Source of the DNA: Geodermatophilus obscurus
Lineage (GTDB): Bacteria > Actinomycetota > Actinomycetes > Mycobacteriales > Geodermatophilaceae
Assembly: GCF_900115395.1 (NCBI RefSeq)
Contig: NZ_FOWE01000002.1
Coordinates: 372,001 to 436,000 of the forward strand
Length of the DNA: 64,000 nt
Reading direction: 5' to 3'
Shown here: positions 1-64,000 of the stretch, in pieces
How the letters are laid out: each line of letters starts with the position of its first letter
Numbering within the stretch: position 1 is the stretch's first letter
The notes under the pieces: generated by a model
What the model saw: the letters and a program-made list of their open reading frames with translations, nothing else
The model's database searches: none
What the model was told of the DNA's origin: nothing
Translations under genes and position numbers: made by a program

Positions 1-1848
1 CTCGTCGCCGACCTGACCGGCGGCGAGGACTCCTCGGGGTCGGTCTTCCTGGCGATGGCCGTGCTGACGGCGCTGGTCTTCCTGCGCGCCGCCCTGCTCC
101 TGCGCGGTGAGGCCGCGGCGCGGGCGCTCGTCCGCTCGCGCGAGCGGTACGCCGCCAAGCTGGCCGCGCACTCCTCCGACGCCGTGCTCGTGCTGGCCCG
201 CGACGGCCGGCTGCTCGGCGACCCGGCGTCGCTCGCCCACGTCCTGGGGATCCCGGCGTCCGGCCCGGTGAGCACCGGCGACGCCGTCCGGCTGTCCGGG
301 GTGGACCCGGCCACCGCCACCGAGCTGTTCACCCGGGCCCTGGCCGCCGGCGGCACCGTCGTCGACGCCGAGGTGCCCGCCCGGCTGCAGGGCGAGGACC
401 GCTGGCTCGGCGTCCGGCTGACCGACGCCTCCGGCGACCCCGACATCGGCGGCGTCGTGGTGCACGTGACCGACGTGACCGGCCGCCGCCGGGCCGAGGA
501 GGCCCTGGCCCACTCGGTGCTGCACGACGGGCTCACCGGCCTGGCCAACCGCACGCTGTTCACCGACCGCGTCGGCCAGGCGCTGCGGCGCACCGTGCGC
601 GGCGGCGGGTCGGCCGCCGTCCTCTCCATCGACGTCGACGGGTTCAAGGCCCTCAACGACGGCCTCGGCCACAGCGCGGGGGACGCGCTGCTGCGCGAGG
701 TCGCCGACCGGTTGCGCGGTGCCGTCCGCGCCGACGACACCGTCGCCCGGCTGGGCGGCGACGAGTTCGCCGTCCTGGTCGAGCAGGCCGGCGAGGGCGA
801 CGACGAGGCCGTGGCGACCGCGACCCGGGTGCGCGAGGTGCTGTCCCGGCCGGTGGCGCTGCCCGGCGGTCCGGTCACGGTGTCGGCGAGCGTGGGCGTC
901 GCCGTCGGCCGGGGGAGGACGGCGGCCACCTCGCTGGTCGCCGACGCCGACCTGGCGCTGTACGCGGCCAAGCTCGACGGCCGCGACCGCACGGTCCGCT
1001 TCGAGCCCGGCATGCGCGCAGCGGCCCAGGCGGCCCGGGAGCTGGAGCAGGAGCTGCGCGGCGCGCTGGCCGGCGGCCAGTTCCGGCTGCTGTACCAGCC
1101 GGTGGTGGCGCTGGCCGACCGCCGGGTGACCGGCTTCGAGGCGCTGCTGCGCTGGGACTCCCCGCGGCTGGGCCCGGTCGGCCCCGACCGGTTCGTCCCG
1201 GTGGCCGAGGCCGCCGGCCTGATGGACGGGATCGGCGCCTGGGTGCTGCACGAGGCCTGCGCCACGGCCGCGACCTGGCTGCGCGACCACCCGGGCGTGG
1301 GGGACCTGTCGATGGCGGTCAACGTGTCGGCGACCCAGCTGGGGTCGCCCGACCTCGCCGGGTCGATCGCCGCGGCCCTGGCCGCCAGCGGGCTGCCAGC
1401 CTCCGCGTTGGTGCTGGAGGTGACCGAGACGGCGCTCGTCGGCGACCCGGAACGGGCCGCGGCGTCGCTGGCCGAGCTGCGGGCGCTCGGCGTCCGGCTG
1501 GCCCTCGACGACTTCGGCACCGGCTACTCGTCCCTGGCGCACCTGCGGCAGTTCACCGTGGACGTGCTCAAGATCGACCGCTCCTTCGTCAGCGGGATCG
1601 CGGCCGGCGAGCCGCTGCCGGCGATCGTCCGCGGCACCATCGACCTGGGCCGGACCCTGGGCCTGGAGGTGCTGGCCGAGGGCGTCGAGTCCGAGCACCA
1701 GGCGCGGCTGCTGGCCGCGGGCAGCTGCGACACCGCGCAGGGCTACCTGTTCGCCCGGCCGCTGGAGCGCTGCGACGCCGAGGCCCTGCTGCTCGAGCAG
1801 GTCGCCGTGCGCCCGGGGGCCGTGCCGCTGCGCACCTCCCGCCGCTGA
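1..1848 (+). CDS. GGDEF/EAL cyclic-di-GMP turnover protein (5' end outside window)
   Basis: A bifunctional diguanylate cyclase/phosphodiesterase, probably membrane-anchored. The frame is open from base 1, so the true start lies left of the window; the ATG at 55 is internal to a hydrophobic stretch. Counting from that ATG: a final membrane segment at about 1-20, a PAS-like linker to about 145, then a GGDEF domain with an intact GGDEF at 234-238. The inhibitory-site motif RADD sits exactly five residues before it. The EAL domain follows with EAL at 362-364 and the conserved DDFGTGYSSL, LKIDRSF and EGVES motifs. Both catalytic centres look intact, so synthesis and breakdown are both possible; the I-site suggests product inhibition. 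It stands next to the Tad pilus and CslA loci, surface functions often tied to cyclic-di-GMP, but a direct link is inference. Confidence 0.93.
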   Translation, partial: LVADLTGGEDSSGSVFLAMAVLTALVFLRAALLLRGEAAARALVRSRERYAAKLAAHSSDAVLVLARDGRLLGDPASLAHVLGIPASGPVSTGDAVRLSGVDPATATELFTRALAAGGTVVDAEVPARLQGEDRWLGVRLTDASGDPDIGGVVVHVTDVTGRRRAEEALAHSVLHDGLTGLANRTLFTDRVGQALRRTVRGGGSAAVLSIDVDGFKALNDGLGHSAGDALLREVADRLRGAVRADDTVARLGGDEFAVLVEQAGEGDDEAVATATRVREVLSRPVALPGGPVTVSASVGVAVGRGRTAATSLVADADLALYAAKLDGRDRTVRFEPGMRAAAQAARELEQELRGALAGGQFRLLYQPVVALADRRVTGFEALLRWDSPRLGPVGPDRFVPVAEAAGLMDGIGAWVLHEACATAATWLRDHPGVGDLSMAVNVSATQLGSPDLAGSIAAALAASGLPASALVLEVTETALVGDPERAAASLAELRALGVRLALDDFGTGYSSLAHLRQFTVDVLKIDRSFVSGIAAGEPLPAIVRGTIDLGRTLGLEVLAEGVESEHQARLLAAGSCDTAQGYLFARPLERCDAEALLLEQVAVRPGAVPLRTSRR

Positions 1849-1951
1849 CCCTCCGGGCACCACGACCCCGGGCGCCACGACCCGCGGATCAGGGTGCGGT
1901 CCAGGGTCCTCCCGGATGTGACGCGGGGTGCCGGACGCGGAGGCTGCGTGC

Positions 1952-2449
1952 ATGACAGCAGCGGTCCTCGACCGGCCCGGCGGCTCCGCCCCGGCGGCAG
2001 CGGTACCGGCAGCCGGGGCGCTGCTGGCGTCCGGCCCGGTCCCCGGCTGGTGGCACCGCGACCACGTCGCGGCGCAGTTCGCGCGGTTCGTGCTGGTCGG
2101 CGGCTCGGCCAACGTCGTCTACGTCGGGCTGTTCCTCCTGCTCGCGGGCCTCGGCGACCAGGTGGCCAACCTCGCCGGGGTCGTGGCCTCGACGGCGCTG
2201 GCCAACGAGATGCACCGCCGCCTCACCTTCCGCGCCGGCGCCCGCACCGGCTGGGCGGCGGCGCAGTGGGCCGGCGGCGGGCTGGCCGTCACCGGCCTGC
2301 TGGCCAGCAGCTCCACGCTGGCGCTCCTCGACGGCTGGACCACCTCGGCCGGGCCGTTGGCGTCGGTGCTCGTCGTCTGCGCGGTCACCGGCGTGGTCGG
2401 GCTCGTCCGGTTCGCCGGACTGCGCTGGGTGCTCTCCGCGCGGCCCTGA
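1952..2449 (+). CDS. GtrA-like membrane protein
   Basis: A 165-residue integral membrane protein resembling the GtrA family, small four-helix proteins that in other bacteria help move lipid-linked sugars for glycosylation of surface polymers. After a proline/alanine-rich N-terminus of about 40 residues it shows the family-like opening FARFVLVGGSANVVYVGLF, then a short loop with NEMHRRLTF resembling the GtrA N-x4-R-x-TF signature. The ATG at 1952 is chosen because GGAGG lies 8 nt upstream; a GTG at 1928 in the same frame lacks a ribosome site. It stands alone between the cyclic-di-GMP gene and the Tad operon. The substrate cannot be told from sequence. Confidence 0.78.
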   Translation: MTAAVLDRPGGSAPAAAVPAAGALLASGPVPGWWHRDHVAAQFARFVLVGGSANVVYVGLFLLLAGLGDQVANLAGVVASTALANEMHRRLTFRAGARTGWAAAQWAGGGLAVTGLLASSSTLALLDGWTTSAGPLASVLVVCAVTGVVGLVRFAGLRWVLSARP

Positions 2450-2546
2450 CACCCCCGTCACCCGGACGGGTGGTGCGTCCCCCACCGGTGGTCACCAAGC
2501 GTCATCGGATCGGTTGACGGGCCCCCCGCGGCCCGTCCGGCCGTCC

Positions 2547-2552
2547 TATGGT
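2547..2552 (+). promoter_or_regulatory. Possible -10 box of the tad operon
   Basis: TATGGT lies 41 nt before the tadA GTG and matches the actinobacterial TANNNT -10 pattern. No convincing -35 is seen at 16-18 nt; a TTGACG at 2514-2519 is too far away. The same hexamer serves in the better promoter at 25479-25506. Confidence 0.35.
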
Positions 2553-2593
2553 CCGTCCGTCCTGAGCTCGTTCAGGCAGGTGACGGGGGTGCG

Positions 2594-3838
2594 GTGCCGA
2601 CTTCGACGAGTGCGCTCGACGTCGTCGACGGCGAGGTGCGCGAGCTGATCCGCCGGCGCGGACTCGACCCGTTCACCGACCCCGGGCCGGTGCGCGTCCT
2701 GGTGCGGGACGTGGTCGCCGACTACTCCGAGCGCTCCCTGACCTCCGCGCTGCCCCCGATCGGCGACCCCGACGGCGTGGTGCGCGACGTGCTGGACCGG
2801 GTGGCCGGCTTCGGCCCGCTGCAGCGGTGGCTCGACGACCCCGAGGTCGAGGAGATCTGGGTGAACGAGCCCGGCCGGGTGTTCGTCGCCCGCCGCGGCC
2901 GCAGCGAGCTCACGACGACGATCCTCGGCGCCGGGGAGCTGGCCGACCTGGTCGAGCGGATGCTGCGCACCTCCGGGCGGCGGATCGACATGAGCCAGCC
3001 CTTCGTCGACGCGGTGCTGCCCGACGGCTCGCGGCTGCACGTGGTCATCCCCGACGTCACGCGCCGGCACATGGCGGTCAACATCCGCAAGTTCGTGCTG
3101 CAGGCGCACTCGCTCGACGAGCTGGTCGCCACCGGGACGCTGCCGGTGCAGGCCGCCCGCTTCCTCGAGGCCGCCGTCGCCGCCGGGCTCAACGTGCTCG
3201 TCTCCGGCGGCACCCAGGCCGGCAAGACGACGCTGCTCAACTGCCTGGTCGCGGCCGTCCCGGCACGCGAACGGGTGATCACCTGCGAGGAGGTGTTCGA
3301 GCTCCGCGTGCCGCTGCCCGACGTCGTCGCGATGCAGACGCGCCAGCCCAACCTCGAGGGCGCGGGGGAGATCCCGCTGCGCCGGCTGGTCAAGGAGGCG
3401 CTGCGGATGCGGCCCTCGCGGATCGTGGTCGGCGAGGTGCGGCAGGAGGAGTGCCTCGACCTGCTCATCGCCCTCAACAGCGGCCTGCCCGGCATGTGCA
3501 CGCTGCACGCCAACAGCGCCCGCGAGGCGGTGGTGAAGATGTGCACCCTGCCGCTGCTGGCCGGCGACAACATCGGCCACGCCTTCGTCGTCCCGACCGT
3601 GGCCGCCAGTGTCGACCTGGTCGTGCACGTGGCCACCGAACCCTCCGGTCAGCGCCGGGTGCGCGAGGTCGTGGCGGTGCCCGGCCGGGCCGAGGGCGGC
3701 GTCGTGGAGCTGGCCGACGTCTTCACCACCCGGGGCGGCCGGCTGGTCCGCGCCGAGGGCTTCCCGCCCCACCCCGAGCGCTTCGCCGCCGCCGGCTTCG
3801 ACCTGGCGGCCCTGCTCGAGGCGCCGGCGTGGAGATGA
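2594..3838 (+). CDS. tadA: Tad/Flp pilus assembly ATPase (CpaF/TadA family)
   Basis: The secretion ATPase that powers assembly of Flp-type pili at the inner face of the membrane. It is 414 residues long, normal for actinobacterial TadA. The Walker A motif GGTQAGKTT is at about 205-213, followed by the Asp-box region (CEEVFELR), a Walker B-like segment RIVVGEVR and the His-box LHANS. The N-terminal domain contains GFGPLQRWLDDPEVEEIWVN, typical of CpaF. The start is a GTG preceded by a G-rich ribosome site. Its last bases overlap the tadB ATG by 4 nt (ATGA), and tadC, a pilin-like gene and two TadE-like genes follow, so this is the first gene of a compact tad operon. Confidence 0.95.
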   Translation: MPTSTSALDVVDGEVRELIRRRGLDPFTDPGPVRVLVRDVVADYSERSLTSALPPIGDPDGVVRDVLDRVAGFGPLQRWLDDPEVEEIWVNEPGRVFVARRGRSELTTTILGAGELADLVERMLRTSGRRIDMSQPFVDAVLPDGSRLHVVIPDVTRRHMAVNIRKFVLQAHSLDELVATGTLPVQAARFLEAAVAAGLNVLVSGGTQAGKTTLLNCLVAAVPARERVITCEEVFELRVPLPDVVAMQTRQPNLEGAGEIPLRRLVKEALRMRPSRIVVGEVRQEECLDLLIALNSGLPGMCTLHANSAREAVVKMCTLPLLAGDNIGHAFVVPTVAASVDLVVHVATEPSGQRRVREVVAVPGRAEGGVVELADVFTTRGGRLVRAEGFPPHPERFAAAGFDLAALLEAPAWR

Positions 3839-4692
3839 CCGGCGCGCTCCTGGGGCTGCTGCTCGGCGTGGGCCTGCTGCTGGTCTGGCGCAGCGGGCCG
3901 CGTGCCCCGCAGCGTCCCCCCGTCCCGCGCCCGCCCGGCCGCCGCGCGCGGCTGCTCGCCGAGGCCGGGCTGACCGGCATCAGCCCGGCGCAGCTGGTCG
4001 CGCTGCAGGCCGCGCTCGGGCTGCTGGTCACCGTCGTCGTCCTGCTGACCACCGGCACCGTGACGGTCAGCCTCGCGTTCGGCGTCTTCGGCGCTGCGCT
4101 GCCGCACGTGCAGGTGCGCCGGCTGGCCGTCCGCCGCCGCGCCGACCTGCGCGAGGTGTGGCCGGAGGTCGTCGACAACCTCGCGTCGGGCGTCCGGGCC
4201 GGCCTGTCGCTGCCCGAGGCCCTGTCGGCGCTGGGCACCCGCGGACCCGAGGTGCTGCGTCCCCCGTTCGCCCGCTTCGCCGCCGACCACCGCTCCAGCG
4301 GCCGCTTCGGCGACTCCCTCGACCGGCTCAAGGCCGACCTCGCCGACCCGGTGGGCGACCGCATCGTCGAGACGCTGCGGGTGGCCCGAGAGGTGGGCGG
4401 CTCCGACCTCGGCCGCGTGCTGCGGACGCTGGCCGGCTTCCTGCGCGAGGACGCCCGTGCCCGCGCCGAGCTCGAGACCCGGCAGGGCTGGGTGGTGCAG
4501 GCCGCGCGGCTCGCCGTCGCCGCGCCCTGGGCGGTGCTGCTCCTGCTCGCCACCCAGTCGACGACGCTGGCCGCCTACGACACCCCGGTGGGGACGGCGC
4601 TGCTGCTCGGCGGTGGCGCCGTCTGCCTGGTGGCCTACCGGCTGATGCTGCGCATCGGGCGGCTCCCGCAGGACGTGCGGGTGCTCCGGTGA
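3835..4692 (+). CDS. tadB: Tad pilus inner-membrane platform protein TadB
   Basis: One of the two T2SS-F/GspF-type platform proteins on which the TadA ATPase acts. It is 285 residues: an N-terminal hydrophobic segment, a second membrane pair at about 55-90, a cytoplasmic T2SSF domain (WPEVVDNLASGVRAGLSLPEA-type motif, then REVGGSDLGRVLRTLA), and C-terminal membrane helices. The ATG overlaps the tadA stop by 4 nt, so the two are translationally coupled. A GTG 6 nt upstream is possible. It ends in a 4-nt GTGA overlap with tadC. Confidence 0.92.
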   Translation: MTGALLGLLLGVGLLLVWRSGPRAPQRPPVPRPPGRRARLLAEAGLTGISPAQLVALQAALGLLVTVVVLLTTGTVTVSLAFGVFGAALPHVQVRRLAVRRRADLREVWPEVVDNLASGVRAGLSLPEALSALGTRGPEVLRPPFARFAADHRSSGRFGDSLDRLKADLADPVGDRIVETLRVAREVGGSDLGRVLRTLAGFLREDARARAELETRQGWVVQAARLAVAAPWAVLLLLATQSTTLAAYDTPVGTALLLGGGAVCLVAYRLMLRIGRLPQDVRVLR

Positions 4693-5630
4693 GCGGGCCC
4701 GTGCTCGGCATGCTGCTCGGCCTGGCCACGGCGTCCGGGCTGCTGCTCGTCGTCTCGTTCGCGCCACCGTTCCGCCCGGTCCGGCTGGTCGACCGGCTCG
4801 CGCCCTACGTCCACGACACCCCGCCGCCGTCGCGGCTGCTGGGCCCGCGGGCCGAGCCGGGGCTGCTGACGGCGGTGCGGCGGGTGTTCGGCCCGCTCGT
4901 GGCCGACGGCGCCGCCCTCGTCGACCGCGTGCTCGGCGGCCGCTCCGCCGTCCGGCGCCGGCTCGACGCCCTCGGCGCGGAGCAGACGGTCGAGGACCTG
5001 CGCGTCGAGCAGGTCGTGTGGGGCGGGCTGGGCCTGCTCGGTGCCGCGGTGCTCGCGGGTGCCGGCTCGCTGCTGGCCGGGAGCGTCAACGTGCTGTCGG
5101 TCGCCCTGCTGTGCCTGGCCGGGCTGCTCGGCGGCGTGCTCGGCCGCGACTGGTGGCTGACCCAGCAGGTCCGCCGCCGCGAGGAGCTGCTGCTCGCCGA
5201 GTTCCCGGTGGTCGCCGAGCTCCTGGCGCTGGCGGTGACGGCGGGGGAGGGCCCGACGGCGGCCATCGCCCGGGTCACCCGGCTCTCCGGCGGCGAGCTG
5301 GCCCGCGAGCTGGGCGGCGCGCTCGGCCGCGCCCGCGCGGGGGTGCCGCTCGTGGACGCCTTGCAGGAGGTCGCCGACCGGACGTCGGTCGACGCCCTGG
5401 CCCGCTTCGTCGACGGCCTGCTCGTGGCCGTGGAGCGCGGCACGCCGCTCGCCGAGGTGCTGCGTGCCCAGGCCGCCGACGTCCGGGAGGCCGGCAAGCG
5501 CCGGCTGCTCGAGGCCGGCGGCCGCAAGGAGATCGCCATGATGGTGCCGGTCGTCTTCCTGGTGCTGCCGGTCACCGTCCTGTTCGCCCTGTTCCCGGGG
5601 CTGATCAGCATCGTCTCGCTGGCGCGGTGA
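4689..5630 (+). CDS. tadC: Tad pilus inner-membrane platform protein TadC
   Basis: The second T2SS-F platform protein, 313 residues, paired with TadB. It has an N-terminal membrane helix, a linker, a membrane pair at about 110-160 and a T2SSF domain containing FPVVAELLALAVTAGEGP and the later segment LEAGGRKEIAMM typical of TadC. Two hydrophobic C-terminal segments close the protein. The GTG start overlaps the tadB stop in GTGA. A 30-nt gap separates it from the small pilin-like gene. Confidence 0.92.
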   Translation: MSGPVLGMLLGLATASGLLLVVSFAPPFRPVRLVDRLAPYVHDTPPPSRLLGPRAEPGLLTAVRRVFGPLVADGAALVDRVLGGRSAVRRRLDALGAEQTVEDLRVEQVVWGGLGLLGAAVLAGAGSLLAGSVNVLSVALLCLAGLLGGVLGRDWWLTQQVRRREELLLAEFPVVAELLALAVTAGEGPTAAIARVTRLSGGELARELGGALGRARAGVPLVDALQEVADRTSVDALARFVDGLLVAVERGTPLAEVLRAQAADVREAGKRRLLEAGGRKEIAMMVPVVFLVLPVTVLFALFPGLISIVSLAR

Positions 5631-5660
5631 GCGCCGGTGCAACACGGAGGAGGACGACGG

Positions 5661-5867
5661 ATGCGGGCCTGGGCCTGGCTCTCGACGACGGTGGCCGCGG
5701 TGGCCGCCTGCCTGGGGGACGACGACCCCGAGCGGGGTGACGTCCCGGGCTGGGTGATGATCACGGTGATGACGGCGGCGCTCGTCCTCGCCATCCTGGT
5801 GCCGTTCCGCGAGGCGATCGTCTCGGCCGTCGAGAACGCGCTGGCCTCCGTCACGAGCGGTGGCTGA
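5661..5867 (+). CDS. Small pilin-like membrane protein of the tad operon
   Basis: A 68-residue protein with one hydrophobic helix (about 31-50) preceded by an acidic stretch DDDPERGDVPGW and followed by an amphipathic tail ending SVTSGG. Its place between tadC and the TadE-like genes and the E-R-G-D-V-P-G-W block just before the helix fit the Flp pilin-like proteins of high-GC actinobacteria. The ATG at 5661 is chosen because GGAGGAGG lies about 8 nt upstream; an in-frame ATG at 5637 precedes that ribosome site. The pilin assignment rests on context and size; no prepilin peptidase gene is present in the window. Confidence 0.72.
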   Translation: MRAWAWLSTTVAAVAACLGDDDPERGDVPGWVMITVMTAALVLAILVPFREAIVSAVENALASVTSGG

Positions 5868-6258
5868 CCGGTGCGCCCGCGAACGCGGCGGTGCCGTCGT
5901 CGACTTCGTGCTCGTCTCGGTGCTCGTGGTCGTCCTCCTGCTCGCGGTGCTGCAGGTGGCGGTCTACGTGCACGTGCGCAACGTGGTGACCGCCGGCGCC
6001 CAGGAGGGCGCCCGGTACGCGGCCAACGCCGACGTGCCGCTGTCGGAGGCCCCTGGCCGCACGCTGGCGGTGGTGGCCCGAGCGACGTCGGCCGGCACCG
6101 CCGACGGGCTGCTGTGCACCGCGGCGGAGGAGGTCGACCCGACCGGCCTGGTGCTGGTGACGGTGCGCTGCACCGGCGGCGTCCCGACGCTGCTGGCCGG
6201 GATGGGGGACCTGCTGCCGCTGGACGTCACCGGCCGCGCCGTCGAGGAGGCGCGGTGA
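5860..6258 (+). CDS. TadE-like pilus protein 1
   Basis: A 132-residue pseudopilin-like protein of the TadE family. It shows the family opening RERGGAVVDFVLVSVLVVVLLLAVLQ: a charged start, a glycine, an acidic residue in the hydrophobic helix, then a short extracytoplasmic domain with two cysteines (LLCTAAEE and VRCTGG) that could pair. The GTG start overlaps the upstream gene by 8 nt and its end overlaps the next by 4 nt, so translation is coupled. TadE proteins are minor pilins processed by a peptidase, which must be encoded elsewhere. Confidence 0.85.
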   Translation: MADRCARERGGAVVDFVLVSVLVVVLLLAVLQVAVYVHVRNVVTAGAQEGARYAANADVPLSEAPGRTLAVVARATSAGTADGLLCTAAEEVDPTGLVLVTVRCTGGVPTLLAGMGDLLPLDVTGRAVEEAR

Positions 6259-6719
6259 GCCGGCTGCGGGCGCGCCTCCGCACCGGTGAGCGCGGCTCGG
6301 CGGTGGTCGAGTTCGTGTTCGTGGCCCTGGTGGTGTTCGTCCCGCTCGTCTACCTGGTCGTGGGCTTCTCGGCCGTCCAGCGCGGCGTCTTCGCCGCGAC
6401 GGCCGCCGCGCGGGAGGCCGGGCGGGCGCTGGCGACGGCGCCGGACGCGGTCACGGGGCTGGCGCGGGCCGAGCGCGCCGCCCAGCTCGCGGTCGCCGAC
6501 CAGTCGGTGGACGCGGCCGACGTGCGGCTGTCCTACGTCCCGGCCGGCGTCGCCTGTGACGGCGCGACGGACGGGTGGACCCCGGCCCTGGCGCCCGGGG
6601 AGGAGTTCTCGGTGTGCGCGACGGTGACGGTGCGCGTGCCGCTGCTGCCCGAGTTCGTCGACGCGAACACTGCGACAGGCCGATTCGTCGTCGAGATCGA
6701 ACGCTATGTCGATGCCTGA
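6255..6719 (+). CDS. TadE/TadF-like pilus protein 2
   Basis: A 154-residue second TadE-like protein. After GERGSAVVEFVFVALVVFVPLVYLV, the signature minor-pilin helix with glutamate at +5, comes a helical segment rich in alanine and an extracytoplasmic domain with cysteines in GVACDGATDG and EEFSVCATVTV. GTG start in a 4-nt GTGA overlap with the previous gene. It is the last gene of the operon; there is no TadG with a von Willebrand domain after it, unlike many tad clusters. Confidence 0.85.
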   Translation: MSRLRARLRTGERGSAVVEFVFVALVVFVPLVYLVVGFSAVQRGVFAATAAAREAGRALATAPDAVTGLARAERAAQLAVADQSVDAADVRLSYVPAGVACDGATDGWTPALAPGEEFSVCATVTVRVPLLPEFVDANTATGRFVVEIERYVDA

Positions 6720-6997
6720 GCCGGGAGCGGTGGGCGAGGAGGTGGTCGAGCAGGTGGCACCGTCGTCGGGACCCCGTCGGAGCCCCTCGTCCTCGACGCT
6801 GGGTCCGTGGTTCCCTCACTCTGCGTCACCGACACCCGTGGATCCGAGTCGCCTTCGTCACTCATCGTCATATGCGTTGGCCGGAGTGGAACGAAGCTGC
6901 CTAAGGTGCGGTCTCCGTCAGCTCGGTGACCAGGCGTGGTCGTACGACCCGTCTGGGCTGACGTCATGCAGGCGAACGAGGGGAGGGCAACCGGAAC

Positions 6998-7066
6998 ATG
7001 AGCGCACCTGTAGCGGTATCGCCGGCCCCCCGGGTCGCCACCCGGTCCAGGAGTGCGATGACCTGA
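6998..7066 (+). CDS. Possible 22-residue leader peptide before cslA
   Basis: A short frame, ATG at 6998 to TGA at 7064-7066, with a purine-rich ribosome site (GGGGAGGG) about 10 nt upstream. The peptide starts MSAPVAVSPAPR and is rich in serine, proline, valine and arginine, with no run of one residue that would mark a classical attenuator. Its stop lies 2 nt before the first of two strong hairpins. It could be a translated upstream frame that tunes the hairpins, or chance. Confidence 0.3.
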   Translation: MSAPVAVSPAPRVATRSRSAMT

Positions 7067-7068
7067 CC

Positions 7069-7084
7069 GGGACCTCCGGGTCCC
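7069..7084 (+). repeat. Hairpin just after the leader frame
   Basis: GGGACC and GGTCCC pair as a 6-bp stem with a 4-nt loop, directly after the stop of the short frame at 6998-7066. Confidence 0.5.
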
Positions 7085-7089
7085 CTCCC

Positions 7090-7115
7090 CGGCGCCGGGT
7101 CCGCACCCGGCGCCG
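7090..7115 (+). repeat. Strong 11-bp hairpin in the cslA leader
   Basis: CGGCGCCGGGT and ACCCGGCGCCG are perfect inverted repeats around a 4-nt loop. No T-run follows, so a Rho-independent terminator is uncertain; an attenuator or pause site is possible. Confidence 0.6.
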
Positions 7116-7204
7116 AGCGGCCGACCACCCGCTCAGCCGTCCGCGGCTGGGCGGACGCCCACTGCCGGGCGTCCGGGCACGACGAGGTGCCTCTTCCCCT
7201 GAGT

Positions 7205-7222
7205 CCGGCCGGAACCGGCCGG
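7205..7222 (+). repeat. Palindrome in the cslA leader
   Basis: CCGGCCGG, AA, CCGGCCGG: two self-complementary octamers around AA. A further GC-rich inverted repeat lies at about 7237-7252. Operator or RNA hairpin cannot be decided. Confidence 0.45.
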
Positions 7223-7385
7223 CCTGCGTGCCGCCCCCACGCGCCCCGGCGCGTGACGACGAGCCGTCGGCCACCGCCTGCCTGCCCGCACCTCTCTCCG
7301 AAGGGAAAACCGTGCTCTCCTCCCGTTCCGTCCCTCGCCGGGGAGCGCCGTCCGCGGCGTGCTCCCCCTCGGCGGCCTCCCGGGA

Positions 7386-7400
7386 AGGAGGCAGCCTCCT
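7386..7400 (+). promoter_or_regulatory. Hairpin hiding the only Shine-Dalgarno before cslA
   Basis: AGGAGG, CAG, CCTCCT forms a 6-bp stem with a 3-nt loop and fully pairs the only good ribosome-binding sequence upstream of the cslA GTG at 7415. The spacing to the start is also long (23 nt), so initiation may be weak or conditional. Confidence 0.45.
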
Positions 7401-7414
7401 GGTCACGTCCAGCC

Positions 7415-9268
7415 GTGGCTGACACCACCCTGCAGCCCACCCCGCGCTACGCCGCCTTCAGCGAGCTGGCCGGGCCCCTCGAGGCCCCCGCCGACGACCG
7501 CCGCGTCCGCTTCCGCCCGGTGACCCGCGGCGGGGCGCGCCTGCGTGCCTGGCTCCTGGTGTCGACCGCCCTGGTGTTCGAGGTCCTGTTCCTCGCCTTC
7601 CTGCTGCGGCCGGCCAACTACCCCGAGCTCACCGGCGAGTGGCACTCGTACCTCGCCATGGCGCTGATCGGCAGCATCGCCGTCATCGAGTGCCTGCGCC
7701 TGGTCAACGTCTTCACGCTGGCGGTGTCCACCCTCAACGCGCGCGACCCGGTCCCGACGACGCCGCTCACCTGCCAGCGCATCGCGTTCATCACCACGAT
7801 CGTGCCCAGCAAGGAGCCGATCGAGATGGTGCGCCGGACGCTGGAGGCCGCCCGTGCGGTCCGCTACGACGGCGTCCTCGACGTCTGGCTGCTCGACGAG
7901 GGCGACGACCCGGCCGTGCGCGCCATGTGCTCCGAGCTCGGCGTGCGGCACTTCACCCGGGTCGGCGTGTCCCGGTGGAACCAGAGCACGGGCCGGAACA
8001 AGGCGCGCACCAAGCACGGCAACTACAACGCCTGGCTCGAGTCGCACGGCGACGACTACGACTTCTGGGTCTCCGTGGACACCGACCACGTGCCGCTGCC
8101 CAACATGGCCGAGCGGCTGATGGGCTACTTCCACGACCCGGACGTCGCCTTCGTCGTCGGCCCGCAGGTGTACGGCAACTACGACAACTTCGTCACCCGG
8201 TCCGCCGAGTCCCAGCAGTACCTGTTCCACAGCGTCCTGCAGCGGGCGGCGAACCGGTTCAGCAGCGCGATGTTCGTCGGCACCAACAACGCCGTGCGGA
8301 TCTCGGCGCTGCGCGCCATCGGCGGTCTCCAGGACTCCATCACCGAGGACGCCGCGACGAGCCTGGTGTGGCACGCCGACCGCAACCCCGAGACCGGTGT
8401 CCGGTGGAAGTCGGTGTACACCCCCGACGTCCTGGCGGTCGGCGAGGGCCCGACCACGTGGCGGGACTACTTCACCCAGCAGGGCCGCTGGGCCCGCGGC
8501 ACCGACGAGGTGGTCCTGCGCCGCTTCGTCAAGCTGGTCCGGCGCCTGCCGATCACGCGGACGCTGCACTACGGGCTGCTGATGTCCTACTACCCGGCCG
8601 CGGCCGTCAGCTGGGTGCTCGGCATCTCCAACCTCGTCGCCTACCTGCTGACCGGCGTCGCGGGTCTGCTGGTCTCGGCGCAGCTGTGGCTGATGCTCTA
8701 CGTCAACGCCGCCGTGCTGCAGGTCGCCGTCTACCTGTGGAACCGCAAGCACAACGTGAGCCCGCACGAGGAGGAGGGCTCCTCGGGCCTCAGCGGGATG
8801 GCGATCTCGGTGATGTCGGCGCCGCTGTACGTCAGTGCCCTGTGGGCGGCGGTGCGCAACCGCAACACCGGCTTCCACGTGACCCGCAAGGGCGCCGTCA
8901 GCGGTGACAGCCTGGCCGTCTTCCGGCAGCACCTGTGGTGGGCCGCCGTGCTCGCCGCCGCGCTGACGGCCTCGCAGGTCCTCGGCCACACCCACAGCGC
9001 GATCCGCGTCTGGGCCGTGGTCAGCCTCGTGATGTCGCTGCTGCCGATGGCCATCTGGCTCGCCGGCTCGCGGCGCGGGCGGACGGAGGAGCCGGCTCCC
9101 GCGCCGGCCCCGGTCCCGGGCCCGACCGCCGCCGTCCCCGCTCGTCCGGTCCCGGTCCCGGTCCCGGCCGCCGCGGCCGTCGGCGGGACCGCCCTGCCCG
9201 GTTCGAGGGCCGTCGCCCTCGCCGGCACCCGCCCCTCCCTCGCCTCGACCCAGGAGAAGACCCCGTGA
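7415..9268 (+). CDS. cslA: Cellulose synthase-like glycosyltransferase 2 (CslA type)
   Basis: A 617-residue membrane glycosyltransferase of family GT2 that should polymerise a beta-glucan-like chain and pass it across the membrane. Two hydrophobic segments near 45-90 precede the catalytic domain. The D,D,D,QxxRW signature is present: D161 (LLDEGDD), D222/D224 (VDTDHV), D312 (TEDAA) and QQGRW at 355-359. Several membrane helices follow (about 395-450 and 515-560), then a proline/alanine-rich tail. The GTG at 7415 is the only start consistent with the family N-terminus, and its ribosome site is poor. It overlaps glxA by 4 nt, the order seen in the streptomycete cslA-glxA locus that makes a tip-located glycan. 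There is no PilZ domain. Confidence 0.9.
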   Translation: MADTTLQPTPRYAAFSELAGPLEAPADDRRVRFRPVTRGGARLRAWLLVSTALVFEVLFLAFLLRPANYPELTGEWHSYLAMALIGSIAVIECLRLVNVFTLAVSTLNARDPVPTTPLTCQRIAFITTIVPSKEPIEMVRRTLEAARAVRYDGVLDVWLLDEGDDPAVRAMCSELGVRHFTRVGVSRWNQSTGRNKARTKHGNYNAWLESHGDDYDFWVSVDTDHVPLPNMAERLMGYFHDPDVAFVVGPQVYGNYDNFVTRSAESQQYLFHSVLQRAANRFSSAMFVGTNNAVRISALRAIGGLQDSITEDAATSLVWHADRNPETGVRWKSVYTPDVLAVGEGPTTWRDYFTQQGRWARGTDEVVLRRFVKLVRRLPITRTLHYGLLMSYYPAAAVSWVLGISNLVAYLLTGVAGLLVSAQLWLMLYVNAAVLQVAVYLWNRKHNVSPHEEEGSSGLSGMAISVMSAPLYVSALWAAVRNRNTGFHVTRKGAVSGDSLAVFRQHLWWAAVLAAALTASQVLGHTHSAIRVWAVVSLVMSLLPMAIWLAGSRRGRTEEPAPAPAPVPGPTAAVPARPVPVPVPAAAAVGGTALPGSRAVALAGTRPSLASTQEKTP

Positions 9269-11259
9269 TCCGCCCGAAGCCGAGACGTTCGCGTCGACTG
9301 CGCAACGCCACCCTCGTCACCCTCACGGTGGCCGGGATGGTCGCCGTCAACGGCCCGGTGGTCGCGTCGGCGGTCGGCCAGGCCTACACCGACTTCCAGC
9401 GGAGCCGGCCCGAGTACCAGGCCCAGTTCGGCTCGTGGGAGACCATCGAGCTGCCCGAGCAGTACCGCGGGCAGGCCGTGCACGCCGCGCTGCTGCGCAC
9501 CGGCAAGGTGCTGCTGATCGCCGGCTCGGGCAACAACGCCGAGGACTTCGCGGCCGGCACCTTCCGCACGATCGTGTGGGACCCGGTGAGCGGGGAGGCC
9601 AAGGAGGTGCCGACGCCGGAGGACCTCTTCTGCTCCGGCCACGCGTACCTGCCCAACGGCAACCTGCTCGTCGCCGGCGGCACGCGGGAGTACGAGGTGC
9701 TCGCCGACGACGTCACCCACGCCGCGGGCGTGCTCACCGTCAAGAACGAGAGCCACGACGGCCCGGTCACCCTGCCCGCGGGCACGCGCTTCACCGCGCA
9801 GGGGAAGACCTACCTGTCGACGGAGCAGGTCACCGTCCCGGCCGCGCACTTCATGTCCGACGGCAGCCACATGGGCGGCGAGCAGGACGTGTGGATCGAG
9901 GCCGAGGCCGAGGGTGACGCGTACGTCATCAACGGCGGCACGCAGTTCCAGGTCGAGGGCCTCACGCCCGAGCAGCAGCAGAACCTGTACGGCGTGGGCG
10001 ACACGATCACCCTGGACAAGCAGAACTACCAGGGCCTCGACGCCTCGTACGAGTTCGACGTCGAGACCGAGACGTACATCGAGACCGGGCGGCTGACCGA
10101 GTCGCGCTGGTACCCGACGCTCATCGGCCTCGACGGCGGCGGCGTGCTGGCCGTCTCCGGCCTCGACGAGTACGGCAACGTCATCGAGGGCGCCAACGAG
10201 GTCTACGACCCCGAGACCCGCACCTGGTCGGACCGGCCCGACCTCGAGCGCTACTTCCCGACCTACCCCGCGCTGTTCCGTCTCGCCGACGGCAACCGGC
10301 TGTTCTACAGCGGCTCCAACACCGGCTACGGGCCGGCCGAGGAGGGGCGTCAACCCGGTATCTGGGACCTCGAGGACAACACCTGGCAGGACGTCGACGG
10401 CCTGCGCGACCCCGGCTTCAACGAGACCAGCACCTCGTTCATGCTCGCGCCGGCCCAGGACCAGCGGGTGGCGATCGTCGGCGGCGGTGGCGTCGGGGAC
10501 AGCGAGGAGTCGACGGCGCGCTTCGACGTCGTCGACCTCAGCGAGGAGGAGCCGCGCTACGAGCCGGCCGCGGCCGACTACCCGAGCCCGGCGCGCTACA
10601 TCAACGCCGTCACGCTGCCCGACGACTCGACCCTGCTGACCGGGGGCTCGGTCGGCTACCGGGGCAACTCGCAGAGCGACCTGTTCCTGACGACGCTCTA
10701 CGACCCGCACAGCGGCCACCTCAGCGAGGCCGCGCCGAACGAGGTCGGCCGCAACTACCACGGGACAGCGATCCTGCTGCCCGATGGCCGGGTCATGACG
10801 ATGGGCTCGGACCCGCTGTTCTCCGACGCGGAGAACACCATCCCCGGCAAGTTCGAGACGCGCATCGAGATCTACTCGCCGCCGTACCTGTTCGCCGGGG
10901 AGCGGCCCGAGATCACCGACGCCCCGCAGGAGATCAGCCGGGGGAGCAGCTTCGCCGTCTCGACCGCGGGCGCCGACGTGGCCGAGGCCCGGCTGCTGCG
11001 GCCCAGCGCCGTGACGCACCAGACCGACACCGAGCAGCGTTCCATCGCCCTCGAGGTCGGGACCGGCTCGTCCTGCCCGGAAGACGGCGGCGAGCACGCC
11101 GCGGCCGGGCACTGCCCCGAGGGTGGGTGCTGCGGCAGCGGCACGGTCGAGCTCACCGTGCCCGAGGAGGAGGGCCTCACGCCCTCGGGCTGGTACATGT
11201 TGGTCGTGCTCGATGACGAGGGTGTGCCCTCCCCGGCTCGCTGGGTGCACGTGGGATGA
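9265..11259 (+). CDS. glxA: GlxA-like copper-radical oxidase
   Basis: A galactose-oxidase-type mononuclear copper enzyme, membrane-anchored by an N-terminal hydrophobic segment (about 15-38), expected to oxidise the glycan made by CslA. The 664 residues carry the expected active site: C123 (DLFCSGHAY) to cross-link Y283 (SRWYPT), axial Y498 and ligand H499 (GRNYHG), and H585 (VTHQTDTEQRS). Kelch-like repeats lie between them, and a C-terminal DUF1929-type domain ends GVPSPARWVHV. An unusual cysteine/histidine-rich insertion (C604, H611, H616, C617, C622, C623) sits in that last domain. GTG start overlaps the cslA stop; GGAGA is 4-8 nt upstream. Its end overlaps the GH6 gene. Confidence 0.9.
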   Translation: MIRPKPRRSRRLRNATLVTLTVAGMVAVNGPVVASAVGQAYTDFQRSRPEYQAQFGSWETIELPEQYRGQAVHAALLRTGKVLLIAGSGNNAEDFAAGTFRTIVWDPVSGEAKEVPTPEDLFCSGHAYLPNGNLLVAGGTREYEVLADDVTHAAGVLTVKNESHDGPVTLPAGTRFTAQGKTYLSTEQVTVPAAHFMSDGSHMGGEQDVWIEAEAEGDAYVINGGTQFQVEGLTPEQQQNLYGVGDTITLDKQNYQGLDASYEFDVETETYIETGRLTESRWYPTLIGLDGGGVLAVSGLDEYGNVIEGANEVYDPETRTWSDRPDLERYFPTYPALFRLADGNRLFYSGSNTGYGPAEEGRQPGIWDLEDNTWQDVDGLRDPGFNETSTSFMLAPAQDQRVAIVGGGGVGDSEESTARFDVVDLSEEEPRYEPAAADYPSPARYINAVTLPDDSTLLTGGSVGYRGNSQSDLFLTTLYDPHSGHLSEAAPNEVGRNYHGTAILLPDGRVMTMGSDPLFSDAENTIPGKFETRIEIYSPPYLFAGERPEITDAPQEISRGSSFAVSTAGADVAEARLLRPSAVTHQTDTEQRSIALEVGTGSSCPEDGGEHAAAGHCPEGGCCGSGTVELTVPEEEGLTPSGWYMLVVLDDEGVPSPARWVHVG

Positions 11260-12293
11260 CCGCACCCACCCGTCGCCGCCGGTGGCTGCGGGGTGCGGCG
11301 CTGGCCACCGTCGCCGCCACCGCGGCGGCGTGCGGCGGCGACACCCCGGACCCCCCCGCGCAGGAGCAGGTCGCGACCGAGAGCCGGCTCGCGGGGGAGG
11401 AGCTGTGGCTCAACCCCGAGGGACACGGTCCGGTCGCGGTGGAGGAGGCCCGGGCCGACGGGCGGACCGAGGACGCCGAGGCGCTCACCCCGATCGCCGA
11501 GCAGCCGACCGCCACGTGGATCGCCACGCCGGACAACCCCTACGAGGCGGTCGAGGAGATCTCGCTGGCCGCCGAGGAGGCCGGTGAGCTGCCGGTGCTC
11601 GTGGCCTACAACGTCCCCGGGCGGGACTGCGGGCTCTACTCCGCCGGCGGGGCGGCCGACGTCGACGCCTACCTGGAGTGGATCGGCAGCTTCGCGGCGG
11701 CCCTCGGTGACCGCCCCGCCGTCGTCGTCCTCGAGCCCGACGCCGTGCCGCAGGCCGTCGTCGGCTGCGAGGGGGTCGACCCGGAGCAGCGGTATCAGGT
11801 GCTCGCCCAGGCCGTGGACATCCTCGACCGGCAGCAGGGGACCCGCACCTACATCGACGCCGGCAACGCCAGCTGGGTCACCGACGTGCCGGTCCTCGCC
11901 GACGCGCTGCGGCGCAGCGGCATCGACCGGGCCGACGGCTTCTCGCTCAACGTCTCCAACTACGAGACGACCGAGGCGAGCACGGAGTACGGCGTGGCGC
12001 TGTCGGAGACCCTGGAGCAGGGCGCACCCGAGGGCACGCCGCCGGCGCACTTCGTCATCGACACCAGCCGCAACGGCGCCGGCCCGCCAGGAGAGGCGAG
12101 CGACGCCGAGGGCCGCTGGTGCAACCCGCCGGGCCGGGCACTCGGGGAGCCGCCCACGACCTCCCCCGAGGGCGAGCGGCTGGACGCGCTGCTGTGGATC
12201 AAGCAGCCCGGCGACTCCGACGGCACCTGCGGGGGAGGCCCGCCCGCGGGGCAGTGGTGGCCCGAGGCGGCCGAGGAGCTCGTCGCCGGCTGA
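11256..12293 (+). CDS. GH6 family glucanase, lipoprotein
   Basis: A secreted endoglucanase-like protein of glycoside hydrolase family 6 (345 residues), third gene of the csl locus, where it probably trims or releases the nascent beta-glucan. A twin-arginine-like basic start (TRRRRWLRGA) and a lipobox ATAAACGG predict a lipid-anchored protein. Family motifs: VLVAYNVPGRDCGLYSAGG with the putative acid aspartate, VVVLEPDAVP, FVIDTSRNGAG and LWIKQPGDSDGTC. ATG overlaps the glxA stop (ATGA), so it is coupled. In most GH6 enzymes the last motif is PGESDG; here it reads PGDSDG, a conservative change. Confidence 0.88.
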   Translation: MTAPTRRRRWLRGAALATVAATAAACGGDTPDPPAQEQVATESRLAGEELWLNPEGHGPVAVEEARADGRTEDAEALTPIAEQPTATWIATPDNPYEAVEEISLAAEEAGELPVLVAYNVPGRDCGLYSAGGAADVDAYLEWIGSFAAALGDRPAVVVLEPDAVPQAVVGCEGVDPEQRYQVLAQAVDILDRQQGTRTYIDAGNASWVTDVPVLADALRRSGIDRADGFSLNVSNYETTEASTEYGVALSETLEQGAPEGTPPAHFVIDTSRNGAGPPGEASDAEGRWCNPPGRALGEPPTTSPEGERLDALLWIKQPGDSDGTCGGGPPAGQWWPEAAEELVAG

Positions 12294-12305
12294 GGAGCCG
12301 GTCCG

Positions 12306-12533
12306 TCAGTCGCCCCAGGGGATGTAGGTCGAGCCGCCGCCCAGCGCGGTGAGCACGATCATGCCCGCGAAGGCGAGGACGATGAAGGCGACCACGACCG
12401 CGAACAGCATCCAGCTGCGGTCCTCGATGCCGCGCTTCCCGGCGGGGGTCGGCGTGGGCGGGGCCTCGTGAGTCCCGGCGGTCGGTGCGGGCTCCTCGAC
12501 CGCTGCGGGCGGTCGTCCGGCGGGCAGTGTCAT
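12306..12533 (-). CDS. Small single-pass membrane protein, function unknown
   Basis: A 75-residue protein with a proline-rich cytoplasmic N-terminus, a positively charged KRGIEDRSW block, one membrane helix (about 43-65) and a short tail ending STYIPWGD. A GGGAG ribosome site lies about 7 nt upstream of the ATG. It is convergent with the csl operon and only 12 bp from it. I do not recognise a family. Codon use is typical for the region, so it is probably a real gene. Confidence 0.65.
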   Translation of the reverse strand: MTLPAGRPPAAVEEPAPTAGTHEAPPTPTPAGKRGIEDRSWMLFAVVVAFIVLAFAGMIVLTALGGGSTYIPWGD

Positions 12534-12700
12534 GGCCACTCCCTCGGGGTGCCGGCCGGGGAGGCCGGCGGCCGGACGCCGGTGATCGACGTCCGCCGCC
12601 CACGCTAGGGCTCGCCGACGTCGCCGCGGCGGGCCATAGGTCCCTGTCCGGGGCCGCGGGAGGGCACCGGCGGAGCCGCCCCGTGGCCGGACGGGAGCGG

Positions 12701-12937
12701 TCAGCCGCCGCGCTCGACCTCGGCCTGCACGATGCCGCCGATCGCCGTCTGCAGGGCCGGGTCGGACACGTTCCCCTCCGCCAGCGCGGTCAGGGCGCCC
12801 TCCGGCAGCAGGCCGGGGTCGACGTCGTCGAGCCAGGTGACGTCGTCGCCGACGCGGCGGCCCACCTTCAGGCCCTCGCCGGACCGGCGCAGCACGTACT
12901 TCTCTCCGTCGATGTCGAGTGTGAGGTCGTCGCTCAT
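12701..12937 (-). CDS. Small acidic protein, function unknown
   Basis: A 78-residue soluble protein opening MSDDLTLDIDGEKYVLRRSGEG and ending AEVERGG. It contains alternating beta-prone segments and no cysteine. A near-consensus -10 (TAGGGG) ends 6 nt before the ATG, so it might be leaderless. It is divergent from cutA with about 64 bp between starts. No family recognised. Confidence 0.6.
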   Translation of the reverse strand: MSDDLTLDIDGEKYVLRRSGEGLKVGRRVGDDVTWLDDVDPGLLPEGALTALAEGNVSDPALQTAIGGIVQAEVERGG

Positions 12938-13001
12938 GGGCGGCCCCTACCCGGCACGGCCCGGGGCACGCGCCCGGGACATGCGCCGGGAGGATGGCGG
13001 C

Positions 13002-13328
13002 GTGGACACCGACGTGGTCGAGGTCATCGTCACCGGCCCGGACGCCGACTGGCTGGCCGGCTACGCCCGCACGCTGGTGGAGGAGCGGCTGGCCGCCTGC
13101 GGGCACCGGCTCGCCGCTATCCGCTCGGTGTACCGCTGGGAGGGGGCGGTGCACGACGACGCCGAGGCCCGCGTCGCCCTGCACACCCGCCGCGCCCTGG
13201 TGCCGGCGCTGGTCGCCCGCACCCGGGAGCTGCACCCCTACGACGTCCCCTGCGTCCTCGCACTGCCGGTGACCGGCGGCGACCCCGACTACCTGGCCTG
13301 GGTGCTGGCCGAGACCCGCGAGCCCTGA
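13002..13328 (+). CDS. cutA: CutA-like divalent-cation tolerance protein
   Basis: A small trimeric PII-fold protein of the CutA1 family (108 residues), linked to divalent metal tolerance in other bacteria although the exact role is unsettled. Recognisable blocks are the LVEERLAACGHRL segment, IRSVYRWEGAVHDDAEARVALHT and ELHPYDVPCVLALPV, the last two being the conserved CutA core with the Y-x-W-E motif. The GTG at 13002 is chosen because GGGAGG lies 8 nt upstream; an upstream in-frame ATG at 12981 precedes that site. Faces the MDR oxidoreductase gene convergently. Confidence 0.87.
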   Translation: MDTDVVEVIVTGPDADWLAGYARTLVEERLAACGHRLAAIRSVYRWEGAVHDDAEARVALHTRRALVPALVARTRELHPYDVPCVLALPVTGGDPDYLAWVLAETREP

Positions 13329-13380
13329 CCGGAGCCCGGACCAGGGGCCCGACCGGGGCCTGACCAGGGCCCTGACTAGG
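13326..13380. repeat. Degenerate short tandem repeats between convergent genes
   Basis: About five decayed copies of a 10-13-nt unit, consensus like TGACCNGGGCCC, fill the gap between cutA and the oxidoreductase gene. Successive copies begin near 13326, 13339, 13351, 13361 and 13373. The last copy supplies the TAG stop of the minus-strand gene. Likely slippage-born; could also form GC-rich hairpins. Confidence 0.5.
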
Positions 13381-14275
13381 GGACGAGCACCAGCTTGCCG
13401 CGCACGTGCCCCTCGCGGCTGAGCCGCAGGGCCTCGGCGGCCCGCTCGAACGGGTAGACCTCCTGCACGGGGAGCTCGAGCCGGCGCTGCGCCACGAGCT
13501 CCGCCACCTCGGCCAGCCGCGGCGCGGCGCCGTCGCTGCTCGTGGTCACCTGCACGCCGAGCTCCCCGGCGCCGAAGTCGGCGATGGTGACGACCCTGCG
13601 CGGGTCGCCGGTGAGCGCCACGAGGTCGCGCACCGACCCCTTGCCGGCGGTGTCCACCCCGCCGTCGACGCCGCCGGGCGCGATCTCCCGCACGCGGTCG
13701 GCCAGGCCCTCGCCGTAGGTGGTGGGCAGCGCGCCCAGCGACCGCACGAAGTCGGTGTTGGCCGGTGAGGAGGTGCCGACGACCCGCAGTCCCCGGCTGA
13801 CCGCCACCTGCACCGCGGCGATGCCGACCCCGCCGCTCGCGCCGTCGACGACGACGGTGCCGCCCTCCGGCAGCCCGAGCAGGTCGAGCGCGCGGACGGC
13901 GGTCTCGCCGGCCACCCCGAGCCCGGCCGCCACCTCGAAGGGCACGTCCGGCGGCTTGGGCGCCCACGCGCGCAGCACGGCGAACTCGGCGGCCGTGGAC
14001 GGGCCCAGCCCGAACACCGCGTCGCCCACCTGCACCCCGGTCACACCCTCGCCGACCTCGTCGACGACCCCCGCGGCCTCGTAGCCGGGCACCACCGGCC
14101 CGGCCGGTGCCCGGCCGCCGGACACCAGGCCGGTGACCTGCTTCCAGTCGATCGGGTTGACGCCGGCCCCGCGCACGGCGATGCGGACCCGGCCCGGCCC
14201 GGCGTGCGGCTCCGCCACCTCCCCGACGCCCAGGACCTCGGGCTCCCCGTACTCCGTGTGGACGACGGCGCGCAT
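13376..14275 (-). CDS. MDR-family NADP-dependent oxidoreductase
   Basis: A zinc-free medium-chain dehydrogenase/reductase of the quinone-oxidoreductase type, 299 residues. It has the GroES-like N-terminal domain (GAGVNPIDWKQVTG), PGYEAAGVVDEVGEGV, and a Rossmann domain with the nucleotide motif VDGASGGVGIAAVQVA. Cysteines for zinc binding are absent. A GGGAGGGG ribosome site lies 7 nt before the ATG. The gene ends in a TAG stop, relevant to the recoding discussed at 35332-35856. The substrate is unknown. Confidence 0.88.
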   Translation of the reverse strand: MRAVVHTEYGEPEVLGVGEVAEPHAGPGRVRIAVRGAGVNPIDWKQVTGLVSGGRAPAGPVVPGYEAAGVVDEVGEGVTGVQVGDAVFGLGPSTAAEFAVLRAWAPKPPDVPFEVAAGLGVAGETAVRALDLLGLPEGGTVVVDGASGGVGIAAVQVAVSRGLRVVGTSSPANTDFVRSLGALPTTYGEGLADRVREIAPGGVDGGVDTAGKGSVRDLVALTGDPRRVVTIADFGAGELGVQVTTSSDGAAPRLAEVAELVAQRRLELPVQEVYPFERAAEALRLSREGHVRGKLVLVP

Positions 14276-14365
14276 CGGTGTGCCCCTCCCGGACGGCGGT
14301 GACGTGCTGGAACGGCCCCCTGCGGGGCCCGGTGCCCGGCCCGCGACGTGCGGGGGCAGGGGGTC

Positions 14366-14653
14366 TCAGCCCGGTTCGCCGCGCAGCTTCCGGCGGGCCA
14401 CCACCGCGAGGTCGACCAGCGCCACCGCGCCGAACACGAACAGCAACACCGCGGGCCAGGCCGGCAGCTCGGTGCGCAGCCACAGGACCCCGAAGACCAC
14501 GCAGACCACCAGGCCGAAGGCGGCCAGCACCAGCCGCAGGGTCAGCGCCGACCGCGCCGGCGGGGCGCCGAGCAGCCCGGCGGTGGGGTCGTGGTGGTCG
14601 GGCAGGCCGCGCGCGTAGTCCTCACGGGTCAGCCTCCGGCGGGGCTCGCTCAT
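14366..14653 (-). CDS. Small two-helix membrane protein (DUF6343-like)
   Basis: A 95-residue protein with a charged N-terminus ([12 protein letters not shown]), the block [19 protein letters not shown] that resembles small actinobacterial DUF6343 proteins, and two membrane helices (about 37-58 and 64-86), ending in a basic tail. Function unknown. It is divergent from prfB with only 46 bp between the two starts. Confidence 0.6.
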
Positions 14654-14685
14654 GACGGCAGCGGTACCCGCCGGCCGGGGCGCAC

Positions 14686-14691
14686 TACCCT
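14686..14691 (+). promoter_or_regulatory. -10 box of prfB (leaderless)
   Basis: TACCCT ends 8 nt before the prfB GTG, placing the expected transcription start at or next to the start codon. Confidence 0.5.
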
Positions 14692-14699
14692 GGGTCGAT

Positions 14700-15815
14700 G
14701 TGGCCGCTGACTTCTCCGTCGTCCTGGACGAACTCGACACGACCCTGAGGTCCATCGAGGCGGTCCTCGACGTCGACCGGCTGCGGCGCGAGGTGGCCGA
14801 GCTCGAGCAGCAGGCCGCCGCGCCCGACCTCTGGAACGACGTCGAGGCCGCGCAGGCGCTGACGTCGAAGCTGTCCTACCTGCAGGGTGACCTGCGCCGG
14901 GTCGAGGAGCTGCGCAGCCGGCTGGACGACGTCGGGCTGCTGCACGAGATGGCCGCCGAGGAGAACGACGAGGCGACCACGGCCGAGACCGAGCGGGAGC
15001 TGGAGAGCCTGCGCCAGGCGATCGACGAGCTCGAGGTCCGCACGCTGCTGTCGGGGGAGTACGACTCCCGCGAGGCGCTGGTGACCATCCGCTCGGAGGC
15101 CGGTGGCGTCGACGCCGCCGACTTCGCCGAGATGCTCATGCGGATGTACCTGCGCTGGGCCGAGCGGCACAGGTACCCGGTGGAGACCTACGACGTCAGC
15201 TACGCGGAGGAGGCCGGCATCAAGTCGGCCACGTTCGCGGTAAAGCAGCCCTACGCCTACGGCACGCTCTCGGTCGAGCAGGGCACCCACCGGCTGGTGC
15301 GCATCTCGCCGTTCGACAACCAGGGCCGGCGGCAGACGTCGTTCGCCGGCGTCGAGGTGCTGCCGGTCGTCGAGCAGACCGACCACGTCGACATCCCCGA
15401 GAACGAGATCCGCATCGACGTCTTCCGCTCCAGCGGCCCGGGCGGGCAGAGCGTGAACACCACCGACTCCGCGGTCCGCATCACCCACCTGCCCACCGGC
15501 ATCGTCGTCTCCTGCCAGAACGAGAAGAGCCAGATCCAGAACCGGGCGGCCGCGTTGCGGGTGCTGCAGGCGCGGTTGCTGGCGGTGCGGCAGGCCGAGC
15601 AGCGGGCCGAGATGGACGCGCTGAAGGGCGAGGGCGGCAGCAGCTGGGGCAACCAGATGCGCTCCTACGTCCTGCACCCGTACCAGATGGTCAAGGACCT
15701 CCGCACCGAGCAGGAGACCGGCAACACCAGCGCCGTCCTCGACGGGGACATCGACTCCTTCATCGAGGCCGGCATCCGCTGGCGCCGTCAGCAGGAGAGC
15801 GTCGCCGCCGGCTGA
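14700..15815 (+). CDS. prfB: Peptide chain release factor 2
   Basis: Release factor 2, which recognises UGA and UAA stop codons and triggers peptide release. It is 371 residues with the SPF codon-recognition tripeptide at 203-205 and the catalytic GGQ at 248-250 in [17 protein letters not shown]. The frame is continuous, so there is no programmed +1 frameshift of the E. coli type. I chose GTG 14700 over an ATG at 14652: the extra N-terminus would overlap the divergent gene, no ribosome site exists, and TACCCT stands 8 nt upstream. First gene of the prfB-ftsE-ftsX series. UAG is not an RF2 codon, so the UAG read as Sec at 35578 would compete with RF1 instead. Confidence 0.96.
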
Positions 15816-15950
15816 GCCGGGCGGCCCCGCGAGCCGTCGGTCACACGGGGCCGGGGTTCCGATCGCGATCACCCTGGGTAGGGGGCGGAGATCGGGAAGA
15901 AGGGCCGGTGCGTCCCGGCGCGGACCGGCCGTCGTGCGGTCCCGGGCAGG

Positions 15951-15956
15951 TACCGT
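15951..15956 (+). promoter_or_regulatory. -10 box of ftsE (leaderless)
   Basis: TACCGT ends 8 nt before the ftsE GTG, with no ribosome site in between; spacing is the same as at prfB. Confidence 0.5.
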
Positions 15957-15964
15957 GGCCCCTC

Positions 15965-16654
15965 GTGATCGAACTGCAACACGTCACCAAGCTCTACCCG
16001 GCCAGCCCCCGGCCGGCCCTCGATGACGTGTCGACGGAGATCGACAAGGGCGAGTTCGTCTTCCTCATCGGCTCCTCGGGCTCCGGCAAGTCGACGTTCC
16101 TCCGGCTCCTGCTCAAGGAGGACGACCCGACCCGCGGCACGGTCACCGTGAACGGCAAGACCCTCAACGGCATGAGCAAGTGGCAGGTGCCCAAGCTCCG
16201 CCGGACCATGGGCTGCGTCTTCCAGGACTTCCGCCTGCTGCGCAACCGCACCGTCGCCGAGAACGTGGCCTTCGCCCTCGAGGTGATCAACAAGCCGCAC
16301 CGCACCATCAAGCGCGTCGTCCCCGAGGTGCTGGAGATGGTCGGTCTCGACGGCAAGGCCAACCGGCTCCCGCACGAGCTCTCCGGTGGTGAGCAGCAGC
16401 GGGTCGCGATCGCCCGCGCGTTCGTCAACCGGCCGCTGGTGCTGCTCGCCGACGAGCCCACCGGCAACCTCGACCCCGAGACCAGCGAGGGGATCATGCT
16501 GCTGCTGGAGCGGATCAACCGCACCGGCACCACCGTGATCATGGCGACGCACGACTACCACATCGTCGACTCGATGCGCCGGCGCGTGATCGAGCTCAAC
16601 GGGGGCCAGATCACCCGCGACCAGTCGCGCGGCGTCTACGGCGTCGGCCGCTAG
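15965..16654 (+). CDS. ftsE: Cell-division ABC ATPase FtsE
   Basis: The ATPase of the FtsEX complex, which acts at the septum and controls peptidoglycan hydrolases through FtsX. It is 229 residues with Walker [10 protein letters not shown] at 36-44, Q-loop VFQDFRLL, signature [14 protein letters not shown], Walker [13 protein letters not shown] and the switch histidine in ATHDYHIVD. The opening [12 protein letters not shown] is typical. The GTG at 15965 fits the leaderless promoter; no ribosome site is seen. It ends in TAG. ftsX follows after 48 bp. Confidence 0.96.
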
Positions 16655-16702
16655 CCGCCCGGGCCACCGCCCTCACGACCTGCACCTCACGACAGGGAAC
16701 CC

Positions 16703-17587
16703 ATGCGCGTCAACTTCGTCCTCTCCGAGGTGGCCACCGGGCTGCGTCGCAACCTGACCATGACGGTCGCGATGATCCTGACCACGGCCATCTCGCTCGG
16801 TCTCATGGGGACCGGCCTGCTCATCGCCGGGATGATCTCCGACATGAAGGAGATCTACTACGACAAGGTGCAGGTCTCCATCTTCCTGGCCGACGACGTC
16901 ACCGGGGACCAGCGCAGCGCCATCGAGTCCCAGCTCGCCGACTCGCCGGAGGTGGCCAGCTACCTCTACGAGTCGAAGGAGGAGGCCTACGAGCGCTTCC
17001 GGCAGCAGTTCTCCCAGCAGCCGGAGCTGGTCGACAACACCCCCCGGGACGCGCTGCCGGAGAGCTTCCGCGTGGAGCTGGTCAACCCCGAGCGCTACGA
17101 GGTCATCGCCGCGGCGTTCCCCAACGGTGAGAACGGCGTCGACCAGGTCCGCGACGAGGGCGACTTCCTCGACCGGCTGTTCAGCCTGCTCAACGGCGCC
17201 CGCAACGCCACGATCGCCGTGGCGGTGGTCCAGGCGCTGGCGGCGCTGCTGCTGATCTCCAACACGATCCAGCTGGCGGCGTTCAACCGGCGCAACGAGA
17301 CCAACATCATGCGGCTGGTCGGCGCCTCCCGTTGGTACACCCAGCTGCCGTTCATCCTCGAGGCGGCGCTCGCCGGGCTCATCGGCGCGATGCTCGCCGT
17401 CGGCGGGCTCGTGCTGACCAAGGTGCTGTTCGTCGACAAGACGCTGGCCGGGCCGATCAAGGCCGGCATCATCCCGCCGGTCGACTGGAGCGCGATCGTC
17501 ACGATCGCGCCGGTCATCGCCGGGGCCGGCGTCGGGCTCGCCGCGGTCGCCGCCTACGTGACGCTCCGCCTCTACGTCCGCCTCTGA
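16703..17587 (+). CDS. ftsX: Cell-division permease FtsX
   Basis: The membrane partner of FtsE: 294 residues, an N-terminal cytoplasmic segment, first membrane helix at about 20-42, a large extracytoplasmic loop (about 50-170) that in other bacteria binds hydrolases or their adaptors, then three helices at about 172-195, 222-250 and 265-292. The segment IQLAAFNRRNETNIMRLVGAS is the FtsX family hallmark. An AGGGA ribosome site lies 7 nt before the ATG. In many actinobacteria smpB follows directly; here about 3.2 kb of other genes intervene. Confidence 0.95.
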   Translation: MRVNFVLSEVATGLRRNLTMTVAMILTTAISLGLMGTGLLIAGMISDMKEIYYDKVQVSIFLADDVTGDQRSAIESQLADSPEVASYLYESKEEAYERFRQQFSQQPELVDNTPRDALPESFRVELVNPERYEVIAAAFPNGENGVDQVRDEGDFLDRLFSLLNGARNATIAVAVVQALAALLLISNTIQLAAFNRRNETNIMRLVGASRWYTQLPFILEAALAGLIGAMLAVGGLVLTKVLFVDKTLAGPIKAGIIPPVDWSAIVTIAPVIAGAGVGLAAVAAYVTLRLYVRL

Positions 17588-17643
17588 CCCCGCCGTCGCG
17601 CCTCGCGCGCGCGAAAGGCGGGCCACGGGGGTAGGAAGCGGGC

Positions 17644-18672
17644 ATGACGACGGTCAGCGCCTCCGGGGTCCACGAACACGCGGCAGCCGGAGCGGAGGAC
17701 GTCGACGCCGGCCGGGCCGACGTCCGCGGGGCGCTGCGGCGGCTGGGCGGCGTCGGGGTGTTCGGCACCGACGAGGACGACCCCACCGATGAGCTGCTGG
17801 CCTCCGTGCGGATGCTCCGCCGGCTGGCGTCGGTGTCGCTGGCCACCGCCTTCTCCGCCTGGTCGCAGCGGATGGTGCTGGAGTACCTGCGCTGCTGCCC
17901 GCCGCCGGAGCCGCTGACGGACCTGGTCGCCGGGCTGCGCGCGGGCACCGTGCCGGGTGCCACCGCGCTCGCCCCCGCCGTCGCCGACCTCGCCGGCACC
18001 GGCACGCTGCCGGTCACGGCCGTCCGCGACGGCGCCGGCTGGCGGCTGTCGGGCACCGTCCGCTGGGCGTCGAACCTCTTCGACGACGCCGTGGTGGTCA
18101 CGCCCGCGCGCACCGCCGACGAGGGCCGGCTCGTCGCGCTCTTCCGGCTCACCGACCACGGCGTGACGCCGTCGGCGCCCTACGAGCTGCTCGGGCTGGG
18201 CGGCACCGGCACCGGGGGCGTGGAGCTGCGCGACGCCGCGGTGGGGCCGGGGCACGTGCTCACCGACGACCTGGCCTCGTTCATGGCGCTGTGCCGGCCG
18301 GCGATGCTGCTGCTGCAGACCGCGCTCGCCCTCGGCGTCGCCGACGCCGCGCTGACCGCCGCGGGGGAGCAGCTCGCCGTCGTCCTGCGGCCGGACGTCG
18401 ACGCCCTCGGCGAGCGGCGCGACGACGTCGTCCGGCGGCTGGAGGACCTCGCCGGGGACCGGGTTGGGGTGCACCCCGGCGACCTCGCCCGGCTGCGGCT
18501 GTCCGCGCTCGACATCGCCGCCGAGGCGGTCCGGCTGGAGTCCGCGGCGGCCGGCGGGCCGGGCTACCTGGCCGCCAGCGCGACCGCCCGGCGGGTGCGC
18601 GAGGCGGCGTTCCTGCCGGTGCAGGCGCCCACCTACGTGCAGCTGCGGCGGGAGGTCGCGACCGCCGGCTGA
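17644..18672 (+). CDS. Acyl-CoA dehydrogenase-like flavoprotein
   Basis: A 342-residue protein with the overall plan of acyl-CoA dehydrogenases: helical N-terminus, a middle beta-domain (WRLSGTVRWASNLFDDAVVVTPAR, the W-x-x-S/N-G segment of the family) and a helical C-terminal domain that is shorter than usual. It lacks the usual GGxG(Y/F) FAD/CoA loop and the catalytic glutamate is not identifiable, so a monooxygenase-like or non-dehydrogenase role is possible. A TAGGAA stands 6 nt before the ATG. It interrupts the usual ftsX-smpB neighbourhood and has no obvious partner in the divergent membrane genes. Confidence 0.7.
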   Translation: MTTVSASGVHEHAAAGAEDVDAGRADVRGALRRLGGVGVFGTDEDDPTDELLASVRMLRRLASVSLATAFSAWSQRMVLEYLRCCPPPEPLTDLVAGLRAGTVPGATALAPAVADLAGTGTLPVTAVRDGAGWRLSGTVRWASNLFDDAVVVTPARTADEGRLVALFRLTDHGVTPSAPYELLGLGGTGTGGVELRDAAVGPGHVLTDDLASFMALCRPAMLLLQTALALGVADAALTAAGEQLAVVLRPDVDALGERRDDVVRRLEDLAGDRVGVHPGDLARLRLSALDIAAEAVRLESAAAGGPGYLAASATARRVREAAFLPVQAPTYVQLRREVATAG

Positions 18673-18682
18673 CCCGGGCCGC

Positions 18683-19054
18683 TCAGTCCCGGCCGGCGCC
18701 CGCCGCCAGCCGCCGCTCCCGGACGGCCAGGAACAGCGGGAACGTGAAGGCCAGCGCCACCACCGCGGTGAGCGGGACCAGCACCAGCGTCCACCGCAGG
18801 CCCAGCCGCAGGCCCTCGCGGACGTAGAAGAGGCAGGCGACGACCGCGGCGACGATGACGTCGACCGCCGCCGAGGAGCTGGCCGGGTTGGCGAACCAGG
18901 CGCCGAGGTAGTCCCCGCCGTCGTACTGCAGGTTGTGGTACCAGGTGCCGGCGGCGCCCACGACGGCGAGCAGCAGGTAGCCGGCGATCCAGGCGCGGGC
19001 GGCGGCGGGCGTGCGCCGCGGGGGCGGGGCGGTCGGGGCGGCGGTGGCGGTCAT
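18683..19054 (-). CDS. DUF2834-like membrane protein
   Basis: A 123-residue membrane protein with three predicted helices (about 20-40, 60-78 and 88-110). The block WYHNLQYDGGDYLGAWFANPASSSAAVDV is the DUF2834 core. Function unknown. Its ATG overlaps the stop of the upstream membrane gene by 4 nt, and both are read away from the TetR gene, suggesting one TetR-controlled operon. Confidence 0.78.
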   Translation of the reverse strand: MTATAAPTAPPPRRTPAAARAWIAGYLLLAVVGAAGTWYHNLQYDGGDYLGAWFANPASSSAAVDVIVAAVVACLFYVREGLRLGLRWTLVLVPLTAVVALAFTFPLFLAVRERRLAAGAGRD

Positions 19055-20037
19055 GCGGTCACCTCGGGGACGGGCGCGGGAGCCGGGACGGCGGGCGGGG
19101 TGCGGGCGGAGCGGGCGAGCAGGACGGCGCCGAGCGCGACGGCGAGCAGCAGCGCGACCGCGGCGGCGAGGACCGGGCCGTCGGGCTCGAGCAGCGGCAG
19201 CCCGCGCAGCGCCTGCCACACGGTGAGGGCGACGACGCCGGCGTAGCCCCCGGCGGCCAGCCACACGGCCCGGGTGCGGCCGGTCTCGTCCAGGCCGCCC
19301 CGGCGGGCCAGCGCCAGGGCGAGCAGGGGCAGCACCTGCAGGGCGTGCATGCCCACGAAGTGGCCGACGCGCAGGTCGCCGCCGGTGGTGCTCCAGCCCA
19401 GCAGGGGCAGCCCCGGGCCGCCGTCGACGACGCCCACGCCGTGCGCCCCGCTGGTCACCGGCGGTGCGCCGGCGGCCGCGGCGGCGGCCTGCTCCGGCGT
19501 CTCCCCGAGCATGAGGAAGCCGACCGACAGGCCACCGACGGCCACCAGGACGCCGAGCCGCACTGCCCAGGTCAGGGCCCGGTCGCCCAGGTCGGTGCGG
19601 AACAGGCCGGCCGCGACGACGAGCGTGCACGCGTAGATGACCGCCACGAGCGCGCCCATGGTGCCGAAGACGGCGGCGTCGAACGGCGTGGCGACGTTGA
19701 AGTGGCTGGCCCGGCCGCGCACCACCTGCACCACGATCAGCACCAGCTCGGCGAGCGAGGCGACGGCGAGGACGGCGCCGGCCCACCAGCCGGTGCGCCG
19801 CAGGTGCTGCAGCCGGCTGGTCATCCAGGCCAGCACCCCCGCGTACAGCGCGAAGGAGAGCGCGAACTTCATCGGCTTGGCCCAGACGGGCGTGCCCAGC
19901 AGGGTGCGGTCGTCGAGCAGCCAGGCGACCGCGACGACGGGGACCAGCAGGGCGCTGAGCGCGGTGAGCGCCGCCAGCGGCCCGTGCCACCGGATGACCG
20001 TGCGGAGAGCCCGCCCGAGCGAGGGAGCGAGGGTCAC
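19051..20037 (-). CDS. Multi-spanning membrane protein, function unknown
   Basis: A 328-residue protein with about eight hydrophobic helices and a histidine in MRVGHFVGMHALQVLP-like context (RVGHFVGMHALQ). A conserved-looking stretch TPVWAKPMKFALSFALYAGVLAWM lies near the N-terminus. I do not recognise a named family. The GTG at 20037 is supported by AAGGAGA 5-10 nt upstream on this strand. It is divergent from the TetR gene and its control region contains two operator-like palindromes, so it is probably the main TetR target, together with the DUF2834 gene. Confidence 0.7.
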   Translation of the reverse strand: MTLAPSLGRALRTVIRWHGPLAALTALSALLVPVVAVAWLLDDRTLLGTPVWAKPMKFALSFALYAGVLAWMTSRLQHLRRTGWWAGAVLAVASLAELVLIVVQVVRGRASHFNVATPFDAAVFGTMGALVAVIYACTLVVAAGLFRTDLGDRALTWAVRLGVLVAVGGLSVGFLMLGETPEQAAAAAAGAPPVTSGAHGVGVVDGGPGLPLLGWSTTGGDLRVGHFVGMHALQVLPLLALALARRGGLDETGRTRAVWLAAGGYAGVVALTVWQALRGLPLLEPDGPVLAAAVALLLAVALGAVLLARSARTPPAVPAPAPVPEVTA

Positions 20038-20046
20038 GACGATCTC

Positions 20047-20060
20047 CTTGACACTGTTAG
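20047..20060. promoter_or_regulatory. Imperfect TetR operator copy
   Basis: CTTGACACTGTTAG matches the perfect palindrome at 20093-20107 except for one arm position. It lies just upstream of the minus-strand membrane gene and overlaps that gene's ribosome site. Confidence 0.6.
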
Positions 20061-20092
20061 GCTGGCTGAGCAGCGTCAACGTAGGGCGACTG

Positions 20093-20107
20093 CTTGACAC
20101 TGTCAAG
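20093..20107. promoter_or_regulatory. Perfect TetR operator palindrome
   Basis: CTTGACA, C, TGTCAAG is a perfect 7-1-7 dyad, centred 46 bp from the imperfect copy. It contains TTGACA, a consensus -35, and its right end merges with the AAGGAG ribosome site of the TetR gene, so the regulator would block both promoter and translation start. Confidence 0.65.
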
Positions 20108-20117
20108 GAGAGTGCGG

Positions 20118-20828
20118 GTGTCCGGACCGGGAGCGGGCCTCCGCGAGCGCCGGCGGGCGCAGACCGTCGCCGAGATCAAGGCCGCGGCGCTGCGGGAGCT
20201 GGCCGTCACGGGTGCGGACGGTCTGTCGCTGCGGGCCGTGGCGCGCGCGGTGGGCGTGAGCGTGCAGGCCCTCTACCACTACTTCGACTCCCGGGACGCG
20301 CTGGTCACCGCGCTGGTCGCCGACGCCTTCGACGAGCTGGCCGGCGCCGTCTCGGCCGCCGCGTCGGCCGCGCGCGACCCCCGCGAGCGCGTCGTCGCCG
20401 CGGGGCTGGCCTACCGGGCGTGGGGCCGGGACAACCGCAGCGCGTTCCTGCTCGCGCTCGGTGTGCCGCTGGCCGACTACACCGCGCCCGAGGGCGGACC
20501 CACCTCGCAGGCCGCCCGGCGGATGGGGGAGGCCTTCCTCGACGCCGTCTTCGGCGGGTGGAGCGCCGACGAGCTCGCCGCCGTCCCGCTGCCCGACGAC
20601 GCCCCGGCGCTGTCCGCGCAGCTGCGCGACGCCGACGCGCTCGGGGGCCTCCCGCCGGGCGCGGCGGCACTGTTCACCGCCGGCTGGGCCACGCTGCACG
20701 GGCTGGTCGTGCTCGAGCTGCTCGGCCACCTGGTGTGGGTGGGGGAGGCCGGCGAGGACATGGTCCGGGTCGCCCTGCTGCGCTACGCCGACGAGCTGGC
20801 GGCCGCCCGCGCACGGGCACGCCGGTAA
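20118..20828 (+). CDS. TetR-family repressor with WHG-type C-terminal domain
   Basis: A 236-residue one-component regulator. The N-terminal helix-turn-helix reads ADGLSLRAVARAVGVSVQALYHYFDSRDAL, a standard TetR DNA-binding domain. The C-terminal part with a GWATLHGLVVLELLGHL segment matches the WHG-type ligand domain. The GTG at 20118 is 7 nt after AGGAG; alternative starts at 20094 (TTG) and 20112 are in the operator or too close to it. It is divergent from the two-gene membrane operon and two palindromes lie between, so autorepression and repression of that operon are likely. The ligand is unknown. Confidence 0.88.
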   Translation: MSGPGAGLRERRRAQTVAEIKAAALRELAVTGADGLSLRAVARAVGVSVQALYHYFDSRDALVTALVADAFDELAGAVSAAASAARDPRERVVAAGLAYRAWGRDNRSAFLLALGVPLADYTAPEGGPTSQAARRMGEAFLDAVFGGWSADELAAVPLPDDAPALSAQLRDADALGGLPPGAAALFTAGWATLHGLVVLELLGHLVWVGEAGEDMVRVALLRYADELAAARARARR

Positions 20829-20831
20829 CCT
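20826..20831 (+). promoter_or_regulatory. -10 box of smpB (leaderless)
   Basis: TAACCT ends 6 nt before the smpB ATG; it overlaps the TetR stop codon (TAA at 20826-20828). Confidence 0.5.
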
Positions 20832-20837
20832 GGGGGG

Positions 20838-21314
20838 ATGCCGCGGGAACAGGGGCGCAAGCTGATCGCCCAGAACAAGAAGGCGCGGCACGACTACTCG
20901 ATCCTCGACACCTACGAGGTCGGCCTGGTGCTCACCGGCACCGAGGTGAAGAGCCTGCGTGCCGGCCGGGCGTCGCTGGTCGACGGCTTCGCCACCGTCG
21001 ACGGCGGCGAGGTGTGGCTCCAGCACGTGCACATCCCCGAGTACACGCAGGGGACCTGGACCAACCACGCCCCGCGCCGCAAGCGCAAGGTGCTCATGCA
21101 CCGGGACGAGATCGACAAGCTGATCGGCAAGACCCGCGAGGGCGGCCTGACGCTCGTGCCGCTGGACCTCTACTTCAAGGACGGCAAGGTCAAGGCCACC
21201 CTCGCCCTCGCCAAGGGCAAGAAGAGCTACGACAAGCGCCACGACCTCGCCGAGCGCGACTCGCGCCGGGAGATCCAGAAGGCGTTCGGCCGCTACGTGA
21301 AGGGCCGCCGGTGA
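20838..21314 (+). CDS. smpB: tmRNA-binding protein SmpB
   Basis: SmpB binds tmRNA and places it in stalled ribosomes for trans-translation. The 158 residues carry the family motifs [60 protein letters not shown] and [12 protein letters not shown], plus a basic C-terminus. Its partner RNA, ssrA, is in the same window at 28674, about 7.4 kb downstream. The start ATG follows a TAACCT box by 6 nt, so the mRNA is probably leaderless. The stop overlaps the next GTG. Confidence 0.97.
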
Positions 21315-22234
21315 GGGGGGTCGCCTACGACCGGTTCGGCGACGCCGACGTCCTCGGGCTCCGCGACGACCTGCCCGAGCCGCCGGTCGGCCCCGACACG
21401 GTCCTGGTCCGCACGCACGCCGCCGGGGTGAACCCGGTCGACGTCGGGATCCGCGAGGGCCGCCTCGCCGGGTTCTTCCCGCACCACTTCCCGATCGTTC
21501 CGGGCTGGGACCTCGCCGGCACCGTCGAGGCGGTGGGCCCGGCCGTGGTGGACCTGCACCCCGGCGACGAGGTGTTCGGCTACCTGCGCCGCGACGACGT
21601 CCAGTGGGGGACCGCGGCCGAGCTCGTGCCCGCGCCGCAGCGGTGCGTGGCCCGCATGCCGGAGTCGCTGTCGTTCGCCGAGGCCGGGGCGCTGCCGCTG
21701 GCCGGGCTGACCGCCTACCAGGCGCTCACCGAGGCGCTCGACGTCGGCGAGGGCGACCGGGTGCTCGTCCACCGGGCCGCGGGCGGGGTGGGCTTCTTCG
21801 CCGTGCAGATCGCCGCCGCGCTGGGCGCGCACGTCGTCGGCACCGCGAGCCCGCGCAACCACGGCTTCCTCCGCGACGCCGGCGCCGCCGAGGTGCTCGA
21901 CTACTCGGCCGGGCCGGTCAGCGCGCAGCTGTCCGAGCCGGTCGACGCCGTCCTCGACCTCGTGGGCGGTGACACGCTGGCCGACGCGCCGCGGCAGGTG
22001 CGCGACGTCGCCCGGATCGCCAGCGTCGTCGACCCGGCGGTGAACGGGATGGGCGGGCGCTACGTGTTCGTCCGGCCCGAGCGGCACGACCTCGAGGAGC
22101 TCGGCCGCATGGCCGACGCCGGTCAGCTGCGCGTGGCGATCGCGAAGGCGTTCCCGCTGGAGCGCACCGCCGAGGCCCAGGACCTGGTCACCGGCGGCCA
22201 CGTGCGCGGCAAGGTGGTCGTGACCCTGCGATGA
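21311..22234 (+). CDS. MDR-family zinc-independent oxidoreductase
   Basis: A 307-residue quinone-reductase-like protein: GroES-like domain with [31 protein letters not shown], and a Rossmann domain with [23 protein letters not shown]. No zinc-binding cysteine pattern. GTG start overlaps the smpB stop by 4 nt (GTGA) and its end overlaps the amidohydrolase gene by 4 nt, so it is translationally coupled on both sides. A related paralogue lies at 13376-14275. The substrate is unknown. Confidence 0.87.
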
Positions 22235-23124
22235 GCGTGCCGCCGCCGGTCGACGACGACGACGTCCCGCGGTTCTGGCGCGCGCTGGGCCTGCCAGGCC
22301 TGGTCGACGTCCACGTGCACTTCCTGCCCCCGCGCGTGCAGGAGAAGGTGTGGGCGTACTTCGAGGCGGCCGAGACGCACTACGGCGCGGCCTGGCCGGT
22401 GCACTACGCGCTGCCCGAGCACGAGCGGCTCGCCGTCCTCGGCCGCCTCGGCGTGCGGGCGTTCCCGACGCTGCCCTACCCGCACAAGCCCGGGATGGCC
22501 GCCTGGCTCAACGACTGGTCGGCGGCCTTCGCCGACGCCCACCCGCAGGTGCTGCGCTCGGCGACGTTCTTCCCCGAGCCGGAGGCCCCGCACCACGTCG
22601 CCGAGGCGCTGGCGCGCGGGGTCCGGGTGTTCAAGGTGCACGTGCAGGTGGGCGGCTTCGACCCGCGGGACCCGCTGCTCGCGCCGGTGTGGGCGCGGCT
22701 GGAGGAGGCCGGGACGCCGGTGGTCATCCACTGCGGCTCGGGGCCGCTGGCCGGCGAGCACACCGGGCCCGAGCCGGTGACCGGCCTGCTCGAGCGCCAT
22801 CCCCGGCTGTGCCTGGTGGTCGCCCACCTCGGCATGCCCGAGTACGCCGAGTTCCTCGACCTCGCCGAGCGGTACGAGCGCGTGCACCTGGACACGACGA
22901 TGTTCGCGACCGGCTTCACCGAGCGGCTGATGCCCTTCGACCCGGCGCTGCGGCCGCGGCTGGCCGCGCTGGGGGAGAAGGTGCTCCTCGGCAGCGACTT
23001 CCCGTCCATCCCGTACCCCTACGCCGAGCAGCTCGCGGCGCTGTCCCGGCTCGGTCTCGGCGACGACTGGCTGCGCGCGGTGCTGTGGCACAACGGCGCA
23101 CGGCTGTTCAGGGTGGCCGCATGA
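22231..23124 (+). CDS. Amidohydrolase-family metal-dependent hydrolase
   Basis: A TIM-barrel hydrolase of the amidohydrolase-2 (ACMSD-like) group, 297 residues. The metal site begins with DVHVHFLPP (an H-x-H pair), continues with VIHCGSGP and VVAHLGMPEYAEF, and ends with the aspartate in LLGSDFPSIPYPY. Such enzymes cleave C-N or C-C bonds or hydrolyse lactones; the actual substrate is not visible. ATG overlaps the oxidoreductase stop (ATGA) and the VOC gene overlaps its own stop, so three genes form one coupled unit behind smpB. Confidence 0.87.
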   Translation: MSVPPPVDDDDVPRFWRALGLPGLVDVHVHFLPPRVQEKVWAYFEAAETHYGAAWPVHYALPEHERLAVLGRLGVRAFPTLPYPHKPGMAAWLNDWSAAFADAHPQVLRSATFFPEPEAPHHVAEALARGVRVFKVHVQVGGFDPRDPLLAPVWARLEEAGTPVVIHCGSGPLAGEHTGPEPVTGLLERHPRLCLVVAHLGMPEYAEFLDLAERYERVHLDTTMFATGFTERLMPFDPALRPRLAALGEKVLLGSDFPSIPYPYAEQLAALSRLGLGDDWLRAVLWHNGARLFRVAA

Positions 23125-23522
23125 GGCTCACCGCCGCCGTCCTCGGCACCCCCGACCCGCCCGGCCTGGCGCGCTTCTACCAGCGGCTGCTGGGCTGGCC
23201 GATCCGGGACGACGAGCCGGGCTGGGCGACGCTGCGCCCGGCCGAGGGCGGCACGGGGCTGTCCTTCCAGTTCGAGCCCGACCACGTGCCGCCGGTCTGG
23301 CCGCCGCAGCCGCGCACCCAGCAGATGCAGACCCACCTCGACCTCGAGGTCGACGACCTCGACGCGGCCTGCGCGCTCGCCGAGGACGCCGGCGCCCGGC
23401 CGATCGGCGGCTACGACTCCCCGGAGGAGGTGGTCCGGGTCTACGCCGACCCCGCGGGCCACCCCTTCTGCCTGTTCGTCCCCCTCGGAAACCGGTCGCC
23501 CGCGGGAGGGGATCCCGCCTAA
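23121..23522 (+). CDS. VOC-family (glyoxalase/dioxygenase fold) protein
   Basis: A 133-residue vicinal-oxygen-chelate protein with two beta-alpha-beta-beta-beta modules: PDPPGLARFYQRLLGWPI near the start and VYADPAGHPFCLFVP near the end, with histidine in MQTHLDLEVDDLD. Members include dioxygenases, glyoxalases and drug-binding proteins. ATG overlaps the amidohydrolase stop. Its TAA stop (23520-23522) is part of the -10 box of the next gene. Confidence 0.82.
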   Translation: MRLTAAVLGTPDPPGLARFYQRLLGWPIRDDEPGWATLRPAEGGTGLSFQFEPDHVPPVWPPQPRTQQMQTHLDLEVDDLDAACALAEDAGARPIGGYDSPEEVVRVYADPAGHPFCLFVPLGNRSPAGGDPA

Positions 23523-23525
23523 CCT
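23520..23525 (+). promoter_or_regulatory. -10 box of the tandem GNAT gene (leaderless)
   Basis: TAACCT ends 8 nt before the GTG at 23534 and its first three bases are the stop codon of the VOC gene. Confidence 0.5.
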
Positions 23526-23533
23526 CGGCGGCC

Positions 23534-24538
23534 GTGTCCGACGTGCCCGGCCTGCCCGACGGCCTCACCGCCCGCCCGCTCACCCTCGACGACGCCGACG
23601 CCGCCGCCGAGCTCCTCGAGGCGGCCGAGGCCGTCGACGACACCGGGGAGCACGAGGACGCCGACGACCTGACCGAGTGGTGGGGCCGCGAGCTGGTCGA
23701 CCTGCCGCACGACGGGCGCGCGGTGGTGACCGCCGACGGCCGGCTGGTCGGCTGGGCGACCTCCATCGACAACCGCGGCGCCCGCGACGCGCACCGCATC
23801 TGGTCGGAGGGGCGCGTGCACCCCGGCCGGCGCGGGCAGGGCGTCGGCCGCGCGCTGCTGGCCTGGCAGGTGCGGCGCGGGGCCGAGCAGCACGCCGCGC
23901 ACCGCCCTGACATGCCCGGACGCCTGGTGGCGGCCGTCTACCCGGCGATGACCTCGGCCGCCCGCCTGCTGGAGCGCGCCGGCTTCGAGGTGGAGCGCTA
24001 CTACAACGCGATGGAGCGCCCACTCGACGACGTCCCCACCGTCCGGGCCGTGCCGGGGGTGGACCTGGTGCCCTTCACGTGGGACCGCGACGACGAGATC
24101 CGCCGGGCGCACAACGCGGCCTTCACCGCCCACCACGGCTCCAGCGAGCGCGACGAGCTGGCCTGGCGCAGCTGGTTCACCGGGCAGAAGGCGTTCCGGC
24201 CCGAGTTGTCGGTGCTGGCCTTGGCCGACGGCGCCGTGGCCGGCTACGTCCTCGCCTACGTCTACGACGCCGACACCCGCGCGACCGGCGTCCGGACCAC
24301 GCAGCTGGGGCAGATCGGCGTGCTGCCGGCGGCCCGCGGGCGCGGGGTGGCGACGGCGGCCATCGCCGCCGCCCTGGACGCCGCGGCGCGCGGGGGCTGC
24401 GGGCGGGCTGCCCTCGACGTCGACACGGAGAACTCCACCGGCGCGCTGGCGCTCTACGAGCGGGTGGGCTTCCGCACCACCCGCGTGCGCACCGCCTGGG
24501 CCAAGGCGCTGCCGCCGGTGACCGCCGCGGGCCGGTAG
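23534..24538 (+). CDS. Tandem GNAT acetyltransferase
   Basis: Two fused GCN5-related acetyltransferase domains, 334 residues. The first shows the acetyl-CoA loop VHPGRRGQGVGRALL at about 95-110. The second shows IGVLPAARGRGVATAAIAAALDAA at about 258-280, followed by LDVDTENSTGALALYERVGF. This layout resembles mycothiol synthase and other two-domain actinobacterial GNATs, but no specific match to MshD could be established. The GTG start follows a TAACCT box with 8-nt spacing. TAG stop. Confidence 0.88.
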   Translation: MSDVPGLPDGLTARPLTLDDADAAAELLEAAEAVDDTGEHEDADDLTEWWGRELVDLPHDGRAVVTADGRLVGWATSIDNRGARDAHRIWSEGRVHPGRRGQGVGRALLAWQVRRGAEQHAAHRPDMPGRLVAAVYPAMTSAARLLERAGFEVERYYNAMERPLDDVPTVRAVPGVDLVPFTWDRDDEIRRAHNAAFTAHHGSSERDELAWRSWFTGQKAFRPELSVLALADGAVAGYVLAYVYDADTRATGVRTTQLGQIGVLPAARGRGVATAAIAAALDAAARGGCGRAALDVDTENSTGALALYERVGFRTTRVRTAWAKALPPVTAAGR

Positions 24539-24548
24539 GGCCGCTCGC

Positions 24549-24554
24549 TAGGGT
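24549..24554 (+). promoter_or_regulatory. -10 box of the SCO6745-like gene (leaderless)
   Basis: TAGGGT ends 7 nt before the ATG at 24562. Confidence 0.45.
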
Positions 24555-24561
24555 CGCCGGC

Positions 24562-25446
24562 ATGGTCAGCGCCGATCAGCCCGCGCCCGCCCTCGACCCC
24601 GCCCTCGTCGGCCGCGCCCACCGCGCCGTCGAGCCGCTGCACAACCACGTGTACTTCGTGCCCGAGACCGAGCAGCACCTGACGGGGGCCGGGCTGCGCC
24701 CGGGCCGGATGGTCTACTTCGCCGGCCGCGCGGCCCCCATGGGCGCCGTCGGCCCCGGCGTGGTGACGGCGACCTTCTCCAACTTCGCCCCCGCGCTCGT
24801 CGCCCGGCACGTCCCGCGGGCGTGGACGCTGGCCTCTCCCGAGCAGGTGGTCGCCGCGCGGTTCGCCGCCGCCCGCGCCTCGCTCACCCGGCTCCTCGGC
24901 GGCGAGGAGGCCGCGGCCGCCCCGGAGGTGACCGAGCTGGGCGACCTGCTCGCCGAGGCGTGCGGCGTGCTGACCGCCGAGGGCCGGCCGCTCTACGCCG
25001 GCCACGCCGACCTCGCCTGGCCCGCCGACCCGGTCACCCGGCTGTGGCACGCCGCCTCGCTGCTGCGCGAGTGGCGCGGCGACGGGCACGTGGCGGCGCT
25101 CGTGCGCCACGAGCTGTCCGGGCTGGAGGCGCTGATCACCCACACCGCCACCGGCCGCGGTTTCCTGCCGGAGGTCGCGAAGGTCGGCCGCGGCTGGTCC
25201 GACGAGGAGTGGGACGCCGGCCTCGCGCGCCTGGCCGACCGGGGGCTGCTCGACGGCTGGACGCTGACCGACGCCGGGCGGCAGCTGCGCGCCGACCTCG
25301 AGGCCGAGACCGACACGCTGTCGGCCGCGCCCTGGGCGCACCTCGGGCCCGAGCGGACCGGCCGCGTGATCGAGCTGGGCAAGCGGCTGTCGGCCGCGGT
25401 CGCCGCCAACGGCGCCTACCCCACCGGGGTGTTCGCCGGCCGCTGA
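24562..25446 (+). CDS. SCO6745-family-like protein
   Basis: A 294-residue helical protein of a family common in actinobacteria and usually named after SCO6745. The block AVEPLHNHVYFVPETEQHL at the N-terminus and YFAGRAAPMGAVGPGVVTATF are family-like. The C-terminal third looks like a winged helix (GWSDEEWDAGLARLADRGLLDGWTLTDAG), so DNA binding is possible but unproven. It is probably leaderless, with TAGGGT 7 nt before the ATG. The function is unknown. Confidence 0.72.
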   Translation: MVSADQPAPALDPALVGRAHRAVEPLHNHVYFVPETEQHLTGAGLRPGRMVYFAGRAAPMGAVGPGVVTATFSNFAPALVARHVPRAWTLASPEQVVAARFAAARASLTRLLGGEEAAAAPEVTELGDLLAEACGVLTAEGRPLYAGHADLAWPADPVTRLWHAASLLREWRGDGHVAALVRHELSGLEALITHTATGRGFLPEVAKVGRGWSDEEWDAGLARLADRGLLDGWTLTDAGRQLRADLEAETDTLSAAPWAHLGPERTGRVIELGKRLSAAVAANGAYPTGVFAGR

Positions 25447-25478
25447 CCGAGCGTTCCGCGGGGGCCGGTGCGCGGACT

Positions 25479-25506
25479 TTGCGGCCGGGTGGGCGCTCAC
25501 TATGGT
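25479..25506 (+). promoter_or_regulatory. Promoter of the DASS transporter gene
   Basis: TTGCGG and TATGGT stand 16 nt apart, an acceptable sigma-A-type pair. The expected transcript start leaves a leader of about 25 nt before the ATG at 25537, which has a GGGGAG ribosome site. Confidence 0.5.
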
Positions 25507-25536
25507 GTGCGTCACATCCGCGCCCGGGGAGTCGCC

Positions 25537-27150
25537 ATGACCCTGATCGACCGTCCGGGACAGCCCGGGCCGCGCACCGACGTCGACGCCGCCTTCCGAG
25601 GCTCGGCCACCTACCGCAGCCTCGGCGAGCAGACGCTCAGCCCCGCCGAGGAGCGGTTCGAGAAGGGGCGCCGCACCGTCGGGCTCTTCCTCGCCCCGCT
25701 GGTGACGATCGTCTTCGCGCTGCTGCCGCTGGACATGGAGAACCAGCAGCAGCTGCTGGCCGCCATCCTGCTCGGCGTCATCGTCCTGTGGATCACCGAG
25801 CCGGTGCCCATCCCGATCGGCGGCCTCATCGGCGTCGGGGCCATCGTCGTCCTCGGCGTGGTGCCCGCCGACGAGGCCGTGGGCCCCTTCGGGTCGACGA
25901 CGGTGTTCACCTTCATCGGCGCCTTCATCCTGGCCGCGGCGATGCTCAAGCACGGCGTCGCCCGGCGGTTCGCGATGGCGATCCTGTCGCTGCGCTGGGT
26001 CGGTGCCTCGACCGCGCGGGTGGTCATCGCCTTCGGGGTGATCACCGCGCTGCTGTCGGCGTTCGTGTCCAACACCGCCACGGTGGCGATGCTGCTGCCC
26101 ACGGCGCTGGGCATCCTCACGGTCATCGCGAAGCTGCTGCAGGACAAGGAACTGGTCAGGCCGGACTTCGACCCGCTGCGGCTGCGGATCGGCGTCGCGC
26201 TGATGCTGATGCTGGCCTACGGCGCGAGCGTCGGCGGGCTGATCACGCCCGTCGGGACCCCGCCGAACCTGATCGGCCGCGGGCTGATCGAGGAGGCGAC
26301 GGGGGAGCGGATCGGGTTCCTGCAGTGGATGCTCATGGCGCTGCCGATCTGCGCGCTCATGTTCGTGGCGCTGTCCGCCGTCCTGCTGCTGCTCAACAAG
26401 CCGGAGATCAAGCGGATCGAGGGCGTGCACGAGTACGTCGAGGCCGAGCGTGCCCGGCTCGGCCCGGTGACGCGGGCGGAGAAGAACACGCTGGTCGCCT
26501 TCGGGGTCACGGTGTCGCTGTGGATCTTCCCCGGCATCATCGCGCTGACCGCCGGCACCGACTCCTCGCTCTACGAGACGATCAGCGGCCGGATCAACGA
26601 GGGCATCGTCGCCGTCCTCGGGGCGTCCCTGCTGTTCCTGCTGCCCACCGACTGGAAGCGCCGGGAGTTCACCCTCAACTGGTCCGACGCCGCGACGATC
26701 GACTGGGGCACGGTCCTGCTCTTCGGCACCGGGATCATCTTCGGCTCGCTGCTGGCCGACACCGGCCTGGCGGAGACCATCGGCAACGCCTCGGCCGACA
26801 CCCTCGGGCTGGGCAGCACGATCGCGATCACGGTCTTCGCGGTGATCCTGGCGATCATCATCTCGGAGACCACGAGCAACACCGCGTCGGCGGCCGTCGT
26901 GGTGCCGATCATCATCCCGGTGGCGGTGGCCGCGGACATCAACCCGTTCGTGCCGGCGCTGGCGGCGACCTTCGCGGCGTCCTTCGGGTTCATGCTGCCG
27001 GTGTCGACGCCGCAGAACGCCATCGTCTACGGGTCCGGCGTCGTGCCGATCACCAAGATGATCCGCTCGGGCATCTCCTTCGACGTCCTGGGCGCCCTGC
27101 TCATCGTGGTCCTGCTGCCGGCGATGGTGGGTCTCGTCCTCGACGTCTGA
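25537..27150 (+). CDS. DASS/SLC13 family dicarboxylate:sodium symporter
   Basis: An inner-membrane importer for di- or tricarboxylates such as succinate or malate, 537 residues with about 11-12 helices. Both substrate/sodium motifs of the SLC13 family are present: VSNTATVAMLLPTALG in the first half and SETTSNTASAAVVVPI in the second. GTPPNLIGRG and LPVSTPQNAIVYGSG are the matching re-entrant loops. The soluble N-terminus of about 45 residues is charged. The gene stands alone with its own promoter. The exact substrate is not predictable. Confidence 0.92.
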   Translation: MTLIDRPGQPGPRTDVDAAFRGSATYRSLGEQTLSPAEERFEKGRRTVGLFLAPLVTIVFALLPLDMENQQQLLAAILLGVIVLWITEPVPIPIGGLIGVGAIVVLGVVPADEAVGPFGSTTVFTFIGAFILAAAMLKHGVARRFAMAILSLRWVGASTARVVIAFGVITALLSAFVSNTATVAMLLPTALGILTVIAKLLQDKELVRPDFDPLRLRIGVALMLMLAYGASVGGLITPVGTPPNLIGRGLIEEATGERIGFLQWMLMALPICALMFVALSAVLLLLNKPEIKRIEGVHEYVEAERARLGPVTRAEKNTLVAFGVTVSLWIFPGIIALTAGTDSSLYETISGRINEGIVAVLGASLLFLLPTDWKRREFTLNWSDAATIDWGTVLLFGTGIIFGSLLADTGLAETIGNASADTLGLGSTIAITVFAVILAIIISETTSNTASAAVVVPIIIPVAVAADINPFVPALAATFAASFGFMLPVSTPQNAIVYGSGVVPITKMIRSGISFDVLGALLIVVLLPAMVGLVLDV

Positions 27151-27398
27151 TGCGGGGGTGAACGGAGAGGGAAGTCATCCCCTCCGGCGGGGTCGGCGAC
27201 GCGTCGCCGTGTCACGATGGACGACGGCCATCGCAGGGGCGGCCACCGCCGGTGGGAGGGAGCAGGCGCATGCGCAGCGAACCCCCCAGTCCCAGTCCCG
27301 AGGTCCTCCCCGGCTGCTGACCGGCCGCCACGCGCGCCGGGTGCCGGTGGAGGACCACTGCTGAGTCCCCCGTCACCCAGCGTCCCCGGGAGCCCCTC

Positions 27399-28541
27399 AT
27401 GGCCGACCGCCGCCTCGCGCCCCTCACCGCCCTGTCCACCCTCGGCCGCCGGCCGCGTCCGCCGGTGCTGCGTCCCGCGCCGCCCGTGGCACCGCCCCCC
27501 GCGCAGACACCGCGGCCGCCGCGGCTGATCGACAACGCCGTCTACGCCGGCGGACGGCGCATCGCGACCCCGCCGTCGGCCGGCGAGAGCCACGACTGGC
27601 TGACCGAGGGCTTCGACGACCGCATGGTGTGGCTGGGCCTCTACCGGCCCGAGCCCGCCGAGCTGGGGGAGATCGCCGAGCAGTACGAGCTGCCCGACCT
27701 CGCCGTCGAGGACGCCATCCAGGCCCACCAGCGGCCGAAGTTCGAGCGCTACGGCGACACGCTGTTCGTCGTCCTCAAGGCCGCGCGCTACCTCGACGCG
27801 GCCGAGGAGGTCGAGTTCGGGGAGCTGCACCTGTTCCTCGGCCGGCAGTTCGCCATCACCGTGCGGCACGCCGAGTCACCCGACCTCGCCCGGGTGCGGC
27901 GGCGGCTCGAGAGCGAGCCCGCGCTGCTGGCCAAGGGGAGCGAGGCGGTGCTGTACGCGATCCTCGACGCCGTCGTCGACGGGTACTCGCCGGTGGTCGC
28001 GGGCCTGGCCAACGACATCGACGAGATCGAGACCGAGGTCTTCCGCGGGGACCCCGGCGTCTCCCGGCGCATCTACGAGCTGTCGCAGGAGGTGCTGGAG
28101 TTCCAGCGGGCCGCGCAGCCGCTGACCGGCATCCTCGCCGCCATCACCGCCGGGTTCGACAAGTACGGCGTCGACGAGGAGCTGCGCAGCTACCTGCGCG
28201 ACGTCGCCGACCACGTCACGCAGGTCATCGAGCGCATCGAGGCGTTCCGGCTGCAGCTGCGCGACATCCTCACCGTCAACGCGACGCTGGTCGCGCAGCG
28301 GCAGAACGACGAGATCCGCGAGCTCACCGAGGCCTCGATCGCGCAGGGCGAGGAGGTCAAGAAGATCTCCGCGTGGGCGGCCATCCTCTTCGCGCCGACC
28401 CTCGTGGGCACGGTGTACGGGATGAACTTCGAGCACATGCCGGAGCTGGACTGGCGGTTCGGCTACCCCATGGCCGTGGTGCTCATGTTCGGCGTCAGCC
28501 TCGTGCTCTACGCCATCTTCAAGCGCCGCGACTGGATCTAG
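27399..28541 (+). CDS. corA: CorA-family magnesium/cobalt transporter
   Basis: A pentameric divalent-metal channel, 380 residues. The N-terminal about 50 residues are proline-rich and extra to the core. The cytoplasmic domain follows and ends in a long helix. Two C-terminal membrane helices surround the signature YGMNFEHMPEL, the selectivity loop between them. The very C-terminus is basic (FKRRDWI), as usual. TAG stop followed at once by the hairpin element at 28545. The 248 bp upstream shows no M-box riboswitch that I could recognise. Confidence 0.93.
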   Translation: MADRRLAPLTALSTLGRRPRPPVLRPAPPVAPPPAQTPRPPRLIDNAVYAGGRRIATPPSAGESHDWLTEGFDDRMVWLGLYRPEPAELGEIAEQYELPDLAVEDAIQAHQRPKFERYGDTLFVVLKAARYLDAAEEVEFGELHLFLGRQFAITVRHAESPDLARVRRRLESEPALLAKGSEAVLYAILDAVVDGYSPVVAGLANDIDEIETEVFRGDPGVSRRIYELSQEVLEFQRAAQPLTGILAAITAGFDKYGVDEELRSYLRDVADHVTQVIERIEAFRLQLRDILTVNATLVAQRQNDEIRELTEASIAQGEEVKKISAWAAILFAPTLVGTVYGMNFEHMPELDWRFGYPMAVVLMFGVSLVLYAIFKRRDWI

Positions 28542-28544
28542 ACG

Positions 28545-28602
28545 AAGGACCCCCTCGCCCCCCACCGCTCGCGAGCTCGCGCCGGGACCCTGCGAGGGGG
28601 CC
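28545..28602 (+). terminator. Hairpin element, copy A (after corA)
   Basis: A 58-nt element just after the corA stop. The outer stem is CCCCCTCGC (28550-28558) with GCGAGGGGG (28592-28600), extended by GG/CC around a bulged A. The 33-nt interior contains CCCCCCACCGCTCGC and a small palindrome. The same element with compensating stem changes is at 55459-55514. There is no T-run; it probably acts as a terminator or RNA 3' end. Confidence 0.7.
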
Positions 28603-28650
28603 GGACGAGCGCGCCGGGGCGCCGGGGAACAACCGGCTGGCCTGGCCGGT

Positions 28651-28656
28651 TACGAT
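28651..28656 (+). promoter_or_regulatory. -10 box of ssrA
   Basis: TACGAT lies 17 nt before the mature tmRNA 5' end, so transcription would start a few bases upstream and leave a short leader for RNase P to remove. No clear -35. Confidence 0.45.
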
Positions 28657-28673
28657 GGGTGCACAACTGCACA

Positions 28674-29044
28674 GGGGGTGAATGGTCTCGACTGCGGTCG
28701 GGTGACCAGGGGAAGCGAGCCGAGGAAGCCGACGATGAGCTCGTTAACCATCCGTCGGAAACCACACAAGCGCCGACTCCAGTCAGCGCGAGTTCGCCCT
28801 CGCTGCCTAAGTAGCGAGGCGACTCTGTCAGCCCGGGTTCGTCATCGGCCCGGATCCTGGCATCAGCTAGATGACTCACCGTGAGCGCCGGTCGCGGGCA
28901 CTCACGGGACACCAAACAGCGACTGGGCCCGCCATCCCGACGTGTTCGTGCGATCGGGAGGGCCGAGCAGAGGCAGAGCGGACTGCGCTCGGAGAAGCCC
29001 TGGTGATGCGTCGCAGGACGCGGGTTCGATTCCCGCCACCTCCA
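28674..29044 (+). ncRNA. ssrA: tmRNA (transfer-messenger RNA)
   Basis: The rescue RNA of trans-translation, about 371 nt. The 5' end GGGGGUG pairs with CACCUCC at 29037-29043 to form the alanine-type acceptor stem, with A29044 as discriminator. The T-arm reads GCGGGTTCGATTCCCGC (29020-29036). The message part (28772-28810) encodes the degradation tag ADSSQREFALAA followed by TAA, close to the mycobacterial ADSHQRDYALAA. The bases after the discriminator are CCC, not CCA, so the terminal CCA appears not to be encoded. A strong terminator follows. SmpB is encoded at 20838. Confidence 0.97.
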
Positions 29045-29074
29045 CCCCAACCCCGAGGTCTTCGCAGATCTCAC

Positions 29075-29108
29075 GAACCGCCCCTGACCTCCAGGTCCGG
29101 GGCGGTTC
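29075..29108 (+). terminator. ssrA terminator
   Basis: GAACCGCCCC (29075-29084) pairs with GGGGCGGTTC (29099-29108); the loop contains a smaller GACCT/AGGTC pair. It is followed by a moderately T-rich stretch and lies 30 nt after the tmRNA 3' end. Confidence 0.75.
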
Positions 29109-29240
29109 GTCGTCTCGTGCGGTCCCAGGCGGCCTCTCCGACGGCCGAGCCGCCCGAGTCCTGCCATCCTCGTCACCTGCGCGACGTCGACCGGTGCCCA
29201 GGAACTCGCAGGGTCGGCGGCTGACGACACAGGAGGTCGC

Positions 29241-30875
29241 ATGAGCACGACGGCAGGGCGGGCTGCGGGTCAGCCTGACGAGGAGAGCCGCCGCGGCGCG
29301 TTCAGCTCGCGGCGTGTCTTCATCCTGGCGGCGATCGGGTCGGCGGTCGGGCTGGGCAACATCTGGCGGTTCCCGTACGTCGCCTACGAGAACGGCGGCG
29401 GTGCCTTTGTGGTGCCCTACCTGGTCGCCCTGCTGACCGCCGGCATCCCGTTCCTGTTGCTGGACTACGCGATCGGCCACCGATACCGCGGTTCCGCGCC
29501 GCTCTCCTTCGCCCGGCTGCGCCGTGGCACCGAGGGGCTCGGCTGGTGGCAGGTGGCCATCTGCTTCGTGATCGCCGTCTACTACGCGGCGGTCATCGCC
29601 TGGGCGCTGCGTTACACCTTCTTCTCGCTCGACGAGGCGTGGGGTGCCGACCCCGAGGGCTTCTTCTTCGGCGAGTTTCTCCAAGCCGGGGACGTGGAGG
29701 TCACCGCCGACGTGGTGCCCGGGGTGCTCGCGCCCCTCGCCCTGGTGTGGGTGGCCGTCCTCGCGATCATGGTCCTCGGCGTCCAGCGCGGGATCGGGGT
29801 GACCTCGGTGGTCTTCATCCCGGTGCTGGTACTCGCCTTCCTCGTCCTCGTGGTGCAGGCGCTGCTGCTGCCGGGCGCCGGGGCCGGCCTCGACGCGCTC
29901 TTCACGCCGGACTGGTCGGCACTGACCTCGGCATCGGTCTGGGCCGCCGCGTTCGGCCAGATCTTCTTCTCGCTCTCGGTCGGCTTCGGCATCATGATCA
30001 CGTACGCCTCCTACGTCCGCCGCCGCGAGGACATGATCGGTTCCGGTCTGGTCGTCGGCTTCTCGAACTCGGGCTTCGAGCTGCTCGCCGGCATCGGCGT
30101 GTTCGCCGCCCTGGGCTTCATGGCCCAGGCCGGCGGGGTCCCGGTCGGCGAGGTCGCCAGTGGCGGGATCGGCCTGGCCTTCATCGCCTTCCCGACGATC
30201 ATCAGCGAGGCGCCGGCCGGTGCCCTGATCGGTGTCCTGTTCTTCGGGTCGCTGGTCATCGCCGGTCTCACGTCGCTGGTCAGCGTGATCGAGGTCGTGA
30301 TCTCCGCGGTCCGCGACAAGTTCGACACCAGCCGCCTCACCGCGACCCTCGTGGTCGTCGTCCCCCTCTCGGTGCTGAGCCTGGTGATGTTCAGTACGAC
30401 GAGCGGGATCTACGTGCTCGACGTCGTCGACCACTTCGTCAACCAGTACGGCATCCTCGTGGTGGCGCTGGTCAGCATGCTGGTCGTCGCCTGGGCGCTG
30501 CGGGCCCTGCCCGGCCTCGGTGATCACCTCAACGTCCACGGCCGTCCCCGGGTCGGCGCCGGCTGGCGGACGCTGACGAGCGTCGTCGCGCCGGTGGGCC
30601 TGGCCGTGGTGCTCGTGCTGGCGCTGCGCGACGACCTCACCGCGCCCTACGAGGACTACCCCACCTGGCTCCTGCTGGTCTTCGGCTGGCTGCTGGTGGT
30701 GGCGCTGCCACTGGCCGGCTTCCTGCTCGCCCGGCTGCCGTGGCGCGCCGGGACCCACCTGGACGGGCCGCCACCCGGCTCCGACCCGGCGGCGCCGCTG
30801 CACGCGACCCCCACGGCGGACCCGGTCCCCGGGAACCGCCCGGTGACCGGGCACGACGAGGGAGGACTCCGATGA
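29241..30875 (+). CDS. Neurotransmitter:sodium-symporter family transporter (MetP-like)
   Basis: A sodium-coupled amino-acid importer of the SNF/NSS family, 544 residues, about 12 membrane helices. The N-terminal motif FILAAIGSAVGLGNIWRFPYVAYENGGGAF is the family signature forming the sodium and substrate sites in helix 1. The C-terminal tail is long and soluble. The next gene is a tiny MetS-like subunit, so the pair resembles MetPS, the methionine/alanine importer of Corynebacterium. GGAGG precedes the ATG by 6 nt. Located directly after ssrA, but no integrase or repeated tmRNA end marks it as an island. Confidence 0.9.
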   Translation: MSTTAGRAAGQPDEESRRGAFSSRRVFILAAIGSAVGLGNIWRFPYVAYENGGGAFVVPYLVALLTAGIPFLLLDYAIGHRYRGSAPLSFARLRRGTEGLGWWQVAICFVIAVYYAAVIAWALRYTFFSLDEAWGADPEGFFFGEFLQAGDVEVTADVVPGVLAPLALVWVAVLAIMVLGVQRGIGVTSVVFIPVLVLAFLVLVVQALLLPGAGAGLDALFTPDWSALTSASVWAAAFGQIFFSLSVGFGIMITYASYVRRREDMIGSGLVVGFSNSGFELLAGIGVFAALGFMAQAGGVPVGEVASGGIGLAFIAFPTIISEAPAGALIGVLFFGSLVIAGLTSLVSVIEVVISAVRDKFDTSRLTATLVVVVPLSVLSLVMFSTTSGIYVLDVVDHFVNQYGILVVALVSMLVVAWALRALPGLGDHLNVHGRPRVGAGWRTLTSVVAPVGLAVVLVLALRDDLTAPYEDYPTWLLLVFGWLLVVALPLAGFLLARLPWRAGTHLDGPPPGSDPAAPLHATPTADPVPGNRPVTGHDEGGLR

Positions 30876-31006
30876 GCACGGCCGCGATCGTGATGATGGT
30901 GGTGGCGATGCTCGTGATCTGGGGCGGCCTCGCCCTGGCCATCGCCAGCCTGGTCCGCCACGGCGCCGTCGAGGACCGCGCCGAGAGTCCGCGCCGGGAC
31001 GGCTGA
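30872..31006 (+). CDS. Small subunit of methionine/alanine importer (MetS-like)
   Basis: A 44-residue single-helix protein opening MSTAAIVMMVVAMLVIWGG, then a short basic tail ending SPRRDG. This is the pattern of MetS, the small subunit needed by the MetP sodium symporter. ATG overlaps the transporter stop by 4 nt, and GGGAGGA lies about 7 nt upstream. Identity rests on sequence pattern and position. Confidence 0.82.
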   Translation: MSTAAIVMMVVAMLVIWGGLALAIASLVRHGAVEDRAESPRRDG

Positions 31007-31061
31007 CCTCGGGAGCGCACGCCCTCCGTACGTCCGGGAAGGGTCACCGACCGGGGCTCTC

Positions 31062-31077
31062 GCGTGTCCGGACACGC
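31062..31077. repeat. 16-bp palindrome after the MetS-like gene
   Basis: GCGTGTCC and GGACACGC form a perfect palindrome between the importer pair and the ABC operon. It could be an operator for the operon downstream or part of an RNA 3' end. Confidence 0.4.
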
Positions 31078-31116
31078 CACCCGGACGGGCACTCCCGCGA
31101 TCCCCGTTCGGGGCGC

Positions 31117-31122
31117 TAGGTT
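31117..31122 (+). promoter_or_regulatory. -10 box of the ABC exporter operon (leaderless)
   Basis: TAGGTT ends 7 nt before the permease ATG at 31130. Confidence 0.45.
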
Positions 31123-31129
31123 CCGGCCG

Positions 31130-33802
31130 ATGACGACGGGCAGCGGTGCCCGCCCGATCCTGCGACGGCTGCGGATCGGGCTCTTCCCCGTGGTGGGGCA
31201 GGCGGTGGGGCTGGCCGTGCTCGTCGCGGTCCTGGCCGCCTCGCTCGTCTCGGTGCCGCTGATGACCGGGTCCGCCGAGGAGGGCGCCTGGGTGCGCGAG
31301 CGGGCCCGCTACGCGGAGTCCGCGATCAGCGCCACCTTCCGCTCCTCCTCGCTGCCCGGGGGCGGCGAGCAGACCCCGGGGCGGGTCCTGGACGCCGCCG
31401 ACCTCGACGACGCCGTCGTCGAGGCGGCGACCGCGCTCGGGTTGCCCCGGCCGGTGTCCTTCGTCCGCCTGCGCGACCCGCTGTTCACCGCCACGCCCTC
31501 GGGCCCGGCGCGGATCGTGCTCGCCTCCCGCACCGGCGCGGAGGAGAACCTGGACGTCGTGGCCGGGGACGTCGGCGTCCTCGCCAACAGCCGCCTGGTC
31601 GACCTGCTCGGCGTCGCCCCCGGGACCACCGTCGTCGGAGACGCCGACTCGGGCGTGTCGGCCGAGCTGGCGGTCACCGGCGTCTACGCCGACCCGGACG
31701 TGCCCCTCGCCCCGTACTGGGGCGGCCTGGAGAACCTCTTCATCCCGCCACCGGACCCGGGCACCGACGACCCGGAGTACCCGACCGTCGCCGTCTTCAC
31801 CTCCCGCGACCAGGTGCTCGCCACGGCCGACGCGGTCGGCGAGGACGTCGAGCTCGAGTGGTACCTCCCGCTGCCCCCGGGGATCGACGTCGACGAGGCG
31901 CGCCGCACCGCCGACCGGCTCGACCGGCTGCTCGTCGACCTGGGCGCACCCCGCACGGAGGCGGTGCGGGTGACCGGGCTGTCCGGGTTCGACCGGCCCC
32001 TGCCGCAGGGCGAGCTGCGCGACGCGCTCGAGCGGGTGGACGAGACGGTCGCCCTCCTCGAGCCCCCGGTCCGGGCGGTGGGCATCGGCGCCGGCGCGGC
32101 CGGGCTGGTCCTGGTGGGCGCCTGGGCCGGCCAGCGCGCCCGGCGACGGGAGGACGAGCTGCGCTCGCTGCTCGCGCGCGGGCACCCGCCGCACCGGGCG
32201 GCCGGGCAGGCGCTGCTCGAGGCCGTCCTGCCGACGGCCGCCGGGATCGCCGCCGGCGGGGTGGTCGGGTGGCTGCTGGTCCGTGCGCTGGGGCCCTCGC
32301 CCGAGCTGTCGGCCACCGCGGTCCCGGCCGCCGTCGCGGTCCTCGCCGCGGCCGGGGTCGCCGCGCTGCTGACGGTCGCCGCCGTCACCGCCGTCCTGGT
32401 GGTCCGGCTGGACTCGCCGGGGCGCCGGTCGGGTGTGCTGCCCGGCCGGATCCCCTGGCTGGCGGTGACGGCGGCCGTCACGGTGGTCACCGCGGTCCCC
32501 GTCGTCACCGGGGAGGCTGACGGGGGAGGCATCGACCTGCTGCAGCTGGTCCTCCCGCTGCTGGCCACGGCCGTCGTCGCCGGTGTGGTCACCGCCGCGC
32601 TGCCCCGGGTCGGGAGCCGGGTCGCCGCGCGACTGCACCGCCTCGCACCCGCGCCGTCCCTGGCGCTGTCCCGGGTGTTCACCGGCCGGGCCGCGGCCCG
32701 CCTCGTCGTCATGACGACGGCGCTGGCGTTGGGCCTGATCGTGTACTCGGGAGCACTGGCCGACTCCGTCGACCGCACCATCGCGGCCAAGCGGGCGGTG
32801 TCGACCGGGGGTGACGTCGTCGTCCCGGTCCTGCGGCGCATCGCGGAGGCCGGTCCGCCACCGTCCGGGACGACGATCGTCGGCAGGGGCGGACGCGCCA
32901 CGCTGACCACCGAGGACCTGCCCGCCGACGTGCTCGCCGTCCGCCCGGCGGAGGTCCTGGAGATCGCCCGGTGGGACCCCGCCCTCGCCGACCGTCCGTT
33001 CGGCGACGTCATGGCCGCGCTGGGCGACCACCGCGGCGACGGCGTGCCGGTGGTGGTCGCCGGTGGCGTGCCGTACGAGCTCGGCACCGAGCTGACGCTG
33101 GAGTTCGGCCTGGTCTACTCGATGCAGGTCGAGGTCGTCGCCCAGGTGGACGCCTTCCCCGGTCAGCCCGACCGGACGCCGATGGTCGTCGCCGACTGGG
33201 ACGGCTTCGGCGCGGCCCTGTCGGGGTCCGGCCGCGACCCCGACCTCGTGCTCGACCGCGAGGTGTGGGCCCGGGGGGAGGCCGGTCCGCTGCTCGAGCA
33301 GCTGACGGCCGCCGGGTACGCCTACGACCCCGACCAGGTGCGCACGGGCGAGGACTTCGCTGCGCGCCCCGAACTCAGCGCCCAGTCGTGGTCCTTCGGC
33401 TACCTCCGGGCGATCGCGCTGGCCGCCGGGCTGCTCGGGCTGACCGGCATCGCCATGCACGCGCTCGCCCAGCAGCGCCGGCGCACGGTCGCCGCCCTCC
33501 TCCTGAGCAGGATGGGGATGGGACGGCGGTCGCTGGACGCGGCCACGGCGCTGGAGACCGGGCTGCTCACGGGCCTCGGTGCGCTGGTCGCCGTCGGGGT
33601 GGCCGTGCCGGCGTCGGCCCTGCTGCTCCCGCTGCTCGACCCGCTGCCCGCGCTGCTGCCGACGCCGCTGTTCACCGTGCCGTGGAGCAGCGTCGCGGCC
33701 GTCCTCGCCGGGGTCCTGCTGGTGACCGCCGCTACCGCCGTCCTCGTCGGCCGCTCGGCCCGTGCCGACGACCCCGGCACGGTCATGCGGGGGGCCCCGT
33801 GA
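31130..33802 (+). CDS. FtsX-like ABC transporter permease
   Basis: An 890-residue membrane protein with the arrangement of FtsX-like/MacB-type permeases. The first helix is at about 20-42, then a large extracytoplasmic domain (about 45-300), a block of helices (about 315-480), a second extracytoplasmic domain, and closing helices at about 760-880. It lacks an own ATPase; two ABC ATPases follow with 4-nt GTGA overlaps. Such systems move lipids, peptides or lipoproteins outward, or act as signal transducers, rather than importing. The ATG at 31130 is preferred to a GTG at 31064 because of the TAGGTT box 7 nt upstream. The substrate is unknown. Confidence 0.82.
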   Translation: MTTGSGARPILRRLRIGLFPVVGQAVGLAVLVAVLAASLVSVPLMTGSAEEGAWVRERARYAESAISATFRSSSLPGGGEQTPGRVLDAADLDDAVVEAATALGLPRPVSFVRLRDPLFTATPSGPARIVLASRTGAEENLDVVAGDVGVLANSRLVDLLGVAPGTTVVGDADSGVSAELAVTGVYADPDVPLAPYWGGLENLFIPPPDPGTDDPEYPTVAVFTSRDQVLATADAVGEDVELEWYLPLPPGIDVDEARRTADRLDRLLVDLGAPRTEAVRVTGLSGFDRPLPQGELRDALERVDETVALLEPPVRAVGIGAGAAGLVLVGAWAGQRARRREDELRSLLARGHPPHRAAGQALLEAVLPTAAGIAAGGVVGWLLVRALGPSPELSATAVPAAVAVLAAAGVAALLTVAAVTAVLVVRLDSPGRRSGVLPGRIPWLAVTAAVTVVTAVPVVTGEADGGGIDLLQLVLPLLATAVVAGVVTAALPRVGSRVAARLHRLAPAPSLALSRVFTGRAAARLVVMTTALALGLIVYSGALADSVDRTIAAKRAVSTGGDVVVPVLRRIAEAGPPPSGTTIVGRGGRATLTTEDLPADVLAVRPAEVLEIARWDPALADRPFGDVMAALGDHRGDGVPVVVAGGVPYELGTELTLEFGLVYSMQVEVVAQVDAFPGQPDRTPMVVADWDGFGAALSGSGRDPDLVLDREVWARGEAGPLLEQLTAAGYAYDPDQVRTGEDFAARPELSAQSWSFGYLRAIALAAGLLGLTGIAMHALAQQRRRTVAALLLSRMGMGRRSLDAATALETGLLTGLGALVAVGVAVPASALLLPLLDPLPALLPTPLFTVPWSSVAAVLAGVLLVTAATAVLVGRSARADDPGTVMRGAP

Positions 33803-34680
33803 CCGGCCCCGGCCACCGGTGGTCCCGCACGGTGCCGCCCGTGACCACACGTCCCGCGGCCGGGTCCCTGGCGGCCGTCTGCGACGGGCTGGTCCGCATC
33901 TACTGGTCGCCCAGCGGCGAGGTGCACGCCCTCAAGGGGGTCGACGCCGTCGTGCCCGGGGGCCGGCTCACCGCGATCACCGGCCCGTCCGGCTCCGGCA
34001 AGAGCTCGCTGCTGCGCATCCTCGCCGCCCAGGACCGGCCGACCGCCGGCCGCGCCGAGGTGGCCGGCCACCTGCTCACCGGGATGTCCGCCCGCCGGCT
34101 GCGCGCGGTGCGCCGCCGGCACATCGGCTACGTCTTCCCGCGGCCCCCGCAGAACCTGCTTCCGCACCTGACCGCCCGCGAGCACCTGGCGATGGCCGGC
34201 CGGCTGCGCGGCGTGGGACGGGCCCAGGTCACCCGGGAGACCGGCGAGCTGCTCGACCTCCTGGGCATCGCCGACCGCGCCGACCACCTCCCCGGCCAGC
34301 TCTCCGGCGGCGAGCAGCAGCGGCTGGCCTTCGCGCAGGCGGTGGTCGGCCGGCCGGCGCTGGTCGTGGCCGACGAGCCGACCAGCGAGCTCGACAGCGT
34401 CACGACCCACGACCTGCTCGGCGCGGTGCACGAGCTGACGCGCACCGGCACGACCGTCGTCATGGCCACGCACGACCCGCTCGCCGCGGCCGCGGCCCAC
34501 CAGGTCATCCACCTGCGCTCGGGCACGGTCGCCTCCGAGGAGGTGGCCGGCCGGCGCCTCGCGGTCGTCGACGGCGACGGACGCGTGCAGCTGCCCGAGG
34601 AGGCGCTCACTCGGTTCCCCTCGCGGCGTGTGCTGGTCGAACTCACCGACGACGGCGTCGTGCTGCGGAGGCCCTCGTGA
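33799..34680 (+). CDS. ABC transporter ATP-binding protein 1
   Basis: A 293-residue ATPase. Walker [11 protein letters not shown]-loop region YVFPRPPQNLLPHLTA, signature [16 protein letters not shown], Walker B ALVVADEPTSELD and ATHDPLA are all present. Compared with common LolD/MacB ATPases the Q-loop glutamine is replaced by a proline-rich segment, and about 40 extra residues follow the ATPase core. GTG start in a 4-nt overlap with the permease; an in-frame GTG at 33841 could be used. Works with the adjacent ATPase as a likely heterodimer. Confidence 0.87.
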   Translation: MTGPGHRWSRTVPPVTTRPAAGSLAAVCDGLVRIYWSPSGEVHALKGVDAVVPGGRLTAITGPSGSGKSSLLRILAAQDRPTAGRAEVAGHLLTGMSARRLRAVRRRHIGYVFPRPPQNLLPHLTAREHLAMAGRLRGVGRAQVTRETGELLDLLGIADRADHLPGQLSGGEQQRLAFAQAVVGRPALVVADEPTSELDSVTTHDLLGAVHELTRTGTTVVMATHDPLAAAAAHQVIHLRSGTVASEEVAGRRLAVVDGDGRVQLPEEALTRFPSRRVLVELTDDGVVLRRPS

Positions 34681-35321
34681 CCCTGTCCGCGACCGACGTG
34701 CACAAGACCTACCGGCGCGGGCGGGAGCAGGTGCACGCGCTCCGCGGGGTGACCCTGGAGGTACAGCGCGGCGAGGTGGTGGCCCTGCTCGGGCGCTCCG
34801 GCTCGGGCAAGACGACCCTGCTCAACTGCCTCCTCGGCTGGGAGACCCCCGACTCCGGCTCGGTGCGGGTGTCCGGCGCGGCGGATCCGGGGCGCGCGCC
34901 GTGGGCCACCGTGGCCGTCGTCCCGCAGCGGTTCGGGCTGCTCGACGAGCTCTCCCTGGCCGACAACGTGGCACTGCCCGCCCGGCTCGCCGCGACGGCG
35001 GACCCGCGGGGCGCGGCGCTGCGCACCCTGGAGACGCTGCGCCTGGGGCCCCTGGCCGGCCGGATGCCCGACGAGGTCTCCCTCGGCGAGCAGCAGCGGA
35101 CGGCCCTGGCCCGCGCGCTCGTCGTCCGGCCGGACTTCCTCGTCGCCGACGAGCCGACCGGCCGGCTGGACGAGGAGCTGTCGACGCACGTGCTCACCAC
35201 GCTGCGCGAGGTCTACGCCGCGGAGGGCACGGGCGTGCTCATCGCCAGCCACGACCCGGTGGTGGTGGCCGCGGCCGACCGCGTCGTGCGCCTCAGCGAC
35301 GGCCGGGTGGTCGACGGCTGA
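34677..35321 (+). CDS. ABC transporter ATP-binding protein 2
   Basis: A 214-residue ATPase paired with the preceding one. Walker A GRSGSGKTT, Q-loop VVPQRFGLLDE, Walker B DFLVADEPTGRLD and H-loop ASHDPVV are intact, but the signature reads VSLGEQQRTALARAL instead of LSGGQ, a degenerate ABC motif often seen in heterodimeric ATPases. GTG start overlaps the previous stop. It is convergent with the selenoprotein gene, 10 bp away. Confidence 0.87.
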   Translation: MTLSATDVHKTYRRGREQVHALRGVTLEVQRGEVVALLGRSGSGKTTLLNCLLGWETPDSGSVRVSGAADPGRAPWATVAVVPQRFGLLDELSLADNVALPARLAATADPRGAALRTLETLRLGPLAGRMPDEVSLGEQQRTALARALVVRPDFLVADEPTGRLDEELSTHVLTTLREVYAAEGTGVLIASHDPVVVAAADRVVRLSDGRVVDG

Positions 35322-35331
35322 CGGAGGACGG

Positions 35332-35856
35332 TCACCCCCTCGGCTGCGTGACGGCGGCGAGGACGGCGGGGTGGGCGTCGCGCGCGAGACGGCGCAGCTC
35401 GTCGTCGGTGCGGTCCTGGATCGGGTGCGGGACGAGGACGTGCGGGACCGCGAGGCCGAGCGCCCGTGACTGGGCGGCCGCGGCGCCGGCGAACTCGGTG
35501 GAGGCCAGGAACACCCCCACCACGCCCCGGGACTCGAGGTCGGCGATGTCGTGCACACTGCACGACGTGCACGAGCCCTAGTCGGCCAGTGCCTCGATGA
35601 CCACCTCGCAGTGGGTGGCGATCTCGTGCCGCAGGTCCACCGGCGCCGGGCGGGCGAAGGTGGGCTTGCGGTACCGCAGCGTGCGCACGCCGTCGGCCCG
35701 CAGCAGCGCCTCGAGCTCGTCGACGACGACGTCGCCGCGGCTCTTGGAGATGTCGAGCAGCCCGACGGTCAGCCCCTCCAGCGACAGCGGCCGCGGGGTC
35801 AGCGCCCGCGCGGCCGGCCGCAGCTCCGACGTCGGGTCGAGCAGCACGCGTCCCAT
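35332..35856 (-). CDS. UGSC-family selenoprotein with UAG-encoded selenocysteine (predicted)
   Basis: A 174-residue thiol/selenol protein of unknown function. The frame runs from ATG at 35856 to TGA at 35332-35334 and is interrupted only by codon 93, TAG at 35578-35580. The upstream part ends EVVIEALAD and the downstream part begins GSCTSCSVHDIADLESRGVV, so the amber codon falls exactly at the first residue of the UGSC motif, which is selenocysteine or cysteine in this family. Both halves have the same codon style and the fold continues (FLASTEFAGAAAAQSRALG, VPHPIQDRTDDELR), arguing against decay. A SECIS-like hairpin starts 11 nt after the codon. Reading UAG as Sec is inferred here; UAG-programmed Sec is, from memory, reported for Geodermatophilus and Blastococcus. 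The ATG overlaps the partner gene's stop by one base (TGATG). Confidence 0.88.
35548..35566 (-). promoter_or_regulatory. Candidate bacterial SECIS hairpin
   Basis: In the mRNA, 11 nt after the UAG, GUCGUGCA and UGCACGAC form a perfect 8-bp stem with loop GUG. This satisfies the known bacterial SECIS pattern: loop with G in the first two positions, stem of 4-16 bp, 16-37 nt from recoded codon to apical loop (here 19). A competing 8-bp stem, UCGUGCAC with GUGCACGA, has a 10-nt loop starting only 11 nt from the codon. Confidence 0.7.
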
Positions 35857-37286
35857 CAGGCCTCCTCGATCGGCACGGTGACCGGCGAGCTGCCGGTGGC
35901 CCCGCTGACCCAGCCGGGGACGACGGCGGAGAACATGCCCGCCGGGCCGCCGGCGTAGGCCAGCAGCAGCCCGCCGGGGCGGAACTTCGGCAGCGGGCGG
36001 TCGTCGAGGCCGGCCGGCATCCCCTCGGCGATGCCCATCGACCCCCGCCGCAGCTCGTCGGGCTGCAGCACGAGCAGCGGGTCGAGCTCGGCGAGCAGCC
36101 GCTCGCGGTCCCAACCGGCGTCCCGGAACACCCGCCCGTGCTCCGGGCTGAGCACCACGAGCGCGTCCATCGCCAGGGCGGCCTTGGGGTGGCCGACCGT
36201 GCGCAGCACCAGCGCGAGCGTGCGGGCCAGCGACTCCGGTGTCCGGCTGGCCTGGTCGAGGACCGGGACGAGGCCGGAGCCGGCGAAGACGGTGAGCGCG
36301 GAGCCGGGGACGCCGCGCGCCTCGGACAGGAGCGGGAAGGGGCGCCGCCCGTCCTCGGCCTCGGCGAGGCACCAGCCGACCTTCCCCGGGTTGCCCAGCG
36401 TGGCGCGGTCGACCTCCCCGGGGCGCCCGCCGCCGACGTTGCGGACGACGAGCTGCAGCGCCCGGCCGATCGTGGCATTGGCGCGGTCGCCCTGGCCGAG
36501 GACGTTGACGCCGGAGTTCATCCGCAGCCGGGCGGTGACCGGCCCGCCGACGACGAGCACCGGCCCGGCCGACCAGGTGGTGGCCAGCACGCCGTGCAGC
36601 GCGAACTCGTCGCGGCAGGCCGCCTCCACCGCGGCCAGCACCACCGGCAGGTGCTCGGGCAGGCACCCGGCGAGGACGGCGTTGACCGCCACCTTCTCGA
36701 CCGTGCACTCCACCAGGTCGGGCGGGACGACGGCGACCACCTCGTCCGGCGCCCGCCGGGTGCCGGCCAGCATGCGCAGCACCCGCTCCTCGGTGGGCGG
36801 CACGCAGGGCAGCCCGTCGCTCCAGCCCCGGGCGAACACCGCCTCGACGTCGTCCTCGAGGTCGGCCAGCTCGACGCGCCGGGCGGCGAGCACCCGACCG
36901 CCGTAGCGCCGGTCCAGCTCCTCCTCGACCCCCCACTCGACGCTGCGCGACCCGCAGCCGGGCCGGTGCTCGGGCAGCCCGTCGCCGAGGTCGCGGACGC
37001 CGGTGAAGGCCTCCCAGGCGCCGCGCAGCCAGCCCTCGACCCGGCCGGTCTCCGTGCCGCCGGCCAGGCGCAGCAGCGTGGGCACCGTCTCGATCCGCAG
37101 CCGCCAGCTGACCTCGAGCTCGCGGTCGTCGACCACCGGCAGCCCGCCGGGGAAGTCCGGGTCGTCCTGGCTGACCACGGTGAGCGGTCCGGCCCCGGCC
37201 AGCTGCCGCAGCACCGGCTCGACGAGGGTGCACGTCGGGCAGTCGTGCTTGACCACCGCGACCAGCCCGTCCGGGACCGTCGTCAT
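35856..37286 (-). CDS. Thioredoxin-fused partner of the UGSC selenoprotein
   Basis: A 476-residue protein with two parts. Residues 1-90 form a thioredoxin-like domain with a CPTC redox motif at 16-19 (KHDCPTCTLVEPVL) and the cis-proline segment ETVPTLLRL. The rest is a large domain with the block FARGWSDGLPCVPPTEERVLRMLAGT, then VEKVAVNAVLAGCLPEHLPV and RANATIGRALQLVVRNVGG, the pattern of proteins found beside UGSC proteins in other bacteria. Function unknown; the fusion suggests electron transfer to the selenol or thiol of the partner. ATG 37286 is assumed; ATG 37298 is equally possible and neither has a well-spaced ribosome site. Its stop overlaps the selenoprotein ATG. Confidence 0.82.
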   Translation of the reverse strand: MTTVPDGLVAVVKHDCPTCTLVEPVLRQLAGAGPLTVVSQDDPDFPGGLPVVDDRELEVSWRLRIETVPTLLRLAGGTETGRVEGWLRGAWEAFTGVRDLGDGLPEHRPGCGSRSVEWGVEEELDRRYGGRVLAARRVELADLEDDVEAVFARGWSDGLPCVPPTEERVLRMLAGTRRAPDEVVAVVPPDLVECTVEKVAVNAVLAGCLPEHLPVVLAAVEAACRDEFALHGVLATTWSAGPVLVVGGPVTARLRMNSGVNVLGQGDRANATIGRALQLVVRNVGGGRPGEVDRATLGNPGKVGWCLAEAEDGRRPFPLLSEARGVPGSALTVFAGSGLVPVLDQASRTPESLARTLALVLRTVGHPKAALAMDALVVLSPEHGRVFRDAGWDRERLLAELDPLLVLQPDELRRGSMGIAEGMPAGLDDRPLPKFRPGGLLLAYAGGPAGMFSAVVPGWVSGATGSSPVTVPIEEA

Positions 37287-37396
37287 GCTCCCGACCATGG
37301 CAGCCGCGTCAACCGGCCGGGGCCGAGGTGGCTCGCGGCCCCACGGTCGGCCAGAGTGACCCCGGCCACCCACCCGAGACGAGGGGACCCGCCGTG

Positions 37397-38461
37397 ATGG
37401 AGAACGCCTTCTACACGCCCGAGGTGCAGGGTGCCTACCGGCTGCACGCTCTGGGCGGCTTCGACCTCGAGGAGGGCGGGCACATCCCCGACCTGCAGCT
37501 GGCCTACGCCACCTACGGCGAGCTGAACGCGGCCAAGGACAACGCGATCCTGATCCCCACGTGGTTCAGCGGCACCCATGCCACCTGGGAGCAGGCCTAC
37601 ATCGGGCCCGGCCGGGCACTGGACCCCTCGCGCTGGTTCGTCGTGGTGGTCAACCAGATCGGCAACGGGCTGTGCACCTCGCCGCACAACAGCGACGGTG
37701 ACATCGCGATGTCGGGCTTCCCGCACGTCCGGATCGGCGACGACGTCCGCGCCCAGCAGCAGCTGGCCGCCGAGCTGTTCGGCATCGAGCGGTGGGCGCT
37801 GGTCGTCGGCGGCTCCATGGGCGCGCAGCAGACCTACGAGTGGGCCGTGCGCTTCCCCGAGCAGGTGCTGCGTGCCGCGCCGATCGCCGGCACGGCGCAG
37901 AACACCCCGCACGACTTCCTGTTCACCCAGACCCTGATGGACGCCATCACCTCCGACCCCGGGTGGAACGGCGGGGAGTACCGCTCGCACACCGAGGTCG
38001 CCGACGGGCTTCGCCGGCACGCCGACATCTGGGCGGTGCTCGGCCTGTCGACCGAGTTCTGGAAGACGGAGTACTGGCGGCAGATCGAGATCCCCGACGT
38101 CACCTGGTCGACGCTCCAGGAGTTCCAGGAGCGGTTCGTGCAGGCGACCTTCCAGGCCATGGACCCCAACGCGCTGCTGTCCATGGCCTGGAAGTGGCAG
38201 CGCGGCGACGTGGCCCGGCACACCGGCGGGGACCTCGCCGCGGCACTGGGCCGCATCACGGCGCGGACCTTCGTCATGCCGATCGACGAGGACATGTTCT
38301 TCCCCGTCCGGGACTGCGCCGCGGAGCAGGCCCTGATCGAGGACAGCGAGCTGCGGGTGCTGCCCAGCATCGCCGGCCACTTCGGGCTGTTCGGCTTCGA
38401 GAAGACCTATCTCGACGAGGTCGACCGCAACCTCGGCGAGCTCCTCGACATCCGGGTCTGA
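37397..38461 (+). CDS. MetX-like alpha/beta hydrolase (E22-type putative esterase)
   Basis: A 354-residue alpha/beta-hydrolase of the homoserine-acetyltransferase superfamily. The nucleophile elbow is GGSMGAQQTYEWA, the acid is probably in MPIDEDMFFP and the histidine in SIAGHFGLFGF. It also shows NQIGNGLCTSPHN. True MetX has a different substrate loop, so the family is usually called MetX-like putative esterase. A GTG 3 nt upstream of the chosen ATG is possible; GAGGGGA lies 9 nt before the ATG. It is divergent from the selenoprotein operon by about 110 bp; a functional link is not shown. Confidence 0.82.
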   Translation: MENAFYTPEVQGAYRLHALGGFDLEEGGHIPDLQLAYATYGELNAAKDNAILIPTWFSGTHATWEQAYIGPGRALDPSRWFVVVVNQIGNGLCTSPHNSDGDIAMSGFPHVRIGDDVRAQQQLAAELFGIERWALVVGGSMGAQQTYEWAVRFPEQVLRAAPIAGTAQNTPHDFLFTQTLMDAITSDPGWNGGEYRSHTEVADGLRRHADIWAVLGLSTEFWKTEYWRQIEIPDVTWSTLQEFQERFVQATFQAMDPNALLSMAWKWQRGDVARHTGGDLAAALGRITARTFVMPIDEDMFFPVRDCAAEQALIEDSELRVLPSIAGHFGLFGFEKTYLDEVDRNLGELLDIRV

Positions 38462-38612
38462 GCGGTGCGGGGCCGGCGACCCGGGGAGTCCACCGCGAGT
38501 GCGCTACCCGGGGCCGGTCCACGCACGCCCACGTCCCCCGGCTCCCTACTCGGAGGGGTGAGGTGCGGCGCCCGGCTGCAGTTCCCCGGACGCGCTGCCG
38601 ATCTGGGAGGAC

Positions 38613-38789
38613 ATGAACCCCATCGCGTGCCGCGCCGTGGCGCAGGCCGGACTGGTCGCGGCCACCGCCTCGGCCGACGACGAGCGCCCCTGGTCGCTCT
38701 TGCTGGTGGCCGGCTGGCACACCACCGCGGCCGACCTCGTGCTGGCCGACACCCGGCTGGCCGACGAGCTGGCGGCCTTGCCGGTCTGA
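38613..38789 (+). CDS. Small hypothetical protein
   Basis: A 58-residue frame opening MNPIACRAVAQAGLVAATASA and ending ELAALPV. Its third codon positions are nearly all G or C and fit local coding style, which supports a real gene. GGGAGG lies only 2 nt before the ATG, so the start may be different; the frame stays open upstream to about 38560. No family recognised. It is convergent with the potassium-channel gene and 6 bp from it. Confidence 0.45.
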   Translation: MNPIACRAVAQAGLVAATASADDERPWSLLLVAGWHTTAADLVLADTRLADELAALPV

Positions 38790-38795
38790 CCGGAC

Positions 38796-39848
38796 CTACG
38801 CGCGCGCGAGCTGGCCGCTGGGCCCGTGCGAGCGGACCACGACCAGCACGTCCTCGCTCTGCAGCGTGCCGATCAGCGGGTCGTCGAAGCGCAGCGTGCG
38901 CCCGCCGCGGGTGACCGACAGGACGATGTCGCGCAGGTCGCGCGGGCCCAGGCCGACCTCGCCGGACGTCACCGGGCGCTGGGAGAGGTCGAGCCCCTGC
39001 CCGCCGGTGAGCAGGTCCTCCACGACGGAGACCACCCGCGGGCTGTCGGTGGACAGGCCCAGCAGCCGGCCGGACGTCGCCGAGGTGGTGATGACGGTGT
39101 CGGCGCCGGACTGCCGCAGCAGGCTGGCGTTCTCCTCCTCGCGGACGCTGGTGGTGATCGGGACGCTCGGGTTGAGCTGGCGCACCGTCAGGGTGATGAG
39201 CACCGCGGCGTCGTCGCGGTTGGCCGCCACGATCACCGCCCGCGCCCGCTCCACGTGGGCCCGGCGCAGCACGTCGGTGCGCCCGGCGTCGCCCACGATG
39301 CCGGTCAGGCCGATGGAGTTGGCCTCGTCGATGGCGCGCTGGTCGTTGTCGACGATGACGATGCTGTCGAGCGGGGTGCCGGTGGCTTGCAGCGACCGGA
39401 CGGCGCTGCGCCCCTTGGTTCCGTAGCCGCACACGATGACGTGCTGGCGCACGCGGGACCTCCAGCGTCGGATGCGGAACTCCTCGCGTGAGCGCGCGGT
39501 GAGCGCCTCGAGGGTCGTCCCGATGAGCACGATCAGGAACATGACGCGCAGCGGCGTGATGAACAGGATGTTCACCAGCCGCGCGGTCTCGGTGATGGGC
39601 GTGATGTCGCCGTAGCCCGTGGTCGACAGCGTGACCGTGGAGTAGTAGATCGCGTCGACCAGCGTGATGCCGACCTCGTCGCCGTCGCGGTAGGAGTCGC
39701 GGTCGATCCAGACGATGAACACGGTCAGCGCGAGGAAGAACGCCGCGAGCAGCACCCGGCGCATCACCTGCCGGACGGGGGTGGGCTCCTCGTGGGCGAT
39801 CCGGACCCCGGTGTGCGGGTCCTCCGCCGTGCCGTGTCCGCCGATCAC
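38796..39848 (-). CDS. Two-helix potassium channel with TrkA-N domain
   Basis: A 350-residue ligand-gated K+ channel-like protein. Two membrane helices (about 25-45 and 80-105) flank the selectivity filter TLSTTGYGDITP. A RCK/TrkA-N Rossmann domain follows with VIVCGYGTKGRSAVRSL (GxGxxG) and the acidic IVDNDQRA, then a TrkA-C-like domain with GLGPRDLRDIVLSV. The gating ligand is probably a nucleotide or Ca2+, unproven. The GTG at 39848 is chosen because TATCGT ends 7 nt upstream on this strand; the frame is open further upstream but without start signals. TAG stop. Confidence 0.9.
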   Translation of the reverse strand: MIGGHGTAEDPHTGVRIAHEEPTPVRQVMRRVLLAAFFLALTVFIVWIDRDSYRDGDEVGITLVDAIYYSTVTLSTTGYGDITPITETARLVNILFITPLRVMFLIVLIGTTLEALTARSREEFRIRRWRSRVRQHVIVCGYGTKGRSAVRSLQATGTPLDSIVIVDNDQRAIDEANSIGLTGIVGDAGRTDVLRRAHVERARAVIVAANRDDAAVLITLTVRQLNPSVPITTSVREEENASLLRQSGADTVITTSATSGRLLGLSTDSPRVVSVVEDLLTGGQGLDLSQRPVTSGEVGLGPRDLRDIVLSVTRGGRTLRFDDPLIGTLQSEDVLVVVRSHGPSGQLARA

Positions 39849-39855
39849 CTCGCGG

Positions 39856-39861
39856 ACGATA
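39856..39861 (-). promoter_or_regulatory. -10 box of the K+ channel gene (leaderless)
   Basis: On the minus strand TATCGT ends 7 nt before the GTG at 39848. Confidence 0.45.
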
Positions 39862-39914
39862 GCGAGCGGACGGCGGCCGGGCGTGCAGGACGCCGCGGCC
39901 ACCGCCCGAACGGG

Positions 39915-41654
39915 TCAGCCCTGCGCCGCCTCCCGGTCGCGCAGCTCCCGCTTGAGGACCTTGCCGGCGGCCGACACCGGGATCGCGTCGATGAAGACGA
40001 CGTCGCGCAGCCGCTTGTACGGCGTGACCTTGTCGTTCACCGCGGCCATGACCGACTCGGCGGTCAGCGCCGCCCCGGCGTCGTCGGCCCTCCGCACGAC
40101 GTAGGCCACCGGCAGCTCCCCGGCCTCCTCGTCGGGCCGGCCGACGACGGCGGCCCCGGCGACTCCCGGGACGCCGAAGAGGACCTCCTCCAGCTCGCGC
40201 GGGAACACGTTGTAGCCCTTGTAGAGCAGCATGTCCTTGGTGCGGTCGACGATCGACAGGTAGCCGTCCTCGTCGAGGACGCCGACGTCGCCGGTGTGGA
40301 ACCAGCCGTCGGCGTCGATCGACTCCGCCGTCGCCTCGGGCCGGTGGGCGTAGCCGCGCATCACCTGCGGGCCGCGGATGCACACCTCACCGCGCTCGCC
40401 CACGGGCAGCGGGTCGCCGCCGCCGAGCGGGCGGATGGTGATCTCGGTGTCGAACACCGGCACCCCGACCGTGCCCGCCTTCCGCGTGCCCGAGCGGAAC
40501 GAGGGGTTGCCGGTGGCCTGCATGGTCACCTCGGTGAGCCCGTACCCCTCGCCGATGACGGCGTTCGGCAGCACCGCCTGCAGCCGCTCGATGAGCGACA
40601 CGGCGAGCGGGGCGGCGCCGCTGGAGACGCCGCGGACGTGCGACCAGTCGTGCTCGGTGAAGCCGGGCACCTGCAGCAGCGCCACGAACACCGGCGGGGC
40701 GCCGCCGATCGACGTGACGCGGTGGCGGGCGGCGTCCTCCACGTAGCGCACTGGGTCGAACCGCATGTGGATCACCGTCATGGTGCCGGCCATGACCATG
40801 CCGTTGAGGTAGCCGATCGCCCCCATCGCGTGGAACCACGGCGTCAGGTTGACCAGCCGCGCCTCGCCGAGCCGGATCGGGCACTCGTCCTCGCCGAGGA
40901 CCTGCCGGAGGGTGACGTCGCCGGCGTCGTCGAGCTCGGGCAGCGACCCCGACGTCCAGCACGCCGACTGCAGCACGTTGGTGACGACGTTGCGGTGCGG
41001 CAGCTCCACGCCCTTGCTCACGCCGGTCGTGCCGCCGGTGTAGGCCAGGTGCGCGAGGTCGACGGCGGGGTCTACGCCGGCGTCGTGGTGCCGGTCGGTC
41101 GGGTCGGCGCCCAGCAGGTCGGCGAGGTCGACGTCGGTCTCCTCGAGGCCGTCGAGCCGGGCCGCGAAGTCCAGGGTGTGCGCCTCCCCGGTGACGACGA
41201 CGGTCTGCACCGGGGTGGCCGCCAGGGCCGAGCGGACGAACGGCAGCACCTGGTCCCAGGTGACCAGGACCCTCGCGCCGGCGTCGGTGAGCTGGGCGGC
41301 GAGGTCGGCGGCGGGCAGCAGCGGGTTGGTGGGGGAGAAGACCGCGCCGGCCATCATCACCCCGTAGTAGACGGCCGGGTACTGCCGGCAGTTCGGGATG
41401 TGCACCGCCACCACGTCGCCGCGGCCCACGCCGTGCTCGGCCAGCCAGTTGGCGACCGCGGCCGCGCGCTGCCCCAGCTCCTCGTAGGACAGCTCGACGT
41501 CGTGGTCGACGAACGCCGTCCGCGTGCCCCAGCGGCGCACGGCCGCCCGCAGGATCGACCCGACCGGGACCTGCGGGTACTCCAGCGAGCGCGGCAGCCC
41601 GGGCGGCCAGCTGGCGGCGGCGGTGGGGGCCGGTGCGGGCTGGGTCGCGGTCAT
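39915..41654 (-). CDS. Long-chain fatty-acid-CoA ligase-like protein 1
   Basis: An ANL-superfamily adenylating enzyme (579 residues) that should activate a carboxylic acid to its acyl-CoA. The ATP motif is YTGGTTGVSKG, the A5 region GYGLTEVTM, the A7 motif WFHTGDVGVLDEDGYLSIVDR and the catalytic lysine is in SAAGKVLKRELR. The ATG has GGGAGGA 6-7 nt upstream. A second ligase lies next to it in the same direction; with the beta-oxidation genes to 48 kb they suggest degradation of a fatty or cyclic acid. Confidence 0.92.
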   Translation of the reverse strand: MTATQPAPAPTAAASWPPGLPRSLEYPQVPVGSILRAAVRRWGTRTAFVDHDVELSYEELGQRAAAVANWLAEHGVGRGDVVAVHIPNCRQYPAVYYGVMMAGAVFSPTNPLLPAADLAAQLTDAGARVLVTWDQVLPFVRSALAATPVQTVVVTGEAHTLDFAARLDGLEETDVDLADLLGADPTDRHHDAGVDPAVDLAHLAYTGGTTGVSKGVELPHRNVVTNVLQSACWTSGSLPELDDAGDVTLRQVLGEDECPIRLGEARLVNLTPWFHAMGAIGYLNGMVMAGTMTVIHMRFDPVRYVEDAARHRVTSIGGAPPVFVALLQVPGFTEHDWSHVRGVSSGAAPLAVSLIERLQAVLPNAVIGEGYGLTEVTMQATGNPSFRSGTRKAGTVGVPVFDTEITIRPLGGGDPLPVGERGEVCIRGPQVMRGYAHRPEATAESIDADGWFHTGDVGVLDEDGYLSIVDRTKDMLLYKGYNVFPRELEEVLFGVPGVAGAAVVGRPDEEAGELPVAYVVRRADDAGAALTAESVMAAVNDKVTPYKRLRDVVFIDAIPVSAAGKVLKRELRDREAAQG

Positions 41655-41783
41655 GCGGGTCCTCCCTGTCGGGTTCGTGGCCGGGACAGGGTGGCCCACG
41701 TCACAGCCGGCTGTCGAGCCGTGTGGCCCCGTGCAGGGGCCCGCCGCGAGCGTGCGAGCGGTGGGGGGCACGGGGGTCCTTCG

Positions 41784-43355
<1,572 letters not shown>

Positions 43356-43427
43356 GGGTCCTCCTCGGTGCCGGGTGTGACCCGCGTCATGCTGTCGGGG
43401 GCCGAGGAGGGCGGTCAACCCTGACGG

Positions 43428-44252
43428 TCAGGGCAGCCGCGCGGCCGCGCCGACCAGGAGCGGGTTGACCAGCACCGCGTCGGCGGCCGCGGCCTGGGCC
43501 CGCAGCCGCTGTTCGAGGTCCTCGGCGCCGACCTCCGCCGCGGTCGCCACGCCGGTGCGCTCGAAGGCCGGCAGCAGGCTGGTGGCGTCCCCCGCGACGA
43601 TCGCCCACCCGGTCGCCCCACCGCCCCGCTCCAACGGCTGGCCGGCGCTGAGCACGGGGTCGGGCAGTCCGGCCGTCCGGTAGACCGCGGTCAGCCGCAG
43701 CCCCGCGTCCACGGGCACGCCGAGCCGCTCGAAGGTGGTGAGCAGCCAGCCGTTGAAGGCGGTCAGGAGCGGCAGCGGCGGGTGCGCGGCGCGGGTGGGG
43801 AGGACGACGTCGGAGAAGGCGACCACCCCGCCCGGGCGCACCAGCCCCGCCATCCGGGCCACGAGTGCGACCGGATCGGCGAGGTGGAGCAGGAGCAGCC
43901 GCCCGAGCACGGCGTCCACCGGCCCCGGCGGCTCCCAGGTGGTGACGTCCGCCTGCTCGAGGACGACGGTGCGGTGCCCGGCCGCCGCGGCCCGCCGTCG
44001 GGCCACCTCCAGCGGGCGGGCCGCGGCGTCGACGCCGATCACCCGGCCGGTGGGCCCCACCCGCTCGGCGGCGGCCAGGGTGACCGCGCCGAGCCCGCAG
44101 CCGAGGTCGACGACCGTCGCGCCGGGGGCCAGGCCCGCGGTGTCGAGCCACGCCGCGGTGGCCGGCGCGTAGACCCGGGACAGCGCGTCCAGCCGGGCCA
44201 GTGCGGGGTCGTCGTCGCCGAGGACGTAGCCGGGGGCGCGGTCGCTGACCAT
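43428..44252 (-). CDS. SAM-dependent class I methyltransferase
   Basis: A 274-residue methyltransferase with motif I VVDLGCGLGAVTL, motif II IGVDAAARPLEVARRRA and the acidic LEQADVTTWEP. The C-terminal part is a helical lid. The substrate is unknown. It lies between the acyl-CoA ligases and the TetR gene, in the same direction, with 34 bp to the TetR stop. Confidence 0.85.
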   Translation of the reverse strand: MVSDRAPGYVLGDDDPALARLDALSRVYAPATAAWLDTAGLAPGATVVDLGCGLGAVTLAAAERVGPTGRVIGVDAAARPLEVARRRAAAAGHRTVVLEQADVTTWEPPGPVDAVLGRLLLLHLADPVALVARMAGLVRPGGVVAFSDVVLPTRAAHPPLPLLTAFNGWLLTTFERLGVPVDAGLRLTAVYRTAGLPDPVLSAGQPLERGGGATGWAIVAGDATSLLPAFERTGVATAAEVGAEDLEQRLRAQAAAADAVLVNPLLVGAAARLP

Positions 44253-44286
44253 GCCCCCGCATGCTGGCCCGGCCGGAGCCCCGGCG

Positions 44287-44946
44287 TCAGCCCTCCGCGT
44301 GCGCGAAGAGCATCCGCGCGGCGAGCCGCTTCCACAGCGCCAGGTGCGGGTCGGTGGCGGCGGGGCGGTCGGCGAAGGCGTACACGCAGGCCACGCCGCG
44401 CATGCTGGTGAACAGCAGCTCGCACAGCTCGGCGTAGAGCGGCGCCGCGGCGATCTCCGGACCCCAGATGCCGTCGGCCACCCGGCGGATCGCCGTGCGC
44501 AGGCCCCGCTCCTCCACCTGCAGCGCCGCGCGCAGCCCGGGGTCGGTGCGCGCCGCCGTCCACAGCTCCATCGCCGCCCAGAACGGCGGCTCGTGGAACG
44601 TCGCCCACATCAGGTCGATGGCGCGGTCGACCCGCTCGGGGCCGGGCGGCTGGTCGGCCATGAGCGCCGCGGCCCGGGTCTCGACCTCGGCCAGCAGGGT
44701 GGTCGACACGTGCCCGGCGGCGGCCACCAGCAGCTCGGCGCGGGACGGGAAGTGGTGCAGCAGCCGCCCGCGTGACACCCCGGCCCGCGCCTGGACGGCG
44801 AGGGTGGAGGCGCCGGCGTAGCCGTCCTCGACCAGGCACGCGACGGCGGCGTCGAGGATGAGCGCGCGGCTGTCGGCCGTCCGCGCGGAGCGGGTCCGCG
44901 GCGGGCAGACGTCCGGGCCGGCGAGCGGTCCGGTGTCGGCGGTCAC
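44287..44946 (-). CDS. TetR-family regulator of the acyl-CoA catabolic region
   Basis: A 219-residue repressor. Helix-turn-helix: GASTLAVQARAGVSRGRLLHHFPSRAEL, in a usual TetR position. The C-terminal half is helical with an all-alpha ligand pocket. The GTG at 44946 lies 6 nt after a TACCCT box on the same strand, so it is probably leaderless. It is divergent from the acyl-CoA dehydrogenase operon and a dyad at 44985-45010 lies between, so it probably represses that operon in answer to an acyl-CoA; this is inference by analogy with FadR-type TetR proteins. Confidence 0.86.
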   Translation of the reverse strand: MTADTGPLAGPDVCPPRTRSARTADSRALILDAAVACLVEDGYAGASTLAVQARAGVSRGRLLHHFPSRAELLVAAAGHVSTTLLAEVETRAAALMADQPPGPERVDRAIDLMWATFHEPPFWAAMELWTAARTDPGLRAALQVEERGLRTAIRRVADGIWGPEIAAAPLYAELCELLFTSMRGVACVYAFADRPAATDPHLALWKRLAARMLFAHAEG

Positions 44947-44952
44947 CGGGGC

Positions 44953-44958
44953 AGGGTA
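44953..44958 (-). promoter_or_regulatory. -10 box of the TetR gene (leaderless)
   Basis: On the minus strand TACCCT ends 6 nt before the GTG at 44946. Confidence 0.45.
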
Positions 44959-44984
44959 GGCGCCGCGCGCGACCACGAACAGTC

Positions 44985-45010
44985 ACCGTTGACCGTCGCC
45001 GGTGACCGGT
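44985..45010. promoter_or_regulatory. Candidate TetR operator
   Basis: ACCGTTGACC, 6 nt, GGTGACCGGT: an inverted repeat with 8 of 10 matching pairs between the divergent TetR and acyl-CoA dehydrogenase genes. An overlapping GTGAC/GTCAC pair lies at 45002-45015. Confidence 0.4.
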
Positions 45011-45052
45011 GTCACGCTGCGGCCGACCGGCCCGACGAGCAGGGGGTAGCGC

Positions 45053-46273
45053 GTGGACTTCGACGACACACCGGAGGAGGCGTCCTACCGGGCGCGGGTC
45101 CGGTCGGTGCTCACCGACCGCGCGGCCGACCTGCTGCACGTCGCGCCCGGTGAGCCGGTCGACGCCCGCAGCCGCGAGGCCGAGCTCCGGGCGACCCAGG
45201 GGGTGCTGGCCGAGGAGGGGCTGGTCGGGGTGACCTGGCCCCGCGAGTACGGCGGCCAGGGCGGCACGCTGGTGCAGCAGGCGATCGTGTCCCAGGAGCT
45301 GGCCCGCGCCCGCGTCCCCACCCTGGTCAACCACATCGGCATCGGCATGTGCGGGCCCACCGTCATCGCCCACGGCAGCGACGACCAGCGCTCCCGCTAC
45401 CTGGCCCGCCTGCTGCGCGCCGACGACGTCTGGTGCCAGCTGTTCAGCGAGCCGGCGTCGGGCTCGGACCTCGCCGCGCTGCGCACCTCCGCGGTGCGCG
45501 ACGGCGAGGACTGGGTGGTCAACGGCCAGAAGGTCTGGACGACGCTGGCCCACGTCTCCGACTTCGGCATCCTGCTCACCCGCACCGACCCGGAGCGGCC
45601 CAAGCACGCCGGGCTGACGATGTTCGTCGTCGACATGCACGCCCCCGGCGTCACCGTGCGGCCGCTGCGGCAGATGAGCGGCGGCGCGGACTTCAACGAG
45701 GTCTTCTTCGACGACGTCCGCATCCCCGACTCCGAGCGGCTCGGCGAGCCGGGGGAGGGCTGGCGGGTCGCGCTCACCACGCTGATGAACGAGCGGGTGG
45801 CCATCGGCGGCGCCGGCAGCGACATCGGCCAGTCGCCCGAGGCGCTGGCCGCGCACGCCCGCGAGCGGCTGCCCGCCCTCGACCCGGAGCGGCAGGCCCT
45901 GGCCCGGCAGGCCGTGGGCCGGGCGCTGGTCGCCTCGCTCGCCACCCGCTACACCGGCTACCGCCGCTTCACCACGCTGTCGCAGGGCGGGGTGCCCGGG
46001 CCGGAGGCCAGCGCCGGCAAGCTCGGCGGCACCGCCGCGGCCCGGCTGGTGGCCGACGCCGGCGTCCGGCTGCTCGGCGACGACGCCGTCCTGGGCGCCA
46101 CCGCCGACGGCGACGACACCTGGCAGCGGGCACAGGCGTACGTGCCGGGCATCGCGATCGCGGGCGGCACCGACCAGGTGCTGCGCAACATCCTCGGCGA
46201 GCGGGTGCTGGGCCTCCCCTCCGAGCCCCGCACCGACAAGACCGCTCCCTTCTCCACCGGAGGACGACGGTGA
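45053..46273 (+). CDS. Acyl-CoA dehydrogenase, subunit 1
   Basis: A flavoprotein that introduces a double bond into an acyl-CoA thioester, 406 residues. Family motifs: WPREYGGQGGTLVQQAIVSQELARA, LFSEPASGSDLAALRT, VNGQKVWTTLAHVSDFGILLTRTD and a C-terminal GIAIAGGTDQVLRNILGERVLGL. The GTG start has a G-rich ribosome site. The next gene encodes a second, shorter subunit with 4-nt overlap, the arrangement of heteromeric FadE enzymes used for side-chain or bulky substrates in actinobacteria. Confidence 0.93.
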   Translation: MDFDDTPEEASYRARVRSVLTDRAADLLHVAPGEPVDARSREAELRATQGVLAEEGLVGVTWPREYGGQGGTLVQQAIVSQELARARVPTLVNHIGIGMCGPTVIAHGSDDQRSRYLARLLRADDVWCQLFSEPASGSDLAALRTSAVRDGEDWVVNGQKVWTTLAHVSDFGILLTRTDPERPKHAGLTMFVVDMHAPGVTVRPLRQMSGGADFNEVFFDDVRIPDSERLGEPGEGWRVALTTLMNERVAIGGAGSDIGQSPEALAAHARERLPALDPERQALARQAVGRALVASLATRYTGYRRFTTLSQGGVPGPEASAGKLGGTAAARLVADAGVRLLGDDAVLGATADGDDTWQRAQAYVPGIAIAGGTDQVLRNILGERVLGLPSEPRTDKTAPFSTGGRR

Positions 46274-47262
46274 ACTTCGACCTCTCCGACGACCAGCGCG
46301 ACGCCGCCGCCGGCGCCCGCGACTTCTTCACCGGCTCGGTGCCGCTGTCGGCCGCCCGGGCCGCGCTGGAGGGCGAGGGCGTCCCGGCGCCCGGCCGCAA
46401 GGCGCTGGCCGACATCGGCTTCCTCGGCATCACCGTGCCGGAGTCGGCCGGTGGTGCGGGCGGCTCCGTGCTCGACCTCGCCGTCGTCGCCGAGCAGGGC
46501 GGCGCGGTGCTGGCCGGGCCGTCGCTGGTCACCGCGGCGCGGGCGGCGGTGCTGTTGGAGGGCGCGCCCGACCTCGCCGCGCAGCTGGCCGACGGGTCGG
46601 CGGCGATCGCCGTCCTCGACGGCCCGGTCACCGGCTCGGCGCCCTCGATCGACGCCGCCGACGCCACGCTTTTCCTCGGCCTCGACGGCGGCGCGCTCGT
46701 CGCCGGCGAGGGGGAGGTCGTGCCCGGCCGGCCGCTGGACGCCACCCGCGGGCTCGCCCGGGTGCGGCTGACCTCGCGCCGGGTCCTGGCCGAGGACGCC
46801 GGCGGGCTGTGGGAGCGGGCGCGGCAGGTGGCCGCCGTCGTGCTGGCCGCCGAGGACCTCGGCGCCGCCGACCGTGCCGTGCTCATGGCCGTCGACTACG
46901 CGCAGCAGCGCGAGGCCTTCGGCCGGGTGATCGGCTCCTACCAGGCGGTCAAGCACATGCTCGTCGACGCCTGGGTCGGGGTGGACCAGCTGCGCTCGCT
47001 GGTGTGGTGGGCGGCCTGGGCGGCCGACTCCGCGCCCGGGGAGCTGCCGCTGGCCGCCGCGGCCGCCAAGGCCTACGCCGCCGAGGCGTTCGAGCGGGCC
47101 GCCGAGACGGCCGTGCAGGTGCACGGTGGCATCGGGTTCACCTGGGAGCACGACGCCCACCTGTACTGGCGGCGGGCCAAGACCGACCGGCTGCTGCTGG
47201 GCGACGCGACCGAGCACCTCGACGCCGTCGCCCGCCTCGCGGTCGGCGGCGCCCTGGGATGA
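46270..47262 (+). CDS. Acyl-CoA dehydrogenase, subunit 2
   Basis: A 330-residue partner subunit. It shows the opening NFDLSDDQRDAAAGARDFF, GFLGITVPESAGGAGGSVLDLAVVAEQ, and the C-terminal block REAFGRVIGSYQAVKHMLVD and VQVHGGIGFTWEHDAHLYWRRAK. The central beta-domain is shortened compared with full-length enzymes. GTG start overlaps the stop of subunit 1 and ATG of the next gene overlaps its own stop. Probably forms a hetero-oligomer with subunit 1. Confidence 0.9.
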   Translation: MNFDLSDDQRDAAAGARDFFTGSVPLSAARAALEGEGVPAPGRKALADIGFLGITVPESAGGAGGSVLDLAVVAEQGGAVLAGPSLVTAARAAVLLEGAPDLAAQLADGSAAIAVLDGPVTGSAPSIDAADATLFLGLDGGALVAGEGEVVPGRPLDATRGLARVRLTSRRVLAEDAGGLWERARQVAAVVLAAEDLGAADRAVLMAVDYAQQREAFGRVIGSYQAVKHMLVDAWVGVDQLRSLVWWAAWAADSAPGELPLAAAAAKAYAAEAFERAAETAVQVHGGIGFTWEHDAHLYWRRAKTDRLLLGDATEHLDAVARLAVGGALG

Positions 47263-48155
47263 CCTTCGAGCAGCTGCGCTACGACGTCGACGACGGCGTC
47301 GCCACGATCACCCTGCACCGGCCGGAGCGGCTCAACGCCTTCACGCCGGTGATGGCCGCCGAGCTCGGGCGGGCCGCCGCGGCCGCCGACGCCGACGAGG
47401 CCGTGCGGGTCGTCGTCGTGACCGGCGCCGGGCGGGCGTTCTGCGCGGGCGCCGACCTCGCCGCCGGTCCCGGCGGGCTCGGCGACCGGTCCCGCGGCGC
47501 CGCCCCCGACGGCGGCGAGCCCGGCCGCGGCAGCATCGACGGCGTCCCGCGGGACTGGGGCGGGATCGCGTCGCTGCCCTTCGCCGCCCTGCGCAAGCCG
47601 GTCGTCGCCGCCGTCAACGGCCCGGCCGTCGGCATCGGCGCGACGATGCTCCTGCCGATGGACGTGCGCATCGCCGCCGAGTCCGCGCGGTTCGGGTTCG
47701 TCTTCGCCCGCCGGGGGATCACCCCGGAGGCGGCGTCGTCGTGGTTCCTGCCGCGGGTGGTCGGCATCAGCCAGGCGGTGGAGTGGGTGGCCACCGGGCG
47801 GGTGTTCGACGCCGCCGAGGCGCTGCGCGGCCGGCTCGTCTCGCGGGTGGTGCCCGACGCCGAGCTGCTGCCGGCCGCGCACGCGCTGGCCCGCGAGATC
47901 GCCGACAACACCTCCGGGGTCGCCGTCGCCGCCGCGCGGCAGCTGCTGTGGTCGATGCTCGGCGCGGCCTCGCCCTGGGACGCGCACCGCGCCGAGTCAC
48001 GCGCGCTCGCCGAGCTGACCGCCGGCCCCGACGTCGAGGAGGGCGTGGCCGCCTTCCTCGCCAAGCGGCCCCCGGAGTTCCGCGCGCCGCTGGGCGAGGG
48101 CGCCGTCGCCGGTGTCCCGCGCTGGCCGCTGCCCCCGGACGACGTCACACCCTGA
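47259..48155 (+). CDS. Enoyl-CoA hydratase/isomerase family protein
   Basis: A crotonase-fold protein (298 residues) that would hydrate the enoyl-CoA made by the dehydrogenase. The oxyanion-hole segments are AFCAGADLAAG and NGPAVGIGATMLLPMD, and the helix that carries the acid/base residue is FARRGITPEAASSWFLPRVVG, which has one glutamate where classical hydratases have one or two. The loop at about 70-95 is longer and glycine-rich. ATG overlaps the dehydrogenase stop. Last gene of this operon. Confidence 0.9.
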   Translation: MTFEQLRYDVDDGVATITLHRPERLNAFTPVMAAELGRAAAAADADEAVRVVVVTGAGRAFCAGADLAAGPGGLGDRSRGAAPDGGEPGRGSIDGVPRDWGGIASLPFAALRKPVVAAVNGPAVGIGATMLLPMDVRIAAESARFGFVFARRGITPEAASSWFLPRVVGISQAVEWVATGRVFDAAEALRGRLVSRVVPDAELLPAAHALAREIADNTSGVAVAAARQLLWSMLGAASPWDAHRAESRALAELTAGPDVEEGVAAFLAKRPPEFRAPLGEGAVAGVPRWPLPPDDVTP

Positions 48156-48166
48156 CGGCCGGCCGC

Positions 48167-48568
48167 TCAGGCGAGCAGTCGGTGCGCCGCCCCGATGGCT
48201 CGGTAGGTCGCCGCTGCCCGGGAGTCGAGGGAGACGAGCTCGGCGCCGTGCCGTACCGCGGTCACCGCGATGAGGGCGTCGTAGGCGGCGCCGCCGGAGA
48301 CCCCCCGGCCCGCCAGCAGTTCCGGCAGTCCGGCGATCTCCTCGGCCGAGAGGGTCAGCGGCGCGTCGGTCGCGACCCGTCGGAGGAACCACGCCGCCAG
48401 GTCGGGCACGACCCGGTGCGGTGGGGGGAGCCGGGTGAGCACCGAGTAGGTCTCGACCAGGCTGTGCGCCACCAGCCGCGCACCACGCAGCGCCTCCCGG
48501 GCCGCGGGGTGCGACTCGTGCCAGGACGCGAAGGCCGCCACCAGCACGCTCGTGTCGACCGCGATCAC
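48167..48568 (-). CDS. vapC: PIN-domain toxin (VapC-like)
   Basis: A 133-residue PIN-fold RNase, toxin of a VapBC module. Acidic residues expected for Mg2+ binding are in VIAVDTSVLVAAF (first D), SLVETYSVL (E) and AYDALIAVTAVRHGAELVSLD (two D). GTG overlaps the stop of the antitoxin gene by 4 nt, a usual sign for translationally coupled antitoxin-toxin pairs. The target RNA is not known. Confidence 0.87.
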   Translation of the reverse strand: MIAVDTSVLVAAFASWHESHPAAREALRGARLVAHSLVETYSVLTRLPPPHRVVPDLAAWFLRRVATDAPLTLSAEEIAGLPELLAGRGVSGGAAYDALIAVTAVRHGAELVSLDSRAAATYRAIGAAHRLLA

Positions 48569-48810
48569 CGCCGGGTGCGCTCCAGCGCCTCGCGCACCTG
48601 CTCCGCGGTGAGCGGGGGAAGGTCGACGTCGGTGACGGCCCGGACGGCGTCTCCGGACTCCTCCAGGCGCATCGCGACCGGGGCGGGCTCGATCTCCAGG
48701 CGCCCGTCCCTGACCTGCACGGAGACCTCGTCCCCGGCTCGCAGTCCCAGGGCGTCGCGGAGGGCCTTGGGGACGACGAGCCGCCCGGCCCCGTCGATGG
48801 TGGTCCGCAT
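48565..48810 (-). CDS. vapB: AbrB/MazE-type antitoxin (VapB-like)
   Basis: An 81-residue protein with a swapped-hairpin AbrB DNA-binding domain: MRTTIDGAGRLVVPKALRDALGL, then GDEVSVQVRDGRLEIEP. The C-terminal tail (AEQVREALERTRR) would block the PIN toxin. The ATG at 48810 follows TATTTT by 6 nt, so it is probably leaderless; the extra upstream codons in frame include the -10 box. The short A/T stretch here is the most AT-rich of the region. VapB normally represses its own promoter. Confidence 0.85.
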   Translation of the reverse strand: MRTTIDGAGRLVVPKALRDALGLRAGDEVSVQVRDGRLEIEPAPVAMRLEESGDAVRAVTDVDLPPLTAEQVREALERTRR

Positions 48811-48816
48811 GGCAGA

Positions 48817-48822
48817 AAAATA
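48817..48822 (-). promoter_or_regulatory. -10 box of vapB (leaderless)
   Basis: On the minus strand TATTTT ends 6 nt before the ATG at 48810. Confidence 0.5.
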
Positions 48823-48853
48823 CCATCGCGCCACCTGTTCCCCACCTCCCGAC

Positions 48854-48909
48854 GATCATGGCGCCGTGACCACGGACCCGCGGTGCGGCGTGGTCACGGC
48901 GCCGTGATC
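48854..48909. terminator. Long hairpin between the ABC permease and vapBC
   Basis: Arms of 20 nt at 48854-48873 and 48890-48909 pair fully with one G-U; the core is GGCGCCGTGACCAC with GTGGTCACGGCGCC. It lies 8 nt after the stop of the minus-strand permease and 44 bp upstream of vapB, so it probably ends the permease transcript. No T-run. Confidence 0.6.
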
Positions 48910-48917
48910 GCGGCGCA

Positions 48918-51383
48918 CTACACGGCGGCGATGGCGGCGACCGGGGCGGTGCGGGCGGCGCGGCGGGCCGGCAGCACCGAGGCCAGCAGCCCGGCGACGG
49001 TGGCGACGACGACGATCGCCGCCACCTGCAGCCACGGCACGTCGAGCACCACCTCGCCCTGCCCGCCGAGCACCGACGCCGTCCCGATCAGCCCGTACCC
49101 GCCGCCGAGCAGGACGCCCAGCACCGCGGCGACCCCGGCCACGAGCACCGCCTCCCACGCCAGCAGCCCGCGCAGCTGGCCGCGCGTGAGACCCAGCGCC
49201 CGCAGCAGGCCGTTCTCCTGGCGCCGCTCGACCACCGACAGGGCGAGGGTGTTGCCCACGCCGATCAGCGCGATAACCACCGCGACGCCGAGCAGGCCGG
49301 TGACCACCAGCAGCAGCACGTCGAGCACCGAGTCGATCGCGGCCCGCTCGCTGGCCAGGCCGGTGACGTAGGCGCCGGGGGCCGCGGCGCCGGTCAGCTC
49401 GGTCACCTCGTCGATGGCGGCCCGCTGCCCGTCCCCGTCGGCCAGCCGCAGCCACAGCGTCGCCGGGGGCGCGTCGGGGACCAAGCCCCGCAGGTCGGCG
49501 CCGTGGAGCATCGGCGCGGTGGCGTCCCCTCCGACGACGGCGGTGAGCGTGCGGCTGTTCGCGCCGGCCGTGAGCGTCACCGGGTCGCCGGCCCGCACCG
49601 CCCAGGCGTCGGCGGCCCACTGCGGCAGCACCACCTCGCCGAGGGCCGGCAGCGGGAGGTCCGCCGTGCTGCGCAGCACCCCGGTGGCGTCCGCCGGGTC
49701 CACGCCCTGCGACCAGACGGGCCGGCCGTCGGGGCCGGTGAGGTCGGCACCGGTGAGCGCCGTCCCGGCGACGACGCCGTCGACGTCCTCCAGCCGCGGG
49801 AGCAGCGCCGTCGGCAGCTCGCCGTAGGCCCCGACCTCGACGTCGGCCGGGTAGGCGGCGTCCAGGCCGGCCTGCGCGGTGGCCCGGGTGGAGGCCGCAC
49901 CCACCACCATGGCGGTGGTCAGCGTGACGCCGATGAGCAGCGCGGTCGCCGTCGCCGCCGTCCGGCGCGGGTTGCGGGTCGCGTTGCCGGCGGCGAGCCG
50001 GCCCGGCAGCCCGCCGACGCGGCCCAAGGTCCGCCCGGCGGCGGACACCACCGGCGGCACCGCCCGCTGTGCGAGCAGCACGACGCCGAGGAAGCTCGCC
50101 GCGCCGCCGGCGAGGGACGGGTACACGTCGGCCGTGGCGACACCGAGCGCCATGAGCCCGGCGCCGCCGAGGACCAGGACCAGCCCGGTGACGAACCGCG
50201 CCAGGCCGCCCCGGCTGCGCAGCGGCGGCGCGTCCTGCGGGCGCAGCGCGGCCAGCGGCGCGACCCGTGTGGCCGCCCGCGCCGGCCCGAGGGCCGCGAG
50301 CAGCGTCGTCAGCGTGCCGACCGCCAGCCCCGCGCCGACCGCGTACAGCGGCACCGAGACGCCCTCGAGCGGCAGCGGCGAGTCGGGACCGACCAGCGCG
50401 GAGACGAGCGCGGCCAGCCCGATGCCGGCACCCACGCCGATCGCCGACGCGGCCAGCCCGGTGACCGCGGCCTCGGCGATCACGCTGCGCCGGACCTGCC
50501 GGGAGGTGGCGCCGACGCAGCGCAGCAGCGCCAGGTCGCGGGTGCGCTGGGCGACGAGCACGGCGAGCGTGTTGGCGATGACCAGCCCGGCCACCAGCAC
50601 CGCGACGGTCGCGAAGACCAGCAGGACGGCGGCGAGCGCGAGCCGGTTGCCGGTCATGGCGGCAACGGCGTCCTCGGCGGCCTGCTCGCCGGTGCGCACC
50701 TCGACGGCGGGGAGGCCCGGTGCCGCCGCCACCTGCTCCGCGAGGAGCCCGGGCTCCGTGCCCGGCTCGCCGGCGACCCGCAGCTCGGTCGGCTCGGCCG
50801 CACCCCAGGCGGTCACCTGCTCGGGGACGGCGAACCCGCGGGCGAACACCCCGGCGGAGGGGTCCCCGCCGAGGTCGACCAGGCCGGTGACGGTCGCCTC
50901 ACCGGTGGTGGCGACCACACCGGTGGCGGGGTCGTAGACGGTCACGGCCACGACGTCGCCCACGGCCGCCTCGGTCGTCGTCGCGAGCGCGACCTCACCG
51001 GGCCGGCCGGGGAGGGCGCCGTCGGCGACCTGCTGCCAGCGCAGCTCCGGGTCGGTGGCGATCGACTGCACCGACAGGTAGGCCTCGGAGCGGCCGGGGA
51101 GGGCGGCCTGGACGTCGGCGGCCGCGCTGGGGTCGACGGCGCGGACGCCGGGGACGGCCGCGACGGCGTCGACGGCGCCGGCCAGCGAGGAGCCGTCGGT
51201 CGTGGTCACGACGACGTCGGTGCCGACGTACTGGGCGCCCGCGGCGCGCAGCAGGGTGGCGCGGGAGGTCTCGTTGAGCACCAGCGTCGCCACGACGAAG
51301 GCGACCGCGATGACGACGGCCAGCGTGGCGGCGACCAGCCGGGGCAGGTGCGCGCGCAGGCCGGCCAGGGTGGTGGACAGCAC
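48918..51383 (-). CDS. FtsX-like ABC transporter permease (MacB type)
   Basis: An 821-residue permease with two FtsX domains: helix at about 15-37, extracytoplasmic domain, helix bundle at about 240-360 with the block RTRDLALLRCVGATSRQVRRSV, second bundle, second extracytoplasmic domain and closing helices with VVERRQENGLLRALGLTRGQLRGLL. These repeats of the L-x-x-L-G-x-x coupling helix mark the family. GTG start, 4 bp after the ATPase stop. TAG stop. Likely exports a small molecule or peptide; two-component genes lie upstream in the same direction. Confidence 0.88.
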   Translation of the reverse strand: MLSTTLAGLRAHLPRLVAATLAVVIAVAFVVATLVLNETSRATLLRAAGAQYVGTDVVVTTTDGSSLAGAVDAVAAVPGVRAVDPSAAADVQAALPGRSEAYLSVQSIATDPELRWQQVADGALPGRPGEVALATTTEAAVGDVVAVTVYDPATGVVATTGEATVTGLVDLGGDPSAGVFARGFAVPEQVTAWGAAEPTELRVAGEPGTEPGLLAEQVAAAPGLPAVEVRTGEQAAEDAVAAMTGNRLALAAVLLVFATVAVLVAGLVIANTLAVLVAQRTRDLALLRCVGATSRQVRRSVIAEAAVTGLAASAIGVGAGIGLAALVSALVGPDSPLPLEGVSVPLYAVGAGLAVGTLTTLLAALGPARAATRVAPLAALRPQDAPPLRSRGGLARFVTGLVLVLGGAGLMALGVATADVYPSLAGGAASFLGVVLLAQRAVPPVVSAAGRTLGRVGGLPGRLAAGNATRNPRRTAATATALLIGVTLTTAMVVGAASTRATAQAGLDAAYPADVEVGAYGELPTALLPRLEDVDGVVAGTALTGADLTGPDGRPVWSQGVDPADATGVLRSTADLPLPALGEVVLPQWAADAWAVRAGDPVTLTAGANSRTLTAVVGGDATAPMLHGADLRGLVPDAPPATLWLRLADGDGQRAAIDEVTELTGAAAPGAYVTGLASERAAIDSVLDVLLLVVTGLLGVAVVIALIGVGNTLALSVVERRQENGLLRALGLTRGQLRGLLAWEAVLVAGVAAVLGVLLGGGYGLIGTASVLGGQGEVVLDVPWLQVAAIVVVATVAGLLASVLPARRAARTAPVAAIAAV

Positions 51384-51387
51384 CGCG

Positions 51388-52161
51388 TCAGCCCCCCAGC
51401 CCGCGGAGCGCCTCGAGCACGGACGCGGCGGTGGGCCGCTCGATCTCCCCGGCGGGGCGGCCGTCGGCGAGCAGCACGACGCGGTCGGCGTAGGAGGCCG
51501 CCGTCGGGTCGTGGGTGACCATGACGACGGTCTGGCCGGTCTCGCGGACGCTGCTGCGCAGCAGGTCGAGCACCTCGGCGCCGGCGCGGGAGTCGAGGTT
51601 GCCGGTGGGCTCGTCGGCGAAGACGACGTCGGGGCGGGGGAGCAGCGCCCGGGCGATCGCGACCCGCTGCTGCTGGCCGCCGGAGAGCTCGGAGGGGCGG
51701 TGCCGCAGCCGCTCGCGCAGGCCGAGGCGGGCGATCACGGCGTCGAACCAGGCCGGGTCGGGACGGCGGCCGGCCAGCTGCACCGGCAGCACGATGTTCT
51801 CGCGGGCGTCGAGGACCGGCAGCAGGTTGAAGGCCTGGAACACGAAGCCGATCCGGTCGCGGCGCAGCCGGGTGAGCTCGTCGTCGCGCAGCCCGGTGAG
51901 CTCGGTGTCGCCGAGGAAGACCTGCCCGGCGGTGGCGGAGTCCAGCCCGGCCAGGCAGTGCATGAGCGTGGACTTGCCCGAGCCCGAGGGGCCCATGATC
52001 GCGGTGAACCCGCCGCGGTCGAAGGCGACGTCGACGCCGGCCAGCGCGCGGACGGCCGTCTCGCCGGAGCCGTAGACCTTGGTCAGGCCGGTGGCGCGGA
52101 CGGCGGCGGACGACGTCGAGGCCGGCGGCTCGCCGGGGACGGTCATGACGGGGACGGACAC
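51388..52161 (-). CDS. ABC transporter ATP-binding protein (MacB/LolD type)
   Basis: A 257-residue ATPase with Walker [11 protein letters not shown]-loop [13 protein letters not shown], signature [16 protein letters not shown], Walker [13 protein letters not shown] and H-loop VTHDPTAA, typical of MacB-like exporters. The GTG at 52161 has GGAGG 6 nt upstream; ATG at 52146 is a possible later start. Partner of the FtsX-like permease that follows. The two-component genes upstream, 195 bp away, may control it, as often seen for drug exporters; this is inference from position. Confidence 0.9.
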
Positions 52162-52320
52162 TGCGGACCTCCGCGGATCGCTTCTGGGGACGGGGACGAC
52201 CCTCGCGGTCGGGGGCGTCCTCCCGCGTCGTCCCGCGAGGTGGTCCTGCGGGGCGGCGCCCTGCCCCCGGGGGCGGAGGCCCGTCATCCCCCGGTCGGAC
52301 CCGGGGACGACGCGTGAGGT

Positions 52321-52344
52321 CGTGCACTTCCGCGGAAGTGCACG
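52321..52344. repeat. 24-bp perfect palindrome
   Basis: CGTGCACTTCCG followed by its exact complement CGGAAGTGCACG. It lies between the response-regulator stop (52357) and the ABC ATPase start (52161), both minus strand. It could end the two-component transcript or be an operator in front of the ABC genes. No T-run follows on the minus strand. Confidence 0.6.
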
Positions 52345-52356
52345 GGAGGTCCTCCG

Positions 52357-53037
52357 TCAGGCGTCGCGGAGCAGGTCGGCGGGGGAGACCAGCCCGGTCC
52401 GGTAGGCCAGGACGACGGCCTGCACGCGGTCGCGCGAGCCGGTCTTGGCCAGCACCCGCCCGACGTGGGTCTTCACCGTCGCCTCGCTGACGAACAGCCG
52501 TGCGGCGATCTCGGTGTTGGTCGCGCCGAGTGCCATCTGCACCAGCACCTCGCGCTCGCGGGGCGTGAGCTCGGTCAGCTCGGACGCGGGCGCGGCGGCC
52601 GAGCCGGCCCCGCGCAGCAGCGGCGCCACGTGCTGCAGCAGCCGGCGGGTGGAGCTGGCGGCGATCACCGAGTCGCCGGCGTGCACCGTGCGGACCGCGT
52701 CGAGCATCTCCTCGGGCGGCGCGTCCTTGAGCAGGAAGCCGCTGGCCCCGGCGCCGATCGCGGCGACCACGTACTCGTCGAGGTCGAAGGTGGTCAGCAC
52801 GACCACCCGGGGCGGGTCGGGCAGCGCGGTGACCCGCCGGGTGGCCTCGATGCCGTCGGTGCCGGGCATGCGCACGTCCATGAGGACGACGTCGGCCGCG
52901 GTGGCCTCCAGCAGCCGCACCGCCGCCTCGCCGTCGCCGGCCTCCCCGACGACGGTGAGGTCGGGCTGGGAGTCGATGACCATCCGGAACCCGGCGCGCA
53001 CCATCTGCTGGTCGTCGACCAGCGCCACGCGGATCAC
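52357..53037 (-). CDS. NarL/LuxR-type response regulator
   Basis: A 226-residue DNA-binding response regulator. Receiver domain: VALVDDQQMVRAGF with the acidic pair, phospho-acceptor aspartate in VVLMDVRMPGTDG, and LTTF plus the lysine in FLLKDAPPE. C-terminal LuxR helix-turn-helix: LTPREREVLVQMALGATNTEIAARLFVSEATVKTHVGRVL. GTG overlaps the stop of the kinase gene by 4 nt. The target is probably its own operon or the ABC exporter that lies next. Confidence 0.93.
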   Translation of the reverse strand: MIRVALVDDQQMVRAGFRMVIDSQPDLTVVGEAGDGEAAVRLLEATAADVVLMDVRMPGTDGIEATRRVTALPDPPRVVVLTTFDLDEYVVAAIGAGASGFLLKDAPPEEMLDAVRTVHAGDSVIAASSTRRLLQHVAPLLRGAGSAAAPASELTELTPREREVLVQMALGATNTEIAARLFVSEATVKTHVGRVLAKTGSRDRVQAVVLAYRTGLVSPADLLRDA

Positions 53038-54221
53038 CGGCCCCTCCCGAGCGGCAGGACGGCGTGCACCCGCCAGCCGCCGCCGGTGCGCGGGCCGGCC
53101 TCCAGTCGCCCGCGGTGCAGCTGCGCCCGCTCCTGCATGCCCCGCAGCCCCTGCCCGTGCCCGTCGTCGGCGGCCACGGCGGCCGCGGCGCCCCGGCCGT
53201 CGTCCAGTACCGACAGCTCCAGCGCGTCGTCGCGCCAGTGCAGCCGCACCCACGCCCGGGTGGAGGGGCCGGCGTGCTTGAGCACGTTGGTCAGCGACTC
53301 CTGCACGATCCGGTACACGGCCAGCTGCGGACCGGCCGCCATGGGCCGCGGCTCGCCCTCCACCAGCAGGTCGACGTCGAGCCCGCTGCCCCGGACGTCC
53401 TCGATGAGCGCCGGGACCGCCACGACGTCGGGCTGCGGGGCGTACTGCTCGGGGGAGCCGTCCCGGAGCACACCGAGCAGCGCCCGCATGTCGGCGAGCG
53501 CCTGGCGCCCGGTGGCGGCGATGGCCTCCAGCGCCCCGGTGGCCGCCTCGGGGTCGCTCCTGCCCGCGTAGCGGCCGCCGTCGGCCTGGGCGATGACCAC
53601 CGACAGGGAGTGCGCGACGACGTCGTGCATCTCGCGGGCGATCCGCGCCCGCTCGGCGGTGGCGGCCAGGCGCATCTCCTGGTCGCGCTCGATCTCCAGC
53701 AGCCGGGCCCGCTCGGCCAGGCCGACGAGCTCGCCGAGCCGGGAGCGGCGCAGCCGGCCCAGCGCCCAGGCCGCGACCACCGAGACGCTGATCGAGCCGA
53801 CGGTGACGAGCAGGGCCACGCCGTCGCCCGCCGACCACCAGCGCAGCGAGGCGAGGACCGCCCCGACCAGCCCGAGCGCCAGCCCCGCCCGTCCCGCCCA
53901 GGGCGGGCCGTAGGCGGCGAGCGCGTGGACCATGACCAGCGCCGCGACGTTCGCGGCGAGGAAGTCGGTGCCCGCGACCAGCTCGAACAGCCCGGCGGCG
54001 GTGACGACGGCGGCCGCGGGGACCGGTGCCCGTCGCCGCCAGGCCAGCGGGGCGACGAGCGCGACACCGATCAGGAAGGACACGGTCTCGCTCAGGTAGT
54101 ACGTCTGCGCCGGGACGACGACGGCGAAGAGCCCGACGGCCGCGGCGATCACCACGTCGACGGCGAACGGCCGCGCGCGCAGCGTCGCCGCGAGCTGCTC
54201 GAGGGGGAGGCGCTCGTCCAT
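53034..54221 (-). CDS. HisKA_3 sensor histidine kinase
   Basis: A 395-residue kinase with about five to six membrane helices in the first 160 residues and little extracytoplasmic sequence, so it may sense membrane state or act with the ABC exporter. The phospho-acceptor histidine is in ARIAREMHDVVAHSLSVVI. The ATPase has the N-box VQESLTNVLKHAGP and the glycine-rich loop GHGQGLRGMQERA. The ATG at 54221 follows TAGATT by 8 nt on this strand, so it is probably leaderless. Confidence 0.92.
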   Translation of the reverse strand: MDERLPLEQLAATLRARPFAVDVVIAAAVGLFAVVVPAQTYYLSETVSFLIGVALVAPLAWRRRAPVPAAAVVTAAGLFELVAGTDFLAANVAALVMVHALAAYGPPWAGRAGLALGLVGAVLASLRWWSAGDGVALLVTVGSISVSVVAAWALGRLRRSRLGELVGLAERARLLEIERDQEMRLAATAERARIAREMHDVVAHSLSVVIAQADGGRYAGRSDPEAATGALEAIAATGRQALADMRALLGVLRDGSPEQYAPQPDVVAVPALIEDVRGSGLDVDLLVEGEPRPMAAGPQLAVYRIVQESLTNVLKHAGPSTRAWVRLHWRDDALELSVLDDGRGAAAAVAADDGHGQGLRGMQERAQLHRGRLEAGPRTGGGWRVHAVLPLGRGR

Positions 54222-54229
54222 CGGCGCCG

Positions 54230-54235
54230 AATCTA
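54230..54235 (-). promoter_or_regulatory. -10 box of the two-component operon (leaderless)
   Basis: On the minus strand TAGATT ends 8 nt before the kinase ATG at 54221. Confidence 0.45.
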
Positions 54236-54302
54236 GGCAGCGCGGCGGCGTCCGTCGTCCACCCGGGGGAGGACCCGCCGGTCGTCCCCGGGGACGAGGG
54301 CG

Positions 54303-54800
54303 TCAGCGGCCGAGGTGGCGCAGCAGGGTCTCGCCGACGTCCCGCATCGCCGCGATCTGCTGCGGGGAGAGCTGGTCGAACAGGTGGGTCCGCACGCTCT
54401 CGACGTGGATCGGCGCCGCGGCCTCGAGCGCGGCGAAGCCCTCGTCGGTGAGCACGGCCAGCAGGCCGCGGCCGTCCTCGGGGCACTCCTGGCGGCGCAC
54501 CCAGCCGCGCTCCTCCAGCCGGGAGACCGCGTGCGACAGGCGGCTGCGGGAGGACAGGCAGCGGTCGGCCAGCTCGCTCATCCGCATCATGCGGTCGGGG
54601 GTCTCCGACAGCTGCACGAGGATCTCGTAGTAGGCGCTCGGGATGCCGGTCGAACGCACCAGGTCGCGCTCGAGCCGGTCCTGCAGCATCTGGGTGCTGT
54701 GCAGCCAGGCCCGCCAGGCCAGCTGCTCCCCGTCGTCGAGCCAGCGCGTGCCCGCGGGGACGTGCCCGGCACCGGTGGCGGGCGACACCTCGGTCGTCAT
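54303..54800 (-). CDS. MarR-family regulator
   Basis: A 165-residue winged-helix regulator. The DNA-binding region has MMRMSELADRCLSSRSRLSHAVSRLEERGWVRRQECPEDGRGLLAVLTDEG, the classic MarR helix-turn-helix and wing. The N-terminus of about 25 residues is extra. The ATG at 54800 follows TACCCT by 6 nt (leaderless), with TTGAGG 18 nt further upstream as a -35. It is divergent from the YceI gene, and a nested inverted repeat lies between them; self-repression and control of yceI are likely. Confidence 0.9.
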   Translation of the reverse strand: MTTEVSPATGAGHVPAGTRWLDDGEQLAWRAWLHSTQMLQDRLERDLVRSTGIPSAYYEILVQLSETPDRMMRMSELADRCLSSRSRLSHAVSRLEERGWVRRQECPEDGRGLLAVLTDEGFAALEAAAPIHVESVRTHLFDQLSPQQIAAMRDVGETLLRHLGR

Positions 54801-54806
54801 GCCCCC

Positions 54807-54812
54807 AGGGTA
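54807..54812 (-). promoter_or_regulatory. -10 box of the MarR gene (leaderless)
   Basis: On the minus strand TACCCT ends 6 nt before the ATG, with TTGAGG as a possible -35 at 18-nt spacing. Confidence 0.5.
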
Positions 54813-54834
54813 CTGGCGGAATAGTCAAGCCCTC

Positions 54835-54862
54835 AACTACGCTACGGGCGCCGTAGGTAGTT
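54835..54862. promoter_or_regulatory. Nested dyad, probable MarR operator
   Basis: AACTAC and GTAGTT enclose CTACGG, GCG, CCGTAG, giving two concentric perfect inverted repeats with one extra base on the left. It lies between the divergent MarR and YceI genes, upstream of both starts. A weaker TAGT/ACTA pair lies beside it at about 54823-54840. Confidence 0.6.
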
Positions 54863-54890
54863 CGACGCTCAACCACTGAGAGGGTCCACC

Positions 54891-55454
54891 ATGACCGCCA
54901 GCACCGCCGTCCAGATCCCCGGGTACCTCGCCGGCACCTGGGACATCGACGCCACCCACTCCACCGTCGGCTTCTCCGTGCGCCACATGATGGTGAGCAA
55001 GGTCCGCGGCTACTTCACGGAGTTCTCCGGCGAGATCGTCACCGCCGAGGACCCGGCGCAGTCGTCGGTCAGCGCCACGATCGACATGGACTCGATCGAC
55101 ACCCGCCAGGAGCAGCGCGACGCGCACATCCGCTCCGCGGACTTCTTCGACGTCGGCAACCACACCGTCATGACCTTCCGCTCGGCCCGGGTCGTCACCG
55201 ACGGTGCGGACTGGGCGGTCGAGGGCGACCTGACCATCAAGGGCATCACCAAGCCGGTCACCCTCAGCCTCGAGGTCAACGGCTTCGGCCCCGACGCCTA
55301 CGGCGGCACCCGCGCCGGCTTCAGCGCCCGCACGTCCATCTCCCGCAAGGCCTACGGCGTCGACATCGACCTGCCGATGGACGGCGGCGGCGTCGTCGTC
55401 GGCGACAAGATCGACGTCGAGCTCGAGATCGAGGCCGTGCTCCGCACCGCCTGA
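54891..55454 (+). CDS. YceI-family protein
   Basis: A lipocalin-like beta-barrel protein of 187 residues that binds polyisoprenoid or other lipids in related structures. It shows the family pattern GTWDIDATHSTVGFSVRHMMVSKVRGYF, the central FFDVGNHTVMTFRS and the later GDLTIKGITKPVTLSLEVNG. No signal peptide is visible, so it is cytoplasmic here, unlike the E. coli protein. GAGAGGG lies 6-7 nt before the ATG. Divergent from MarR and probably under its control, a pairing that often responds to stress. Confidence 0.9.
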   Translation: MTASTAVQIPGYLAGTWDIDATHSTVGFSVRHMMVSKVRGYFTEFSGEIVTAEDPAQSSVSATIDMDSIDTRQEQRDAHIRSADFFDVGNHTVMTFRSARVVTDGADWAVEGDLTIKGITKPVTLSLEVNGFGPDAYGGTRAGFSARTSISRKAYGVDIDLPMDGGGVVVGDKIDVELEIEAVLRTA

Positions 55455-55458
55455 GCAA

Positions 55459-55514
55459 GGACCCTCCTGCCCCCCACCGCTCGCAGGCTCGCGGCGGGCC
55501 CCTGCAGGAGGGCC
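55459..55514 (+). terminator. Hairpin element, copy B (after the YceI gene)
   Basis: Same element as at 28545-28602. Outer stem CCCTCCTGC (55462-55470) with GCAGGAGGG (55504-55512), extended by GG/CC around a bulged A. The interior is again 33 nt with CCCCCCACCGCTCGC conserved. Stem bases differ from copy A on both sides so that pairing is kept. Confidence 0.7.
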
Positions 55515-55522
55515 ACCCCGAA

Positions 55523-55553
55523 GGGCCCCGGACGCACGTCGCGTCCGGGGCCC
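55523..55553 (+). terminator. Second terminator after the YceI gene
   Basis: GGGCCCCGGACGC and GCGTCCGGGGCCC form a perfect 13-bp stem with a 5-nt loop. It follows copy B of the hairpin element by 8 nt; a T-run is missing, as usual here. Confidence 0.7.
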
Positions 55554-55579
55554 TCGCGCGTCCCGGGGACACTGGGGTC

Positions 55580-55912
55580 ATGACGACGTCCGTGCTGACC
55601 CGCGCCCGCACCCGGCTGTCCTCCGCCGCCCTCGTCGCCGTCGGGCTGGCCGCCGGCTTCGGCGTCGCCCAGGGCACCGGCGTCCGGGCGCTCGGCGGCG
55701 CGGTGTTCGCCGCCGCCGGCGTGGGCGCGGCCGCCCTGTGGGTGCAGCGCCGCGGCTGGGCGGTCGCGCTGGGCCTCGGCGCGCTCTACGTCGGTGCCTT
55801 CGTGCTCGCGCACGTGCTCGCCATCGGTGCCGGACTGCCGGCCTGGCTGGCCGTCGGCCTGGTGACGGTGGTCGCCGCCGGGGTGACCTACGTCGTCGCC
55901 GACCGCCACTGA
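55580..55912 (+). CDS. Small membrane protein, function unknown
   Basis: A 110-residue protein with four hydrophobic helices (about 15-35, 38-53, 60-80 and 85-105) and short loops. It contains RRGWAVALGLGALYVGAFVLAHVLA. No family recognised. The weak -10-like GACACT lies 6 nt before the ATG. Confidence 0.6.
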   Translation: MTTSVLTRARTRLSSAALVAVGLAAGFGVAQGTGVRALGGAVFAAAGVGAAALWVQRRGWAVALGLGALYVGAFVLAHVLAIGAGLPAWLAVGLVTVVAAGVTYVVADRH

Positions 55913-56235
55913 CGCGGTACGCCGGCGCCGCGGGTCGGTGACGCTGCCGGCCTGGTGCCGGGCGGCGGCCTGGTGCTGGGCGGCGGCCTCCGCCACCTGC
56001 GGACCGCCGAGCGGCTCCGGGCGGGCTGGAGGAGCGTCTCGCGCAGGTCCGGGGCGGTGAGTCCGGTCACGATCCCCGCCGCAGGGGTGACCTCCGCCCC
56101 GGGCGGGCCCCACGACCGGGGGGAGCACGCGACCGGAGCCCCTACAGTGGGAAGGTCGCCGAGCAGGCGGCTGTTGGACCCAGTGCCGGGCGCGTGGACG
56201 CGCCGACCCCCTGATCTCCTGAGGTGCCTCTCCGC
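55913..56235 (+). promoter_or_regulatory. Leader region of typA
   Basis: About 320 bp without a supported gene. It holds two and a half copies of a GGCCTGGTGCNGGGCGGC-like unit (55950-55998) and further GC-rich inverted repeats. A -10 box TACAGT at 56143-56148 would start a leader of about 80 nt before the typA ATG. GAGG at 56221-56224 is the ribosome site. Confidence 0.45.
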
Positions 56236-58125
<1,890 letters not shown>

Positions 58126-58130
58126 CGGCG

Positions 58131-58165
58131 CGAACGCCTCTCCGCGACCCGCGGGGAGGCGTTCG
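58131..58165 (+). terminator. typA terminator
   Basis: CGAACGCCTC and GAGGCGTTCG at the base plus CCGCG/CGCGG inside make a stem of about 16 bp with loop ACC. It lies 6 nt after the typA stop. Confidence 0.8.
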
Positions 58166-58175
58166 TATGTTCGCG

Positions 58176-58204
58176 TTGACATGCCGGTGGCGCGTCCATA
58201 GCGT
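58176..58204 (+). promoter_or_regulatory. Promoter of the aldose-epimerase gene
   Basis: TTGACA, 17 nt, TAGCGT: a full -35 and a TANNNT -10 at ideal spacing. The transcript would start near 58211, giving a leader of about 120 nt before the ATG at 58330. Confidence 0.65.
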
Positions 58205-58329
58205 CGGGCGGTGTTCCACAGGTCACACCACGGGGGAGTCGGGGCCACGTCGTCGCGGATGCGAGGGCCCGGCAGTGGCCTGGCCACCGTGCGACGACGC
58301 CGGTGGACCGCTACGGACACGGAGTCCCC

Positions 58330-59583
58330 ATGGCCCGACCGCCGCTCCTTCCCCAGCCCCCTGCCCTCGACCCGGGGTCGCGCAGACCGAGACGGCGGTG
58401 GTTGGTCCCCGTGCTCGGCGCCGGCCTGCTCGCCGGCGGCCTCGTGGCACCGGCCAGCGCCACGCCCGCTGACGACGACGACGGGACGGGAGGCGACGTG
58501 ACCGCGACCGTCGAGCCCTTCGGCAACACCCCTGACGGCACCCCGGTGGAGCGCTGGACGCTCGCCAACGGCGACGTGACCATGAAGGTGCTCAGCTACG
58601 GCGGGGTCATCCAGACCCTCGAGGCGCCCGACGCCTTCGGGCGGACCGAGAACGTGGTCCTCGGCTTCCCCGACCTCGAGGGCTACGTCTCCGCCGACGA
58701 CCCCTACTTCGGCTCGCTCATCGGCCGCTTCGGCAACCGCATCGCCGAGGGCCACTTCACCCTGGACGGCGAGACGTACCAGCTGCCGCTCAACGACGGC
58801 CCCAACACCCTGCACGGCGGCCCCGGCGGCTTCTCCGAGCGCGTCTGGACCATCACCGACGTCAGCGACGACGACGTGGCCGCGCTCCGGCTCGAGCTGG
58901 TCAGCGAGGCCGGCGACCAGGGCTTCCCCGGCACCCTGACCACGGCGGTCACCTACACCCTGGACGCCGAGGCGCGGCTCACCGTGCACTACGAGGCCAC
59001 CACCGACGCCCCCACCGTCGTCAATCTCACGCAGCACACCTACTGGAACCTGGCCGGTGAGGGCTCCGGCGACGTCTACGACCACCTGCTGCAGCTGAAC
59101 GCCAGCGGCTTCACCCCGGTCGACGAGACGCTCATCCCGACCGGCGAGATCGCCCCGGTGGAGGGCACGCCCTTCGACTTCCGCGAGCCCACCGCCATCG
59201 GCGAGCGCATCCGGGTCGCCGACCAGCAGGTGCTCTACGGCCAGGGCTACGACCACAACTGGGCGCTCGACCGCGAGGACGACGGCGCGCGGGAGGGCTC
59301 CGACAGCGAGGACGCCCTCGAGCAGGCGGCCGTGCTGCACGACCCGGAGAGCGGCCGGACGCTGCGGATCCTCACCACCGAGCCCGGCATCCAGTTCTAC
59401 TCGGGCAACTTCCTCGACGGCACGCTCGTGGGCACCGGCGGCGGGGTCTACCGGCAGGGCGACGGGCTGGCGCTGGAGACCCAGCACTTCCCGGACTCGC
59501 CGAACCAGCCGGACTTCCCCTCGACGGAGCTGCGCCCGGGCGAGACCTACGACAGCACCACGGTCTTCGAGCTGGGCAGCTGA
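58330..59583 (+). CDS. galM: Secreted aldose 1-epimerase (galactose mutarotase family)
   Basis: A mutarotase-fold protein, 417 residues, that interconverts alpha- and beta-anomers of aldoses such as galactose or glucose. The N-terminus has a twin-arginine-like basic block (RRPRRRWLVP) and a hydrophobic segment ending in ASA, so it is exported, unlike most cytoplasmic GalM. Family motifs: SYGGVIQTLEAPD, GRFGNRIAEGHF, GPNTLHGGPGGF with the catalytic histidine, NLTQHTYWNLAG (second histidine) and LALETQHFPDSPNQPDFP with the terminal acid region. ATG 58330 has GGAG 5-9 nt upstream. A hairpin terminator follows. Confidence 0.9.
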   Translation: MARPPLLPQPPALDPGSRRPRRRWLVPVLGAGLLAGGLVAPASATPADDDDGTGGDVTATVEPFGNTPDGTPVERWTLANGDVTMKVLSYGGVIQTLEAPDAFGRTENVVLGFPDLEGYVSADDPYFGSLIGRFGNRIAEGHFTLDGETYQLPLNDGPNTLHGGPGGFSERVWTITDVSDDDVAALRLELVSEAGDQGFPGTLTTAVTYTLDAEARLTVHYEATTDAPTVVNLTQHTYWNLAGEGSGDVYDHLLQLNASGFTPVDETLIPTGEIAPVEGTPFDFREPTAIGERIRVADQQVLYGQGYDHNWALDREDDGAREGSDSEDALEQAAVLHDPESGRTLRILTTEPGIQFYSGNFLDGTLVGTGGGVYRQGDGLALETQHFPDSPNQPDFPSTELRPGETYDSTTVFELGS

Positions 59584-59588
59584 GTCCC

Positions 59589-59622
59589 GGCGCTCCCGCG
59601 GACCCCGGTCCGCGGGAGCGCC
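59589..59622 (+). terminator. Terminator after the aldose epimerase
   Basis: GGCGCTCCCGCGGAC and GTCCGCGGGAGCGCC form a perfect 15-bp stem with a 4-nt loop, 5 nt after the stop. Confidence 0.75.
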
Positions 59623-59766
59623 GTGACCAGACCGTGACCGGTCGTGATGACGAGCCGTAGCGGTCCGACAGGCCAGGACGCCACGCGCGGGGGCACACCG
59701 ACACGCCGACCTACGGTCGTCCGGTGGGCCCGGACGCGGGCCCGCGAGGCGAGCAGGAGGCAGCTG

Positions 59767-60276
59767 ATGACGACGACCCGGATGGCGCGCGGGGAGGACG
59801 GGTTCCGCGGGGGCATCGACGTCCGGGTGAGCCTGCGGGCCGACGCCGGGTCGGGGGAGAACGCCCTCGACGGCGCATGGTTCCCCCGCAGCCGCGACCT
59901 CGCCGTCGAGGTCCCCGAGCTCGTGGCGGCACTGGACCGCCGCGGGATCCGCGTCGAGCGGTTCACCCACGCGCTGGAGCCGTGGCTGCCCGCGCCGCGC
60001 AAGCTCGTCGTCGACGGCCGCGTCGTGCGCACCGGCGGGTTCCGCAGCATGGACCCCGGCGTGGTGTGCCTGAGCTGGGCCGGCGGCAGCCGGGTCGCCG
60101 ACCTGCTGGTGGTGCCGCCGGAGACCGACGTCATCACCGGTGTCCGCGCGCTGCGGCTGTGCACCCGCCGCGGCCTGCCGCGCTCGCCGCAGATGCTGCT
60201 CGCCGCCGCCCGCTCCCAGCCGCTGCCGCAGGTCCCCGACGTGCCGGTCACCCGCGCCGTCTCACCCGCGGTCTGA
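59767..60276 (+). CDS. DUF5994-like protein
   Basis: A 169-residue protein resembling a group of actinobacterial proteins named DUF5994. Typical blocks are LDGAWFPRSRDLAVEVPELVAALD, RKLVVDGRVVRTGGFRSMDPGVVCLSW and LLVVPPETD. It may adopt a small beta-rich fold; function unknown. The ATG at 59767 has AGGAGG 6 nt upstream, while upstream in-frame starts lack one. Confidence 0.72.
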   Translation: MTTTRMARGEDGFRGGIDVRVSLRADAGSGENALDGAWFPRSRDLAVEVPELVAALDRRGIRVERFTHALEPWLPAPRKLVVDGRVVRTGGFRSMDPGVVCLSWAGGSRVADLLVVPPETDVITGVRALRLCTRRGLPRSPQMLLAAARSQPLPQVPDVPVTRAVSPAV

Positions 60277-60368
60277 GCGCGCCGTCCGAGCCCGCCGTCT
60301 CGGCCTTCCGTCTCGGCCCTCCGTGAACCGGCTGGACGGCGGCCGGGTGGCTGGGCTGGGCTGCGTGC

Positions 60369-61352
60369 ATGCGACTCCTGGTCCTCGGTGGCACCGCGTT
60401 CCTCGGCCGGCACGTCACGACGGCGGCGCTCGACCGCGGTCACGAGGTGGCCACCTTCACCCGCGGCGTCTCCGGGGACCCACCCGAGGGCGCCCGTCCC
60501 CTGCACGGTGACCGCGACGACCCGGACGCGCTGCCGGCGGCGCTGGGGCGGTGGCGGCCGGACCTGGTCGTCGACACCTCGTGCCGGACCCGCGCCGCCG
60601 CCCGCAACGCGGCCGCCGTCCTGGGCGGGGTGGCCGGCTACGCCTTCGTCAGCAGCCTCAACGCCTACCGGAACTGGCCGCCCGGGCCGGTCGGGGCGGA
60701 GGACGGCGAGCCGACCTGGGACAGCGAGGACGACGCCTACGGGCCGAACAAGGCCTTCGCCGAGCGCGTGATCGGTACGGCGGTCGGCGACGGCTTCCTG
60801 ACCGCGCGGGCAGGACTCGTCGTCGGCCCCTACGACTACGTGTACCGGCTGGGGTGGTGGCTGGCCCGGACCGCGCGCGGCGGCCGCGTCGTCGTCCCGG
60901 ACGAGGGCATGGACCAGCCCATCGCGCTGGTCGACGCCCGCGACCTCGCCGGGTGGCTCGTCGCCCTGGCCGAGCGGGGGCAGGGCGGCGCGGTGAACGC
61001 GACCGGCCCGGCCGGGATGACCACCCTCGCCGGCCTGCTGGACGTCTGCCGCGACGTCACCGGCGGCGACGTCGAGTGGGTCCGGGTCCCCGAGGCCGAC
61101 CTCGAGGCGGCCGGCGTGCAGCCGTGGCAGCACCTGCCGCTGTGGCTGCCGCAGGCCACGGCCCGCACCGCCTGGGACGTCGACACGTCCCGCGCCCGGG
61201 AGCTCGGCCTGGCGGCGCGGCCGCTGGCCGCGTCGGTCGCCGACACGTGGGCGTGGCAGCAGACCGACACGCGGCCGCGGTACTCACCCATGGGCCTGCC
61301 GGCCCCCGGCCTGCCCGCGGACCTGGAGGCCGCGCTGCTGGCCGGCCGCTGA
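60369..61352 (+). CDS. NAD-dependent epimerase/dehydratase-like protein
   Basis: An extended short-chain dehydrogenase/reductase fold, 327 residues. N-terminal Rossmann motif LVLGGTAFLGRHV (GxxxxxG), then VVDTSCRTRAAARNA, the catalytic-like YGPNKAFAERVI with tyrosine and lysine, and a substrate domain with VDARDLAGWLVALAERGQGG. Members modify sugar nucleotides or act as reductases; the substrate is unknown. No clear ribosome site precedes the ATG. It faces the TauE gene convergently with a shared hairpin between. Confidence 0.83.
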   Translation: MRLLVLGGTAFLGRHVTTAALDRGHEVATFTRGVSGDPPEGARPLHGDRDDPDALPAALGRWRPDLVVDTSCRTRAAARNAAAVLGGVAGYAFVSSLNAYRNWPPGPVGAEDGEPTWDSEDDAYGPNKAFAERVIGTAVGDGFLTARAGLVVGPYDYVYRLGWWLARTARGGRVVVPDEGMDQPIALVDARDLAGWLVALAERGQGGAVNATGPAGMTTLAGLLDVCRDVTGGDVEWVRVPEADLEAAGVQPWQHLPLWLPQATARTAWDVDTSRARELGLAARPLAASVADTWAWQQTDTRPRYSPMGLPAPGLPADLEAALLAGR

Positions 61353-61357
61353 GACGC

Positions 61358-61396
61358 GGGGAGGCCCCGCCCGGCAGTGCCGGACGAGGCCTCCCC
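61358..61396. terminator. Bidirectional terminator
   Basis: GGGGAGGCC and GGCCTCCCC form the outer stem and CCGG/CCGG a small inner stem, between the convergent epimerase and TauE genes. Confidence 0.7.
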
Positions 61397-61406
61397 GTGG
61401 GCTCGG

Positions 61407-62414
61407 CTAGGCCGGCGGTGCCTGCGGGCGGCCGGCCCGGAGGCTGCGCTCGAGGTCGGCGGCGTCGGCTGCGTCCGGCGCGTGCAGCCGCCGCTCGTCC
61501 TCGGCCAGCCGCGCGGCCTCGGCGGCCAGGGCGTCGGCCGACTCCTGCGCCCGGTCCTTGCGGAACTGGCTGTAGGAGTGGGCGACCGCGGCGGCCCAGA
61601 CCAGGTAGATCGCCGCGTAGACGGCGTAGCGGACGGGGTCGGAGGCGTCGATCCAGTCGCTGCGCAGCAGGGTGCGGGTGTTGGTCAGCACGATGATCCC
61701 GCCGACCAGCGAGCCGAGCAGGCGCGGCGGCACGTGCCGGACCAGCCAGGCGGCCAGCGGTGCGGCGACCAGGCCGCCGAGGAGGAGGGCGGCGACCCAG
61801 GCGAAGTCGATGCCCTGCGAGCCGAGCGCGAGGAGGAACCCGAGGCTGGCCGACAGGGCGACCAGGAACTCGGAGGTGTCGATGGAGCCGATCACCTTGC
61901 GCGGCTCCATGCGGCCGCTGGCCAGCAGCGCCGGGGTGCCGACCGGCCCCCAGCCGCCGCCGCCGGTGGCGTCGACGAAGCCGGCCACCAGGCCGAGGGG
62001 CCCGAGGAACCGCTTGCGGACCGGCTTGCCGAGGTTGCGGCGGTCGATGCCGCGGAGGGTGAAGCGGACCAGCAGGTACACGCCGAGCGACAGCAGGATC
62101 AGCGACATCACCGGCGCGGCGACCTCGGTGGAGAGGGTGGACAGCACGGTCGCGCCGGCGAAGGCACCGACCGCGCCGGGCACGCCGACCCTGGCGACGA
62201 CCTTCCAGTCGACGTTGCCGAACTTCCAGTGCGACAGGCCCGACGCCAGCGTCGTGCCGATCTCCGCGAGGTGGATGGTCGCCGAGGCGGCGGCCGGGTT
62301 GGTGCCGATGGCCAGCAGCAGCGTCGTCGAGGTGACGCCGTAGGCCATGCCGAGACTGCCGTCGACGAGTTGGGCGCCGAGTCCGGCGAGGGCGAGCAGG
62401 ATCAGGGTCTTCAC
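61407..62414 (-). CDS. TauE/SafE-family sulfite/anion exporter
   Basis: An integral membrane exporter of sulfite or organosulfonate-type anions, 335 residues with about eight to nine helices and a soluble charged C-terminus. The N-terminal half has LVDGSLGMAYGVTSTTLL and the second half the repeat GFVDATGGGGWGPVGTPALLA, the inverted repeat pair of this family. GTG at 62414 has GGAG 8 nt upstream. TAG stop. A short cysteine-containing leader peptide frame (62508-62591) lies 93 nt upstream, suggesting that expression follows cysteine or sulfur supply. Confidence 0.9.
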   Translation of the reverse strand: MKTLILLALAGLGAQLVDGSLGMAYGVTSTTLLLAIGTNPAAASATIHLAEIGTTLASGLSHWKFGNVDWKVVARVGVPGAVGAFAGATVLSTLSTEVAAPVMSLILLSLGVYLLVRFTLRGIDRRNLGKPVRKRFLGPLGLVAGFVDATGGGGWGPVGTPALLASGRMEPRKVIGSIDTSEFLVALSASLGFLLALGSQGIDFAWVAALLLGGLVAAPLAAWLVRHVPPRLLGSLVGGIIVLTNTRTLLRSDWIDASDPVRYAVYAAIYLVWAAAVAHSYSQFRKDRAQESADALAAEAARLAEDERRLHAPDAADAADLERSLRAGRPQAPPA

Positions 62415-62507
62415 GGGGCTGACTCCGGGGAGGGGGCGCCGAGGGCGCGCGGCAGCGCAGCGCGACGGCGGGGACGAGCGGGGGAGCGCCGGGGACGGCG
62501 CGGGAGG

Positions 62508-62591
62508 TCAGCGGCCCGGACAGGCGGCGGTGCAGACACGCAGCAGGTCGACGTGGATCCGCCCCACGAGGAGCACCACCGTCGCCGCCAC
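62508..62591 (-). CDS. Cysteine-containing leader peptide upstream of TauE/SafE
   Basis: A 27-residue peptide ending GRIHVDLLRVCTAACPGR. The R-x-H-V-D-L-L-R-x-C core matches the putative leader peptides seen before sulfur-assimilation genes in actinobacteria, where ribosome stalling at cysteine codons tunes the gene that follows. The GTG at 62591 is assumed; in-frame GTGs further in are possible. A near-consensus -10 (TAGACA) ends 8 nt upstream, so it may be leaderless. The 93-nt gap to the exporter is GC-rich and contains CTCC-CC-GGAG, which could hide the exporter's ribosome site. Confidence 0.7.
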   Translation of the reverse strand: MAATVVLLVGRIHVDLLRVCTAACPGR

Positions 62592-62662
62592 GGGGCGTAT
62601 GTCTACCAGATCGGTCGGGATTGTCCGACCCGGGTCCCGCAGGGTGGGACGGACGCGGCCGG

Positions 62663-63220
62663 TCAGCCCCCGGACGCTCCCGACCCCTGTCGGCCGGACC
62701 CGTCGAGCGCCTCCACGAGGTCGGCCCGCGCCCGCGCGACCCGCGATCGGATGGTCCCGACCGGGCACCCGGCCACCTCGGCGGCGTCGGCGTAGGAGAG
62801 GCCGAGCAGCTGGGTCAGGGCGAAGGCCTCGCGCCGCTCGGGGTCGAGCCGGCCGAGCAGGTCGGTGACCGCGGCGCCCTCGCCGACCCGGTCGGTGGTG
62901 TCGGCGGGGGAGAGGGCCTCGAGGTCGGCGTCGTCGCGGACCAGGGTCAGCCGCCGGCGGCGACGCGAGCGGACGGCGTCGGCGCACACCCGGCGGGCGA
63001 TCGACAGCAGCCAGGTGCGCAGCGACGAGCGGCCCTCGAAGCGGTGCAGCGAGGCGAACGCGCGGGCGTAGGTCTCCTGGGTGAGGTCGTCGGCGGAGTC
63101 CCGGTCGCCGAGGGCGGCGCACAGCCGCCACACGTCGGACTGGGTGGACCGGACGAGGGTCGCGGCGGCGAGGGGGTCGCCCTCCACCGCGGCCGCGGCC
63201 ACCCGCGCCAGCTCGTCCAC
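62663..63220 (-). CDS. ECF-type RNA polymerase sigma factor
   Basis: A 185-residue group IV sigma factor. Region 2: DVWRLCAALGDRDSADDLTQETYARAFASLHRFEGRSSLRTWLLSIARRVCADAVR, with the D-DLTQETY core; region 4: LDPERREAFALTQLLGLSYADAAEVAGCPVGTIRSRVARAR. Overall resembles the SigC-like group of mycobacteria. GTG at 63220 has GGAGG 6 nt upstream. It is divergent from the zf-HC2 protein gene, whose start is 69 bp away, and an ECF-like promoter points toward that gene. Confidence 0.92.
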   Translation of the reverse strand: MDELARVAAAAVEGDPLAAATLVRSTQSDVWRLCAALGDRDSADDLTQETYARAFASLHRFEGRSSLRTWLLSIARRVCADAVRSRRRRRLTLVRDDADLEALSPADTTDRVGEGAAVTDLLGRLDPERREAFALTQLLGLSYADAAEVAGCPVGTIRSRVARARADLVEALDGSGRQGSGASGG

Positions 63221-63252
63221 GTCACCCCTCCGTCGTGATCCCCGTCCCACCG

Positions 63253-63280
63253 GGAACCGGACGGACCCCCCGCGACGACT
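63253..63280 (+). promoter_or_regulatory. Possible ECF-type promoter of the zf-HC2 gene
   Basis: GGAACC (63253-63258) and CGACT (63276-63280) stand 17 nt apart, similar to ECF promoters GGAAC...CGTC. Transcription would begin close to the ATG at 63289. It fits control by the adjacent sigma factor; unproven. Confidence 0.35.
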
Positions 63281-63288
63281 ACTCCTCC

Positions 63289-63933
63289 ATGCAGTGTGCA
63301 CCGTTCCGCGAGGCCGTCTCGGCGCGACTCGACGGCGAGCCGCTCGGGATGCCGGCCGCCGACCTCGACCGCCACCTGGCCGGGTGCCCCGACTGCGCCG
63401 GCTGGTCCGGTGCCGCCGGGGCGGTCACCCGGCGCGCCCGGCTGGCCCCGGCGCCCCCCGTCCCGGACCTGACCGCGGCGGTGCTCGGCGCGCTGCCCAG
63501 GCAGCTGCCCGGGACCGCGGCCGCCGCGCGGGCCCGCCTGCTGCACCAGTCGCTGCGGCTGGCCCTGCTCGCGGTGGGCGTCGCGCAGGCGGGTCTGGCC
63601 TGGCCGGCGCTGTCGGGCGGCGCCGCCGCGATGAGCGCCCCGGTGCACGTGGCCAACGAGACCGGCGCGTGGAACCTCGCCGTCGCGGCCGCCTTCGTGG
63701 CCGTCGCCGCCGCCCCGCGGCTCGCCGCCGGCGCCCTGCCGCTGCTGGCCACCTTCGCCGTGCTGCTGACCCTCACCACGGTGCGCGACCTGAACGCCGG
63801 GCACGTGCACGCCGACAGGGCCGCCGCCCACCTGCTGCTGCTGGCCGGCGTGGTGCTCGTCACCGTCGTCGCGTGGCGGCAGCGCAGGCGCCGGGGCGCC
63901 GCCGTCCTCGCCGGGGAGCGGGTCGCCGCGTGA
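63289..63933 (+). CDS. zf-HC2 domain membrane protein, possible anti-sigma factor
   Basis: A 214-residue protein that begins MQCAPFREAVSARLDGEP and has H-x3-C-x2-C in LDRHLAGCPDCAGW, the zinc-binding anti-sigma motif. About five membrane helices follow (from about 80 to 195) and the tail is basic. Such a membrane zf-HC2 protein can hold an ECF sigma factor and free it on a signal, which fits the divergent sigma gene. Start ATG 63289 is inferred from the position of the motif; an upstream in-frame GTG at 63235 is possible. A secreted-protein gene follows with a 4-nt overlap. Confidence 0.8.
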   Translation: MQCAPFREAVSARLDGEPLGMPAADLDRHLAGCPDCAGWSGAAGAVTRRARLAPAPPVPDLTAAVLGALPRQLPGTAAAARARLLHQSLRLALLAVGVAQAGLAWPALSGGAAAMSAPVHVANETGAWNLAVAAAFVAVAAAPRLAAGALPLLATFAVLLTLTTVRDLNAGHVHADRAAAHLLLLAGVVLVTVVAWRQRRRRGAAVLAGERVAA

Positions 63934-64000
63934 CCGCCCTCCCCGCACGGCCGGTCCGCCCGGTCCTGCTGCTGCTCGTCCTGCTCACCGGGTGGCTGGG
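63930..64000 (+). CDS. Start of an exported protein (3' end outside window)
   Basis: Only the first 23 codons are visible: GTG start in a 4-nt overlap with the zf-HC2 gene, then basic residues and a leucine-rich stretch (LLLLVLLTGWL), a typical signal peptide. In related genomes copper-resistance or SCO1-like genes follow this sort of sigma/zf-HC2 pair, but nothing in these bases proves the function. Confidence 0.55.
   Translation, partial: MTALPARPVRPVLLLLVLLTGWL

Follow-up and report, generated by a model that had tools for sequence, protein, structure and literature searches.

In the Geodermatophilaceae, the tRNA for selenocysteine (tRNA-Sec) carries the anticodon CUA according to a passage of PMC5330540, in which Mukai 2016 is cited for the formate dehydrogenases and the UGSC-motif genes and AhpC from Blastococcus saxobsidens is added. 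A passage of PMC5133445 has Blastococcus specify selenocysteine (Sec) by UAG, and the use of UAG in some species is mentioned in passages of PMC8124441 and PMC10778597. Nothing relevant to UAG-encoded Sec in this family was found in the excerpts of PMC7609411 and PMC5009743. The UGSC family is treated in parts of PMC13188914 and of PMC2398784, the Global Ocean Sampling survey of 2008, where a thioredoxin-like fold was thought likely for it. UAG-encoded Sec is already known for the Geodermatophilaceae, UGSC genes included, and the locus described here is one more example. A preliminary description of this DNA had mentioned such use in Geodermatophilus and Blastococcus, in agreement with the passages of PMC5330540 and PMC5133445.

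A UGSC-Family Gene Interrupted by UAG

The window is the whole stretch of 64,000 nucleotides of Geodermatophilus obscurus that was analyzed. Three of its features concern the UGSC-family gene.

35332..35856, minus strand: UGSC-family selenoprotein gene, as proposed (NF041046, 141.4 bits; PF24696, 138.4 bits)
35578..35580, minus strand: proposed selenocysteine codon, TAG, codon 93 (same column in 110 loci: 39 TAG, 63 TGA, 8 TGC)
35548..35566, minus strand: proposed SECIS hairpin, 8-bp stem GUCGUGCA / UGCACGAC with a GUG loop (pair conservation, silent-site invariance)

The frame runs from 35856 to 35332 and comprises 174 codons, with an ATG start and TGA as the natural stop; its strand, minus, was missing from the preliminary description. 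The sole internal stop is the TAG at 35580-35578, in the context EALAD-[TAG]-GSCTSCSVHD. The score against the UGSC_fam model NF041046 was obtained for the whole protein with the TAG residue scored as C and exceeds the curated cut-off of 125 bits, and a six-frame search with the same model gave 134 bits for this gene. The Pfam UGSC score likewise applies to the protein with the TAG residue written as C. The feature of NF041046 in which Sec or Cys is followed by GSC is found here as TAG-GSC. The columns of C93 and C96 are invariant in an alignment of 46 chosen UGSC sequences in which U was written as C. Among the best 80 of 317 relatives, the closest named protein is that of Geodermatophilus amargosae, which is 91% identical over residues 1-170 and thus past codon 93.

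Seven neighboring genes in the window end in a plain TAG: an ABC ATPase at 15908 (called ftsE previously), a GNAT protein at 23534, CorA at 27399, an MDR protein at 13376, a K+ channel at 38796, an FtsX-like permease at 48918, and TauE at 61407. All seven are recognized by Pfam and are those named in the preliminary description, whose proposal of a dual use of UAG they bear out. UAG therefore has two meanings in this genome, with context choosing between them. A rough GC3-based caller gave 47 open reading frames in the window, of which 37 end in TGA, 9 in TAG (2 of these without a Pfam match), and 1 in TAA.

Conservation of the Codon among Relatives

Each of the 110 aligned UGSC loci has TAG, TGA, or TGC at the Sec site. 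The 110 loci combine named loci with loci from genomes of the family, so that the same genome may be present twice. The 80 named loci are the best 80 of the 317 relatives; TAG is present in all 17 from Geodermatophilus or Blastococcus and TGA in the remaining 63. All 21 loci of this type from the family genomes, and the distant paralogue L018, have TAG as well; some genomes occur in both the named and the family set. Such agreement goes beyond chance. This alignment of the joined frame and the frame itself agree with the preliminary claim of a single TAG at the Sec/Cys site of the family and a natural TGA stop; the close relatives keep TAG, and neither a different stop codon nor a frameshift was seen at the site in those loci. 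The observation of a UAG-interrupted UGSC gene is confirmed, and its interpretation as a Sec codon is supported by these sequences.

Across 112 genomes of the family, 95 UGSC rows were tallied by hand in 54 genomes. In 72 of them the matched frame contains exactly one TAG and is otherwise free of stops; 23 have no stop and none has TGA. The loci were read for 30 of the 95 rows. Among the 23 stop-free rows 14 were read, and all of these have Cys (the 8 TGC loci and L165-L170). The distant Cys-type paralogues L010-L017, from genera g1 and g9, are without the hairpin in all eight loci read, and in several genomes two such copies lie about 3-12 kb apart.

Formate dehydrogenase is a second TAG gene of the source genome, with TAG at its Sec site (ARI-TAG-HSATVPGLGASFGRG), so that both this enzyme and the UGSC protein have TAG at Sec sites. 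A hand tally took in the listed rows that cover residue 140 at an identity of 73% or more. Exactly one TAG was found in 118 of 118 such rows, from 98 of the 112 genomes, and the surrounding motif could be read in all 30 loci examined. Fragments missing residue 140 fall outside this count; among them, 1 TGA was seen in a fragment from G079, a genome in which both copies are represented by fragmentary rows.

Selenocysteine Genes of the Source Genome

The whole source genome was searched (4.96 Mb in 22 contigs, with an estimated completeness of 99.99%). Eight matches to tRNA-Sec were obtained, of which one, at G000:C7:83990-84081, lies above the Rfam cut-off with 65.4 bits and is aligned by the Rfam model from end to end. 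ARAGORN assigns the anticodon CUA to this gene and labels it tRNA-Pyl. None of the eight matches is a second tRNA-Sec with UCA above the Rfam cut-off. The tRNA gene lies within a cluster in the order selB-selA-tRNA-selD, in which selA (TIGR00474, 403 bits) adjoins the tRNA and selB and selD scored 272.9 and 390.2 bits. The long tRNA-Sec with anticodon CUA and the genes selA, selB, and selD, for which a search had been suggested, are all present in this genome. In a search for AhpC-TSA proteins, 8 matches were obtained in the source genome, and one of these is a partial match with 1 TAG (G000:C4:19719-19925).

Putative SECIS Hairpin

The proposed hairpin, GUCGUGCA-GUG-UGCACGAC, starts 14 bases after the T of the TAG codon. 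Stem pairs were counted by script over distinct sequences, leaving out L018 and the 8 Cys loci. The full set of 8 pairs is intact in every one of the 26 distinct TAG sequences, among which that of the window is counted, and in 51 of the 62 distinct TGA sequences. The only stem changes within the TAG set are from G-C to G-U. Among the 11 TGA sequences with a stem that is not intact, 10 break one stem pair and one other breaks two others.

Silent sites are also conserved. For codons whose amino acid is conserved among TAG users, the codon itself is invariant at 6 of 7 positions in the hairpin and at 22 of 81 elsewhere (Fisher p 0.004); among TGA users the corresponding values are 5 of 6 and 0 of 56 (p 9e-7). 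This test takes codons as independent, though the sequences are related. At the apex of the hairpin, Ser is encoded by AGT in all 26 distinct TAG sequences, although this codon accounts for 1.9% of the Ser codons used across the window. Against shuffled versions, the single sequence has only a slight advantage in folding (z of -2.54, and -1.29 for a slightly shifted window). Of the 9 open reading frames that end in TAG, the 7 recognized by Pfam served for comparison; the ordinary TAG-ended gene TauE gave a z of -5.19, with a terminator-like hairpin. The case for a SECIS element rests on conservation and not on folding energy.

The hairpin is common, nearly letter for letter and with its silent bases, to UAG users and to UGA users outside the family. 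UAG and UGA users share one hairpin, and the SelB target would therefore have stayed while codon and anticodon changed. Within the family, codon and anticodon (UCA to CUA) appear to have changed with the putative SECIS unchanged.

Proposed Mechanism and Alternatives

The favored reading is that a UGSC-family selenoprotein is made, with UAG codon 93 recoded as Sec by means of the CUA tRNA and the hairpin; a probability of about 0.94 is assigned to it. The elements read directly from the DNA are the frame, the position and conservation of the UAG, the anticodon of the tRNA, selA, selB, and selD, and the conserved RNA hairpin. The steps that follow are modeled on established knowledge of bacterial Sec systems, from which tRNA charging, SelB binding, and the presence of Sec in the protein would be expected. 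SelA would convert Ser-tRNA-Sec(CUA) to Sec-tRNA, with SelD supplying the selenophosphate. SelB would carry the Sec-tRNA and bind the predicted hairpin just 3' of the UAG, where Sec insertion would outrun release factor 1 at codon 93 only. A UAG without the hairpin would continue to end other genes. One particular UAG "stop" is very probably read as Sec by this Geodermatophilus.

An in-frame stop in one assembly could also be a mutation or an error, and the TAG would then be a nonsense codon in a pseudogene or a misread base. This explanation is given practically no weight in view of the 72 family rows with the same stop and no other, the presence of TAG at this position in 17 named species or strains, and the conservation that runs on behind the stop at 91% identity to G. 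amargosae (residues 1-170). Insertion of pyrrolysine or another amino acid by a suppressor tRNA is highly improbable as well. It would fit the tRNA-Pyl label given by ARAGORN to the CUA tRNA and the candidate list in a passage of the 2013 pyrrolysine survey, which includes Geodermatophilus obscurus (PMC3639795); against it stand the end-to-end match of the Rfam tRNA-Sec model to this tRNA at 65.4 bits, the clustering of the tRNA with selA, selB, and selD, and the fact that in two known selenoprotein families the UAG occupies the Sec/Cys site.

Recoding competes with termination in SelB systems, and this competition would allow two products, in which a short UAG-ended form has a separate function and the supply of selenium regulates readthrough. 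Nothing specific speaks against this arrangement, which is considered improbable; the short form would miss the UxxC motif.

The Upstream Partner Gene

The gene directly upstream overlaps the UGSC gene at its stop and start (TGATG).

35856..37373, minus strand: partner gene P0002

The P0002 protein begins with a thioredoxin-like domain that contains CPTC, followed by PGCGS and by a large C-terminal domain for which no Pfam or NCBIfam match was found. At 104 of the 110 loci the UGSC gene is accompanied by an adjacent homologue, in some cases as a partial match; none was found at the other 6 (L083, L085, L086, L092, L097, and L131). Partners of this type adjoin UGSC genes in records labeled with several phyla. 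An alignment of 38 chosen sequences, from which L093, with a stop near its start, and L119 were left out, shows no variation at C45, C48, and C140 when the U of L144 is counted as C.

In a metagenome-assembled genome (MAG) labeled Acidimicrobiales (L144:1535-2980, plus strand), a TGA stands exactly at the C140 codon of the partner, in PGCGS. In this one case the partner looks like a selenoprotein itself. P0002 was also considered as a second UAG selenoprotein, and a stop occurs in three rows (TGA in G068; TAG in G032 and G004). The stops of G032 and G004 lie outside the aligned part and that of G068 at the poorly aligned first edge, and they were therefore not taken as Sec sites.

The AlphaFold model of the UGSC protein has a pLDDT of 93.2. 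The solved folds that fit it best (TM-scores mostly 0.4-0.5) are flavodoxins, TIR domains, and lumazine synthases, and the best E value in the search of solved structures was 0.1. Thioredoxins are absent from the 50 rows listed. The model of the partner has a pLDDT of 81.4, and its N-terminal part resembles thioredoxins by fold; thioredoxins are among the matches, none at an E value of 0.001 or better. The UGSC protein and P0002 are likely a redox pair.

Anticodon Boundary in the Family

A tRNA-Sec gene was found in 108 of the 112 family genomes at an E value of 1e-9, and the four genomes without one are 72-82% complete. All 110 genes were read for the anticodon, which is CUA in 102 (from 101 genomes) and UCA in 8. 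The UCA genes are in seven genomes of the sister genera g5-g7 (G066, G068, G069, G070, G072, G073, and G074) and in G058. The seven genomes (L250-L256) are fragmented, with 190-550 contigs each. For G070, G072, G073, and G074, selA and selB lie a few kb from the UCA gene and are 57-68% identical to those of the source genome; with these genes near the UCA tRNA in 4 of 7 genomes, the switch seems to have happened in place. A UGA Sec gene was not found in g5-g7, nor were formate dehydrogenase rows at an E value of 1e-20, and the use of UGA for Sec there is therefore suggested by the anticodon alone. The three genera have three UGSC rows, of which L165 and L166 were read as Cys; the partial row G066:C15:11224 lies outside the reading.

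A tree of 30 TAG and 19 TGA UGSC rows requires two codon changes, which are forced by the starred branches, because L074 (TGA, from a MAG labeled Frankiales) falls among the TAG rows. A single origin of TAG in the UGSC genes was considered: one change suffices in only 1% of 200 bootstrap trees, and the AU test does not reject one TAG clade (p 0.235); either one or two changes may hold. The TGA rows nearest to the TAG set are L071, the sister row, from a MAG with a Frankiaceae label, and L074, inside the set. A search of the short stretches of L071 and L074 gave no tRNA.

A Strain with Two tRNA-Sec Genes

Geodermatophilus sp. LHW52908 (G058) has a second tRNA-Sec in addition to the CUA gene.

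L162:1169-1263, minus strand: second tRNA-Sec of G058, anticodon UCA (anticodon read)
L162:1579-2157, plus strand: TGA-interrupted AhpD-like frame of G058, CFY-TGA (TIGR01926 match)

The order on contig C17 is a transposase-associated gene, the tRNA-Sec(UCA), and the TGA-interrupted frame. The frame matches the peroxidase-related model TIGR01926 above its cut-off and the model AhpD_rel_CFYUT below its cut-off; the U in the latter name is read here as marking the same site as CFY-TGA. Of the 78 homologous rows in the family, no other contains a stop, and the hairpin behind the TGA of this frame is weak (z of -0.63). At 31-34 kb, C17 gives an 82% match to another Geodermatophilus. A second selA, selB, or selD was not seen in the first 36 kb of C17; the usual sel cluster of the strain lies on C11.

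At an E value of 1e-25, the AhpD-like gene was found in 0 of 394 genomes of the class in a search run without a positive control, and one pattern scan of viral contigs gave no relatives. On plasmids, 327 records were obtained for the AhpD-like gene and 7 for UGSC, all with less than 60% identity. Plasmids of Arthrobacter and Tsukamurella (L299 and L300), one of them typed as conjugative, have selB-selA-tRNA-Sec(UCA)-selD clusters that adjoin nrfD. UGA-type sel clusters are present on plasmids, and sel genes therefore travel.

On balance, with odds a little better than even, the Sec codon of this family may have been swapped from UGA to UAG in place, at one and the same tRNA gene close to selA and selB and with the SECIS untouched, and may still be changing. 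LHW52908 would then have taken in a UCA tRNA-Sec and a UGA-containing AhpD-like gene among transposase genes, with one set of SelA, SelB, and SelD serving two Sec codons.

Comparison with Known Systems

The passages of the open-access literature that were found make no mention of UCA genera in the Geodermatophilaceae or of a strain with two tRNA-Sec types, which is no proof of novelty. Within those passages, the seven UCA genomes of three sister genera and the one Geodermatophilus with both types are the findings not described. The family-wide boundary and this strain are the parts worth following, and with them the sequence of steps in a natural change of the code could be tested. The comparison supports a view of the Sec codon as changeable, with exchange of codon and anticodon possible while the putative hairpin of SelB stays. 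For annotation, treating UAG always as a stop would split the UGSC gene described here, the formate dehydrogenase, and related genes across most genomes of the family.

The locus resembles the Geodermatophilaceae UAG-Sec system of Mukai 2016, as cited in the passage of PMC5330540, in its family, its tRNA-Sec with anticodon CUA, and the use of UAG in formate dehydrogenase and UGSC-motif genes. It comes from another genome of the genus, and no difference from the system in that passage was found. With the UGSC selenoprotein family (NF041046, PF24696), it shares the sequence family and the UxxC motif, with TAG here instead of TGA. The predicted fold has flavodoxins, TIR domains, and lumazine synthases among its best matches, with no thioredoxin in the 50 rows listed; a thioredoxin-like fold was thought likely in the passage of PMC2398784. 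The canonical bacterial UGA system is alike in selA, selB, selD, the long tRNA-Sec, and a hairpin right behind the codon. Here, in contrast, the anticodon is CUA and the codon is UAG, and the competitor would therefore be release factor 1.
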